Source: a virus. Taken from it: DNA of 46,028 nt. The number at the start of each line of letters is the position of its first letter. Position 1 is the first letter of the stretch. This document shows, in pieces, positions 1-46,028 of the stretch. The position numbers and the translations under genes are program-made. Under the pieces are notes generated by a model. That model saw only the letters and a program-made list of their open reading frames with translations, was not told where the DNA came from and searched no databases. The stretch is taken from positions 1 to 46,028 of the IMG/VR virus record IMGVR_UViG_3300027714_000030; one strand, 5' to 3'.

Positions 1-750
1 AAGTGAGACTGTAAATAATCCTAATGCTAATTTTGTGAGCATTTTGCCCATTTTGCCTAGACTCTTACTTACTCCCATTTTATCTAGTATCATGCCAATT
101 ACAGCAAATCCTAGAAGTACAGCGCCGGCAACTAACATACCCTTTAATATTTGAGGTGTTAATAATGCCATTAAGACTAAACTTACAGATAACAACAATA
201 AAGCTTTACCTATATCACCTAGTATGAGTATATTTTTAAGAGCTTTCTTGTCTAGTTTTTTAGTGGCAAACATTAAACCCTTAATCATCAACCATAACAT
301 TGGAACCCATATCAGTGACGCAACTCCAGCGACTAATAATAAAGGTGTTGCCAAAATCATTGTGGCCGCGAATTTAAGAATTGAATAACCTATATCTGCT
401 AATGCTAATAAACCATTAGTCAACGCCTCCATTTTAAGTTTTAGCTCTTTACCATCAGGCGCTCTATCTAAAGCATCTATAATAACACCTAAACCTAGTC
501 CAATTGGTTTTAATGAACCAGCAGTAATTCTAAGAACTAATGCTTCTTTAACAGAAACAGTTCCCTTTCCTCCCTTTCCTCCGGCATCTAATGCTTTACA
601 AAGTTCATCTATTTTTGTATATAAGTCACCACCTACTGAAACTGAGGCTGCAGTTTGACCAGTATTAATAGCTACTTGTTCAATTGATTTATTTGAAGCT
701 CCCATTCTTTCAAATGCGCTTGCTAAAAATGGTGGTATCAGATTGGCCAA
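1..750 (-). CDS. Tape-measure-like hydrophobic virion protein (3' end beyond the window)
   Basis: The reading frame is open from a TTG codon at 748-750 to the left edge, about 250 codons, and is incomplete at its C-terminus. The protein begins (M)ANLIPPFLASAFERMGA. From about residue 110 it is built of long Leu/Ala/Gly/Ile-rich hydrophobic helices separated by short Lys/Asp loops, as in tail tape-measure proteins. It lies directly after the gp26- and gp51-like genes, where baseplate hub and tail-length genes sit in T4-like phages. TTG is chosen because an in-frame stop (763-765) lies just upstream and the next in-frame ATG (703-705) would remove 15 plausible residues. A hairpin and a late-type promoter precede it. 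Another membrane-like virion protein is possible. Confidence 0.5.
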   Translation of the reverse strand, partial: MANLIPPFLASAFERMGASNKSIEQVAINTGQTAASVSVGGDLYTKIDELCKALDAGGKGGKGTVSVKEALVLRITAGSLKPIGLGLGVIIDALDRAPDGKELKLKMEALTNGLLALADIGYSILKFAATMILATPLLLVAGVASLIWVPMLWLMIKGLMFATKKLDKKALKNILILGDIGKALLLLSVSLVLMALLTPQILKGMLVAGAVLLGFAVIGMILDKMGVSKSLGKMGKMLTKLALGLFTVSL

Positions 751-780
751 TGTATATTTGTGTTATTTTTTTAGCATAAA

Positions 781-807
781 ACAAACGCTACCATGTGTAG
801 CGTTTGT
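781..807 (-). terminator. Perfect 10-bp hairpin between the gp51-like and tape-measure-like genes
   Basis: ACAAACGCTA (781-790) pairs perfectly with TAGCGTTTGT (798-807) around a 7-nt loop. On the minus strand the stem is followed by TTTTA. It can terminate transcripts ending at the gp51-like gene. However, a late-type promoter lies only 10 nt upstream (817-826), so the hairpin would also form the extreme 5' end of the downstream tape-measure transcript. Confidence 0.65.
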
Positions 808-816
808 CTATACTCT

Positions 817-826
817 TTATATATCT
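817..826 (-). promoter_or_regulatory. Late-promoter-like element AGATATATAA
   Basis: The minus strand reads AGATATATAA, an exact match to the consensus repeated upstream of the virion genes in this window. It lies just beyond the stop codon of the gp51-like gene, 66 nt upstream of the proposed TTG start of the tape-measure-like gene. Confidence 0.55.
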
Positions 827-1126
827 TTAAAATTTAGGCATCTTCATAGAAGGTGCTTTCATTGATGGGACCTTAGGCATCGCAGGCGTTTTCATTTGTG
901 AGCTCATTTGACTCTGTTGTTGCGCCTGTTGTTCTTCTTGGTCCTTATTCTGATTATTCTTCTCTTTAATGTATTCCGAAAGATTCTTTAAGTAATAGTG
1001 AAATTCATAATAAAACATATTCTCTATTTCTGACGGTTGCATTCTGAGATGTATGCCCAGATAGAACTTTGTCTTAAAGTAATTCTCCAGCGAGATCTGA
1101 AATAATGAAAAGACTTTTGATGCCAC
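827..1126 (-). CDS. gp51-like baseplate hub / tail assembly protein, possible frameshift product
   Basis: This is a small protein of about 99 aa if translation starts at GTG (1124-1126). It overlaps the end of the gp26-like gene in the +1 frame. The core around MQPSEIENMFYYEFHYYLKNL has the look of T4-like gp51/tail-assembly proteins. The tail is Gln-rich and ends in a Met/Pro/Lys repeat (KMPKF). In T4 the gene order is 26-51, which matches. The start is uncertain: GTG 1126, ATG 1042, or no start of its own if it is made by +1 frameshifting at CTT-TAA (1074-1079). Its place before the tape-measure-like gene is where many tailed phages encode a frameshifted tail chaperone. Confidence 0.5.
   Translation of the reverse strand: MASKVFSLFQISLENYFKTKFYLGIHLRMQPSEIENMFYYEFHYYLKNLSEYIKEKNNQNKDQEEQQAQQQSQMSSQMKTPAMPKVPSMKAPSMKMPKF
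1073..1088 (-). promoter_or_regulatory. Possible +1 frameshift site (CTT-TAA with upstream GGAG)
   Basis: The gp26-like frame ends GGA-GAA-TTA-CTT-TAA-G. CTT followed by a stop is the slip arrangement of the bacterial prfB +1 site (CUU-UGA). A shift from CUU to UUU leads straight into the open gp51-like frame (TTT-AAG-ACA). A GGAG lies 5 nt upstream of CTT, in a genome that otherwise shows almost no Shine-Dalgarno sequences. The sequence pattern is directly visible; its function is inferred. Confidence 0.35.
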
Positions 1127-2075
1127 CTGGGAAATCAAGAGGGGCTTTTGCGATCTCCCCGTCGAATTCCATTTCAAGTGTAGTTTCAACTCCAATTTTC
1201 ATTTTCTCAGCTAGTCTATATATTACCATAAACTTTTTCTGATCCCATGCTTTATAATCTACTTCCAAACTAAATATCTTTGGTAAGTTCAATTGTCTCC
1301 AATCTGGCGTGATATAAGGTAATACCTGAATAAAAGCTTTGTCAAATTCAATTTCTTTTTCTTGACGATCTTTTAGATATTTGGTTATTTCTTGCATAAC
1401 ACCAATAGAAGGTGGACGCATGTTAACTTCTCCAGCAGATCTAGTTTTAATAAGGTACATTCTATCTTTAGAACTATAATATCCTTCTATTTCTGTTGGT
1501 ACTTGTGTAGCAACTAAATACCTAGAGGCCAATTCGATGTCAACCGCTTGTTTAGAGTGTTCAGTTTTTCCCTTAAGAATTAATTTATTCTCTGGTTCTG
1601 GGAAAGTAAGATCTCTAATAGATAATAAAAGAACAATTCTGTCTTCTTCTAAAATATCTTTGTAAGACATTCTTTTATCTCCTAATGTAATCTGTGTACA
1701 CATTTCTACGATATGGTTAAGTTTTTCTTCCATATCAATATAGTTGTTCTCATCCATTGTTGAGAAGTGTCTAATTTCAGAAGCTCTAGCAGATCTGATT
1801 TTAATTACACAATCTCTTGGATAGAATTTACCTTTAGATGGTAATTCTTCTTGATCAAGAACCATCCATCCTAAGAATTGATCCGCGGATCTTTCAGGTC
1901 TTGCTTGTCCAAAATTATCCATGCTAACTTTTCCAAGTCCTTTGGATTCTACTGCATCTAGCATTTCTGCTGATACATCTTCAACTGCTTGAGTTTCTAC
2001 TGGTTGATTGATATCATCTTTCGCTTCCAGTATCCTTTTTGCAGCTTCTTCTTTTTTGTTTAATTCGTCGCTCAT
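1074..2075 (-). CDS. gp26-like baseplate hub / tail assembly protein
   Basis: 333 aa. The N-terminal 60 residues are charged and low-complexity. A conserved-looking core follows, beginning around residue 75 with DQEELPSKGKFYP and IKIRSARASEIRHF, then helices with EDRIVLLLSIRDL. This 'LPSKGkfYp ... a.EirhF ... iLl.iRdL' pattern is what I associate with the gp26 family of marine T4-like phages, where the protein acts in baseplate hub assembly. The following gene is gp51-like, as in T4. It is longer than T4 gp26 (about 208 aa) because of the N-terminal extension. The stop is part of the proposed CTT-TAA frameshift site. An alternative role is as the major product of a frameshifted tail-chaperone pair. 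Confidence 0.5.
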   Translation of the reverse strand: MSDELNKKEEAAKRILEAKDDINQPVETQAVEDVSAEMLDAVESKGLGKVSMDNFGQARPERSADQFLGWMVLDQEELPSKGKFYPRDCVIKIRSARASEIRHFSTMDENNYIDMEEKLNHIVEMCTQITLGDKRMSYKDILEEDRIVLLLSIRDLTFPEPENKLILKGKTEHSKQAVDIELASRYLVATQVPTEIEGYYSSKDRMYLIKTRSAGEVNMRPPSIGVMQEITKYLKDRQEKEIEFDKAFIQVLPYITPDWRQLNLPKIFSLEVDYKAWDQKKFMVIYRLAEKMKIGVETTLEMEFDGEIAKAPLDFPGGIKSLFIISDLAGELL

Positions 2076-2083
2076 GTTGTTTA

Positions 2084-2299
2084 CTATTTAAGGTTTTTTA
2101 CTTTATTTTTAATATATGACTGTTGTTCACTTAGTTTTAAACTTAACTCTTTTTTTATTAAGTCTCTGATCCATGAACTAACAGAAACTGGTCTAGTCTC
2201 AGTGTCTATCGCGTCGTTTAAGATACAACGATTAACAGAGCCTACTTCATCTTCCGTAAGAAGAACTTGAAGTTTTTTTGTTAATTTGTGGTTATTCAT
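2084..2299 (-). CDS. Small ribbon-helix-helix-like protein
   Basis: 71 aa from the ATG at 2297-2299. An upstream in-frame ATG at 2365 would run through the gp19 terminator hairpin, so it is rejected. The sequence has the RHH layout: a short beta segment (KKLQVLLTEDEV), a helix, then VSVSSWIRDLIKKEL forming the second helix, followed by a Lys-rich tail. RHH proteins usually bind DNA as dimers, so a small regulator is plausible, but no target can be named. It sits alone between the gp19 terminator and the gp26-like gene, with a promoter variant (2327-2336) in front. Confidence 0.55.
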   Translation of the reverse strand: MNNHKLTKKLQVLLTEDEVGSVNRCILNDAIDTETRPVSVSSWIRDLIKKELSLKLSEQQSYIKNKVKNLK

Positions 2300-2326
2300 A
2301 ATAATTTGATATGTTAATAATATATT

Positions 2327-2336
2327 ATATTTATCT
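2327..2336 (-). promoter_or_regulatory. Variant late-promoter-like element AGATAAATAT
   Basis: The minus strand reads AGATAAATAT, which resembles both the local AGATATATAA consensus and the T4 late box TATAAATA. It lies 27 nt upstream of the RHH-like gene and just after the gp19 terminator, where a new transcription unit should begin. Confidence 0.35.
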
Positions 2337-2343
2337 TGCAAAA

Positions 2344-2376
2344 AATAAGAAGATGCTATATGCACCTTCTTATTTA
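2344..2376 (-). terminator. Intrinsic terminator after the tail tube gene
   Basis: AAATAAGAAG (2344-2353) and CTTCTTATTT (2367-2376) form a 10-bp stem with a 13-nt loop. On the minus strand the hairpin is followed by a run of T. It lies 13 nt beyond the gp19 stop codon. Confidence 0.75.
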
Positions 2377-2389
2377 GGGTTGTGTGTGT

Positions 2390-2947
2390 TTAGTTTACTT
2401 CTTCAGCGTACACATCAGATCTCCAAGTGATCTCTAATGATTGTACATCTCCTGAACTGTAATCTAATGCATCTGTAAATCCAAGACCTGAAGTAATGAA
2501 ACAATCATCAAGTGTTACCTTTCTGAATATATCACCTTCTCTGTTAAATTGTACAATTACAATAGTTCCTACGTAATTCTTTTTCAAGCCCATTTCACCA
2601 GTTTCTGGATTATATTGTGCTCTGTACCATTGGCGTAATGTTTTGTATAAATACGCTTGGTTAGAATCGTTTAAGTTCAACGAAAAGTTAACTGTTACAT
2701 CGATTGAAGTATTGTCTACTGTACCAGCAAATGATCTAGTAGCAAATTTATACTTTTGTTCGATTGCAGAAACCTCTTTGTGTAGACCTGCAAGACCTGA
2801 AATTGTATTTACATGTTGTAATAACAACTCTTGTCCTGTAACGCCATCCGGTGGTAAAATAGTTACCTCAAATAGGTTAGCCTGTACTGGTTCGAAGTTC
2901 TTACCTTTCTTTTGTGTTTGATCTTCTGAATAATGTGGTAAAGCCAT
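2390..2947 (-). CDS. 19: Tail tube protein (gp19)
   Basis: 185 aa, close to T4 gp19 (163 aa). The protein forms the inner tube through which DNA passes. It has the usual small beta-rich tube-protein composition, with EVTILPPDGVTGQELLLQHVNTISGLAG near the N-terminus, a central segment containing SLNLNDSNQAYLYKTLRQW, and a C-terminus ending in TWRSDVYAEEVN. It directly follows the sheath gene on the same strand, as 18-19 do in T4. It has its own late-type promoter 18 nt upstream of ATG and an intrinsic terminator just downstream, consistent with high independent expression. The ATG leader is A/T-rich without a Shine-Dalgarno sequence. Confidence 0.85.
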   Translation of the reverse strand: MALPHYSEDQTQKKGKNFEPVQANLFEVTILPPDGVTGQELLLQHVNTISGLAGLHKEVSAIEQKYKFATRSFAGTVDNTSIDVTVNFSLNLNDSNQAYLYKTLRQWYRAQYNPETGEMGLKKNYVGTIVIVQFNREGDIFRKVTLDDCFITSGLGFTDALDYSSGDVQSLEITWRSDVYAEEVN

Positions 2948-2965
2948 AATGTTTATGTGTTTATT

Positions 2966-2975
2966 TTATATATCT
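2966..2975 (-). promoter_or_regulatory. Late-promoter-like element for the tail tube gene
   Basis: Exact AGATATATAA on the minus strand, 18 nt upstream of the gp19 ATG. It lies between the gp19 start (2947) and the gp18 stop (2983). Confidence 0.65.
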
Positions 2976-2982
2976 TATTTTG

Positions 2983-5829
2983 TTATGCAAAGTTTCCAGT
3001 TGCTATTTCTCCTGTGTTCAAGATAGTTACTCTCGATACTAAGATTTCAAGTCCTTTAACTGGCTCAACAAATGTATCTAAAATACCCATGTTATTATCG
3101 ATTACTTCGTTAGTGTTGTTAGATCCGTCCATAACGTTTCTATAATCATATACACCTCCGTCTTTCTTTACTGATTCCATAAATGAATCTGATAAAGTTT
3201 TAATCTCTAATCTTGTTTGCGCGTTGTTGAACTCGAATAAATAGTTTTTCAAGATTTCTGCTAAACCGTCTTCAATATAGATCATCGCTTCTCTTACGTG
3301 AGCAGAAGATAATGCTGATTGAATTGATTGCTGTGCAGTTTTATTACCTTTAATAGTCAAACCAACGCCTCTTTCGAATACAATTGGGTTAATACCAAAT
3401 GGCTCTAAATAATCTCTATCATTCTTATCGAATGCAAATTCTAGACCTTGTACACCTGTACCACCTACAACACCTCTTCTTGGTCCTGCAATGATAGACC
3501 ATGGTAATGCGTCTAAATATTTATCGATATAGTTGTTAGATACGTATGCTGCTGGTGGAATAACCTTAGATCTACCATTTTCTAATACATTAAGTCCTGG
3601 TGAATAGTAGAAACCGAAGTTTGCACCTTCATTAAGACTTGGCAATGTGTAGATTGCAGTAGGATTAAGTTCTAAATTACCACCTGAAGCTACTAATCTA
3701 GTTTCAAATGATCCAGTGTTTGCATCTTTAAAAGAAGGGTTCGTTGCTGCTTTAAATTCTTTCACCATAGGTGCGTTAAGAATTGCAGAAGCATTTTGTC
3801 TTTCTTTACAAAGTTGAGTAATTTCTTCCTTGTTAATAATACCTCCATTTTCTAATGATCCAAATGTATCAACTACATATCTGAATGTTATTGCATCTTT
3901 ATCAACTAACGTGTTTGATAAACCATTACCTGGTTTTAACTGAGTTAATAATTCAGCAATAGACTTATCTGTCTGTGTTGCTGCCGCTAATGGGAACATT
4001 GTATAAGTAGTAGTACTTTCTTCATATCTTTTAAGAGCGTATTCAGGTCTTACTGAAACTGGTCTGTGACATTCAAATGTATAGATGTTAGATCCATCTG
4101 AAACAGTTTTAATAATTCTTTTAATTCTTGCTAATTTACCGCCATCTGCTGGGATGTACATTCCTACTGAAACGTCAGACCAATCAAATGTATCATTTAC
4201 TAATGTAGCAGATAATTTAAATTGACCAGCTCCTACTGCACTAAATGAATAGTTATTAGCTAGTGTTGGTAACATTACCGCTCTAGAGTTAGGTTCTATT
4301 GTAGTAAATTCTAGAGTTGCAGATGCCGCTCTAGTAAATGCTGTGATTGAAACTGCTGATGCAGTAGCATACTGTGCACTAAATGAATCTCCACCGGCAG
4401 CAGTAATTTTTACAACATTAATAGATCCGTTATTAAATAATTCTGTTACTGTAGAAATTGCCACATATTCTCCACTGCTAGCACCTTCTAAGAAAGATCC
4501 GGCTATTAAAGAACCTGCAGTAAGTAGTTTACCTGCAACATCTCCTCCAACTTCTGGACATGCAATAAAAATATCTCCGTCAACTACTGTTATTGCTCCA
4601 GCATGGAAAGATGCTGCAGTTCCAGCCGCAAAGCTTTCATATGTTGGAGTGTTAATTGCCTTTGTTGTTTTAATAACAACATCAGAACCGTCTTGACTGA
4701 TATTTTCAATTGGAGTATATTCTCCATCAATAGATGCTTTTAAGAATCCTGTATCTGAAACACCTGCAAGAGTTAAATCACTCACTGTAGCTGCTTTAAT
4801 TAGTAATTCATCACCTGTAACTTCCATTACTCTAGAGAATGCAATAGCTTCAGGAGTTGCATCTTGTTCAACTCTATGAGAAAGAACTTTATAATCTTGA
4901 TAGATGTCAAAGTTAGTTCCTACAAAATCAATTGTATCTAATGCTTCTTCATTAATTGCACAGAATAAACCTGTTCTTCTAGCTTCTAAGTTAATTAAAG
5001 TCTCAATGTATAATTGACGACCTTCTTGATCTTGGAATTCAGGAATAACTGATCCAGAATATTGTGCAATTAAACTAACTTCTCTTAATGCTGTGAATTT
5101 AGCTAATTGATCTCTGAATAAACCTTTTTCATTAAAGAAACCTCCGTAAGTTGGGTCATTGTTTAAAATCGTAGCATCATAAGATCCTTTGAATACAAAT
5201 ACGTCTACCATATAGTCAGACACGTATTCTAGATCTTCGATACCTTCAGGTACATTACCTTCACCGTACCATTCTCTTGCTGTCATGTTAAAACCATCAG
5301 TGTTAGCTGCTTGTCTTACAATAACTGAAATAGGTTCTTGTTTAATGTTTGCAAATGTAATTGCATTGTTTGAATCATCAGCGGTGTTTCCTGCTGCTGA
5401 TAATGTTTTAATATCAGAAGGAACCCAAAATTTATCAGTATCAAATATACTACTATATTGAACTGATGCTGTTTTAGCTGCTAAACCTTCTTGCGAAGAA
5501 TTTGTAGCTGGAGATACCATTGCCACTCTATCTGCGGCATCTGCTGCAGTTAGATTTAAAGCTAATATCGGTCCTCTTGAAAGAGTTTCGATACAAGATC
5601 GGTGGAAGTACATTCCTTTCTTTTCTAAAGATTTGTCAATACCACCAAAAACTTGAGTAAATTGCTCGATGTTTTCGATAAATACCGGAGTGTTGTATGG
5701 ACCTTTTTTAGATCTACCAACAACCAATCTGATAGTTTCAGCTGGGATGTTTACCGTTTGTGATTTGTCAAACTCTAAGCGATATACGCCTGAGCTCTTG
5801 AACTGTAATAATTGAGGACTTAATGCCAT
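2983..5829 (-). CDS. 18: Tail sheath protein (gp18), enlarged
   Basis: 948 aa, against 659 for T4 gp18. Sheath proteins form the contractile outer tail. The N-terminus (MALSPQLLQFKSSGVYRLEFD, then IRLVVGRSKKGPYNTPVFI) and the C-terminal 300 residues (PWSIIAGPRRGVVGG, ANFGFYYSPGLNVL, HVREAMIYIEDGLAEILKNYLFEFN) are typical of the family. The extra length is mostly in the middle, roughly residues 350-600, which is Ser/Thr/Ala/Gly-rich and beta-like. This looks like one or more surface domains inserted at a permissive point, as is common in long sheaths. It is followed by gp19 and preceded by a late-type promoter 30 nt upstream of ATG. Confidence 0.93.
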   Translation of the reverse strand: MALSPQLLQFKSSGVYRLEFDKSQTVNIPAETIRLVVGRSKKGPYNTPVFIENIEQFTQVFGGIDKSLEKKGMYFHRSCIETLSRGPILALNLTAADAADRVAMVSPATNSSQEGLAAKTASVQYSSIFDTDKFWVPSDIKTLSAAGNTADDSNNAITFANIKQEPISVIVRQAANTDGFNMTAREWYGEGNVPEGIEDLEYVSDYMVDVFVFKGSYDATILNNDPTYGGFFNEKGLFRDQLAKFTALREVSLIAQYSGSVIPEFQDQEGRQLYIETLINLEARRTGLFCAINEEALDTIDFVGTNFDIYQDYKVLSHRVEQDATPEAIAFSRVMEVTGDELLIKAATVSDLTLAGVSDTGFLKASIDGEYTPIENISQDGSDVVIKTTKAINTPTYESFAAGTAASFHAGAITVVDGDIFIACPEVGGDVAGKLLTAGSLIAGSFLEGASSGEYVAISTVTELFNNGSINVVKITAAGGDSFSAQYATASAVSITAFTRAASATLEFTTIEPNSRAVMLPTLANNYSFSAVGAGQFKLSATLVNDTFDWSDVSVGMYIPADGGKLARIKRIIKTVSDGSNIYTFECHRPVSVRPEYALKRYEESTTTYTMFPLAAATQTDKSIAELLTQLKPGNGLSNTLVDKDAITFRYVVDTFGSLENGGIINKEEITQLCKERQNASAILNAPMVKEFKAATNPSFKDANTGSFETRLVASGGNLELNPTAIYTLPSLNEGANFGFYYSPGLNVLENGRSKVIPPAAYVSNNYIDKYLDALPWSIIAGPRRGVVGGTGVQGLEFAFDKNDRDYLEPFGINPIVFERGVGLTIKGNKTAQQSIQSALSSAHVREAMIYIEDGLAEILKNYLFEFNNAQTRLEIKTLSDSFMESVKKDGGVYDYRNVMDGSNNTNEVIDNNMGILDTFVEPVKGLEILVSRVTILNTGEIATGNFA

Positions 5830-5859
5830 AGTTGTTCTTATTTATTTTTTTTACTTTTA

Positions 5860-5869
5860 TTATATATCT
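5860..5869 (-). promoter_or_regulatory. Late-promoter-like element for the sheath gene
   Basis: Exact AGATATATAA on the minus strand, 30 nt upstream of the gp18 ATG, in the short gap after gp17. Confidence 0.65.
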
Positions 5870-5889
5870 ACTCTTATTTCCAAATTTGT

Positions 5890-7722
5890 TTAGATTAGAT
5901 CATATATATCATATTGTAGATCTCCATCTGTTGCACTATCTTTGTATAATATTTTTTCCATTTCTGTATGTAAGTCTGGATCTATGAAATCCAATAATTC
6001 TTCTATAATATCTGCATAGTCGGTTGTGTTAAAAAATTCAGTAGAAGTAATAACAGTCATGACTGTATCGTCATTTCCCATTTGAGCTCCATAACCTCCT
6101 CTTGGTAAACCTCCGAATAGACTCGCTTCATTTATAGTTGTTTCATCTGTTATATCTATCCTATTTATTTTATACAGCTTGGCGAAATTCTGACAAAAAA
6201 TTGCTTTATTGTCAGATTTTATTTTAATTCCAGCCTTAAGCGTTTTAGAATCATGCCTATGCCTAAACTTAACTACCATTTCATCATCAAAATCATTCTT
6301 CTGTGGAAATACAGATCTTAGATATTGAAAGAGTACAGATCCATATGTATTATACTCAACTATCATTTTTACATTCTCGTTATAAAACAATTCACAAGAA
6401 ATTGTGTATAAAACTTTTGCGAAGTCTTCTATAACATGTTCATTTGATCTGAACATACCAACTTGTTTAAGTTTAAAGAAATCATACATAGCACCTGGAT
6501 TCTGTGAATTTATAATTTCTTCTTTATTCATTGGTTCTACTTGAAACATATTAATAACGGAATAATCACCACCATTACCCTCTGCAATATCCACTGAAAG
6601 AACCCAGAAGTTTTCAGGGTCTCTGATAGTTTCAATATCAAAGCTAGGGTCCCATGATAAAAAGCCTTTCGTGTCAATTGAAATATAATCAAATACATCA
6701 AAATCATGATAAACATATTTTTGCATACGCTTACGCATTTTCTTCAAGTCAATTGGATCTAATAATAAATTTGAAGATGAAACGAATTCATTTCCATACT
6801 GTCTATTAAACGCTTCTATTGAACCTAAATTACCTAACTCACGTTCATACCATGCATCATCTCTATCAGGATGTTCCCACCAATCAACTCGCATTGCTTT
6901 ATACTCATTTTCGTCACGATCTGCCGCTGCGTAAATTTGATAAAATTTGTTAAAACCGTTAGGTGTAGATGTTATAGTAATACGAGATACCTTAGACGCA
7001 GATAATGTAGGATAAACATTTTCATAAAAGGCATCTACAATTGTTGGATGAATATGCGCAAACTCATCAAGATATAAATTATGAATAGTAAAACCAATAC
7101 CGGCTTTCGCGGTAGTAGCTTGTCCAACAAGTCTACACCCATTATCACACTTAACATTCATTACATCATACTTAACAATACCAGGTTTCATAAAGAACGG
7201 AACGTTCTCAACTACAACTTTAGCCTTATCTATAATTTCTTTTGTTGAATCTGATTTATTGGCAAGTAATAGTGTGTTTTTATCAGTATTGAATATTAAG
7301 TACCATGCATTAAATATACTTGCTGTCACTGTTTTACCCATTTGACGAGCAGCTAAAACTATATTGAATCTTTCTTCTTGGAAATTTCTCAACATTGTTT
7401 TTTGATATTCTCTAAGTTTTACCTGTTGAATACCGTTATCAGTCATTACTACTGCATATTTTTCAGCAAAGTATACAATGTCTGTTGCACATCTGGCCAA
7501 TTCAGTAATCTCTTCATCTGTATATTCGAATACGATATTACCCTTACGTAAGAAGTTTTTACCTTCATAGAATGGCATGGCAACCTTAGGTCTAAAACCT
7601 TGATCCATCGCTATCATCAAATCATTAACTTGTTTAGTAGACCAAACAATTTTTTCTGATAGCACATCACCCTCATCTTTGGGTATCCATTTATTATCTC
7701 CGATATATCCTTCGTTTGCCAT
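5890..7722 (-). CDS. 17: Terminase large subunit (gp17)
   Basis: 610 aa, equal to T4 gp17 (610). This is the packaging motor ATPase and headful nuclease that docks on the portal. The ATPase domain has Walker A LAARQMGKT (about residues 123-131) and Walker B NLYLDE ending at D219-E220. The C-terminal RNase H-like nuclease has acidic residues in VLSVDIAEGNGGDYS (D378, D386), a further acidic site in MIVEYNTYG, and a final GNDDTV. Its start overlaps the gp16 stop (TAATG), indicating translational coupling, and gp16-gp17-gp18-gp19 keep the T4 order. Confidence 0.95.
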   Translation of the reverse strand: MANEGYIGDNKWIPKDEGDVLSEKIVWSTKQVNDLMIAMDQGFRPKVAMPFYEGKNFLRKGNIVFEYTDEEITELARCATDIVYFAEKYAVVMTDNGIQQVKLREYQKTMLRNFQEERFNIVLAARQMGKTVTASIFNAWYLIFNTDKNTLLLANKSDSTKEIIDKAKVVVENVPFFMKPGIVKYDVMNVKCDNGCRLVGQATTAKAGIGFTIHNLYLDEFAHIHPTIVDAFYENVYPTLSASKVSRITITSTPNGFNKFYQIYAAADRDENEYKAMRVDWWEHPDRDDAWYERELGNLGSIEAFNRQYGNEFVSSSNLLLDPIDLKKMRKRMQKYVYHDFDVFDYISIDTKGFLSWDPSFDIETIRDPENFWVLSVDIAEGNGGDYSVINMFQVEPMNKEEIINSQNPGAMYDFFKLKQVGMFRSNEHVIEDFAKVLYTISCELFYNENVKMIVEYNTYGSVLFQYLRSVFPQKNDFDDEMVVKFRHRHDSKTLKAGIKIKSDNKAIFCQNFAKLYKINRIDITDETTINEASLFGGLPRGGYGAQMGNDDTVMTVITSTEFFNTTDYADIIEELLDFIDPDLHTEMEKILYKDSATDGDLQYDIYDLI

Positions 7723-8387
7723 TAATCTTCAGTAGTTTCTTCTATATCTTCTATATCTTCGTTAGCGGTGGTTTTAATTCCTGCCTGTATTGCGGCCATT
7801 AGATCCTTTGTACCTCTTTGAAGATTTTTGTTTTCTTTGCTTCCTCCAGATTCTTCTATTTCTCTAACGTCATCTCTCTTTTTATAAATCTCAATATCTC
7901 TAGCTATTCTTTTAGTAGATTCTTCAGAAGCCATTAAATACATTGTTTGTGATTTAATGATATCTAACATTGATTTTTGTAGAGTTGCAAGAACCTCAAA
8001 CATTCTAGGTGCAAGTTCTCCATCATCGATAGTTTGTAAAAGAGTAGTAAGTGCTCTTTCTCCTGCTTGTAGTTGATAAATCAAAGACGACATTGTCATC
8101 TCATCCATTTTCTTTTTAGCTTGAATATATTCATCCTTTTCAATTATATCTGCATCTAGATAAAATTTCATCAGAGCTGTGATAGTTTTTTCTGCTTTCT
8201 TAGTTGCGCTACCTTTTAGTTCTTCGTAACTAATTCTTGGCACTATATCAGTAGTTGGCTGTTTCATCGGAACATCTATTGGATCAGTTTCTACATCTAA
8301 TACATTTGTATCTCCAATTAAATCGTCTAACTCTTGTCGGATTTGGTCCGCTTGTTCAGATATATTCTTTTTCTTGTCTTCACTCAT
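7722..8387 (-). CDS. 16: Terminase small subunit (gp16)
   Basis: 221 aa (T4 gp16: 164 aa). The protein is mostly helical with acidic ends. The segment PRMFEVLATLQKSMLDIIKSQ resembles the T4 gp16 region '[20 protein letters not shown]', and it is immediately followed by gp17 with a one-base overlap, as expected for a small terminase. Small terminases form rings that select the DNA and stimulate the gp17 ATPase. A late-type promoter lies 16 nt upstream of ATG. Confidence 0.8.
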   Translation of the reverse strand: MSEDKKKNISEQADQIRQELDDLIGDTNVLDVETDPIDVPMKQPTTDIVPRISYEELKGSATKKAEKTITALMKFYLDADIIEKDEYIQAKKKMDEMTMSSLIYQLQAGERALTTLLQTIDDGELAPRMFEVLATLQKSMLDIIKSQTMYLMASEESTKRIARDIEIYKKRDDVREIEESGGSKENKNLQRGTKDLMAAIQAGIKTTANEDIEDIEETTED

Positions 8388-8403
8388 ATTATTATATTAT
8401 AAT

Positions 8404-8413
8404 CTATATATCT
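8404..8413 (-). promoter_or_regulatory. Late-promoter-like element for the terminase genes
   Basis: The minus strand reads AGATATATAG, one mismatch from consensus, 16 nt upstream of the gp16 ATG, in the 74-nt gap after the 649-aa virion protein. Confidence 0.6.
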
Positions 8414-8461
8414 TAGAATCCTGCAGTGACAAATGTATATAGTTATTTGCCCTAATAAAAA

Positions 8462-10411
8462 TTATCTGTTCTGGTTGTATCTTCTTAATTGAATTGATGG
8501 AATTGCGTTGTCTATGACAGTTGCCAATTGGTTGTCTCTAACAACATATTGTTGTAATATATTAAGTCTCTGTTCAGCTTCAATTGGTTTTCTAAACAAT
8601 CTAACATTTGTTAATCTTAGTTGACCTGGCATTAGCGACCACTGTTTAGATGTAGACCAACCATATGAAGATATGTCTTTGGTTTCATCTAATACATTTG
8701 TTATACTATTTTGTGTGGTATTTGCAGGTAATAAATTATTGTTTGGCATTAGTTTAAAAATAGTAGCAGTCAATTTATTATATTTATTGTTTACGTTTAC
8801 TACTGCGCCATACCATGAATCCGTTGTAATACTATCAGTATATGCAAATTGATGTGTATCTCCATTTAATTGAACTGTTAAATTATCCAATGTCGTAGAT
8901 AATTTTAAACCTTTGTTATTCAATGATCCATCTATTAGAGTTGCTGTTGGAATTTTAGCATTTAAATTAGGTTTAAACCACAAAGTAATTGCTAAATTTT
9001 CATCTGTTGCTAAAACAGATTTTTTCTTGTATAATAGTGCTTCTATTCCAATATCTTTAATACTACTTAGATCATATGCGTTTTTACTGATAATGGTCCA
9101 TTTGTTTCTAATTTCAGTATCTAATATAGTAAGACTTGTGTGAATTCTATCTCTAATTCCATCGCTGACTGGTGAGAATACTGTTTGATATTGTTCTGGT
9201 TTAGTAATCTGTGTAAATTCGTCTTGTATTTCTTCTCCGAATACCTCATCTAATCCAGTAACTAAATTTTCAACTTCCTGTTCAACTGTAGTATCTGTAT
9301 GAATACTGCTGGTTCTTTCTTCATATTTCTTAAGCATCAGTCTCCAATATGTATGTTCCATATTAAATTCATCTGCGAAAGTAACCGCGTTTACTTCATA
9401 CATTCTATTCATTAACGGAAAATAAAGATAATCTCTACTTTTAGGATTCTTGTGGGCACCAAATGCTAATTCAAACTGAGTTCGTGTCACGTGAATTTCG
9501 AAATCTTCAAATCCCATACCATATATGTCAAAATTAAAATCATTGGATGGCATCTCATTATCTGGAACCATTATTTTAAATTCTCCACTCTCTTTGACAT
9601 TATATAAAGAATACTCCATTAATATGACGTCTCGCGATCTTTGATCTGCTTCTACCCTAAAGTACTTGACTTTATGTCCAAACATTTCAGTAGACAAATC
9701 ACTTATTTGTTTATATACATTGATTGGTTTTTGTACACTATATGGATTAAACAAATTCTCGTCACAATCTACTACAATATTTGCACACCCAGACATTGCT
9801 GATGGATCTGTACATTCTTCACAATATTGTGGACATGATATTATTGCTCCGGCATCAGTTTCTAAATTAAATGTAAGACTTAGTAAAGATAGTTTATGTG
9901 CTGTTGATAATCGGTTAACTGTAAATCTAACTGTAATCCATAGAGGTTTAAGAGGATCAAAAGTTAATCCTAATAAATCTGATGGCCCAGTGAGACTAGT
10001 GAGTAATCTGTATTCTGACATTTGTCCACCATCACTATTTACAGGCTCCTGTGAGTATTTAAATTCATAATTAAATAAATTATCAGAATCTAGTGGCTTG
10101 TAAAATTTTAAATTAGTTCCAGTGAAAATTGGCGGTTGTGTTACTGTAAATGTAGATGCGTCTAATATGCTATTTATTTCAAATTCAGTATTACCTACTA
10201 TAATCTTATCACCTACTATTAAATTAAGATTTGTATTATTACCTACTATTGTAGCATTACCAGCATTTGTAGTTAAACTGCCTATCGTATTAGGTGTGCT
10301 TACGCCTGCCACTATTGTCCATGCGTTTATGCCTACGACATCTTCGTATGGTGCAACTAACTTGGCAATGAATGAATCACCTATTTGATCTGCTGTAAAA
10401 TTATTTACCAT
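8462..10411 (-). CDS. Large virion protein with C-terminal lectin-like domain (neck/connector candidate)
   Basis: 649 aa. The middle (FKIMVPDNEMPSNDF, then FEDFEIHVTRTQFELAFG and HTYWRLMLKKYEERT) resembles segments of neck proteins of marine T4-like phages, and the gene sits just before the terminase genes. The last 200 residues (AITLWFKPNL, SWYGAVVNVNN, LRLTNVRLFRKPIEAEQR) look like a LamG/concanavalin-type jelly roll, suggesting a surface-exposed or carbohydrate-binding domain. Residues 185-220 contain several cysteines (CPQYCEECTDPSAMSGC) that could form a metal site or disulfides. The specific T4 equivalent (gp13/gp14) is a guess. It has its own late-type promoter. Confidence 0.5.
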   Translation of the reverse strand: MVNNFTADQIGDSFIAKLVAPYEDVVGINAWTIVAGVSTPNTIGSLTTNAGNATIVGNNTNLNLIVGDKIIVGNTEFEINSILDASTFTVTQPPIFTGTNLKFYKPLDSDNLFNYEFKYSQEPVNSDGGQMSEYRLLTSLTGPSDLLGLTFDPLKPLWITVRFTVNRLSTAHKLSLLSLTFNLETDAGAIISCPQYCEECTDPSAMSGCANIVVDCDENLFNPYSVQKPINVYKQISDLSTEMFGHKVKYFRVEADQRSRDVILMEYSLYNVKESGEFKIMVPDNEMPSNDFNFDIYGMGFEDFEIHVTRTQFELAFGAHKNPKSRDYLYFPLMNRMYEVNAVTFADEFNMEHTYWRLMLKKYEERTSSIHTDTTVEQEVENLVTGLDEVFGEEIQDEFTQITKPEQYQTVFSPVSDGIRDRIHTSLTILDTEIRNKWTIISKNAYDLSSIKDIGIEALLYKKKSVLATDENLAITLWFKPNLNAKIPTATLIDGSLNNKGLKLSTTLDNLTVQLNGDTHQFAYTDSITTDSWYGAVVNVNNKYNKLTATIFKLMPNNNLLPANTTQNSITNVLDETKDISSYGWSTSKQWSLMPGQLRLTNVRLFRKPIEAEQRLNILQQYVVRDNQLATVIDNAIPSIQLRRYNQNR

Positions 10412-10441
10412 TAACTCGTTTGACCACTGGTCTTATTTTTA

Positions 10442-10451
10442 TTATATATCT
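10442..10451 (-). promoter_or_regulatory. Late-promoter-like element overlapping an upstream stop codon
   Basis: Exact AGATATATAA on the minus strand, 30 nt upstream of the 649-aa virion gene. The final TAA of the motif is the stop codon of the preceding 216-aa gene. Confidence 0.65.
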
Positions 10452-11092
10452 GAATTTCTATCAGTTATTAAAAGTATTTCAGGATTATCACCTTCATATT
10501 GCTCCAGTTTTTGAATAATAGAGTTTACTATACTAAATGTTTCTCCGCCTGAATCATCTGATACATACATATCCAGTACATTCATAAAATTTTTTAATTT
10601 AAATACTTTATAAACTTGATTTGATTTTAATAAACCACATCTGTCTAAGATATCGTTTACTATATTCAATTCTCTTGGACCAAATAAATCAAAAAGTCTT
10701 AAACTACCTCTAACTGTTTTAATATTATATTTGATTGTTTTTATCTGATCGATGTTAACAATTCTGCTATAATTTAAGTTTTTATTTTGAGTAACTTTTA
10801 TCCATGATAAATTAGGAGTGTTTGTAAGCATTTGCCAAATGAAATAAATCGAAGTGGCTTCTTTATGAATAGACATATCTCCAACTGATTGAAATCTATT
10901 AATGTCTTGTGAAAATCTTTTATTAATATAACTATTCATATTACTCACTGGCACTAAATAAGATTCTTCAGATATTTTCTTACATGCTGTATCCCGAACT
11001 ATGCATCCCCATAATTTAATGTCGATAGAATTATATTTATATAATGTAATATCTATTACTTCTGAGAAATCATCTCTATTTTCTATATACAT
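10442..11092 (-). CDS. Protein of unknown function (216 aa)
   Basis: I do not recognise this protein. It is a mixed-composition soluble protein with no membrane segment. It has a C-terminal part rich in Ile/Leu/Asn (IVNSIIQKLEQYEGDNPEILLITDR) that could adopt an alpha/beta fold. It overlaps the end of the 142-aa gene by 17 nt in another frame, so the two are probably translated together. It lies between replication genes (rnh, 44) and virion genes. Its stop codon is embedded in the next gene's late-type promoter. Confidence 0.7.
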   Translation of the reverse strand: MYIENRDDFSEVIDITLYKYNSIDIKLWGCIVRDTACKKISEESYLVPVSNMNSYINKRFSQDINRFQSVGDMSIHKEATSIYFIWQMLTNTPNLSWIKVTQNKNLNYSRIVNIDQIKTIKYNIKTVRGSLRLFDLFGPRELNIVNDILDRCGLLKSNQVYKVFKLKNFMNVLDMYVSDDSGGETFSIVNSIIQKLEQYEGDNPEILLITDRNSDI

Positions 11093-11504
11093 CTATTTGC
11101 GCTTCAATTTTTTGTAAATCATTAAAAAGATCCTTTTTTGCGAATTGCTTTAATTCATTGAATTCTCGCATACCTATTTCATTCTTCAGTAGGTACAATT
11201 CAATTGAAGCTTCGCTTGGATTATATTTATCTACTTGTTTTTTAGGAGCTTTTTTAGTCTTAGTGTAGAACCATCCGGGGACGCTCTTAAATCTTTGAGC
11301 TACCATAGACCATGATTCTACCACATTTCCACCACTTATGCCATTTAAGTTGAACATATTGGAGTTAGATGGATACTTAATAGCAAAGAAGCGATTAATC
11401 ATAAAGTGATGACGCTTCTTTGTATGTAATTTAAGATTTTTATATTGGTCAGGTTTCGTGAACATAATCTTCACGAAATCAAATAATTTAGTTTCGTCTA
11501 GCAT
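11076..11504 (-). CDS. Conserved-looking phage protein of unknown function (142 aa)
   Basis: Basic protein whose central part (HHFMINRFFAIKYPSN, then VVESWSMVAQRFKSVPGWFYTK) has a pattern I associate with uncharacterised proteins of other large tailed phages: 'inR.faikyP ... vv..W......f...P.W.ytK'. Its place after rnh and gp44 prompts the thought of a clamp-loader small subunit (gp62), but I see no T4 gp62 sequence signature, so no symbol is given. It overlaps the downstream 216-aa gene by 17 nt. Confidence 0.65.
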   Translation of the reverse strand: MLDETKLFDFVKIMFTKPDQYKNLKLHTKKRHHFMINRFFAIKYPSNSNMFNLNGISGGNVVESWSMVAQRFKSVPGWFYTKTKKAPKKQVDKYNPSEASIELYLLKNEIGMREFNELKQFAKKDLFNDLQKIEAQIDVYRK

Positions 11505-11533
11505 ATTATTTATATGTAAATTTGTAAGAAAGT

Positions 11534-11695
11534 TTACCCTATTATAGTGTTAAATGCATGTTGATGTGCATTTACTTTTGAAAAATCATGAAGCATTTCT
11601 ATTTTAGTAGCAAGTTCTATAACTTCTAGTTTTAACCCATGCGCATTTGCTTCTGCTAATATTTCTTCAATTTGAATATAATCTGTCAGTGTCAT
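11534..11695 (-). CDS. Small protein of unknown function (53 aa)
   Basis: ATG at 11693-11695 lies one base after the rnh stop codon (TAG-C-ATG), and the frame stays open for 53 codons to TAA at 11534-11536. The product (MTLTDYIQIEEILAEANAHG, then helices with EVIELATKIEMLHDF) is acidic and helical. Tight packing against rnh and clean coding character support it as a real small gene in the same operon. Function unknown. Confidence 0.6.
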   Translation of the reverse strand: MTLTDYIQIEEILAEANAHGLKLEVIELATKIEMLHDFSKVNAHQHAFNTIIG

Positions 11696-11696
11696 G

Positions 11697-12968
11697 CTAA
11701 AATAACTTTTTAGTTGGTTCTAGTTTTTCTGTTTTAGTGATTTTGGTTTTTGTACCTACCAATTTCATAGGTGATTTTTTAGTTGGAGTTTCTTTTGGAA
11801 TATCCATACCTGCAAATGCATCTTCACCAAAACCTACTTTATCATCTAACCAATTTGTACCTTCTAAGATTCTTTCCATATCGGTGAAAGTTTCTATGTT
11901 TTCTAGTGCCCCTTCCCAATCTCTGTCTATAGCATTATAAATAGCTTTCTGAATAGAATCAGGAATAGTTTTAATATGTAACAACATGAGGGCGATATTG
12001 TTTGACAGTGCAGCTTTAACGAGTACTGGTGTAGTATGACCTACTACTCTATAGATGATATCTGTTAATGCATTTCTGTGATCTGCGTTAAACAAGTATT
12101 CTATTGTGAAATTATCTAGTTCTTTGATAAACTGATCATATATAATGTCAGCCATTTTTTCTGTAATAGAATAAGTTCTAAGCTTACCGCCTTTCATTTC
12201 TTTTTGCCATGTAACAACCGATGGTATATTATCTGACTTATCACCTATAAGAATTTTATTAAAGATAAATCTATCACAGTCAACTTCGGTGATGTTTATT
12301 TTAAGTGATTGTATCCAAGACATTATATTAGATTGGTACGTGTCGCGAGTCATGTGTTCACCTCCCATATTAAATAGAAGATCATCATTGTTCATTTCGC
12401 TTGCAATAGATGTATTCATGTCTGCTTCAAATCCTTCATATGCATACAAAGATTTTTTACTATTATAATACCATAATGTATGTGCATCATTTGTTTTAGA
12501 ATAGTTAACTAGTTGTATAAGATCTCTATCACCTGACCAAACAATACAAGATTTACCCCTGTTGTTTAATGCAGTTGACCATCCAAAAATAACATCATCT
12601 GCTTCTGCGCCTTGAATTTGATGCACAGTAATGCCCTTATCTGCTAAAATCTTTTGGAATTCTTCATATACAGAATAAACTGCCGTCCAGTTTACACTGC
12701 TACTTTGTTTTCTTGTTCCTTTGTAATCTGCTTCAGGATATAAATCTTTTCTCCAAGATTTTGAATCTACTGTTAATATTACATCGTCTACGAACATTTT
12801 CAACTTTCGCATCTCTGATGCAAAGTCAATGGATAATTTTCTCATGAACTGAGACTTTTGTTTATCGTCACCTAACAGTTGACCTGTTTTTGGTTTTGGT
12901 AAAACAAAAAGTCTACTAAATAAGAAGTAATTTCCGTCAATTAATAATGTGTGTTTTCCCACTTTCAT
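11697..12968 (-). CDS. rnh: RNase H / 5'-3' flap exonuclease (T4 rnh family)
   Basis: 423 aa (T4 RNase H: 305 aa). The enzyme removes RNA primers and flaps on the lagging strand. It has the FEN/PIN metal-site residues: LLIDGNYFLF (D11), YKGTRK (82-87), EADDVIFGW (about 122-130), SGDRDLIQL (about 145-153) and a later GDKSDNIPS near residue 240. Much of the extra length is insertions plus a Lys/Thr-rich tail. The last residues, EPTKKLF, could be a clamp-binding peptide. It lies downstream of gp44 with a 73-nt gap that holds no late-type element. Confidence 0.88.
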   Translation of the reverse strand: MKVGKHTLLIDGNYFLFSRLFVLPKPKTGQLLGDDKQKSQFMRKLSIDFASEMRKLKMFVDDVILTVDSKSWRKDLYPEADYKGTRKQSSSVNWTAVYSVYEEFQKILADKGITVHQIQGAEADDVIFGWSTALNNRGKSCIVWSGDRDLIQLVNYSKTNDAHTLWYYNSKKSLYAYEGFEADMNTSIASEMNNDDLLFNMGGEHMTRDTYQSNIMSWIQSLKINITEVDCDRFIFNKILIGDKSDNIPSVVTWQKEMKGGKLRTYSITEKMADIIYDQFIKELDNFTIEYLFNADHRNALTDIIYRVVGHTTPVLVKAALSNNIALMLLHIKTIPDSIQKAIYNAIDRDWEGALENIETFTDMERILEGTNWLDDKVGFGEDAFAGMDIPKETPTKKSPMKLVGTKTKITKTEKLEPTKKLF

Positions 12969-13041
12969 GTTTATGTTTCTTTAAGTTAGTCTATCTAATA
13001 TACTAAAAAATAATGAGACTAAAAAATTATTTACTACTTTT

Positions 13042-14001
13042 TTACGAATTAATTATACTTTGTATCTCATATACGCAACTCAACATAGTAATTACGGGAT
13101 CAATAACATGAACACGCTGTGCCTGATGTTTAGCGACAGTTATAATAACTTGTGGTATATGTTTTATATATTGTCCTTTCTCTTGTTGGATATATTCAAT
13201 AAATTCTGCACCCAGCGTTTGTAATACATCATCTACTCTATTGGCATAATTACCAACTAGTGTTTGATAGTTCTTAGCAGGATCTGTCTCATTAAATACC
13301 AATTCAAATACATCTTTATAAACTGAATTGAATTTTTTAACATCAGATGCTGTGATATTAGTAGTTCCTTGTGTTTTATATCCTTGTAGTTTATTAAGTG
13401 TTGTTCTTAAATCTGGAAAGTTTCTTTTAACAAATTCAACCAATGCTGGTTTTTCAATTGTCATTTCTTCTTTACCACAGATTTCATAAACTCTTTTAAT
13501 GTATTTCTTTGTTAGTTCAGTTTCTTCTGTTTTGTCAAAATCAAAATCAATAACTTCGAATCTTGAAAGGATTGGATCTGGTAATTTATTAATGTAATTA
13601 CAAGTTGCAATAAATCTTGAATTAGATGCAAATGTTTCCATGGTTGCACGCAATGCTTTAAAGAATTGATCTGATACACCATCTACCTCATCAAGAATAA
13701 CTACTTTGAACATTCCAGGTGCATCCATAATAGAGACTGTTGAACAAAAGTCTGTAATCCTAGTTCTAATTACATCTACTGAAGTATCAGTCGATGCATT
13801 AATATAAAGATATGGTAATTTAAATTGCTGTACAATCGCTTTGGCACATGATGTTTTTCCAGTTCCTGGTGAACCAGCAAATAACATGTTTTGTACTAGC
13901 CCATCTTTAAACTTACTCATTACTCTTTCGGGTAAGATAAGTTCATCTAGATTAGAAGGTCTGTATTTTTCTGTAAAAAGTTGATTTATTGAATTCATCA
14001 T
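13042..14001 (-). CDS. 44: Sliding-clamp loader large subunit (gp44)
   Basis: 319 aa, the same length as T4 gp44 (319). This AAA+ ATPase opens and loads the gp45 clamp. Walker A is FAGSPGTGKTS (about 41-51), Walker B is VVILDEVDG (100-108), and a sensor/arginine-finger region contains DPILSRFEVIDF. It starts with two Met codons (14001 and 13998). The upstream 60 nt separates it divergently from the only plus-strand gene. The leader contains AGTATAATAGG, unlike the late-type element in front of the virion genes, so it is probably early/middle. Confidence 0.93.
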   Translation of the reverse strand: MMNSINQLFTEKYRPSNLDELILPERVMSKFKDGLVQNMLFAGSPGTGKTSCAKAIVQQFKLPYLYINASTDTSVDVIRTRITDFCSTVSIMDAPGMFKVVILDEVDGVSDQFFKALRATMETFASNSRFIATCNYINKLPDPILSRFEVIDFDFDKTEETELTKKYIKRVYEICGKEEMTIEKPALVEFVKRNFPDLRTTLNKLQGYKTQGTTNITASDVKKFNSVYKDVFELVFNETDPAKNYQTLVGNYANRVDDVLQTLGAEFIEYIQQEKGQYIKHIPQVIITVAKHQAQRVHVIDPVITMLSCVYEIQSIINS

Positions 14002-14046
14002 ATATTATGTTTACCTATTATACTTCAAGTACGTCAAATGTTTCAA

Positions 14047-14056
14047 TGATAAATAT
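14047..14056 (+). promoter_or_regulatory. Variant late-promoter-like element for the plus-strand gene
   Basis: The plus strand reads TGATAAATAT, similar to the variant at 2327-2336 and to T4 TATAAATA. It lies 5 nt before the ATG at 14062, so any transcript from it would be leaderless or nearly so. Confidence 0.3.
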
Positions 14057-14061
14057 ATTAT

Positions 14062-14571
14062 ATGGCAAAATCAAGTTCACGTATTAAGATCTCCCGCACT
14101 GCTGGGCCAAATCCACGAAATAGGTACGGTATTATACTTGCGCCTTTATCAAAGTTTCTCAGAAAGTTCCTGGTAGAACATAGACATATTAAAAGATGGT
14201 CGGATGATGATCAATTCGCATATTGTGTACTTAGGATGCAAATAGCTCCATTACAACATGTGACATTGACAAAAAAATACTGGGATCATGTAAATGATAA
14301 ATTAGTAGATTTAGTTACACTTGAAAATAATTATAATCAAGTAGATTGGATTTGTGCAATTAGCCTCAAACCAATTAAAGCTAAATTTATGAATTTTGAT
14401 TTGGAAAACTTTTTACATCCAGAATATTATGATGTATTAAAGGCACCGATGGTCGATAGTCGTATATTAAAATCTTCAATTGAGTTTCGTAAGAAATGTA
14501 AAAAACTCCTGCTCGCAGAACGAGAGGAGTTTCTTAAACTTGCTAAAAAGAACGCTAAGCGCTCTCTTTAA
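14062..14571 (+). CDS. Basic protein of unknown function, the only plus-strand gene
   Basis: 169 aa, strongly basic at both ends (MAKSSSRIKISRTAGPNPRN; C-terminal EFLKLAKKNAKRSL). I do not recognise the family. No signal peptide or membrane segment is visible. The central part has regular helices around WSDDDQFAYCVLRMQI and KKYWDHVNDKL. It is transcribed divergently from gp44 and convergently with the 607-aa head gene, whose stop lies only 2 nt away. Its last codons contain the stem of a terminator for the opposite strand. The charge would suit nucleic-acid binding, but nothing more specific can be said. Confidence 0.75.
   Translation: MAKSSSRIKISRTAGPNPRNRYGIILAPLSKFLRKFLVEHRHIKRWSDDDQFAYCVLRMQIAPLQHVTLTKKYWDHVNDKLVDLVTLENNYNQVDWICAISLKPIKAKFMNFDLENFLHPEYYDVLKAPMVDSRILKSSIEFRKKCKKLLLAEREEFLKLAKKNAKRSL
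14503..14532 (-). terminator. Minus-strand terminator inside the 3' end of the plus-strand gene
   Basis: AAACTCCT (14503-14510) pairs with AGGAGTTT (14525-14532), and CTCG with CGAG inside, with one bulged base. On the minus strand the hairpin is followed by TTTTTT. It therefore ends transcripts of the 607-aa head gene (stop at 14574) about 40 nt after that stop, within coding sequence of the convergent gene. Confidence 0.7.
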
Positions 14572-14573
14572 TA

Positions 14574-16397
<1,824 letters not shown>

Positions 16398-16430
16398 AAT
16401 TTTTTTTTATATTTTAAAGTTAATTATAGA

Positions 16431-16440
16431 TTATATATCC
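16431..16440 (-). promoter_or_regulatory. Late-promoter-like element for the Ser-Gly head protein
   Basis: The minus strand reads GGATATATAA, one mismatch from consensus, 33 nt upstream of ATG. It lies just after the gp23 terminator. Confidence 0.6.
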
Positions 16441-16470
16441 TCTTTATTTTGTGAAAGTTTAAAACAAAAA

Positions 16471-16494
16471 AAAGGCTGTCCGAAGACAGCCTTT
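16471..16494 (-). terminator. Strong intrinsic terminator after the major capsid gene
   Basis: AAAGGCTGTC (16471-16480) pairs perfectly with GACAGCCTTT (16485-16494). On the minus strand the loop is TTCG closed by C-G, the very stable UUCG tetraloop, followed by eight T. It lies about 25 nt beyond the gp23 stop. Confidence 0.9.
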
Positions 16495-16518
16495 AATTAT
16501 GATAATTCTAGTTTAAGA

Positions 16519-17922
16519 TTACAATTGTAAACCATCAACATTGAATTTTTGATATTGAGTTCCTGGGTGGAATCCAGCTTCAACTAGAGCGTATCTAGAT
16601 TTAACTGCTACCTTAGGAGCCATAGTTCCTTCAGCGATAGCTTGAACTGATTCAGCCATTAAGTAAGGCATGAATACTAATCCAGCACCGTTTCCGTCAC
16701 CTTTTCTACCAACTAATACTTGGTGTTTGTTAGCAACACCTTCAAATGCCATGTTAGGATCAGTGTAAACATTGATTCCAGCTACAGAACCTACAGGGTA
16801 GATTGCTCCAGCAACTTGGTTGAATGTGTTAGCCATTGGGTTTGGTACGAAACCAGCAACACCTTGTAAAGCTGAAGCTAATTTAGCATCAACTACAGCG
16901 AAGTTACCAGCACCTCTTCTTCCTCTGTTTGCGATTAAATTCGCAGCAGCAAGAACGTGAGTTAAGATTCTTCTGTTAACATCACCGTAAGTGTTTCCAC
17001 CTTGGTTGTAGTTTAAAACAACTTCACCAATTCCTTCTTCAGCAATATCTCTCATCTTAGTTAAGATGTGATTGTTGATAGACTGAGTTAATTCGTTAGT
17101 TAAAACTGCTTCTACTTGAGCAACAGCATCAACACCGAATTGTTTAAGATCTTGTATTTGTTCTCTTGTAACTGCAGCAGCAACTTGGAAAGTTTCAGCA
17201 GCAACACTTTTAGAGAATAAAGAAAGACCCATTACTTTATCAGCAGTTCTTTCACCATCTTCTCTTGACATTGGCTTACCTAAAGCACCAGCTCCAGAGA
17301 ATTCAGCGATGTGATCTTCTAATGCAGCAACTAAAGCTACTTCAGTATAACCTGCAGCTTCTAAGTCTAATTTTACGTTAGCAGCTACTAATGTACCTAC
17401 CTTAAAGATTGGGTATCCATCGATTCTAGAATCGTTGATATATTCGTGCGCACCGTTTTCTGGAGTTGAAGCGATATCAGCAGATGTACCTTTTGCTTTA
17501 ATGTAAGTTGGAGCAGTTGCACCTAATGCAACAGTACCACCTTCATAAGTAAAGTCTAAGTAAGACAATAATCCCATTGGTCCAGCCATTGGTACTACTG
17601 GTACTAAGTCTAAACCGATAGTTTGAGCAGCAACTTGCATTGCCAAAGGTAATAAGGTTGGAGATTTGTCTCCAGATCCTACTTCTCCAGCTGAACCTCC
17701 GTTAGAGATTGCGCCAGGGTAAGATACTGCACCCATACCTGTTAAGTTCATTGGGCCAGGGTTGTTAGATAAAGACATGATGTTCGCGTCTTCATATAGT
17801 TTGTGGTTGTGACAGTAAGTCGACATCCACGCTAATTTGCTAGATTCGTTGATACCTGTAGCTTCCGAGATAATCGGTGCCCATGTATTCTTGATCTCAG
17901 CTTCGTTTAATAAATTTGCCAT
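16519..17922 (-). CDS. 23: Major capsid protein (gp23)
   Basis: 467 aa (T4 gp23: 521 aa). Forms the head shell after cleavage by the prohead protease. Family-like features include the Gly/Ala-rich region after an N-terminal propeptide of about 60 residues (GPMNLTGMGAVSYPGAISNG), LVPVVPMAGPMGLLSYLDF, and the C-terminal KSRYALVEAGFHPGTQYQKF. Candidate maturation sites with (I/L)xE are PIISE-A (about residue 20) and GINE-S (about 26). It directly follows the protease-scaffold gene, as in T4 21-22-23. A late-type promoter lies 100 nt upstream and a UUCG terminator follows, fitting very high late expression. Confidence 0.93.
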   Translation of the reverse strand: MANLLNEAEIKNTWAPIISEATGINESSKLAWMSTYCHNHKLYEDANIMSLSNNPGPMNLTGMGAVSYPGAISNGGSAGEVGSGDKSPTLLPLAMQVAAQTIGLDLVPVVPMAGPMGLLSYLDFTYEGGTVALGATAPTYIKAKGTSADIASTPENGAHEYINDSRIDGYPIFKVGTLVAANVKLDLEAAGYTEVALVAALEDHIAEFSGAGALGKPMSREDGERTADKVMGLSLFSKSVAAETFQVAAAVTREQIQDLKQFGVDAVAQVEAVLTNELTQSINNHILTKMRDIAEEGIGEVVLNYNQGGNTYGDVNRRILTHVLAAANLIANRGRRGAGNFAVVDAKLASALQGVAGFVPNPMANTFNQVAGAIYPVGSVAGINVYTDPNMAFEGVANKHQVLVGRKGDGNGAGLVFMPYLMAESVQAIAEGTMAPKVAVKSRYALVEAGFHPGTQYQKFNVDGLQL

Positions 17923-18022
17923 TTTTTAATGATCGTTTTTTTTGTTTGTTTATATTTGTTTAGTTAAAAACTCGACATTTAATGGGTTTTCTGCTTCTGT
18001 CACCCTCTTATCGTCGATTAAA

Positions 18023-18032
18023 TTATATATCT
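18023..18032 (-). promoter_or_regulatory. Late-promoter-like element for the major capsid gene
   Basis: Exact AGATATATAA on the minus strand, just after the stop of the protease-scaffold gene and 100 nt upstream of the gp23 ATG, which gives an unusually long leader for this window. Confidence 0.65.
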
Positions 18033-18037
18033 GTCTA

Positions 18038-20035
18038 TTATTTGTTAAATCTCGCTTTGAAAGCATCACCGTATCCAGATACATCGTATCCTAGTGTTGA
18101 TTTCTTTTCTTCAGTTTTAGATTCAGTTACCATAGCAACTTTTTCCATTTCTACTGAAGTGTCTCTTAAATCTCTAGTTTGCCAGAAATTAGCTACTTGA
18201 TATTCAGTATTTAAAGTATGGTATTTAGATTGAGCAATGATTTGATTTTGTTTAGCTTCAGATAAGTTTACCCATGCTTCTGAGTATTCAGATGGCATAA
18301 GTGCAATTACTGTAGGCTGTTCACCTGTGCTTTCAACAATAAGTTGTGTACTGTTCATTAAGTTTACAATTTCAGATTCTGTCATAAAACCTCTTTGAGA
18401 AACAGTGTTTCTAACTTCAGTTTTTGCAGATTCATTTAATGTATTATATTTTTCTCTTGTCGTTGAAGATACAACTCTAAAGAATGATGGTGATTCATTT
18501 TCTTTTTTAGTTGCGTTTTCAACTAGTGCATCTAGTTTAGAAGAGATTTCATTTTTGTAAGATTCTAATGGATCTAATGCTCCATCTTCACCTTCTGTTT
18601 CTTCATCAGATTCTCCAGCTTCAGCTTCTTCACCAGCTTCACCTTCAGGTGCAACTTCTTGTGTGTTAGTTGCTTCATCTTCTAAATCTTCAGCTTCTTC
18701 TCCGGTTTCTTCACCTTTAACATCGCCCTCTGGTGAATTGTCTCCAGCTTCAACTTCTTCTCCTTCAATTTCTTCAACATCTTTAGCTGCTTTTTCACCG
18801 TCAGCTGCTACTGCACCTTCTTCTGAATTGTCACCGATGTTTTCGATTTCGTCTGTATCTTCAGCTTCATCTTTATCTTTTGCTGGTAATTCTTCTTCAG
18901 TAACTTCTTCTACTTCAACTGTTTCGTTTAAAGATTCAGCAATATATTCAGCGTATTCTGAAACTGATTGTAAATTTTCTTTTAAGTATTCAACATACTC
19001 TAACAAAGTAGTGTGCGATGTAGCTCCTTCGTTATGTGCTTCTGCTAAATAGTTAGCGAAATCTTTAACTTTAGAAACTGCTTCAGCAACGTGTTCTGTG
19101 TAAGCAATATCTTCATCTAGTTTTTCAGCCAATGACTCAGAATAAGAAATACCTTGATCTGCTTTTTCAGCAACGTGTTCTGTGTATTGAATAGATTCAT
19201 CTAATCTTTCAGCAACATAATTAACATATTCTGTCAAATTATTAACATTTTCTACAATATGATTATTGTGCTCTTTTAGATTAGTTACTGTGTTATCTTC
19301 TGAAACTGCATCATCTTTAGTTTCAATAGACTCTTTTAGTGTTTTGATCTCATTCGCCAAATACTCTGAGTACTTATTGAAATCGTCAGATTTTACAAAT
19401 TCTGCCATGTTTTTATTTTCTTTTATTTGTGTGGTTGTGTTTTTGTTTTCAATAGTTTCTAAACTCGTTTGAGTTTCATTTTGTTTATTGATTTCATAAA
19501 TCGATAGAAGACCGTCATTAGAATAACCATAAGATTCGTTAACTCTCTTTAACTCAGCATTCTCAAATCCTGGGTCAGCAACTAAATCATATGTAAATAA
19601 TTGTTTAATCTTTACTTGTCCATTAGATTCAACAGCACCTGCTGCTCTTGATGAAATCTGAAGTGGTACACCAGCATCAACCAAAGCTTTAGCTTGGCGT
19701 CCAGCGTCTGTATCTAATAATTTGATACGCCCTCTTACTTCTTTACTTTCTTTATCGTATGTTAATTCTTCAATAATGTGTGAAACATTTTTTAAAGAAA
19801 TGTCAAACTGTGCAGGGTGATCTAATTCTCCTAACAGTTTACTAGCGCCAATTTTAGCTTGTAATGCTTCAATTTGGGGTACATATTCTGACTCTGTATA
19901 AATACGGTTGTTTTTATTTTTCTGATCGATTTGACCGAAAACACCTTCAAGAATATAGTCTTTATTTTCTGAAGTAGTGACTTTCAGTGCAGACGATGAC
20001 ATCTCGACGATTAATAAATCGTTAATGTTGTTCAT
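18038..20035 (-). CDS. 21-22: Fused prohead protease (gp21) and core scaffold (gp22-like)
   Basis: 665 aa in one frame. Residues 1-200 are the T4 gp21-type serine protease: GVFGQIDQKNKNNRIY, the catalytic-His segment LLGELDHPAQFD, the catalytic-Ser segment LQISSRAAGAV, and YDLVADPGFENAELKRV. Residues about 210-370 are repeated helices with a YxExVAE pattern (YTEHVAE, YSESLAE, YAEYIAE). A very acidic Glu/Asp/Ala stretch follows, then a helical C-terminus. This matches a prohead core scaffold. In T4 these are separate genes 21 and 22. An internal ATG (19406-19408, residue 210) behind an A-rich leader could make scaffold alone. Late-type element upstream. Confidence 0.85.
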   Translation of the reverse strand: MNNINDLLIVEMSSSALKVTTSENKDYILEGVFGQIDQKNKNNRIYTESEYVPQIEALQAKIGASKLLGELDHPAQFDISLKNVSHIIEELTYDKESKEVRGRIKLLDTDAGRQAKALVDAGVPLQISSRAAGAVESNGQVKIKQLFTYDLVADPGFENAELKRVNESYGYSNDGLLSIYEINKQNETQTSLETIENKNTTTQIKENKNMAEFVKSDDFNKYSEYLANEIKTLKESIETKDDAVSEDNTVTNLKEHNNHIVENVNNLTEYVNYVAERLDESIQYTEHVAEKADQGISYSESLAEKLDEDIAYTEHVAEAVSKVKDFANYLAEAHNEGATSHTTLLEYVEYLKENLQSVSEYAEYIAESLNETVEVEEVTEEELPAKDKDEAEDTDEIENIGDNSEEGAVAADGEKAAKDVEEIEGEEVEAGDNSPEGDVKGEETGEEAEDLEDEATNTQEVAPEGEAGEEAEAGESDEETEGEDGALDPLESYKNEISSKLDALVENATKKENESPSFFRVVSSTTREKYNTLNESAKTEVRNTVSQRGFMTESEIVNLMNSTQLIVESTGEQPTVIALMPSEYSEAWVNLSEAKQNQIIAQSKYHTLNTEYQVANFWQTRDLRDTSVEMEKVAMVTESKTEEKKSTLGYDVSGYGDAFKARFNK

Positions 20036-20058
20036 AATATTTTGTTTTTCTATTTTTA

Positions 20059-20068
20059 ATATATATCA
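20059..20068 (-). promoter_or_regulatory. Variant late-promoter-like element for the protease-scaffold gene
   Basis: The minus strand reads TGATATATAT, two mismatches from consensus, 23 nt upstream of the protease ATG. Confidence 0.5.
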
Positions 20069-20091
20069 TACTTTATTATTGAAATATCTTA

Positions 20092-20430
20092 TTACATTCC
20101 AGCAAGCGGATCGTCGTCACCTTCTTCTTCACCACCTTCTTCCTTTTCAGCTTCCTTTTCAGCTTCTGCGTCCTCAGCCGATTTGTCTAAATAGTAACCT
20201 GTTAGAATATCCATTTCGCCTTCTGCAAATGCAGCTTCTCCGTATTCAGTGTAGAAATAGTCCTTAAATTCATCTTCAGTTTTAGATGCTGTAATAGCTC
20301 CTAAAATTTCGGCAGATTTTATTTCACTACCTGAATCTAATTTTAGCTCATCTACAAATACCTTTGATTCTTCTCCAGCTCTTAATGCATCTTCTGCAAT
20401 AAAATCTTCAAACGTTTTAATAATTTTCAT
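20092..20430 (-). CDS. Small acidic prohead core-like protein (gp67/gp68 position)
   Basis: 112 aa between portal and protease, where T4 carries core genes 67 and 68. The N-terminus KTFEDFIAEDA closely resembles the T4 internal-protein targeting/cleavage sequence TYQEFIAEA, with the expected protease site after IAE. The C-terminal third is extremely acidic (runs of Glu/Ala/Asp), as in prohead core peptides. I infer a core protein co-assembled into the prohead and cleaved during maturation. Sequence identity to gp67 or gp68 cannot be shown by eye. The late-type element is only 3 nt before ATG. Confidence 0.6.
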   Translation of the reverse strand: MKIIKTFEDFIAEDALRAGEESKVFVDELKLDSGSEIKSAEILGAITASKTEDEFKDYFYTEYGEAAFAEGEMDILTGYYLDKSAEDAEAEKEAEKEEGGEEEGDDDPLAGM

Positions 20431-20433
20431 AAT

Positions 20434-20443
20434 CTATATATCT
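20434..20443 (-). promoter_or_regulatory. Late-promoter-like element directly before the core-like gene
   Basis: The minus strand reads AGATATATAG, 3 nt before the ATG of the 112-aa gene and 12 nt after the portal stop. If it is a promoter, its transcript would start at or within the first codons. Confidence 0.5.
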
Positions 20444-20455
20444 TTTTTGTATGTA

Positions 20456-22048
20456 TTACATTGCAAATGGATCCTCAGGCTCTGGTGCCTCAGCTTCCTC
20501 TCTTTTTACTTTGGATTTGGCTGCGTCATTGGCTCTAATCTCGTCATCACTTAGTTTAAGATATTTTTTAACTAAATATTCTTGATCAAAGTAATACTCT
20601 TCTTCCATTGTTTCTTGATTAGTTGTCATTAGACTATCTCTCATTGTACCTATAAAGTCTAATCTCTTCTCCATTAATTCCATATCTTTTAATTCTGAGA
20701 AGACATTTTCTTCATTGAATCGTAAAGCTACTTGAGATTTAAATTGTGGATCATTTGTAAACTCTGGATATTTAAGACACATTTGAATAAACAATGGCTT
20801 AGATAATATTTCCATAAAGATTGATCTTAAACGCTTGATAAATTTACCAAATTTAATTTCATCTCTAATCATACCATCAGCTGCAAGGTTAAAATCACCT
20901 CCACCGTCTTCATATAAAAATCTAGAATAAGGTATTTTAGAGACGTGCTTAAGTTTATCTGAAAAATATTTAAGTGCTTCTGTATCTGAAAGATCTGGTC
21001 CTTCTGAGTTTAAAGTTTCAATCTCCGGTGATTCACCATCTTTAGAAGGTAACCAATATTCTTTGCTAAATTGTAGCATTGGTTTCCCATCGGTCGCAAG
21101 CGTTCCTGATTCCCAATCAAAGTCAACTGATTCTTTATATGAGTTCATTAACTGAGAAAGAGATTGCTTTGCCCTTGTTTTAGATTTACCACCAACAGGA
21201 ATAACAAACTTCATTCTAAAAGAAGCATTAGTTACTGCCCATATAACTCTAGTATGTTCCATGATTCTCAATAAGTTAAACGCTCTAGTTAATCTTTCTA
21301 TATAAGATACTCTAGATGTTGTAGTTATTGAACTATATGAAATGTAAATTAATTGAGAATCGTAAAGTTTACGTTCTTTAACTGGATCATCTTTATATTG
21401 AACCCATACCTTTTTACCATCTTCGTGATTGTAACCTGGTATAAGTGTAATAGGATCTAATTCTTTAAATCCAATAATTTCCTTTTGGTCAGGGGAATAA
21501 ATTATTTCGAATGCTAAATAACCATCAATTAAGAATTTTCTATAAAAGTACCATGCTGATTGATCATTGTTAAACCCAAAATAGTGATAGATTTGTCTAA
21601 AATACTTATTAAGGTCTTTATCAACATCATCAGATATATCAACGCCTAGTATTTCTGGATAACAGAAAAAATTCTTGTTATCATATACAATAGTCTCATC
21701 ACAAAGAATATCTAGAATATCTTCTATTTCATCATTAAGTGAAAACTTTCTAAGTTCTTCTCTTTTAGCTTCATATCCTTGATCAAAAAATGGAATGTTA
21801 GATCTTAAGCTAGTGTCTGTCATTGACATCGCAGCAAATGCGCCATAGATATCATCATTGTCAACACCAAATGGATTCATCTGACCGTAACCAATTTCTG
21901 CTTCCATTGGCCCAATAGCCTGAGACTGTCTTAGAACTAAATCATCATATCTCATTCCAAAAGAGGATAAAGACTTTAAAGCATTTGAAATGCTAAAAGG
22001 TCTTGATCCATTGCTCAATGGTCCGTTTCTATCGTTAAATCCTGCCAT
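20456..22048 (-). CDS. 20: Portal protein (gp20)
   Basis: 530 aa (T4 gp20: 524). Forms the dodecameric DNA channel at the head vertex and docks terminase and neck. Recognised by IEDILDILCDETIVYD, FYRKFLIDGYLAFEIIY, FKELDPITLIPGYNHE, the segment around YSSITTTSRVSYIERLTRAFN, and KHVSKIPYSRFLYEDGGGDF. The C-terminus is acidic. It is followed by the core-like gene, protease and capsid gene in the T4 order. The late-type promoter 23 nt upstream contains the stop codon of the preceding gene. Confidence 0.95.
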   Translation of the reverse strand: MAGFNDRNGPLSNGSRPFSISNALKSLSSFGMRYDDLVLRQSQAIGPMEAEIGYGQMNPFGVDNDDIYGAFAAMSMTDTSLRSNIPFFDQGYEAKREELRKFSLNDEIEDILDILCDETIVYDNKNFFCYPEILGVDISDDVDKDLNKYFRQIYHYFGFNNDQSAWYFYRKFLIDGYLAFEIIYSPDQKEIIGFKELDPITLIPGYNHEDGKKVWVQYKDDPVKERKLYDSQLIYISYSSITTTSRVSYIERLTRAFNLLRIMEHTRVIWAVTNASFRMKFVIPVGGKSKTRAKQSLSQLMNSYKESVDFDWESGTLATDGKPMLQFSKEYWLPSKDGESPEIETLNSEGPDLSDTEALKYFSDKLKHVSKIPYSRFLYEDGGGDFNLAADGMIRDEIKFGKFIKRLRSIFMEILSKPLFIQMCLKYPEFTNDPQFKSQVALRFNEENVFSELKDMELMEKRLDFIGTMRDSLMTTNQETMEEEYYFDQEYLVKKYLKLSDDEIRANDAAKSKVKREEAEAPEPEDPFAM

Positions 22049-22071
22049 AATATTATATTATTGTGTTCTGT

Positions 22072-22081
22072 TTATATATCT
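22072..22081 (-). promoter_or_regulatory. Late-promoter-like element overlapping an upstream stop codon (portal)
   Basis: Exact AGATATATAA on the minus strand, 23 nt upstream of the gp20 ATG. Its final TAA is the stop codon of the 208-aa gene. Confidence 0.65.
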
Positions 22082-22698
22082 TTTCTTTTTGAACGCGTTT
22101 TTAGATGCTCTCTAAAGGCGCGTTTTACCTCATTGATACCAATACCAGATAGGTCTTGGAAATCACAAAGAGCAATTTTTGCCCAACTTTCATATGAAAC
22201 CACTTTTTGATTTTTTTTTAATTGTGGTATATATTGTCTAATAGCAAAATCAAATCCAAATTGAACTAAGAATTTCTTAGCATCTTTGTATATTAGATCA
22301 ATCTCACCTTGTGTTAATGCATTGTCCTTTTTAGATCTACCTGTATTAGATTTAATCTGCCCTTCCATTCTATCATATATCATATCTAATAGATCTTCTT
22401 TAAATTGAACGGGTAATAAGTTTAAGTTAATTCCAACGTCTGTGCCACTCGGGTGTGTGTCAAATGCTAACACTACTGGATTCATATCCCACCATGGTAA
22501 CGTTTTTATATTTTTAGGTTTTTCATATCTAAAGACATGTATCATACCTGTTTTAAACGGTGCGCTAAGCTTACTTACAGTATTATCCCTAATAGACTTT
22601 GAAGCCTTAGTAAACCAATCTTCAGCACTTCTACGTGCTTTAGTTTTACTACCTGCTTCTTTAGATAAGTTCTTAATGTCCTTTTTTATTTGTCCCAT
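22072..22698 (-). CDS. Conserved phage morphogenesis protein of unknown function
   Basis: 208 aa with a basic N-terminus and C-terminus. The core FRYEKPKNIKTLPWWDMNP, VVLAFDTHPSGTDVGINLNL and LPVQFKEDLLD follows a pattern ('Y.pK....LPywD..PlVl......G.nLh.Lp') that I associate with proteins next to gp4 in marine T4-like phages. Its function is not known to me. In T4 the gene after 4 is 53, but this protein lacks the gp53 signature, so it is not called gp53. Its start overlaps the gp4 stop (TAATG), indicating coupling. Confidence 0.6.
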   Translation of the reverse strand: MGQIKKDIKNLSKEAGSKTKARRSAEDWFTKASKSIRDNTVSKLSAPFKTGMIHVFRYEKPKNIKTLPWWDMNPVVLAFDTHPSGTDVGINLNLLPVQFKEDLLDMIYDRMEGQIKSNTGRSKKDNALTQGEIDLIYKDAKKFLVQFGFDFAIRQYIPQLKKNQKVVSYESWAKIALCDFQDLSGIGINEVKRAFREHLKTRSKRKDI

Positions 22699-23171
22699 TA
22701 TTTAAGAGATTTTTCTGTTAAAACAATAAACCTCCAACCTCTGTTTTCAGCCCATGCTTTAGCATATTTATATTTATCTCTATTTTTTATATACTGTTCT
22801 GCCAAAAACTTATATGATTTTAAAGCCTTTTGACTGTTCTTTTTAGGTGGAGATGGTTTTGTAATCTGTGCTTCTGGTTTAATTTCAACTAGAAATTCTT
22901 GATCTCCATCTTCACCTTTAGTTTTCATATAAAAATCTGGATAATATTTATGTGGTCTTTTATCGAATGACCATATGTAATTTATTTCTACTGGTTCACT
23001 TGACCACTTAATAACGTCTTGTCTATTGTCACACATAATACAAAACTTTCTTTCCCATGAGGAACGATAAATAATCGGCGTTGGGCCGATATACTTATCT
23101 GGATTTAAAGGAGTGTAATATCCTTGTATAAATCCTGAATTATTAGATGGTTTAAGATTTTTTATTGACAT
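22698..23171 (-). CDS. 4: Head completion protein (gp4 family)
   Basis: 157 aa (T4 gp4: 150). Recognised by the family pattern GYYTPLNPDKYIG, PIIYRSSWERKFCIMCD, VIKWSSEPVEINYIW, HKYYPDFYMK and FLVEIKPEAQ. The acidic PDF and EIK residues fit a TnsA-like nuclease fold. In T4, gp4 (with gp2) finishes the packaged head before tail joining. It follows gp55 (TAAATG junction) and is coupled to the 208-aa gene. Confidence 0.88.
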   Translation of the reverse strand: MSIKNLKPSNNSGFIQGYYTPLNPDKYIGPTPIIYRSSWERKFCIMCDNRQDVIKWSSEPVEINYIWSFDKRPHKYYPDFYMKTKGEDGDQEFLVEIKPEAQITKPSPPKKNSQKALKSYKFLAEQYIKNRDKYKYAKAWAENRGWRFIVLTEKSLK

Positions 23172-23555
23172 TTATATGTTGAACATTCCACCACCGTCAT
23201 CACTACCACCGTTAGTAGTAATCCTATCAATAGATAATGTCCCTTTGTATTTTTGCGGGTGTATCTTATTCCATCCTTTAGCATATCCTCTCTTTGCGAT
23301 CTCTGTAAAGTATGCAAATGCATTTGGATATTTAGGATTAAAGTTTCTCCAGTATTTAAGAAGATCTAATAGTGCAAATTGCAGGCAATCATCTCGGTCG
23401 TCACTGTTAACGTAATTTAATCTATTAATAGTTCGTTCAGCTAAAAGGACTAACATCTTCTCGGCTGTTGTAGTTAACTTATCAGCTTCCTTTGAGAGTA
23501 CCATTTCATTATATAGATCTTTATTATTTAGGTAATTCTTTTTTCTTTTTGCCAT
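23172..23555 (-). CDS. 55: Late-transcription sigma factor (gp55 family)
   Basis: 127 aa (T4 gp55: 185). The start KNYLNNKDLYNEM mirrors T4 gp55 NYVNNKELLQAI. The core then gives ERTINRLNYVNSDDRDDCLQ, FALLDLLKYWRNFNPKYPNAFAYF and ITEIAKRGYAKGWNKI-type sequence, as in T4 '...[36 protein letters not shown]'. gp55 directs RNA polymerase to late promoters and binds the gp45 clamp. The C-terminus is short and Gly-rich, ending in GMFNI, which may be the clamp contact. No late-type element precedes it, as expected for an earlier gene. Confidence 0.85.
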   Translation of the reverse strand: MAKRKKNYLNNKDLYNEMVLSKEADKLTTTAEKMLVLLAERTINRLNYVNSDDRDDCLQFALLDLLKYWRNFNPKYPNAFAYFTEIAKRGYAKGWNKIHPQKYKGTLSIDRITTNGGSDDGGGMFNI

Positions 23556-23584
23556 TATGTTGTATGTGTTTAATCTTATACGAA

Positions 23585-23616
23585 AAAAAGCCCAACTGTT
23601 TCCAATTGGGCTTTTT
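23585..23616 (-). terminator. Intrinsic terminator after the 394-aa gene
   Basis: AAAAAGCCCAA (23585-23595) pairs with TTGGGCTTTTT (23606-23616), an 11-bp stem with a 10-nt loop. The minus strand continues with T residues. It lies about 20 nt beyond the stop of the 394-aa gene and before gp55, so gp55 needs its own promoter. Confidence 0.88.
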
Positions 23617-23634
23617 ATATTAAGTTAATTGATT

Positions 23635-24819
23635 TTAAATAGAATCTTCAGCATTTATCTGAAGTTTATTTTTTTCTATTCTCATTGGCTCTTCATTTAC
23701 AAACACTGTTAGTATATCTGATTTTCCTTGTCCAGTCCATTCTAATGCGTCTACTTTAACTGTAGTTCCTTTAGGGAATTCATCGCCTTCTACTTTGATA
23801 GTTGCGTCAATATATCCATCATCTTTGGTAAGAAGATCTTCATTGTTTAGTTCACCCAATTCTTCTGAAATTCTTTTAATTTCAGAATTTAATAATTGAT
23901 CAGCTGCTTTAATATCTGGTAAATTTCTATTAGCTTCTGCTAATCTACCCTTTTGATCTTTTAAGAATGCAATCATTTCATGCATCAATGACAACTTTTC
24001 GTTTTTAACTTCTCTTCTAGATTTATAAGATTCTAAAATATCTTCAACCATTGGTGTAATATCTACACCTGTTTCTTCTGCAACATATTCAATGGCAGCG
24101 TCAGCTAATAATTTAGTGAAATTTTCTATTTTTGTAGATTCATTTACTCTATAAATAAACATATTGTTGTCTGCTCTCATAGCCAAAACTTTAACATCGC
24201 CATCGGTAGATTCAGAAATAAATTCTAGAACACCATAATGGCTAAAGTTTTTAGATGCAAATTCAAATAAATTTACTAATTCTTTATCTTCATATCTAAT
24301 ATATGCTACTGAAAACATATGCTCTGATATTGGCATTGCATTTGACCATGCTAATTCAACGTTTCCTGCATAAAATTTATTCTCTGATAAATTATAAGAA
24401 ATCTTTACTGTTACAGCACTTTTAAGTAATTCTGTTCTAGATGATTCTAGAATTGATAATTCCTTTTGAATTTCTTTAACTGCATTCTTTTTACCTGTAA
24501 CTTTATATGATTTAATGTTCCCTTCTAAGAAATCTATTTTTTCATTTAAAGATACTAATGTATCAAAATTATTCAATGAGGATTCTTCAATTTTAGAAAT
24601 GGTTTTCTTATTGATGTAATCATAGTGAAATGAAATACCTTCATTTGTAATGTTAAACAATGCATTTGCTTTAATCAATGCTGTAAAATCTTCTGAAACA
24701 TCAGTAATTTTTTCGATATGACTACCTGTCATTCTGAAATTTTGACCACCTGCATGGAATACGAATCCATTCTTGGATTCTAATACTGGTGAAATAATTC
24801 CTTTATTTAATTTTGCCAT
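23635..24819 (-). CDS. Probable virion-associated protein of unknown function (394 aa)
   Basis: Not recognised. The N-terminal half is mixed alpha/beta, with FHAGGQNFRMTGSHI near the start. The region around residues 75-135 and the stretch from about 270 to 320 are Lys/Glu/Leu-rich coiled-coil-like helices (KNEKLSLMHEMIAFLKDQKG). The C-terminal 60 residues look like a small beta domain (VEGDEFPKGTTVKVDALEW, FVNEEPMRIEKNKLQI). It is a separate late unit: late-type element 19 nt upstream of ATG and its own terminator. It lies next to the gp15-like gene, so a structural or assembly role is likely. Confidence 0.65.
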   Translation of the reverse strand: MAKLNKGIISPVLESKNGFVFHAGGQNFRMTGSHIEKITDVSEDFTALIKANALFNITNEGISFHYDYINKKTISKIEESSLNNFDTLVSLNEKIDFLEGNIKSYKVTGKKNAVKEIQKELSILESSRTELLKSAVTVKISYNLSENKFYAGNVELAWSNAMPISEHMFSVAYIRYEDKELVNLFEFASKNFSHYGVLEFISESTDGDVKVLAMRADNNMFIYRVNESTKIENFTKLLADAAIEYVAEETGVDITPMVEDILESYKSRREVKNEKLSLMHEMIAFLKDQKGRLAEANRNLPDIKAADQLLNSEIKRISEELGELNNEDLLTKDDGYIDATIKVEGDEFPKGTTVKVDALEWTGQGKSDILTVFVNEEPMRIEKNKLQINAEDSI

Positions 24820-24838
24820 GTGTGTTATTTAATTTTTT

Positions 24839-24848
24839 ATATATATCT
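24839..24848 (-). promoter_or_regulatory. Late-promoter-like element for the 394-aa gene
   Basis: The minus strand reads AGATATATAT, one mismatch from consensus, 19 nt upstream of ATG, in the gap after the gp15-like gene. Confidence 0.6.
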
Positions 24849-24853
24849 TTATT

Positions 24854-25960
24854 TTATTCTTCGAAAGGCGCGTCAGTTATTGAAACGTCGTTTGAGTCTC
24901 CAAAAAGAGGCTTATCTTTTTCTCTAATACCTGGTGTGTCTATCTTTGTAGTGCCGAAACTAAATATTCTATTTGAATCTTTTCTTCTTTTAGATGTTCT
25001 TAATAGTTGTGAATTTGTATTTATTAACGTAGTTAATCCTGCACTAATTGGATCAAATATGCTATCGTTATCTCCACATGAATTTGGATCTTGAGTTAAT
25101 ATCCATGACATACTATCGGGATTCCATGTATATTCAGCACACGTTTGATCATAATAGACTAATGGATTTGGTAAATCACCTTCATATAATTGTGACGGGT
25201 CTAAAGAAACTAAATTAGGATCACCATAATTAGCTAAAACACCTTCTGAATAAACAGATCTTGTATATTTAGTATAAATGTCTTCTTCAAAATCAAATGA
25301 TGGAATGAATGTATTGATCTCTAGGCTAAATGTAATTTTATGATTTTGTTTATCGTCAAATCCGTATTCTATAGGACGTTCTTGCGTGTAATCATCTGGC
25401 ATCATATATTCTGATGAGATTCTATACATGCCGTCTTCTAAGTGACCTGCGTCAACATGGAAGAAATTAGCCTTATACATTTTTTTAATAATAGATTCAG
25501 TAACCTTAAATATATCCAATTGGCTAGATAATAAAATTTCAATATCTACACCCAATACACATGGAATCATTTCAAACTCTGCAACATATCCTTCCATTAA
25601 ACCTTGATTATTCATCATGGTATAATTACCTAAATTTCTTTTATTGACTAATTTACCTGGATCTACTGAAAATGAAGTTAGATTTACAATACCTCTTGGT
25701 ACTTTATCGTAATTACCGTTAGCATAACTGCCATCAGGATCACAACCTTCTCCATTAACATTAGTAAATAAAAAGTTATCTTTAACAAAGTTTTCATCAC
25801 CTGAAACTGCATAAAAAAATGGAACATCAATAATAGATCTTTCGTCATTAGAGATTTGTCTCCAAAAACTAAGTTTACTATTTAGATCAGCTAAAAGACC
25901 TATGATAATGTGTCTAATGACACTATCGTCGCGGTTATATTTGAGATTATAAGTTGCCAT
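24854..25960 (-). CDS. gp15-like tail terminator / sheath stabiliser
   Basis: 368 aa (T4 gp15: 272). The N-terminus has a D..(I/V)R...(I/L)....(D/N)L...L.F pattern followed by IIDVPFFYAVSGDE. The middle has EFEMIPCVLGVDIEILLSSQ, then TESIIKKMYKANFFHVDAG, and a late KITFSLEINTF. This matches the order of segments in gp15 proteins of marine T4-like phages (short VP-Y segment, 'P..l.f.l.i......qi.eqIlp.F.p.f', then a beta segment). gp15 caps the finished tail. The C-terminal 130 residues are extra. The late-type element is 5 nt before ATG. Confidence 0.55.
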   Translation of the reverse strand: MATYNLKYNRDDSVIRHIIIGLLADLNSKLSFWRQISNDERSIIDVPFFYAVSGDENFVKDNFLFTNVNGEGCDPDGSYANGNYDKVPRGIVNLTSFSVDPGKLVNKRNLGNYTMMNNQGLMEGYVAEFEMIPCVLGVDIEILLSSQLDIFKVTESIIKKMYKANFFHVDAGHLEDGMYRISSEYMMPDDYTQERPIEYGFDDKQNHKITFSLEINTFIPSFDFEEDIYTKYTRSVYSEGVLANYGDPNLVSLDPSQLYEGDLPNPLVYYDQTCAEYTWNPDSMSWILTQDPNSCGDNDSIFDPISAGLTTLINTNSQLLRTSKRRKDSNRIFSFGTTKIDTPGIREKDKPLFGDSNDVSITDAPFEE

Positions 25961-25965
25961 ATAGT

Positions 25966-25975
25966 TTATATATCT
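25966..25975 (-). promoter_or_regulatory. Late-promoter-like element abutting the gp46 stop codon
   Basis: Exact AGATATATAA on the minus strand. Its first base is shared with the gp46 stop codon (25975-25977), and it ends 5 nt before the gp15-like ATG. It marks the switch from the replication block to the virion block. Confidence 0.6.
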
Positions 25976-27645
25976 TATTCAATGGTTTCTATAGTAAATT
26001 TAGAGAAACCGTTCTCTCTGTATATCTGTATCTTTTTATCGAATATTTCATGTGGTAAAACAGAGTGGTTTATCACAAATGTATTTATCTTGTTTTCTTT
26101 GATGACTTGGTTTAATATCTTTAAAATGTTATATACACCGTCATGATCGACAGAACTTAATAATTCGTCTAAGAATAGTAGATTTAATTGTGGAAATCTT
26201 AATTTAAGTATTTTAATGATTGCTATGATAATTATGAAATCTGCTTTCTTGCGCTCTCCTGTTGACAGTGTCATTGGATTGATGTCTTCGCCTAAGTGAT
26301 TAATGATACAATTGAACTTTTCATCAAACCTAATATGAAACTGTAAGTGCATAGTTTGCGTCATTGCAGCAATGTTAGTATTTAAGCCTGGTAAAATAGT
26401 TTTTACTGCCAAATTTTTAACTCCATCTTCTCCTAAAACCCTCTCCACGATTTCCATAAACACATGATCAGAATTTAATATATCTTTATCATTTGATTTA
26501 ACTTGTTCTTTTTCTTCAAAATCTTTAATCAAACTCTTTAAGTGTTCAAACTGTGAATCATCTGGAGTGCCTTTAATCTTGAGTAATTCAGATTTAAAGG
26601 TTTTCATATTGTATTTAATATCTGATGTTTTGGATTCTATTTCTCTTTTACCAGATTTTAAAGTTTCTATATTTGATTTAATACCATCAAGAGATTCTTT
26701 AAGAATTTTAATATCTACTGTGTCTTTTTCTATTTTAGAACAAAAGTGATCCTTCTGTTCTAAGTGCCATTCACTGTCTAAATCAGTTTCACATGTTGGA
26801 CACTTTCCACTCTCATAAAGATTTAATTTCTTTTTTAAATATTCTATTTCGTGTTTTAGTGTAGACGCATTGGATCTTGTGGTTTCATATGATGTATTGC
26901 TTTCTTTTATCTTATCATCTATTTCTGATTTTTCTAAATCTAATACTTTTACACTTTCATTAAGTTCCAATAAATTAGATTTTAATTCATCTATTTTATT
27001 ATTGTTCTTTCCTCGAGATTCTTCAAGTAAAGTATTAAGCCTGCCTCTAACTGATCCTATAGAATCTATGATCTGATTTAATTCTGATTCATATGAATCG
27101 ATATCCATTTTAACTTGTCTTCTCTCGGTTTTAATATTCATTTGCATATCGTTGAGAATAGAAAATCCAAACATCTTATCAATGATTTGTTTTTTATCTT
27201 GATTTGACATTGTCAGAAATGACTTAAAATCATTAACCGATAGAATGATAATATTTTTAAAGACATGATATGGAATTCCGAAAATCTCTTCTTCTAAATA
27301 ATCTTGAACTGATTTTTTACCTGCTTTATCAAATTCAACTCCATTTAATTTTACGCTAAATTTATTTGGCATTAAACCCCGCTCTATTACGACATCTATT
27401 GGTCCACATGCTAATCCTATCTTAACATATAATTCCTTGTTGATTCTATTTGGTAAATCAGAAAGTTTGACACCTTCCACTCTTCCATATAATGCATATA
27501 TGATAGCATTGGCGATAGTAGTTTTACCATCGCCGTTTTTACCAAGTGTTAAAAATAACTTAGACTCGTCTTCTTCAAATTGTATTCTTTGTAATTGATT
27601 ACCATATGAAGCGAAGTTTTTGAATTCAATAAAATCTATTCTCAT
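25975..27645 (-). CDS. 46: Recombination endonuclease large subunit (gp46, Rad50/SbcC-like)
   Basis: 556 aa (T4 gp46: 560). An SMC-like ATPase that works with gp47 to resect DNA ends for recombination-dependent replication. The N-terminal Walker A LGKNGDGKTTI lies at about residues 34-44. Long coiled coils flank a zinc hook CPTC (C282, C285). Near the C-terminus are the ABC signature LSTGERKK and Walker B LLFLDELLSSVD. Its ATG overlaps the gp47 stop by 4 nt (ATGA), showing coupling. Confidence 0.95.
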   Translation of the reverse strand: MRIDFIEFKNFASYGNQLQRIQFEEDESKLFLTLGKNGDGKTTIANAIIYALYGRVEGVKLSDLPNRINKELYVKIGLACGPIDVVIERGLMPNKFSVKLNGVEFDKAGKKSVQDYLEEEIFGIPYHVFKNIIILSVNDFKSFLTMSNQDKKQIIDKMFGFSILNDMQMNIKTERRQVKMDIDSYESELNQIIDSIGSVRGRLNTLLEESRGKNNNKIDELKSNLLELNESVKVLDLEKSEIDDKIKESNTSYETTRSNASTLKHEIEYLKKKLNLYESGKCPTCETDLDSEWHLEQKDHFCSKIEKDTVDIKILKESLDGIKSNIETLKSGKREIESKTSDIKYNMKTFKSELLKIKGTPDDSQFEHLKSLIKDFEEKEQVKSNDKDILNSDHVFMEIVERVLGEDGVKNLAVKTILPGLNTNIAAMTQTMHLQFHIRFDEKFNCIINHLGEDINPMTLSTGERKKADFIIIIAIIKILKLRFPQLNLLFLDELLSSVDHDGVYNILKILNQVIKENKINTFVINHSVLPHEIFDKKIQIYRENGFSKFTIETIE

Positions 27646-28757
27646 ATTTCTCCACCGTTATTATATGCACACTGATCGTATAGCACTTTTAACTTTTGTT
27701 TTAATTTGTTCTTAGTTTCTTCATCGTCACCTAATCCATCGACATATACGTTACATAAATTAAGAATGTTGTAATTCTTATACATCTCTTCAACATCATC
27801 CATGTCATGGAAATCTTTGTCAATGTAATTATCTTCATGATAAATGTTTGGTTCTAGTTTTCTACTAATATTTTGAATTCTATTAATAAGTTGGCTTAAT
27901 GCATTCGTAGTAGCAATCTTAGAAGGTACAAATAAATCTACGAAGTTGTTTTTTATCTGATTCTTGAACTGACCCAGTGTCATATCATATAACTGTAAGA
28001 TGTTATATTTGATAAACTTAGGTGATACATCATTCACAAAGAAAGTCTCTGACATGTCTTCTAAATCTACCATATCAAATCCTTTAGTGTTATTAGCGTC
28101 TGATCTGGTTAATTGGTATGGTGTACCAACCATTAAAAGTTTATCTCTTTCTTGTCTAAAGTGTATGTGACCGCTATAAACTCTTGTATATTTGCTATAA
28201 ACATTAAACTCTGTTCCATGTTCATTTTTTACCTTTGCATTTAAATAAATGCCCTTTACTTCAGAATGGCAAAATACAATTTCGGCTGTTGGAAATTCTG
28301 CCAATGTTTCAGTTTCATGAGAAGAATCTCTTCTCCATGGCATCATTAATATTTTTCTGCCTGACCAATCCATCAATTTAGGTTCTTTATAAATCTGAAT
28401 GTTTGGGATCCACTTAAGAGAATCTATTGATGTTACGTCATTTGAACTTTTTGCCCATATATCATGATTACCGCATATAATATGCACTGGTAATATTTTA
28501 CCTAACCTTTCGAATAAATCAACTGCATAATTCAATACTCTAATATTGATACTTTGTCTATTGTCGAATGTGTCTCCGACTTGTACAAGAACATCACCGG
28601 GTTTTACATTTTCCTTTAAAGCAGGTATAAAAACCTCTTCGAAGAATTGTTTTTGAATGTCTAACCATTCCATAGAGTTTGATCTTACACCGAAATGTAA
28701 ATCTCCGAGCACCCATACTCGATTGGCGCCCTTTTTTAAAATAAGAGGTTCAATCAT
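27642..28757 (-). CDS. 47: Recombination endonuclease small subunit (gp47, Mre11/SbcD-like)
   Basis: 371 aa (T4 gp47: 339). Metallophosphoesterase nuclease partner of gp46. All metal-site motifs are visible in order: LGDLHFG (about 17-23), QVGDTFDNR, CGNHDIW, FCHSEVKG and YSGHIHFR. The C-terminal third is helical and would contact gp46. It follows the gp33-like candidate by one codon (stop at 28758, ATG at 28757) and overlaps gp46 by 4 nt, so the three genes probably form one operon with gp41 upstream. Confidence 0.95.
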   Translation of the reverse strand: MIEPLILKKGANRVWVLGDLHFGVRSNSMEWLDIQKQFFEEVFIPALKENVKPGDVLVQVGDTFDNRQSINIRVLNYAVDLFERLGKILPVHIICGNHDIWAKSSNDVTSIDSLKWIPNIQIYKEPKLMDWSGRKILMMPWRRDSSHETETLAEFPTAEIVFCHSEVKGIYLNAKVKNEHGTEFNVYSKYTRVYSGHIHFRQERDKLLMVGTPYQLTRSDANNTKGFDMVDLEDMSETFFVNDVSPKFIKYNILQLYDMTLGQFKNQIKNNFVDLFVPSKIATTNALSQLINRIQNISRKLEPNIYHEDNYIDKDFHDMDDVEEMYKNYNILNLCNVYVDGLGDDEETKNKLKQKLKVLYDQCAYNNGGEI

Positions 28758-29195
28758 TTAGAAAAGTTTCATTATATTCTTTTGCTTCAATATACCAGTA
28801 CGCAAATCCAATTCTTGTATTAAATCTTCTTTGTATACATTTGATAATGAACTGTAGAATTTAGTTGGATTAATGTCAAAATAAACACATAATTCACTAA
28901 ATAAATCTATGCGGCTGTTTTTGATTGACATCTCATCAACAATATATCCATATATGCTGTTAATATCTGCCTTCTTTAAAGTGGCACATTTTCCTAGTGA
29001 ATCTATTTTATTAAAAGATTTAAATCTAGAGACCTCGATTAATCTGTGGATTTCTCTAGCTATTAATTCAAAATGGATTTTATCTTCTTCAGATTTGGTA
29101 TCCTTTACATTTGGATCTAATTCAAAGGTAATGTTAGTAAATTCTGTATCTGGTGATTCAAAATTATTGTTGAAAATTTTATCATTTTTTGCCAT
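28758..29195 (-). CDS. Candidate late-transcription coactivator (gp33-like)
   Basis: 145 aa, helical. The C-terminal half (FSELCVYFDINPTKFYSSLSN, then VYKEDLIQELDLRTGIL) has the layout of T4 gp33: helix, 'F.e.n.I....F...I...I.e.Iq.Ea...nLl', and a short hydrophobic end. T4 gp33 ends in a clamp-binding LDFLL; this protein ends NIMKLF. gp33 bridges RNA polymerase and the gp45 clamp at late promoters. The likeness is by pattern only. It lies between gp41 and gp47, 2 nt after gp41. Alternatively it is an unrelated replication accessory protein. Confidence 0.4.
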   Translation of the reverse strand: MAKNDKIFNNNFESPDTEFTNITFELDPNVKDTKSEEDKIHFELIAREIHRLIEVSRFKSFNKIDSLGKCATLKKADINSIYGYIVDEMSIKNSRIDLFSELCVYFDINPTKFYSSLSNVYKEDLIQELDLRTGILKQKNIMKLF

Positions 29196-29197
29196 AA

Positions 29198-30514
29198 TTA
29201 TATACTGTGTAAGTTTGAATTAGTAGTTTCTTCTGTTTCTATTAACCTCATGAAATTCCAATTTATGTTTAGTTTACATTTAGTTCCTTTGCCTTCACCA
29301 TCTCTGATCTTTAAAACCTTTAACCAATATTCTGAATTGGCTCTCATTAAATCATCTTGAATAATACCCAACATAACATCGGCTGTGTGTGAAAGTCCTG
29401 CAGATTCAGCAATGTCTGTCATGCCAATATCTGAAGAGTTATAACCATTTCTGGTAATTTGTGTCGCTGTAACTATTAACCAGTTATTACGAATACCCAT
29501 TGCTCTAAGATCTTCAGCAATTTGCTTAATCTTCATATAAGTATTCTCTGTGTTTTGGTTTCTATAGTTTGCTAAAATGTTAATGTAATCAATAACAACT
29601 GCTCCTACTTTAATTTGACGCTCTTCTTCTATTTGATTAACATATGCTTCAATATCTAATACTGTTGCCTGCGAAGTTGGGAATTGCTTAACAAATAAAG
29701 AACCTGGCGGTGTGAATCCATCACCAACGGTTTCTAATCTACGTTTGATATGATCTTTATTCTTTGCTTTATCACCATATTCATTAATGTTAATAGTTAA
29801 TAAATTAGAACCTATACGCTTTACGAATTTATGTGCTGCCATTTCTGCGGTTACTACTACAGTGTTAGTTCCCATTTTTACAAAGTTTGCAGCGTCATTT
29901 GCTAAATAAATTGACTTACCGATATTTTGTTCACCTGCATATACAATTAAGTTACCTCCCTTATCATAACCTCCGCCTAACATTCTATCTAAGAAGTTAT
30001 AACCTGTGCTTACTTTCTCTGTATCCTTTTGATCATGTGAGTCTACTTCAAAGAAATCTAATCCAAGATCTGAATTAAATGATAAATTATTTCTATCATT
30101 AATTAAACCCTTAACTTTAGTGACAATACTGTCTACGTTTTCAGGTGTTACTTGTGTTGTTTTAATAAATTCTATAGTGTCAATAAGCGATGTATCAAAT
30201 GTTCTCCATTTAATCCATGATTCTGCGGTAGTAGTTACCCATTCCTCATCATATTGATCTAAGTCTACTTCATATACTATATTAAGAATTTCAGGTGTTA
30301 CCTTTTCTTTAGCTTTTTCACTTCTTTGAATTAACATGCTTAATTGATCCTTTGTAGGAGTCTCATTAAATCTTTCAAAAAACTTATTAGCTAATTGACT
30401 CAATATGTCGATTTCTTGTGATGTGTAAAAACCTGATTTAATACTCTTTAAGTATTTGGTCTTAACTAAAGATAATCTAAAGAATATTTTTTCAAAGTCT
30501 TGTCCGAATTGCAT
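29198..30514 (-). CDS. 41: Replicative DNA helicase (gp41, DnaB-like)
   Basis: 438 aa (T4 gp41: 475). Hexameric 5'-3' helicase with a RecA-type core: STGYNFLDRMLGGGYDKGG, Walker A AGEQNIGKSIY, Walker B VGAVVIDYINIL, the TATQITRNGYNSSDIG loop, and DVMLGIIQDD. The N-terminal 150 residues are helical, as in DnaB family N-domains. It lies in the run uvsX - small gene - 41, matching T4 uvsX-40-41. Confidence 0.93.
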   Translation of the reverse strand: MQFGQDFEKIFFRLSLVKTKYLKSIKSGFYTSQEIDILSQLANKFFERFNETPTKDQLSMLIQRSEKAKEKVTPEILNIVYEVDLDQYDEEWVTTTAESWIKWRTFDTSLIDTIEFIKTTQVTPENVDSIVTKVKGLINDRNNLSFNSDLGLDFFEVDSHDQKDTEKVSTGYNFLDRMLGGGYDKGGNLIVYAGEQNIGKSIYLANDAANFVKMGTNTVVVTAEMAAHKFVKRIGSNLLTININEYGDKAKNKDHIKRRLETVGDGFTPPGSLFVKQFPTSQATVLDIEAYVNQIEEERQIKVGAVVIDYINILANYRNQNTENTYMKIKQIAEDLRAMGIRNNWLIVTATQITRNGYNSSDIGMTDIAESAGLSHTADVMLGIIQDDLMRANSEYWLKVLKIRDGEGKGTKCKLNINWNFMRLIETEETTNSNLHSI

Positions 30515-30585
30515 ATTTTAATTTATTAGGTCTTGTTATCCTTCTATGGACACTATGTTATTTTGTTTCTTTGTTAGAAGCAGTA

Positions 30586-30885
30586 TCATTCAAATGGATT
30601 AGTCTTAATCTTCCATGATTCTTTACCATCGGCTGGGTTTAATACTTCTACTAAATCCAAATCCACTAATTCATTAATAGATTCCAAAAGGTGAGATTCT
30701 TCAGTTTCCGGAAATCTATATGTTTTCAATGCGTGTAAAGTAAAATTACCTCGATGTCTGTCAGGCATCCTAACACATAATTTTATTTCTGATAATAATA
30801 AATCAAACGCAGATGGATAATCTGGTAAATCTTTTTCAATACCTAAAATATATTTAATAGGTAATTTATCCTCATTAATCTTCAT
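30586..30885 (-). CDS. Small protein of unknown function between uvsX and 41
   Basis: 99 aa, its start overlapping the 3' end of uvsX by 11 nt, so coupled to it. The sequence (IKYILGIEKDLPDYPSAFDL, then SHLLESINELVDLDLVEVLN) suggests helices followed by a short beta hairpin, which could be a small winged-helix domain. The family is not recognised. T4 carries gene 40 at this position, but no sequence likeness is evident. Confidence 0.7.
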   Translation of the reverse strand: MKINEDKLPIKYILGIEKDLPDYPSAFDLLLSEIKLCVRMPDRHRGNFTLHALKTYRFPETEESHLLESINELVDLDLVEVLNPADGKESWKIKTNPFE

Positions 30886-31984
30886 CAGATTCCAATATAG
30901 ATTCTAAGTCAATTTCTCTCTCTTCTGTATTGTAATTGAATACATGCTTGATTCTACTTTCAATCTTCTCTAAAACCTCTTGTGTAAATACTTTATCAGT
31001 AAAGAAATCTTTGTTAGGTACAGTATGATCTAGGTGTTTACATATCCAGTTTCTTGAAGTTGCTTTAGGCGTTTTTACACCCTTTTCAATAATACCTTTA
31101 GTAATACCAATATCTTCCCAATCAATATATTGTTCCAATCCAACATATGCATTCATACCTTCAGTAAAGTGTAAATGGAATTTAATATTGGTTGGTTTTG
31201 CAAAACGATTCTTATTAGGCTTAGCTGTCACGATAATACCAGCTTTATCTCCACCTGTATCTTTAAGTTGTGCCTTTCCTAAATATAAAACAATTGATGC
31301 TGCATATTCTGGTCCAGTTCCACCACCCGCGACTTGTCTTGAGATAAAGTCTTGTGTTTGATATGTATGATTAGTAAAAATAAAAGGTATCTTAAGATCT
31401 GCCAATGGTGTCATGATGATTCTAAAAATAGATTTTAGAACTTTAGATCTTGTCATATCTGCTTTTTCAGATCCTGATCTAGCATCATCGATTTCTTTTT
31501 GAGTTGCTAAGTTACCTGCAGAATCAAGAATCATCATGATCTTTGGTGTTTTTCCACCATTACGCTTTACTTCTTGCATTTTGCTAGTAAGCGTAGTAAC
31601 TGATGTTCTAAATTCTTGAACAGTATTAATAGGTTGGTAATTAACTTTTGTTACGTCAATTCCAAACTTTTCCATTTGATCTTTGTCAACTGCTGCTTCA
31701 GAATCAAAGTAAATTACATTGTAGCCCATTTCAATTGCCTTTCTAACAGAGTTCAATACTAAGAATGTTTTACCTGTACCTGATGGTCCGGCGATTGAAC
31801 ATGTTCTACTGTTAGGCCATCCACCAAATAGTGAACCACTAACACATGCGTTTAAATGAAAATTACCAGTGTCAATCCACTCTGTAACTTCGCTAAATGT
31901 AGAGTCAGCCATAATTGATCCCATTGGATTTAATGTTTTTAACTCTGAGTTTATGTCTGCGAAACTAAAATCTTTCTTTGCCAT
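30875..31984 (-). CDS. uvsX: RecA-like recombinase (UvsX)
   Basis: 369 aa (T4 UvsX: 391). Strand-exchange protein for recombination-dependent replication and repair. Walker A is AGPSGTGKTF (about 65-74), followed by NVIYFDSEAAVDK (catalytic Glu region), Walker B KIMMILDSAGNL, and FIFTNHTYQT with QVAGGGTGPEYAAS (DNA-binding loop). It ends in an acidic tail (ESILESDED), as in RecA/UvsX proteins. Upstream sequence is AT-rich (TAATATAATATAAAA) without the late-type element. Confidence 0.95.
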   Translation of the reverse strand: MAKKDFSFADINSELKTLNPMGSIMADSTFSEVTEWIDTGNFHLNACVSGSLFGGWPNSRTCSIAGPSGTGKTFLVLNSVRKAIEMGYNVIYFDSEAAVDKDQMEKFGIDVTKVNYQPINTVQEFRTSVTTLTSKMQEVKRNGGKTPKIMMILDSAGNLATQKEIDDARSGSEKADMTRSKVLKSIFRIIMTPLADLKIPFIFTNHTYQTQDFISRQVAGGGTGPEYAASIVLYLGKAQLKDTGGDKAGIIVTAKPNKNRFAKPTNIKFHLHFTEGMNAYVGLEQYIDWEDIGITKGIIEKGVKTPKATSRNWICKHLDHTVPNKDFFTDKVFTQEVLEKIESRIKHVFNYNTEEREIDLESILESDED

Positions 31985-32004
31985 ATTATTGTTGTATTTT
32001 TATA

Positions 32005-32214
32005 TTATATTACAAACGGGTCGTTTGTTTCTTCTGCTTCACTTTCTGGAAATCTTAATGCTTCTTCACGCCTAAGAGTATTTAGTGCATAAACTGCTTC
32101 ATCAGCTTCTTTCTTAAGATCATCGATTTTCAATTGAATATCGCTTAATCTATTCAAGATTTTGTTATATGCGTCAACATATTCTTGTTGTTCTGGTGTT
32201 AAATTAACTTCCAT
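32005..32214 (-). CDS. Small coiled-coil protein of unknown function (69 aa)
   Basis: MEVNLTPEQQEYVDAYNKIL, then heptad-like helices (LSDIQLKIDDLKKEADEAVY), ending with an acidic tail and NDPFVI. Probably one long helix or a coiled-coil dimer. It sits one base from the next upstream small gene and 20 nt before uvsX. No function can be assigned. Confidence 0.65.
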   Translation of the reverse strand: MEVNLTPEQQEYVDAYNKILNRLSDIQLKIDDLKKEADEAVYALNTLRREEALRFPESEAEETNDPFVI

Positions 32215-32215
32215 T

Positions 32216-32380
32216 TTATGCTATATTATTAGGGACTTCCAATTCTAATTCTAATTGATTAGGATCTTTTTTGTATTTGTCAGCAATGTTCCAAGATAAA
32301 TCTCTGACTACTTGACCTAATTCCATATTATTTGGGAATTCCTGTGCTAATTCTGTAATTTTGTTTTCTAATTCTGTCAT
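32216..32380 (-). CDS. Small acidic protein of unknown function (54 aa)
   Basis: ATG at 32378-32380, stop TAA at 32216-32218. The protein MTELENKITELAQEFPNNME continues with LGQVVRDLSWNIADKYKKDP and an acidic Leu/Glu tail. It fits exactly between the polymerase C-terminal gene (stop 32392) and the 69-aa gene (ATG 32214), which supports it as a real gene in this run. Confidence 0.6.
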   Translation of the reverse strand: MTELENKITELAQEFPNNMELGQVVRDLSWNIADKYKKDPNQLELELEVPNNIA

Positions 32381-32391
32381 GTTCTTTGTTT

Positions 32392-33600
32392 TTAAAATAG
32401 TGCCGAGGCGTATATTAAGTTAGTGTCTAACGTTTGTAATCCAATTGCTGTAAGAACCCTATTTAAAGGATCGATCATAGCTTTTTCAAATTGTGTATCG
32501 TAATCTACCTTTGGTGCTATTTCATAAGGATGTTCATTTGGCATGAATGCGTAGACTTCACTAATAGTTCCTATACAATTGTATATTTTAAGTTTTTCTC
32601 CATTAGCTATCAGTTTATATTTGTTTTTATATTTTTTATTATTATTTAAAATATAATTATAGTAACCTGCTGCCTTTACGTTTGCCGGACATTTTAAACC
32701 AACTTGTAGCTCTTCTTGATCATCAAGAATGTATTTGTCTATGTTATTGGTTCTCTTATTAAATGAAATATCGTCAATATCTGCTAGTTTAAACTCTTTC
32801 TTACACTTTTTCATAAATTCAACAAGCTGTTGTAATTCTGTTGCAGTTGGTTGAATTTCAGATGTAAAAAGAATTCTAAGACATTCTACTAGTTTTTCTC
32901 TTGCAAATTTAGGAGTAGATGATTGAATAGTATCAAACCCGATAGTTTTAACCTTCTTTAATGAAGGGTGTCTATCTGTCACTTCTAGTTTATCGTCCCA
33001 TGCAATATTCTGAATATACTTTTTCTTTGACATCCAAATACCATTATATGCTAATGATTCTAATTCGAACATAAGGAAATTATCTGTATTTCTTTTATCT
33101 GCATATTTTTCCATACATTTAGTAATGTAATCCTTTAATCTAAAGGCATAAAATGCAAGAATAAACTCGTCTATTTTTAATTTCTTAGTTTCGTCAGCCC
33201 ATATAATAGATTCATATAGATCTTGAAATTGTACATAGCATGAATCAGTATCAATATAAATTACTGCAGGCTTTTCTATTTTACCCTTTACTTTAATATT
33301 GAATTGTTCATGAACTGCAGTATCTTTGTGCCAGAAATCATTAACATATTTGTTAAGAATTGTTTCTGAATAAAGAATTGCATTTTTACCTTGCTTGGTA
33401 ATTGATTCAGCTATGTCTAAATTAAAAAAGTGAAACCACTTATTACCAAATGCTCCATAAATGGAGTTAAGAGTTAACTTAACTGCTTGTTCATACGCAG
33501 TGTATTTGGCAGATAGCTGCTTGTAGTGGTCTACAAGCAGCTGAGCCTCATCATCTGTGAGTTGATCAATTGATTTTTTTTCTAACTCTTCTAATATCAT
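32392..33600 (-). CDS. 43B: DNA polymerase (gp43), C-terminal part of a split gene
   Basis: 402 aa. Carries the second half of a B-family polymerase: fingers helix with motif B KLTLNSIYGAFGN (K41 to N53), then motif C VIYIDTDSCYVQ (about 113-124) with the catalytic Asp pair, then palm/thumb. It has no exonuclease and no motif A; those are in the gene at 37587-38990. Together the two parts give 869 residues (T4 gp43: 898). The first 40 residues are a long helix, so the break lies at the fingers tip. The C-terminus YASALF may bind the clamp. ATG lies 3 nt after the gp45 stop. Confidence 0.93.
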   Translation of the reverse strand: MILEELEKKSIDQLTDDEAQLLVDHYKQLSAKYTAYEQAVKLTLNSIYGAFGNKWFHFFNLDIAESITKQGKNAILYSETILNKYVNDFWHKDTAVHEQFNIKVKGKIEKPAVIYIDTDSCYVQFQDLYESIIWADETKKLKIDEFILAFYAFRLKDYITKCMEKYADKRNTDNFLMFELESLAYNGIWMSKKKYIQNIAWDDKLEVTDRHPSLKKVKTIGFDTIQSSTPKFAREKLVECLRILFTSEIQPTATELQQLVEFMKKCKKEFKLADIDDISFNKRTNNIDKYILDDQEELQVGLKCPANVKAAGYYNYILNNNKKYKNKYKLIANGEKLKIYNCIGTISEVYAFMPNEHPYEIAPKVDYDTQFEKAMIDPLNRVLTAIGLQTLDTNLIYASALF

Positions 33601-33603
33601 CTA

Positions 33604-34347
33604 TTAAGCAGTTTGGCAAGTTGAAATTGTCAATAAAGTTTCTGAATCATTTGATTCGAATACTACTTTAGAATCTGACACATAAACAGTTTGCTCTTCT
33701 TTGTCTAATAGATTTAAATATTTTTTGTAAACAGTAACCAGACCAGTACCATTTGTATCTGGTGTAAGTACTACATTAAATGATTTTCCATTCACGTTAA
33801 TACCTTGTACATCAGAAAGGATGCCGAATGTTTCATCTTTATCAAGTGAGAATAAATTCTTAACTTTACCGATTGAATGTGTATCTAGTTTAAAATCAAA
33901 TTTAGAATCTGATCTTGCAAAGATAGCATCGCGTTGTTCTTGAGAAAGATCTTTAAATCCTAAAGATGGCTCTGAACAAGAAAGTGTAATTTCTAATTCA
34001 TCATTAAAGATACGTAAAGTAGATGCAACGAATTCTTCGTCGTTTTCAATAAATTCTAATTCACCTTTAATTGCGTCATGGTCAAAATGCTTAATAGCTT
34101 CAATAACTTTGTTACCTTCAAAGAATGCAATTTTCATTTCTTTGTCAGTGTCTGGCCATTCACTTACTTGGAAGATTTTATCTGCAGCAATAGAGTGGTG
34201 CTTTACAGCATCTCTTTGTGGAAGATAAACAGTTGAATGGATTTGACCCTCTTTTATTTTCATATAAATGAATGAGTCGATTAGTTTAACGCGATTGATA
34301 AACTCTGTTAGTGCATGTTGGTCAATGCGATCAATTTTTAATTTCAT
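33604..34347 (-). CDS. 45: Sliding clamp (gp45)
   Basis: 247 aa from the ATG at 34345-34347 (T4 gp45: 228). The longer frame to 34410 would add 21 residues with no support. It begins MKLKIDRIDQHALTEFINRV and ends with DSKVVFESNDSETLLTIST, echoing the T4 start MKLSKDTTALLKNF and its clamp-type C-terminal strands. The trimeric clamp tethers the polymerase and, in T4, also activates late transcription with gp55 and gp33. It directly precedes the polymerase C-terminal gene. The leader has GGTATAATATTC rather than the late-type element. Confidence 0.8.
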   Translation of the reverse strand: MKLKIDRIDQHALTEFINRVKLIDSFIYMKIKEGQIHSTVYLPQRDAVKHHSIAADKIFQVSEWPDTDKEMKIAFFEGNKVIEAIKHFDHDAIKGELEFIENDEEFVASTLRIFNDELEITLSCSEPSLGFKDLSQEQRDAIFARSDSKFDFKLDTHSIGKVKNLFSLDKDETFGILSDVQGINVNGKSFNVVLTPDTNGTGLVTVYKKYLNLLDKEEQTVYVSDSKVVFESNDSETLLTISTCQTA

Positions 34348-34414
34348 AATTGTTATTTGTTTAGATAATGATATTTGAATATTATACCTATAACTATGAA
34401 ATAGTTTCATAAAA

Positions 34415-34443
34415 AAAGGACATACTGTTATGGTATGTCCTTT
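34415..34443 (-). terminator. Intrinsic terminator after the isolated late-type gene
   Basis: AAAGGACATAC (34415-34425) and GTATGTCCTTT (34433-34443) form a perfect 11-bp stem with a 7-nt loop. The minus strand continues with T7. It follows the stop of the 98-aa gene by about 25 nt and precedes gp45. Confidence 0.88.
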
Positions 34444-34469
34444 GGTTAATTTTACTTTAAATTTTAATA

Positions 34470-34766
34470 TTATCTAAGACCTAATTCATCTCGTAAATCT
34501 TTCCAGTCAAAATCAGCAATGATTTCTTTAACTGTCATTTCATTATTTTCACCCCAATCAGATATGTAATCAAACATTTCTTCTCGGCTAAATTCGTCTT
34601 CGTCTAATTTACCATCCATGAATTCATCTTCATATGAATCATAAATGTCATCTGCAACTTCATCAGTAAACACTCTAAGTTTTTTAATGTCTGATGATGA
34701 ATATTTCTCGTTTAATGTTGAAGTAAATGATTCGAATGTTTGTACGAATTTGTTTGCTTTTGCCAT
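34470..34766 (-). CDS. Small acidic protein with capsid-targeting-like N-terminus
   Basis: 98 aa, very acidic. The N-terminus VQTFESFTSTLNEKYSS resembles the targeting segment of T4 internal head proteins (TYQEFIAEA), with a possible protease site after LNE. The rest is helical with EF-hand-like acidic repeats (SYEDEFMDGKLDEDEFSREE), although no full EF-hand loop is convincing. Unlike its replication-gene neighbours it has an exact late-type promoter 29 nt upstream and its own terminator, so it is probably a late, monocistronic gene. I infer a protein packaged in the head; function unknown. Confidence 0.6.
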   Translation of the reverse strand: MAKANKFVQTFESFTSTLNEKYSSSDIKKLRVFTDEVADDIYDSYEDEFMDGKLDEDEFSREEMFDYISDWGENNEMTVKEIIADFDWKDLRDELGLR

Positions 34767-34795
34767 AATATTTTATTTTTTTATGTATTATTAGA

Positions 34796-34805
34796 TTATA
34801 TATCT
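34796..34805 (-). promoter_or_regulatory. Late-promoter-like element for the isolated 98-aa gene
   Basis: Exact AGATATATAA on the minus strand, 29 nt upstream of ATG, placed just downstream of the nrdA terminator. Confidence 0.65.
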
Positions 34806-34825
34806 ATTTTTTCTTTGAACAAAAC

Positions 34826-34899
34826 GAAGCCGGGAAGTAGCGAACCCCCGGCTTCTATCCGAAAACTAGTTTCGGTCCTAAGAGTGGTATTCAAACCAC
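34826..34899 (-). terminator. Three-hairpin element after nrdA
   Basis: Three stems occur in a row: GTGGT/ACCAC (34884-34888 with 34895-34899), CCGAAA/TTTCGG (34859-34864 with 34870-34875), and GAAGCCGGG/CCCGGCTTC (34826-34834 with 34847-34855). The last is GC-rich and is followed on the minus strand by GTTTTGTT, so it works as a terminator for nrdA. The first two may protect the 3' end or form a larger RNA fold. Confidence 0.7.
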
Positions 34900-34908
34900 A
34901 CCTTTATT

Positions 34909-36534
34909 TTATCCCTCGCAGCTGACACATTCAAGAATATTCCTTGAAAACGATTGAGCTGAACTTTGACTAAATTGATAGTAAAGTGTTTTAACCCCTT
35001 CTTCATGTGCTGATAGGTACAATTTATTAATATCCTTTGCTGATACACTAGGGTGTATCATTATGTTTAGTGATTGTGATTGATCAATAAATTTCTGTCT
35101 TTGTCCTGCTTGAGTAATTAATTCCATCGGTGTAATTTCAATGAATGATTTAAAAACTCCTTTAGTAGGAAAATCTAAGTGCTGTACACTTCCATCTCTT
35201 TTTAAGATTTCTTCCCAAACTTGTGGAGTATTTAATCCATACTTCTCTAATTCCTCTATTAAATGTGGATTCTTATAAATAGTTTTAGACTTTGCAAGAT
35301 CCTTAATAAAATAGTTAGATTTAATTGGTTCAATTCCCATAGAAACCTGACCTAAAATAAATGAACTACTTTTTGTTGGAGCAACTGCTAATAGAGTTGT
35401 GTTTGCAAAACCAGGTCTAATTGATTTATAATCTCTTTCATCATGTAACCATTTTGATGCTGATTCGCTTCTCTCTTTTAATGTACTAAATATATCATGA
35501 TTTAATGCTTTCGCTTGTAAAGAATCAAATTCGATTAACTTAGATTGAAATAGTGAATGATAACCTAAAACTCCTAAACCAAGTGCTCTGTGTTGTTCTG
35601 CAAATCTATGAGCTCTTGCCATTCCTGGTAGATTATAAGATTTCTTTACAAATTCATCCATTACTGCATTCAAAAAGAGTACATATGTTTCTATTGCATC
35701 AGTTTCTTTAATTGCATCCCAGTGTAATAGATTAATAGAACCTAAACAACATACGAATGAATTGAATGAATCAGTTGGTAATTGAATTTCACTACAAAGA
35801 TTTGATGCTGTGATCTCTAATCCTAATTCTTTATATGGTGAATTATTATTAGATGTATCTTTAAACATTATGTAAGGAAATCCAAACTCATTACGCTTTT
35901 GAATAATCTTTGCCCATATTTTACGTTTAGCAGAATCACCATCTTTCATCTCTTGAATCCATTGATCTCCTACAGTAACTCCAAATTGTAAGTTTTGAAT
36001 TGGATTACCTTCACTTCCAATATCTAAGAATTCTAAAATATCGTCATGTTCTACTGGCAACCATGCTGCACATGCTCCTCTTCTTGCCTCTGATTGTTTA
36101 CATACATCAACTGTAGTGTCATACATTCTTGCATAGTGTACTGGTCCATCTGCTGTTCCTCCTGTTGAAATTACAGTTCCTCTTGATCTGATGTTTCCTA
36201 AATAAACTGAAGTTCCTCCACCATATTTAGACATCATTCCAATTTCTCTACTTCCATTTAAGATACTATCTAAAGTATCGTCAACATTAGAGCCATAGCA
36301 ACTAACTGGAAGTCCTTTGTCTTTTCCAAAATTAATCCATACTGGTGTTGATAAACTATAGAATCCTTTTGTCATATAGTCTTCAAACTTCTTTGCAAAT
36401 CCTTCGATCTTTAAATATCTTTCTGCTGTATTTGCAACGTCTTTGATTCTTTGTTCTGGTGTTTCGCTAATGTAACCTCTTGACAGAAACGTACGACTGT
36501 CTTCATTTAGCCAGTAATTTTTTTCGTAATCCAT
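34909..36534 (-). CDS. nrdA: Ribonucleotide reductase large subunit, short form (NrdA)
   Basis: 541 aa, against about 750 in T4 and E. coli. The N-terminal ATP-cone is absent; the protein starts directly in the catalytic domain (MDYEKNYWLNEDSRTFLSRGY). Catalytic residues are present: C79 in PVSCYGSN, N245-C247-E249 in SNLCSEIQLP, a Cys in VCCLGSINLL (262-263), the Tyr pair 518-519 in TLYYQFSQ, and C-terminal C536/C539 in ECVSCEG for re-reduction. It makes dNTP precursors with NrdB just upstream (14-nt gap). Loss of the cone suggests no dATP activity control on this subunit. Confidence 0.93.
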   Translation of the reverse strand: MDYEKNYWLNEDSRTFLSRGYISETPEQRIKDVANTAERYLKIEGFAKKFEDYMTKGFYSLSTPVWINFGKDKGLPVSCYGSNVDDTLDSILNGSREIGMMSKYGGGTSVYLGNIRSRGTVISTGGTADGPVHYARMYDTTVDVCKQSEARRGACAAWLPVEHDDILEFLDIGSEGNPIQNLQFGVTVGDQWIQEMKDGDSAKRKIWAKIIQKRNEFGFPYIMFKDTSNNNSPYKELGLEITASNLCSEIQLPTDSFNSFVCCLGSINLLHWDAIKETDAIETYVLFLNAVMDEFVKKSYNLPGMARAHRFAEQHRALGLGVLGYHSLFQSKLIEFDSLQAKALNHDIFSTLKERSESASKWLHDERDYKSIRPGFANTTLLAVAPTKSSSFILGQVSMGIEPIKSNYFIKDLAKSKTIYKNPHLIEELEKYGLNTPQVWEEILKRDGSVQHLDFPTKGVFKSFIEITPMELITQAGQRQKFIDQSQSLNIMIHPSVSAKDINKLYLSAHEEGVKTLYYQFSQSSAQSFSRNILECVSCEG

Positions 36535-36547
36535 ATATGTGTATGTT

Positions 36548-37528
36548 TTAAAATAAATCGTCTTCGGTTATTGCCTTAGACTTCTTGTTATAATCGACGC
36601 TCTTCTTGTAAAAGAAATCGCCCTCTTTTGTTGAAAGTATCTCAACATCGAACCATAATGACTTTTCAACTTCTGTGAAATCTACATCAAATACTGGCTT
36701 CATACCGATTCTTTGTAGTGAGTTGTTAAATCTGTTTTGAATAAAAGATTTAATAGTTTCTTTTGACAAGAAATCAAGTTCTCCTTTTTCAAAGATCCAA
36801 TCAAGAATTTTAACTTCTGCTGCATATGCTTTTTTACATGCAGAATCTATTAGATTCTCAAATTCTTCATCGAACCATTCTGGATTCTCTTCTTTAATAA
36901 TATTAATTAATTCTGAACCAAAGTTTCCATGTATCTCTTCTTCCTTTGATGTTGCTTCAACTACATTTGAAATACCTTTAAATAGGTTTTTCTCTTTGTT
37001 GAATGACATCATAATATAGAATTGGCTAAATAAACTTACGTGTTCTATAAATAAAGAAAACAATAATACAGATTTTGTATACATTTTATCATCTCTAGAT
37101 CTAGAACCGTCCAAATATTTTTTTAAGTATGCAATTCTATCTTTAATTGCAGGAATCTCAACAACCTTTGTGAATTCTTCTTCTAATCCAAGAATTCTTA
37201 ATAATTGAGCATATGCATCCTTGTGTCTTACCTCTGATTCGGCAAATGTCATTCCTACATCACCAACTTCCGTAATTGGCATTCTCTTATAGAGATCAGC
37301 CCAAAAAGTTTTCACATTTACTTCAATCTGAGCAATTGCTAGCATTGATCTTTTTATTACTTCTCTTTCTGAGTCAGAAACTTTAGTTTTAAAATCGTCG
37401 ATGTCTGTTGTGAAATTAAATTCAGTATGAATCCAATATGAATGTCTAATAGCATCCTTGTATGCCAGTAACTGTGGGTATTCGTAAGGTAAAATGTTGA
37501 CTCTTGGTTGAAATATGTTCTTATTCAT
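36548..37528 (-). CDS. nrdB: Ribonucleotide reductase small subunit (NrdB)
   Basis: 326 aa. A ferritin-like radical-generating subunit. Metal and radical residues are visible: E69 in AQIEVNVK, E99-x2-H102 and the radical Tyr Y106 in ESEVRHKDAYAQLL, E161 in FIEHVSLF, and E196-x2-H199 in KEEEIHGNF. The C-terminal AITEDDLF fits the tail peptide that binds NrdA. A variant of the late-type element (TGATATATAA) lies 23 nt upstream, unusual for a nucleotide-metabolism gene. Confidence 0.93.
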   Translation of the reverse strand: MNKNIFQPRVNILPYEYPQLLAYKDAIRHSYWIHTEFNFTTDIDDFKTKVSDSEREVIKRSMLAIAQIEVNVKTFWADLYKRMPITEVGDVGMTFAESEVRHKDAYAQLLRILGLEEEFTKVVEIPAIKDRIAYLKKYLDGSRSRDDKMYTKSVLLFSLFIEHVSLFSQFYIMMSFNKEKNLFKGISNVVEATSKEEEIHGNFGSELINIIKEENPEWFDEEFENLIDSACKKAYAAEVKILDWIFEKGELDFLSKETIKSFIQNRFNNSLQRIGMKPVFDVDFTEVEKSLWFDVEILSTKEGDFFYKKSVDYNKKSKAITEDDLF

Positions 37529-37551
37529 TATTTACATTTGTTTTTAGTAAT

Positions 37552-37561
37552 TTATATATCA
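37552..37561 (-). promoter_or_regulatory. Late-promoter-like variant before nrdB
   Basis: The minus strand reads TGATATATAA, one mismatch from consensus, 23 nt upstream of the nrdB ATG. It is the only element of this type in front of a metabolic gene in the window, so it may be a chance match or allow late nrd expression. Confidence 0.4.
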
Positions 37562-37586
37562 AGTAAATAACTAAGGTCTTGTTAAA

Positions 37587-38990
37587 TTATTTTTTTATTT
37601 TTTTTTCTAGTTCATATGCCTTCTCATGATACGCATATGACGTCTTTTTGTAATCTTTACGCTGTGCATATAAATCACTTAAAATCTTTTTAAGAATAGA
37701 ATCTTCCTTTTTAAAGACTACTCCGTTTTCGCAGACGATTACGTTTTCATCTTTTCTTCTTTCGTTTATTTCAGGCTGAGTAACTTGTTCTACGTATGAT
37801 TCTGGTGATATATTAAATTGTCTCATGATTGAAGGATATAGAGAAGCAAAATCAAATGCACTTACTCCAGAATAATATCCAACAATCGGTTGTTTAACAA
37901 ATGCTCCTTCAAATTTACCTTCTTTAAGAGCATCTGCTTTTCCATATTCTACGCCTATCTTTTTATTAGTTTCAGCTAATTTTCTGGCTAATAATGATTC
38001 TGTTATCGCAACAGGTGATGACGCCTTATACAGTGGCATTTTGGTAATGGTAGCTAAAGTTAAAAGAACTTCCATAGATCTTAGCTGTCTATCAATATAA
38101 TACACAAGACATGAATCAATTACGTTGTAGTAGATGTATTTGGTAAAATCATTTTCATACAAATCCTGTAATGATCCACTGTATTTAATTTTATTAATAT
38201 CTAATACTGCACCTGAAACAAAATCCAATGAATTTGATTCTTTTACTGCAACCGAACGATCATATTTGTCATATAATTGCATATAATCTAAAATACCCAT
38301 ATGAAGTGGTCTACTATCGTTTCTATCTAAAGAACCAGTGATAGCCACGTCAGTCAGGTCAATTTGTAGTCTTTTACATCTATTAACTATATACTGCCAA
38401 TCATAGTTTATGAAATTCCACCCTGTCATCATTGGGAACTTAGGCAAAAACTTATGAAGGAATGTATATAGCATATTATATTCATCATCAAATTTATGAT
38501 AAGAGAATTCCCAATCTTGATCATAATTTTTTAGATACTCATTTGTATCATCATTAATCTTTTTAACTTTATCATGTGGCATATCTTCTAAACCTAACAC
38601 TATCGCCTTACGCTCTGGTGTAATGATTGAGAATGATAATATACGTGATTTTGCCTCTTCTGGTTTTGGAAAACCATCAACTATCTCTGTCTCAATATCG
38701 ACGAAATATGTTCTTGGCATATTGAACTCATAGATCTCTTCTTTGTCTGCTTCTGGTAAAGAATCCATGAAATATAATAAACTAAACTTATTGAATGATT
38801 TAGCAAACCCTCTTTTAAGAGGTCTATCATCCCAGTTTCTATATGTTTTATCTTTATATTTGTCAGTTTCTTTGGTAACTACCCAGTTTTGAAATTGGTT
38901 TACACCATATCTTTTAAATGAAACTTTACCTTCTTTATTGTAATACGAAATTATTAATTCCTTATCTGTTTGTTCAATGTCTAATAGCAT
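37587..38990 (-). CDS. 43A: DNA polymerase (gp43), N-terminal part of a split gene
   Basis: 467 aa. Contains the N-terminal domain and the 3'-5' exonuclease: Exo I TYFVDIETEI (D98, E100), Exo II MTGWNFINYDWQYIV (188-202), Exo III YYNVIDSCLVYYID (287-300). Polymerase motif A FDFASLYPSIM follows (379-389). It ends in a charged helix (LSDLYAQRKDYKK, then AYELEKKIKK) corresponding to the first fingers helix. Motifs B and C are in the gene at 32392-33600. No intein motif is seen at the end. Its ATG overlaps the dUTPase stop (TAATG). Confidence 0.93.
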   Translation of the reverse strand: MLLDIEQTDKELIISYYNKEGKVSFKRYGVNQFQNWVVTKETDKYKDKTYRNWDDRPLKRGFAKSFNKFSLLYFMDSLPEADKEEIYEFNMPRTYFVDIETEIVDGFPKPEEAKSRILSFSIITPERKAIVLGLEDMPHDKVKKINDDTNEYLKNYDQDWEFSYHKFDDEYNMLYTFLHKFLPKFPMMTGWNFINYDWQYIVNRCKRLQIDLTDVAITGSLDRNDSRPLHMGILDYMQLYDKYDRSVAVKESNSLDFVSGAVLDINKIKYSGSLQDLYENDFTKYIYYNVIDSCLVYYIDRQLRSMEVLLTLATITKMPLYKASSPVAITESLLARKLAETNKKIGVEYGKADALKEGKFEGAFVKQPIVGYYSGVSAFDFASLYPSIMRQFNISPESYVEQVTQPEINERRKDENVIVCENGVVFKKEDSILKKILSDLYAQRKDYKKTSYAYHEKAYELEKKIKK

Positions 38991-39457
38991 TAATAATTAT
39001 TTTTCTGGCGGTTAACATTCTCTTCAGCCTTTGCAAAGTAATAATTGTAGGCTGTTTTTGCGTCTAATCCGATTGAAGATGCATAATTGATAAAGAAGTG
39101 TAGAATATCTACCCATTCCATATACAATTCTTTTTTGTCTCCTTCGGACATGTCAGACATTTTTAATGTATTATATTTTGTAAAGTCTTTCTTCCAGTAT
39201 TTCCATACTGCATTTCCACTACCATCTTTAATACCTCCAAGTGCATCTGTCATTTCATGAACCTCATCCATTAGTGAGTGCGTGTTAACATGCCAGAAAT
39301 CCATAATTTCTCGGATGGTCATATTATCAAAGTTAATACCATAAGTCTGCTCTTGCATCTTCTTTTGGTTTTCCATGATATCTGATAAGTGTGTTGTTGA
39401 TTGATCGTAAAAGTCATTTACTTCTAGATCTTTGCATTCGTTGTCTATATTTGCCAT
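38990..39457 (-). CDS. Dimeric dUTPase-like (all-alpha NTP pyrophosphatase)
   Basis: 155 aa. The pattern SLMDEVHEMTDALGG (ExxE), VWKYWKKDF, ELYMEWVDILHFFINYASSIG (ExxxD) and the ending FAKAEENVNRQKNNY is that of dimeric dUTPases (dUTPase_2/MazG superfamily; compare 'EliDilHFfis ... KN..NhrRQ..gY'). Such enzymes convert dUTP to dUMP, keeping uracil out of DNA and feeding thymidylate-type synthesis. It is coupled to the polymerase N-part and follows the PLP-enzyme gene. A link to modified-pyrimidine supply is possible but inferred. Confidence 0.8.
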   Translation of the reverse strand: MANIDNECKDLEVNDFYDQSTTHLSDIMENQKKMQEQTYGINFDNMTIREIMDFWHVNTHSLMDEVHEMTDALGGIKDGSGNAVWKYWKKDFTKYNTLKMSDMSEGDKKELYMEWVDILHFFINYASSIGLDAKTAYNYYFAKAEENVNRQKNNY

Positions 39458-39510
39458 TTTTTTAAAGTGTTATATTATTAATATGAAAAAGGTGTGGATA
39501 GTTTCAGTAT

Positions 39511-40407
39511 TTATAGATCCATTTTTAAAACTTCTCCCCATTCTCTTTTAGAATTAGTATTTTCTTTAGTTTCTTCTGAATCCGGTAGAGGATTTCCTCC
39601 AACATTCCAGAACCATGCTCCTGGATTTCCATGTTTAACCATGAATTCCCATGCCTTTGCATCATAATTCATTGCCGATGGAAACGGTGGTGCAAACTCT
39701 GGTTTCACATCTGATGCAAATGCTTTAGGATGTGACCAAACTTTAGCTCTTCCTAATTCCCCCGTCTTGATATTTCTAGAGACTGCAACTGCATTGAATT
39801 TAGCATCTGGCCATGCAATCTGTAGTGATCTAGTAAGAACTCCTGTTGAAATTGCAGACCAAACATCTTCTGGATATCCATGTTTTTCAGCAATATTATA
39901 TGCCACTTTAATGGCAGCTGCCGTAACTAATTCATGTTTAAGTCCTAGTGGAATAAAGGTTGCATTATTATCTTCTGCCCATTGTTTTGCAATAGCATTA
40001 AGATTAGGCATTGCTGCAATTCTTCTAAATTTAGGAATAGCTCCTCTTTCAATACAAATAGCTTGGTGATCTGATATAACTTTACCAGATGGCATAAATA
40101 GAACTAGTTTTTTATTATACTTGTTGGCTAAATATGCAAGTGAAATACCTGCAAATCCAAATCTCGGCTGCACATATACTAACGTGTCTGTTGGTGCCTT
40201 TTGAACTAGAATATCTCCAAACCTACATTTAGATCCAAATCCCATCATATCATCTCTTACTACTTTAAAACCAGAATGATCTATAATAATTGGATCATCT
40301 AATGGATCTTGCCAATCCCCTGCTAAATCTAGCCATGCTTGTCTATTAGGCATCATTAGATTTAGATCTTGATTCATTGTACTTTTTGTGTGATTATCGT
40401 GTGCCAT
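39511..40407 (-). CDS. PLP-dependent enzyme of the tryptophan-synthase-beta fold
   Basis: 298 aa. The layout is fold-type II: KVVRDDMMGFGSKCRFGD with the probable PLP lysine K60, then FGFAGISLAYLANKYNKKLV and LFMPSGKVISDHQAICIERGA (the 'G..Ala...vF.P......K.......GA' half-fold of threonine synthase/ACC deaminase relatives), and AISTGVLTRSLQ as a glycine/serine phosphate-binding loop. Substrate unknown. PLP enzymes are unusual in phages but occur in the thymidine-hypermodification pathways of phages ViI and M6. The gene is packed 2 nt after the LOG-family gene, inside the proposed modification operon. Confidence 0.75.
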   Translation of the reverse strand: MAHDNHTKSTMNQDLNLMMPNRQAWLDLAGDWQDPLDDPIIIDHSGFKVVRDDMMGFGSKCRFGDILVQKAPTDTLVYVQPRFGFAGISLAYLANKYNKKLVLFMPSGKVISDHQAICIERGAIPKFRRIAAMPNLNAIAKQWAEDNNATFIPLGLKHELVTAAAIKVAYNIAEKHGYPEDVWSAISTGVLTRSLQIAWPDAKFNAVAVSRNIKTGELGRAKVWSHPKAFASDVKPEFAPPFPSAMNYDAKAWEFMVKHGNPGAWFWNVGGNPLPDSEETKENTNSKREWGEVLKMDL

Positions 40408-40409
40408 AT

Positions 40410-41078
40410 TTAAAAGTTTGTTTCTGTTGTGTCTTCTTTGTATTTGTTATGGAAATCTGTAATCTTTTCTACTGCTTCCTCTGCTGTGTCTACTACCCTG
40501 AATAAATCAAAATCTTTATCGCTGATTGCACCATGTTCCCACACAGTACTCTTCATCCAATTAACTAGACCTTGCCAATATGATTTGCCTACTAATACTA
40601 TTGGATATTTTACGTTATGTCCACATTGTGCAAGAGTAATAGCTTCAAACAATTCATCAAGCGTGCCAACTCCACCTGGAAATATTACAAAGGCTTGTGA
40701 ATATTTAAGGAACATTACTTTACGAGTAAAGAAATATCTGTTCTCTACTCCAAGATCTACATATTCGTTCATACTTGCTTCAAACGGTAATTCAATACCA
40801 ACTCCAATTGATTTTCCACCGGCATTATGAGCTCCTTTATTTGCAGCTTCCATAATTCCAGGTCCTCCGCCTGTCATGACACCAAAACCAGCTTCTACTA
40901 ATAATCTACCAATCTTCTCAGCTTCTTTATAGATTTTATTAGTACTTAATGTTCGTGCGCTTCCAAAAATAGAAACATATGAACCTTCTAATTGATTAAA
41001 GGTATCAAATCCTTTTGTAAATTCTCCTTGGATTCTTAGGATTTGCCATGCATCTTCTGCTTTATTTTTCATCTTCAT
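40410..41078 (-). CDS. LOG-family (lysine-decarboxylase-like) nucleotide phosphoribohydrolase
   Basis: About 222 aa from ATG 41078; an earlier ATG at 41132 would overlap the neighbour by 50 nt. Hallmarks are VSIFGSARTL, GFGVMTGGGPGIMEAANKGA, SIGVGIELPFE, and the signature VIFPGGVGTLDELFEAI with the catalytic Glu. Characterised LOG proteins cleave the N-glycosidic bond of (modified) nucleoside 5'-monophosphates, releasing base and ribose-5-phosphate. In this operon it could recycle or destroy a nucleotide, but the substrate is unknown. It starts 4 nt after the 351-aa gene. Confidence 0.85.
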   Translation of the reverse strand: MKMKNKAEDAWQILRIQGEFTKGFDTFNQLEGSYVSIFGSARTLSTNKIYKEAEKIGRLLVEAGFGVMTGGGPGIMEAANKGAHNAGGKSIGVGIELPFEASMNEYVDLGVENRYFFTRKVMFLKYSQAFVIFPGGVGTLDELFEAITLAQCGHNVKYPIVLVGKSYWQGLVNWMKSTVWEHGAISDKDFDLFRVVDTAEEAVEKITDFHNKYKEDTTETNF

Positions 41079-41082
41079 TGTT

Positions 41083-42138
41083 TTACTCGTTTGGATAATC
41101 TCTACCCCATAAATACTTAGTTGTTTGTCCATTTACTAAAACACTTTCGGTTGGATGTTTAGCTAAATTAAAATCTCCATCAAATATCCAAGTGTATGGA
41201 ATTCTTTTTGTTGGTGATTTAATATTGTGGCTAATTGCGATGTGTTTGTAGAAAAAACACGTTTTATCCTCTACGTTTAAATACTTTTGACTTTCCATTG
41301 GATTATCTGGATGATTTACCAATACATCCATTTGTCTAATCCATTCTTCCGCATGTTTGTTTTCTGAGATAAATTGTCCGTCAGTGTCTATTGAATATTT
41401 TACTTTTCCATTAAGATTAACACCACCAAATATCTGTTGCATACCATCAAAATGACCGGTACCACCGAATAATACGGACTCGGGATCTACAAGATCAGGT
41501 CTACTCATAGCAACATATCTTGCAGTGTTTTTACATGGGTATAATGGTGATCTAAAGTTTTGATGTTCTTTAAAGTAGGCTTCTAATAATTTGGCAAACT
41601 CCATCATTGTATATGGTCTATCTAAATCTTTAAGAATATGAGCCATGTCCTTGGCTGCTTTCCTAGGTCCTTCAATTAACCAGTCTTTAACCTTTGTACC
41701 TTTAGGATAATAGATTTGAAATAAATCATTTCTAGCATGTCTATTTTCTACAAAGTGTTCTCTTGTTTTCTCTTCACCTATATTAATTAATTTTGTAATA
41801 GTTCCCCAGTGTTCATTTGAAAATGAGAATACAATTGTATAATATAGTAATTTCTCTAGATCTGTCTCATGTTGCATCATATAACAATACGGATGCTCAT
41901 GCCAATGTAATCTGTGTGAGAATATTTGATAGTCTTCTAAAAGAAGTTTATCTTGTCTTTTGTCGAATCCTCTGCAAAATTCAAAAAACTTTGCTAGTCT
42001 TTCTTCTTCTGTCCAATCCTTCATCCAACTCTCTGTTGGTTTTTTCTTCTTAAATACAATATCAGTGCATGTACCTTCGTATGTAATATTTTCATATTCA
42101 TGTGACATGTCGTCTTCGAATGTAAATAGTTTATTCAT
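41083..42138 (-). CDS. Candidate base-hypermodification enzyme (thymine pyrophosphorylase-like), 351 aa
   Basis: Helical protein. The segment FRSPLYPCKNTARYVAMSRP, then a VDPESV stretch and FGGTGHFDGMQQIFGG (224-239), recalls the C-terminal 'G.tGp..Ga..lfgG' motif of alpha-glutamyl/putrescinyl-thymine pyrophosphorylases, a DNA-glycosylase-like (HhH) family of phage DNA hypermodification. A similar arrangement is seen in the adjacent 403-aa protein, so the two may be diverged relatives. It overlaps that gene by 8 nt. The assignment rests on remembered motif patterns. An unrelated HhH-type DNA-binding protein is the main alternative. Confidence 0.4.
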   Translation of the reverse strand: MNKLFTFEDDMSHEYENITYEGTCTDIVFKKKKPTESWMKDWTEEERLAKFFEFCRGFDKRQDKLLLEDYQIFSHRLHWHEHPYCYMMQHETDLEKLLYYTIVFSFSNEHWGTITKLINIGEEKTREHFVENRHARNDLFQIYYPKGTKVKDWLIEGPRKAAKDMAHILKDLDRPYTMMEFAKLLEAYFKEHQNFRSPLYPCKNTARYVAMSRPDLVDPESVLFGGTGHFDGMQQIFGGVNLNGKVKYSIDTDGQFISENKHAEEWIRQMDVLVNHPDNPMESQKYLNVEDKTCFFYKHIAISHNIKSPTKRIPYTWIFDGDFNLAKHPTESVLVNGQTTKYLWGRDYPNE

Positions 42139-43342
42139 TATCAGCTATCATTTTTTTATATTCCTCTACTGAAATTCCAGCACCTTGTAATACTTTGTCA
42201 TCAGATGGAAATTGTGTCATATCATTAAATGTTTTTAGTAAACCCAAATCTAACATAGCTTTTTGTCTACCGTACGGATGATCAGTGATTGAAGAAGAAT
42301 TCCACAAAGTGTCCATGTTTATGTGTGAATAATCTTTTCCAGGTCTTAAGTAGTTTTCTATCCATCTGATAAAATCACAAGCAACATCTTCGGCATTATA
42401 TGGAAGTGATCCAGTATCTTCATAAATCTTAGTCATAACTGCATCTAAAAACTCTTCACTCTTTTTACCTTTCTTTTCTACAGGATCTGCAAGATAACCA
42501 ATACATTCTACCGCGTTAGTTCCATAATAGAACATCGTTTCTCTATTCATAAATTCAGGGAACCAATCACATACATCTGCTATTACTGCAGCATATTGGA
42601 ACCTATAAACTCTTAATCCATTATCTGAATTCCATTTAAACATCCATTCACCAAGTTCACGTAAATCTTTTTTACCGCCGCCTCTTAAGAAATTAGCCAT
42701 TTCTCTTGCAAGTCTTGGTGCGTATTCACATAAGAAATAATCTCCACCTCTTTTATAGACATATTCTGGTTCAGTAAAACTTGCCATTCCTATAAAACTG
42801 TCCTCGTCCACGTTTGGTTTTGGAGGTTTTGGAAATGCAGGAAACTGGTAACCGACTGAAGTATAAAACGGTGTTGGATGGTGTTTAACCTTTTCGCAGA
42901 TATCTTCAATTGTATTACATTCATGTAAATCAAATATAATAGTGTTGTGATATCCCGAAGGTTTAGTGGCATAATTAATAGCAGACCCACATACTCTATG
43001 TAGAATAAAAAGATAAAGCCATTCTTCTAATCCAAAGATCTCTCTTTTACCAGTCCAATTTTTAGCAATCTCTTCTCTTTGGGGGTAAATTTTACCAGCT
43101 AGCATGTGTTCCCAATATGGATGATCAGACGACCAACCATAAAAGCAATCATTTATAATTTGACTAAATCCAGCATACTTACGCTCAACTACATCATACA
43201 ATTGAATATGTTCCATCAATGGATCTTGCATTTCACTTTCATCATGAGGTGTCATACCAAGATTACTGAGTTCTTGTTGTTTTTTTGCTAACTCAAAGTA
43301 TCTTAGGAATTCTTCGTAATATTGTGTAGTTTTTATTTGCAT
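42131..43342 (-). CDS. Candidate base-hypermodification enzyme (thymine pyrophosphorylase-like), 403 aa
   Basis: Helical protein with YLFILHRVCGSAINY (about 110-124), PSGYHNTIIFDL, and a C-terminal FQYAAVIADVCDWFPEFM followed by MFYYGTNAVECIGYL (270-284). The last part parallels the conserved 'yE...Dl......a.D..tw.n.GpGa.rGl..l' region I associate with clade-2 alpha-glutamyl/putrescinyl-thymine pyrophosphorylases, and also the 351-aa neighbour. It is coupled to that neighbour (8-nt overlap). No kinase or hydroxymethylase gene is visible in the window. The amino-acid:DNA transferase family is an alternative. Confidence 0.4.
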   Translation of the reverse strand: MQIKTTQYYEEFLRYFELAKKQQELSNLGMTPHDESEMQDPLMEHIQLYDVVERKYAGFSQIINDCFYGWSSDHPYWEHMLAGKIYPQREEIAKNWTGKREIFGLEEWLYLFILHRVCGSAINYATKPSGYHNTIIFDLHECNTIEDICEKVKHHPTPFYTSVGYQFPAFPKPPKPNVDEDSFIGMASFTEPEYVYKRGGDYFLCEYAPRLAREMANFLRGGGKKDLRELGEWMFKWNSDNGLRVYRFQYAAVIADVCDWFPEFMNRETMFYYGTNAVECIGYLADPVEKKGKKSEEFLDAVMTKIYEDTGSLPYNAEDVACDFIRWIENYLRPGKDYSHINMDTLWNSSSITDHPYGRQKAMLDLGLLKTFNDMTQFPSDDKVLQGAGISVEEYKKMIADNE

Positions 43343-43346
43343 GTGA

Positions 43347-43505
43347 TTATATAATTTTCCAGGTAAATGGATCTCTATTTCTTTGATATTGTTCCATTGT
43401 CCATTCTATATCTCCGGTGGAAAACTCTATGCTATATGGTTTAACAGCACAAAATTTTTGTTGTGTAATTGGTGTAATTTCTATTTTATAATTTTTTATT
43501 TTCAT
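43347..43505 (-). CDS. Small protein of unknown function (52 aa)
   Basis: ATG at 43503-43505 directly follows the stop of the SGNH-like gene (43507-43509), and the frame runs to TAA at 43347-43349, just before the ATG of the 403-aa gene. The product starts MKIKNYKIEITPITQQKFCA and ends QYQRNRDPFTWKII. The exact fit between neighbours and the absence of other coding sequence in the 164-nt space support it. Confidence 0.65.
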   Translation of the reverse strand: MKIKNYKIEITPITQQKFCAVKPYSIEFSTGDIEWTMEQYQRNRDPFTWKII

Positions 43506-43506
43506 T

Positions 43507-44580
43507 TTAGAATAACGCGAGCGTTTGTTTAATTAATTTTTTATTAGGTTCGTTTTTTAATAAGTCCCATCTGTAAAATTCACGAGCGATGTGAACTGAT
43601 TTTGGTTTTTCCATTACATCAAATGTTAATTCATTAAGTGAATTGAAATAAACATCAGAGTGTTTGTATACTTGCCACTCGTTTCTTTCACACATGTCAT
43701 CTATACCTGAATTAATCTCTTTTACTAACGCTGATCTTTCTGACCAAGTGCCTGTAAATGGTGTTCCTTTATAATAACCTGTTTTAGGCAATGGTCTACT
43801 TTCGTTTTCAATAGGCAATACATGAACTACTTCAATTTGTTCAATGCCGTTTTCTTGTAATTTAATAAGTTCTGCTTCGTAGTTTATTAGCAAAGTTTTA
43901 ACAGCAGCTGATGGATTAGATTGTCTCATCAAATGGTGTCTAACATCAATATTACCCATGTAAATTCTAAGAGATTTTATCCACGGATATATGTATGTTT
44001 CTAATCCTCTTTTAAGTGAACCATGCGCTGTTAGGCCATCATGTCTTTGTGTCATGAAACCCGGAGTATACTGACTAAATGAATGGCTATCACCAAAACA
44101 GAGTTTATCTGTTTTTTCAATTGAATCAATTCTTGGAATATCTGTTGCACATATTTTTTTAATTTTATCAATTTCGGTTTCTAATGTTTTAAATAAACCT
44201 GTACCTGTATGTAGTCTCTGTTCAACAAGAGCACCTATACATGGCATATTATGGTGTAAACTAAACATTTTAGTAGAACTAAAGATTCTTTGAATCTGGT
44301 GATACAAATCATCATTAGCGCCACCAAATATATTGAATGTGCCTTTAAATTCCATTCCGTGTTCTAATAAAATAACATCGAATTCATTCCAATCAGTAGA
44401 TATATCTGTGATTACTTCTACATTTTCATAACCTGCGTTTACACATTGATTTGCCAAATGAAATGCCCAGCCTGATTTATGTGAACTGACTTTAGGACTT
44501 AGTTTACCAACTAAAGCTGCAATTCCAACTCGAGACGACTTTTCGGAAATGTAATCTGATAAGTATTTTAATTCTGTCAT
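43507..44580 (-). CDS. SGNH-hydrolase-like protein heading the proposed modification operon
   Basis: 357 aa. KLCFGDSHSFSQYTPG (GDSH at 163-166) and RIYMGNIDVRHHLMRQ (209-216) match the first and second blocks of a phage/bacterial SGNH subfamily ('GDSHs ... GeiDcR'). A later VLPIENESRPLP resembles the 'pp.e.e.R' loop, and VHIAREFYRW could supply the final His. The first 150 residues form a separate N-domain (TDWNEFDVILLEHGMEFKG). SGNH enzymes are esterases or acyltransferases; the substrate here is unknown. The C-terminus IKQTLALF resembles a clamp-binding peptide, hinting that it acts near DNA. Confidence 0.45.
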   Translation of the reverse strand: MTELKYLSDYISEKSSRVGIAALVGKLSPKVSSHKSGWAFHLANQCVNAGYENVEVITDISTDWNEFDVILLEHGMEFKGTFNIFGGANDDLYHQIQRIFSSTKMFSLHHNMPCIGALVEQRLHTGTGLFKTLETEIDKIKKICATDIPRIDSIEKTDKLCFGDSHSFSQYTPGFMTQRHDGLTAHGSLKRGLETYIYPWIKSLRIYMGNIDVRHHLMRQSNPSAAVKTLLINYEAELIKLQENGIEQIEVVHVLPIENESRPLPKTGYYKGTPFTGTWSERSALVKEINSGIDDMCERNEWQVYKHSDVYFNSLNELTFDVMEKPKSVHIAREFYRWDLLKNEPNKKLIKQTLALF

Positions 44581-44583
44581 ATT

Positions 44584-44895
44584 TTATAGATTTAAAGGTT
44601 CTTCGGATTCACCATGACCATGTTTTTCAACATAATTGTCAAGCGCTCCTAAGTAAGCAACTGCATCGAGTAGATTGTCTTGCTTATAATTATATGAATG
44701 TCGACTCAATTTAAGTGCTACAAGTGCAGCGTACATGTCTGAGCCATTTAATTGTTTACCTGTCATACCATTGAAAACTTGAGCAGCTCTTCGCATGCCC
44801 TCTTCAAATGGACCGTATTGACGTGATTTCTCTTCTGAGCGATTATTTACTATTTCGTTAGCTTCAGATAAAATGTTTGATTTCTTTTTAGACAT
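44584..44895 (-). CDS. DUF6378-like phage protein
   Basis: 103 aa. The core RQYGPFEEGMRRAAQVFNGM, then DMYAALVALKLSRHSYNYKQ and DNLLDAVAYLGALDNY, matches the 'YG....nf...a..w..l......d.a..mv.lKl.R.......Dn..D..gY' pattern of DUF6378, a common small phage family of unknown role. It ends 3 nt before the ATG of the SGNH-like gene, so the two are probably cotranscribed. Confidence 0.65.
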   Translation of the reverse strand: MSKKKSNILSEANEIVNNRSEEKSRQYGPFEEGMRRAAQVFNGMTGKQLNGSDMYAALVALKLSRHSYNYKQDNLLDAVAYLGALDNYVEKHGHGESEEPLNL

Positions 44896-44998
44896 ATAAG
44901 ACGTTTAATAGTTATACACACAAACATAAGTTTGTTTAATTATATATTAGGATTTATTTGGGTGACGCACCGGATGCAGCTGGATATTCTAATTAATT

Positions 44999-45307
44999 TT
45001 ACACGTATTGTTCTAACCTAGTGGGGAAAGGTATGTTATACAGCATCTGACAATACAGTTTAAGTGCTTTGATATTTGTCCCATCTGCACTGCCTATTGC
45101 TTTTGATAAATTATTAGCAACAACTGACTGAACAAAACCTCCGCCTTCATATCCAACATTCCATTTGGTACAAAGAATAGAAGTACCAATATCGATTACA
45201 TGTGTTATTTCATCTTGTGATATATTACCACTAATTGAATTTATATTTTCTAATACGTATTCTGTAGCTATTGATTTTACTACATTAATTTGTTCAAATT
45301 TTTCCAT
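44999..45307 (-). CDS. Small protein of unknown function (102 aa)
   Basis: Not recognised. Mixed helical protein (MEKFEQINVVKSIATEYVLE, with GTSILCTKWNVGYEGGGFVQ in the middle), ending near LYNIPFPTRLEQYV. It starts 2 nt after the stop of the 95-aa gene. Downstream (44896-44998) lie about 100 nt with a weak ACAAAC/GTTTGT hairpin and an AT-rich TAATATATAA element (44940-44949) that may serve the DUF6378-like gene. Confidence 0.65.
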   Translation of the reverse strand: MEKFEQINVVKSIATEYVLENINSISGNISQDEITHVIDIGTSILCTKWNVGYEGGGFVQSVVANNLSKAIGSADGTNIKALKLYCQMLYNIPFPTRLEQYV

Positions 45308-45309
45308 AA

Positions 45310-45597
45310 TTATTGTGCTATTATCATTTCTATAATGTTATTAATATCCTCGCGACTTGCCCATCCAGCAACTTGATCGTCAATTTGTAAAACTTCACTC
45401 GTTGCAAAATTACCACTTGGGTTAAAGATTGCAATTTCAAATGAAGAGAATTGAGAAGAATCTAAACCATCTTCTCTGGGAGTTGAGTATGCCATCTTCC
45501 CAGCAGATACTGAGATTTCCCAATTGTTGTCAAATACACGGTGGGCATTGATTCCGCCATGATGATCTTTAAATTTTAAGTCTTTAAATGTTATCAT
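45310..45597 (-). CDS. Small protein of unknown function (95 aa)
   Basis: Not recognised. Beta-rich start (MITFKDLKFKDHHGGINAHR), Trp/Ser-containing strands (NNWEISVSAGKMAY), and a helical C-terminus (SREDINNIIEMIIAQ). It sits 5 nt after the 74-aa gene and 2 nt before the 102-aa gene, so the three form a tight operon. Confidence 0.65.
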   Translation of the reverse strand: MITFKDLKFKDHHGGINAHRVFDNNWEISVSAGKMAYSTPREDGLDSSQFSSFEIAIFNPSGNFATSEVLQIDDQVAGWASREDINNIIEMIIAQ

Positions 45598-45602
45598 GTT
45601 TT

Positions 45603-45827
45603 TTATTTTAAGTCGAAGTTTTCTTGTAGTTCCGAGATTAATACTTTGATTTGCTCTTTATTAAGAGTGATGTGTGTGAAGAAGTCTCCTTGATCTCTCA
45701 TGGTTAATTGTACTTTCATACCTTCTTTACCTCCGCTGAATCTTGTCAATGACAATTCAGTGTTTTCCATTTCGTTAGTCTTTTGACTGTGAAATTGGCC
45801 TTTTAATGATTTTAATTCTGTTGACAT
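45603..45827 (-). CDS. Small protein of unknown function (74 aa)
   Basis: Not recognised. Predicted small alpha/beta protein (LSLTRFSGGKEGMKVQLTMR, then HITLNKEQIKVLISELQENF). First gene of a three-gene unit. Its leader contains TAACTATAATTAAA, similar in type to the TATAAT-like leaders of gp44 and gp45 rather than to the late element, and a terminator for the preceding unit lies upstream. Confidence 0.65.
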   Translation of the reverse strand: MSTELKSLKGQFHSQKTNEMENTELSLTRFSGGKEGMKVQLTMRDQGDFFTHITLNKEQIKVLISELQENFDLK

Positions 45828-45880
45828 AATGTTTGCTTTTTAATTATAGTTAAATATAACACTTTTTATTGAAACAAAAA

Positions 45881-45909
45881 AACTTTTAGGCAACTATTTC
45901 CCAAAAGTT
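45881..45909 (-). terminator. Intrinsic terminator near the right edge
   Basis: AACTTTT (45881-45887) pairs with AAAAGTT (45903-45909). On the minus strand the hairpin is followed by seven T. It ends the transcript of the partial gene at the right edge. Confidence 0.65.
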
Positions 45910-45917
45910 ATTAACAA

Positions 45918-46028
45918 TTATAGGTATACATCACAACCTCCGTTTTCATTGTAAGTAATGAAGTCTAATAATTCTTCTATCTGGTGCGTTTTATTACTGA
46001 AGGTCTTAGATTCTAATTCAACTCCATC
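45918..46028 (-). CDS. C-terminal end of an unidentified gene (5' end beyond the window)
   Basis: An open minus-strand frame enters from the right edge and ends at TAA (45918-45920), 36 codons visible. The visible end contains FSNKTHQIEELLDFITYNEN and finishes GGCDVYL. It is followed directly by a terminator, which supports it as the true 3' end of a gene. Too short to identify. Confidence 0.55.
   Translation of the reverse strand, partial: DGVELESKTFSNKTHQIEELLDFITYNENGGCDVYL

Follow-up and report, generated by a model that had tools for sequence, protein, structure and literature searches.

The window examined here is the whole of the 46,028-base virus record IMGVR_UViG_3300027714_000030, and in it six genes lie packed together between 39511 and 44580, followed by a gene of the nucleotide pool (Table 1). 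Their strand, order and spacing are as first described from the ORF list: all seven are on the minus strand, and the gaps or overlaps within the operon are mostly of a few bases. The start listed for the LOG gene, 41132, gives a 50-base overlap with the 351-aa gene, and is probably overcalled as the relatives begin at the counterparts of Met19 or Met21 (~41078/41072), with which the overlap disappears. The 52-aa gene was found at 43 loci, in 23 distinct sequences, and by gene-order comparison the DUF6378 gene is a conserved neighbour in the clade to which the window belongs. The window also encodes a 5'-3' exonuclease, a clamp loader, a DnaB-like helicase, a split family B polymerase and a T4 gp15-like tail gene.

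Table 1. Genes of the locus, with their predicted roles and what the assignments are based on
Feature	Position	Strand	Basis
T4 gp56-type dCTPase/dUTPase, all-alpha NTP pyrophosphohydrolase	38990..39457	-	Family profile
Fold-type II PLP enzyme, phage M6 gp52 family; predicted amino-acid tailoring	39511..40407	-	phrog_7093
LOG-family nucleoside-monophosphate phosphoribohydrolase, accessory	40410..41078 (listed ORF start 41132)	-	Pfam, TIGR00730, PDB
351-aa paralogue (probable) of the 403-aa protein; candidate second transferase or helper subunit	41083..42138	-	Profile ranking, motif
403-aa ADDT-fold protein, predicted base:DNA transferase, core enzyme	42131..43342	-	AF2 model
52-aa protein	43347..43505	-	Kept between the SGNH and 403-aa genes in one clade
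SGNH-like two-part protein, 357 aa	43507..44580	-	AF2 model, structural matches
DUF6378 protein, directly upstream of the operon	44584..44895	-	Pfam PF19905, E 4e-12

How widespread is this gene set, and does it stay together? Relatives of the 403- and 351-aa proteins were confirmed in 98 and 196 IMG/VR stretches in the first two scans, and homologues of the 403-aa protein were present in at least 98 stretches in one scan and at least 530 in a later one. The 403-aa protein has no match in named phage genomes, and the GTDB genomes gave four matches only, all in metagenome-assembled bins which do not tell the host. The literature searched, of which the primary M6/ViI papers were not part, has no report of the gene set. 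Neighbours were counted within 6.5 kb of the 403-aa gene at 71 loci, a set made non-redundant at 92% identity so that its members are >8% apart in the 403-aa protein, and the counts are lower bounds because many of these loci end early. The SGNH gene is present at 62 of the 71, the PLP gene at 60, the 351-aa paralogue at 55 and a gp42-type hydroxymethylase at 31, in every case on the strand of the 403-aa gene (62/62, 60/60, 55/55 and 31/31). Less frequent are dCMP deaminase (23/71), PRA-PH (18/71), the gp56-type dCTPase (18/71), a UDG-superfamily gene (15/71), LOG (7/71) and an HhH-GPD glycosylase (5/71). The four core genes are arranged in several different orders, and that they have stayed together through repeated reshuffling is good evidence that they function jointly; the cluster is not due to chance.

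The two helical proteins had been likened to pyrophosphorylase-type families of thymine modification in part from C-terminal motifs spotted by eye, and the motif is real: [ED]...C.[FWY] is common to 26/26 members of the 403-aa family, 17/19 of the 351-aa family, 21/21 ADDT sequences and 11/17 HMUDK_hel sequences. The AlphaFold model of the 403-aa protein (mean pLDDT 82.3, pTM 0.83) has as its best PDB match 8z2n, the 5-phosphomethyl-dU (5-PmdU) glycinyltransferase of phage PaMx11, at a Z of 9.9 over 207 residues with an rmsd of 3.9 A, a score to be read with the reservation that helical models reach middling Z values by chance. Its closest named BFVD match, a protein with an amino acid:DNA transferase domain (E 2e-38), is at 56% identity a close relative, and further matches there, with weak E-values, are to the helical proteins of the PhiW-14 and SP10 5-hmdU kinases (HMUDK). 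Neither helical protein has a significant match in Pfam, PHROGs or NCBIfam. The searches against base-modification families proposed in the preliminary description thus divided, with structure positive for the 403-aa protein and sequence profiles negative for both: PF18724 and PF18723 match none of 26 403-aa and 19 351-aa family members, nor does either known family find the other. As profiles join neither the 403-aa family to ADDT or HMUDK_hel, nor those two to each other, the superfamily claim rests on structure. Placement of the 403-aa protein in the amino acid:DNA transferase / 5-hmdU-kinase-helical superfamily has, from the model, good but not absolute support. The 351-aa protein would follow by paralogy, for when its family profile was run against 7,826 real and shuffled sequences, members of the 403-aa family came out on top (best E 0.00026), and so the two are probably paralogues.

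The next structural matches of the 403-aa model are HhH DNA glycosylases of the AGOG type (Z 8.1). Could these be true base-excision enzymes, with the cluster serving repair or counter-defence by removing wrong or unmodified bases from a 5-hmC genome, and the PLP and SGNH proteins belonging to some other pathway? The recurrence of UDG-superfamily, HhH-GPD and LOG genes beside the 403-aa gene is in keeping with that. However, the glycinyltransferase outranks the glycosylases, the best named viral matches are ADDT and 5-hmdU-kinase proteins, and a PLP gene of M6 type is alongside in 60/71 loci, so that excision is very unlikely to be the function.

The fold-type II PLP assignment was correct and can be made more specific. 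The protein matches phrog_7093 (E 4e-38), the family to which phage M6 gp52 also belongs, hhalign gave 95% for the window's protein against M6 gp52, and a candidate Schiff-base lysine is conserved. In M6, gp52 adjoins the ADDT gene, gp51, and gp54 (HMUDK) and gp55 (HMUDK_hel) are close by. From work on M6 and ViI, PLP enzymes are said to tailor an amino acid already joined to the base.

The LOG protein is equally clear as to family, matching Pfam Lysine_decarbox (E 5e-36), TIGR00730 above its cutoff (E 5e-48) and the PDB LOG 5zi9 (E 1e-69), and carrying the motif PGGVGTLDE, which is of the PGGxGTxxE type. Its inclusion in the modification set did not survive: being near the 403-aa gene in only 7/71 loci, it was rejected as a core enzyme, and in related genomes its place is near the hydroxymethylase and chaperone genes instead. 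It would be an accessory enzyme, acting on nucleotides rather than DNA.

Which base is the target? The preliminary description proposed a new modified pyrimidine on the lines of thymidine hypermodification; base modification stands, and thymine is probably wrong. The gene following the operon had been called dUTPase-like, and while a nucleotide-pool enzyme it is, it belongs instead to the T4 gp56 dCTPase family, its family profile matching T4 gp56 at E 8e-25, with phrog_173/18650 also matched. T4 gp56 also cuts dUTP, and so the gene is support for cytosine and not proof. In some clades a ThyA-like gene lies beside the operon, and it is T4 gp42-like, with 50–61% identity to T4 gp42 for the majority of those compared. 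The residue at the specificity position is Asn in M6 gp58 and SPO1 gp29, but Asp in 31/31 of the nearby hydroxymethylases (that of locus L078 being read from the alignment), and none of the 31 is a dUMP hydroxymethylase of the M6/SPO1 Asn type. A change from Asn to Asp at this position, 177, switches specificity from dUMP to dCMP, and in MetaGPA the position is mostly Asp on cytosine-modified contigs, on which thymidylate synthase, dCMP deaminase and PRA-PH domains are found together (PMC8670742). The dCMP deaminase and PRA-PH neighbours of the operon are of the same Pfams as on those contigs. The Asp-type gp42-like hydroxymethylase and the gp56-like dCTPase make cytosine, not thymine, the likely target.

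Where then would a thymine pathway, with the operon acting on 5-hmdU as in M6 and ViI, obtain its hydroxymethyl-dUMP? The source could be the host, an unseen enzyme, or dCMP hydroxymethylation followed by dCMP deaminase, and in many loci the deaminase does adjoin the hydroxymethylase; in principle it could convert hmdCMP to hmdUMP, which counts against the cytosine reading. Furthermore, to our knowledge, all characterised members of the transferase superfamily act on 5-hmdU derivatives. Against this are the hydroxymethylases themselves, gp42-like with Asp in 31 of 31 and of the Asn type in none, the gp56-like dCTPase, and a search of 24 operon records, by a profile which misses PhiW-14, that found no kinase of the HMUDK family. 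On balance we consider thymine unlikely.

The absence of a kinase and a hydroxymethylase from the window had been taken to mean that part of any pathway lies elsewhere, and for the hydroxymethylase this is probably so. Its absence from the 46-kb window is explained by the record being fragmentary, since a 256-kb relative, complete and with ends that match, carries not only the operon but also an ordinary thymidylate synthase and, elsewhere in the genome, a hydroxymethylase of the Asp type. Several long relatives are likewise without a hydroxymethylase, which tells against the cytosine reading, although they also lack the gene that adjoins it in two genomes, as is expected of fragments, which they appear to be. 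The kinase was not found. PF18748, the 5-hmdU DNA kinase profile, matched nothing in 24 operon-bearing records, one complete genome included; it detected the M6 control and missed the known modifier PhiW-14, so that the search is of limited power and a kinase could be hidden. HMUDK_hel had no match in the operon genomes, a single-sequence search for T4 gp1 kinase, uninformative as it had no positive control, found none, and beside the operon no radical SAM gene was noticed and no BGT gene was recognised.

This brings the SGNH protein to the fore. The fold noted at the outset is confirmed, with its GDS-type block and C-terminal His. The AF2 model (pLDDT 87.7) has an N-terminal alpha/beta domain (~1–150) and an SGNH/GDSL-type acyl-ester domain (~154–346), and invariant in the family are GDSH 163–166, G209 and I211-D212 (GNID 209–212), and H330. 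Relatives have a sub-threshold Pfam match to Lipase_GDSL, and the model matches GDSL esterases and sialate O-acetylesterase at Z 13–14 over ~165 residues and the O-acetyltransferase PatB at 12.6, the majority of the matches being esterases. For the N-terminal ~150 residues, three relatives have sub-threshold Pfam matches to T4 beta-glucosyltransferase (T4-Gluco-transf, E 0.0023–0.01), and against shuffles the comparison with T4 BGT ranked 2/1,000 and 7/1,000, while by profile there was no significant match; this weak similarity is no more than suggestive of a BGT-like domain. The structural match list, without BGT, is filled by SGNH folds and so unable to show one. The cultured Aeromonas phages 31 and Aes012 have SGNH relatives and a gp42 orthologue, and in them no T4 BGT was found. 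The phage 31 relative is a fusion protein, its other part resembling HMUDK_hel at an E of 0.0036, which falls short of the Pfam cut-off; in M6 the counterpart of that part has its gene next to that of the kinase.

The near-constant presence of SGNH (62/71 loci) and the fusion in phage 31, in the place that the kinase has in M6, mean that this protein may be the activator. It would O-acylate 5-hmC in DNA, the acyl being the leaving group instead of phosphate, which would explain transferases with no accompanying kinase. That its fold includes the O-acyltransferase PatB, and that its N-terminal domain may be weakly like T4 BGT, accords with this version of the cytosine reading. However, the structural matches are mostly esterases, acyl groups leave less readily than phosphate, and, PhiW-14 being missed by PF18748, there may be a kinase after all; we regard an activating role as doubtful.

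The explanation we favour, and judge somewhat likelier to be right than wrong, is a module for amino-acid-type hypermodification of DNA cytosine, built on 5-hydroxymethylcytosine. In widespread uncultured, mostly aquatic, phages the gene set probably attaches an amino-acid-derived group to hydroxymethylated cytosines. The families, folds, paralogy, conserved co-occurrence and Asp-type hydroxymethylase are the observations from which we infer the target base (cytosine being probable), the order of steps and all of the chemistry. In the proposed pathway the gp56-like dCTPase would clear dCTP, and the gp42-like dCMP hydroxymethylase, encoded elsewhere in the genome or, in other clades, beside the operon, would make 5-hydroxymethyl-dCMP, so that DNA is built with 5-hmC. 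After activation of the exocyclic hydroxyl, the glycosylase-fold pair of 403 and 351 aa would flip the base out and put an amino acid or a comparable nucleophile in the place of the activated oxygen, in the manner of PaMx11 PUGT on 5-phosphomethyl-dU. The fold-type II PLP enzyme would then tailor the attached amino acid, for instance by decarboxylation, and the SGNH protein would, in a late tailoring step, add or remove an acyl ester of the base or, more speculatively, have stood in earlier for the 5-hmdU kinase, doing the activation by acyl transfer.

On present evidence this is a variant of known pyrimidine hypermodification and not a new category. The thymidine system of M6 and PaMx11, whose components are ADDT/PUGT, the PLP protein gp52, radical SAM, HMUDK with HMUDK_hel and a dUMP hydroxymethylase, likewise has a glycosylase-fold base:DNA transferase and a gp52-family PLP enzyme in one cluster, with a pyrimidine hydroxymethylase as partner. 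It differs in that its hydroxymethylase is the Asn, uracil type whereas here it is the Asp, cytosine type, and in that here there are two probably paralogous transferases and an added SGNH protein, with no HMUDK kinase found and no radical SAM noticed beside the operon. With the 5-hmC/beta-glucosyltransferase system of T4 there are in common the gp42-type dCMP hydroxymethylase, the gp56-type dCTPase, dCMP deaminase and, in the SGNH N-terminus, a possible weak likeness to BGT; however, T4 decorates with glucosyltransferases and here ADDT-fold, PLP and SGNH enzymes would do so. The 5-hmC carbamoyltransferase module of MetaGPA also comes from environmental phages and has an Asp177 dCMP hydroxymethylase, dCMP deaminase and PRA-PH, but its transferase is a TobZ-like carbamoyltransferase and not of ADDT fold (PMC8670742). 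An amino acid on DNA cytosine is also the product in Synechococcus phage S-B43, where CmoA/CmoX/CmoY make 5-carboxymethylcytosine-glycine with a Cx-SAM-dependent cytosine carboxymethyltransferase and an ATP-dependent amide ligase (PMC12783734), and none of those enzyme families is in the operon.

What makes the set interesting is the pairing of the transferase with cytosine, base:DNA transferases of this superfamily having so far been tied to thymine-type bases, and the possibility that SGNH stands in for a kinase. The regular company that these transferases keep with a dCMP hydroxymethylase of T4 type, in many phages from the environment, points to a family of hypermodified cytosines as yet undescribed, and such bases would probably protect against restriction, CRISPR and defences directed at hmC. 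SGNH proteins annotated as hypothetical in cultured T4-like phages of Aeromonas also gain a role that can be tested, and the enzymes named here might serve as tools to write or read 5-hmC. Improbable as we take the fullest version to be, in which an SGNH protein with a hydroxymethylcytosine-reading domain acylates 5-hmC, the transferases swap the acyl for an amino acid with no kinase, and the PLP enzyme tailors the product, it would, if true, be a new DNA-modification chemistry, its product being an amino-acid-derived cytosine across a large set of phages from the environment.

Genes of the UDG superfamily lie near the gene for the 403-aa protein, a predicted base:DNA transferase, at 15 of the 71 loci compared, and MBD4/EndoIII-like HhH-GPD genes do so at five of the 71; such DNA glycosylase genes frequently immediately precede it, and possibly have a role in repair of deaminated 5-hmC.

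The hydroxymethylase and LOG genes of the large relatives G001 (locus L256) and G002 (L255) are flanked by ClpA-like and ClpP-like genes, and in G001 a cysteine-synthase-like gene adjoins thyA. In the window the family B DNA polymerase is encoded as two separate genes, one for each part, and nrdB and nrdA lie in the interval that separates them. The SGNH protein of the window has Asn (HHNMP) at the apparent match to BGT Asp100, a position held by Asp in most relatives. PLP-domain relatives are contained in Erythrobacter phage genes annotated as DNA methyltransferase, and in a Microcystis phage they adjoin ParB/sulfiredoxin genes.

Coordinates of the features discussed
Feature	Source	Position
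DNA polymerase, two genes	window	37587-38990; 32392-33600
SGNH protein	window	43507-44580
PLP-domain relatives	Erythrobacter phages and Microcystis phage	L144:2326-4764; L145:9995-10705
DNA glycosylase gene near 403-aa gene, example		L268:5586-6008
DNA glycosylase gene near 403-aa gene, example		L141:6960-7724
UDP-galactopyranose mutase and neighbours	one PLP clade and Aes012	L121:11830-14110; L147:3761-7035

In one clade the PLP gene is followed by genes for UDP-galactopyranose mutase and a GT2-like protein, and in Aeromonas phage Aes012 the SGNH relative also has a UDP-galactopyranose mutase gene nearby. Such neighbours of PLP and SGNH relatives give a hint of sugar addition.
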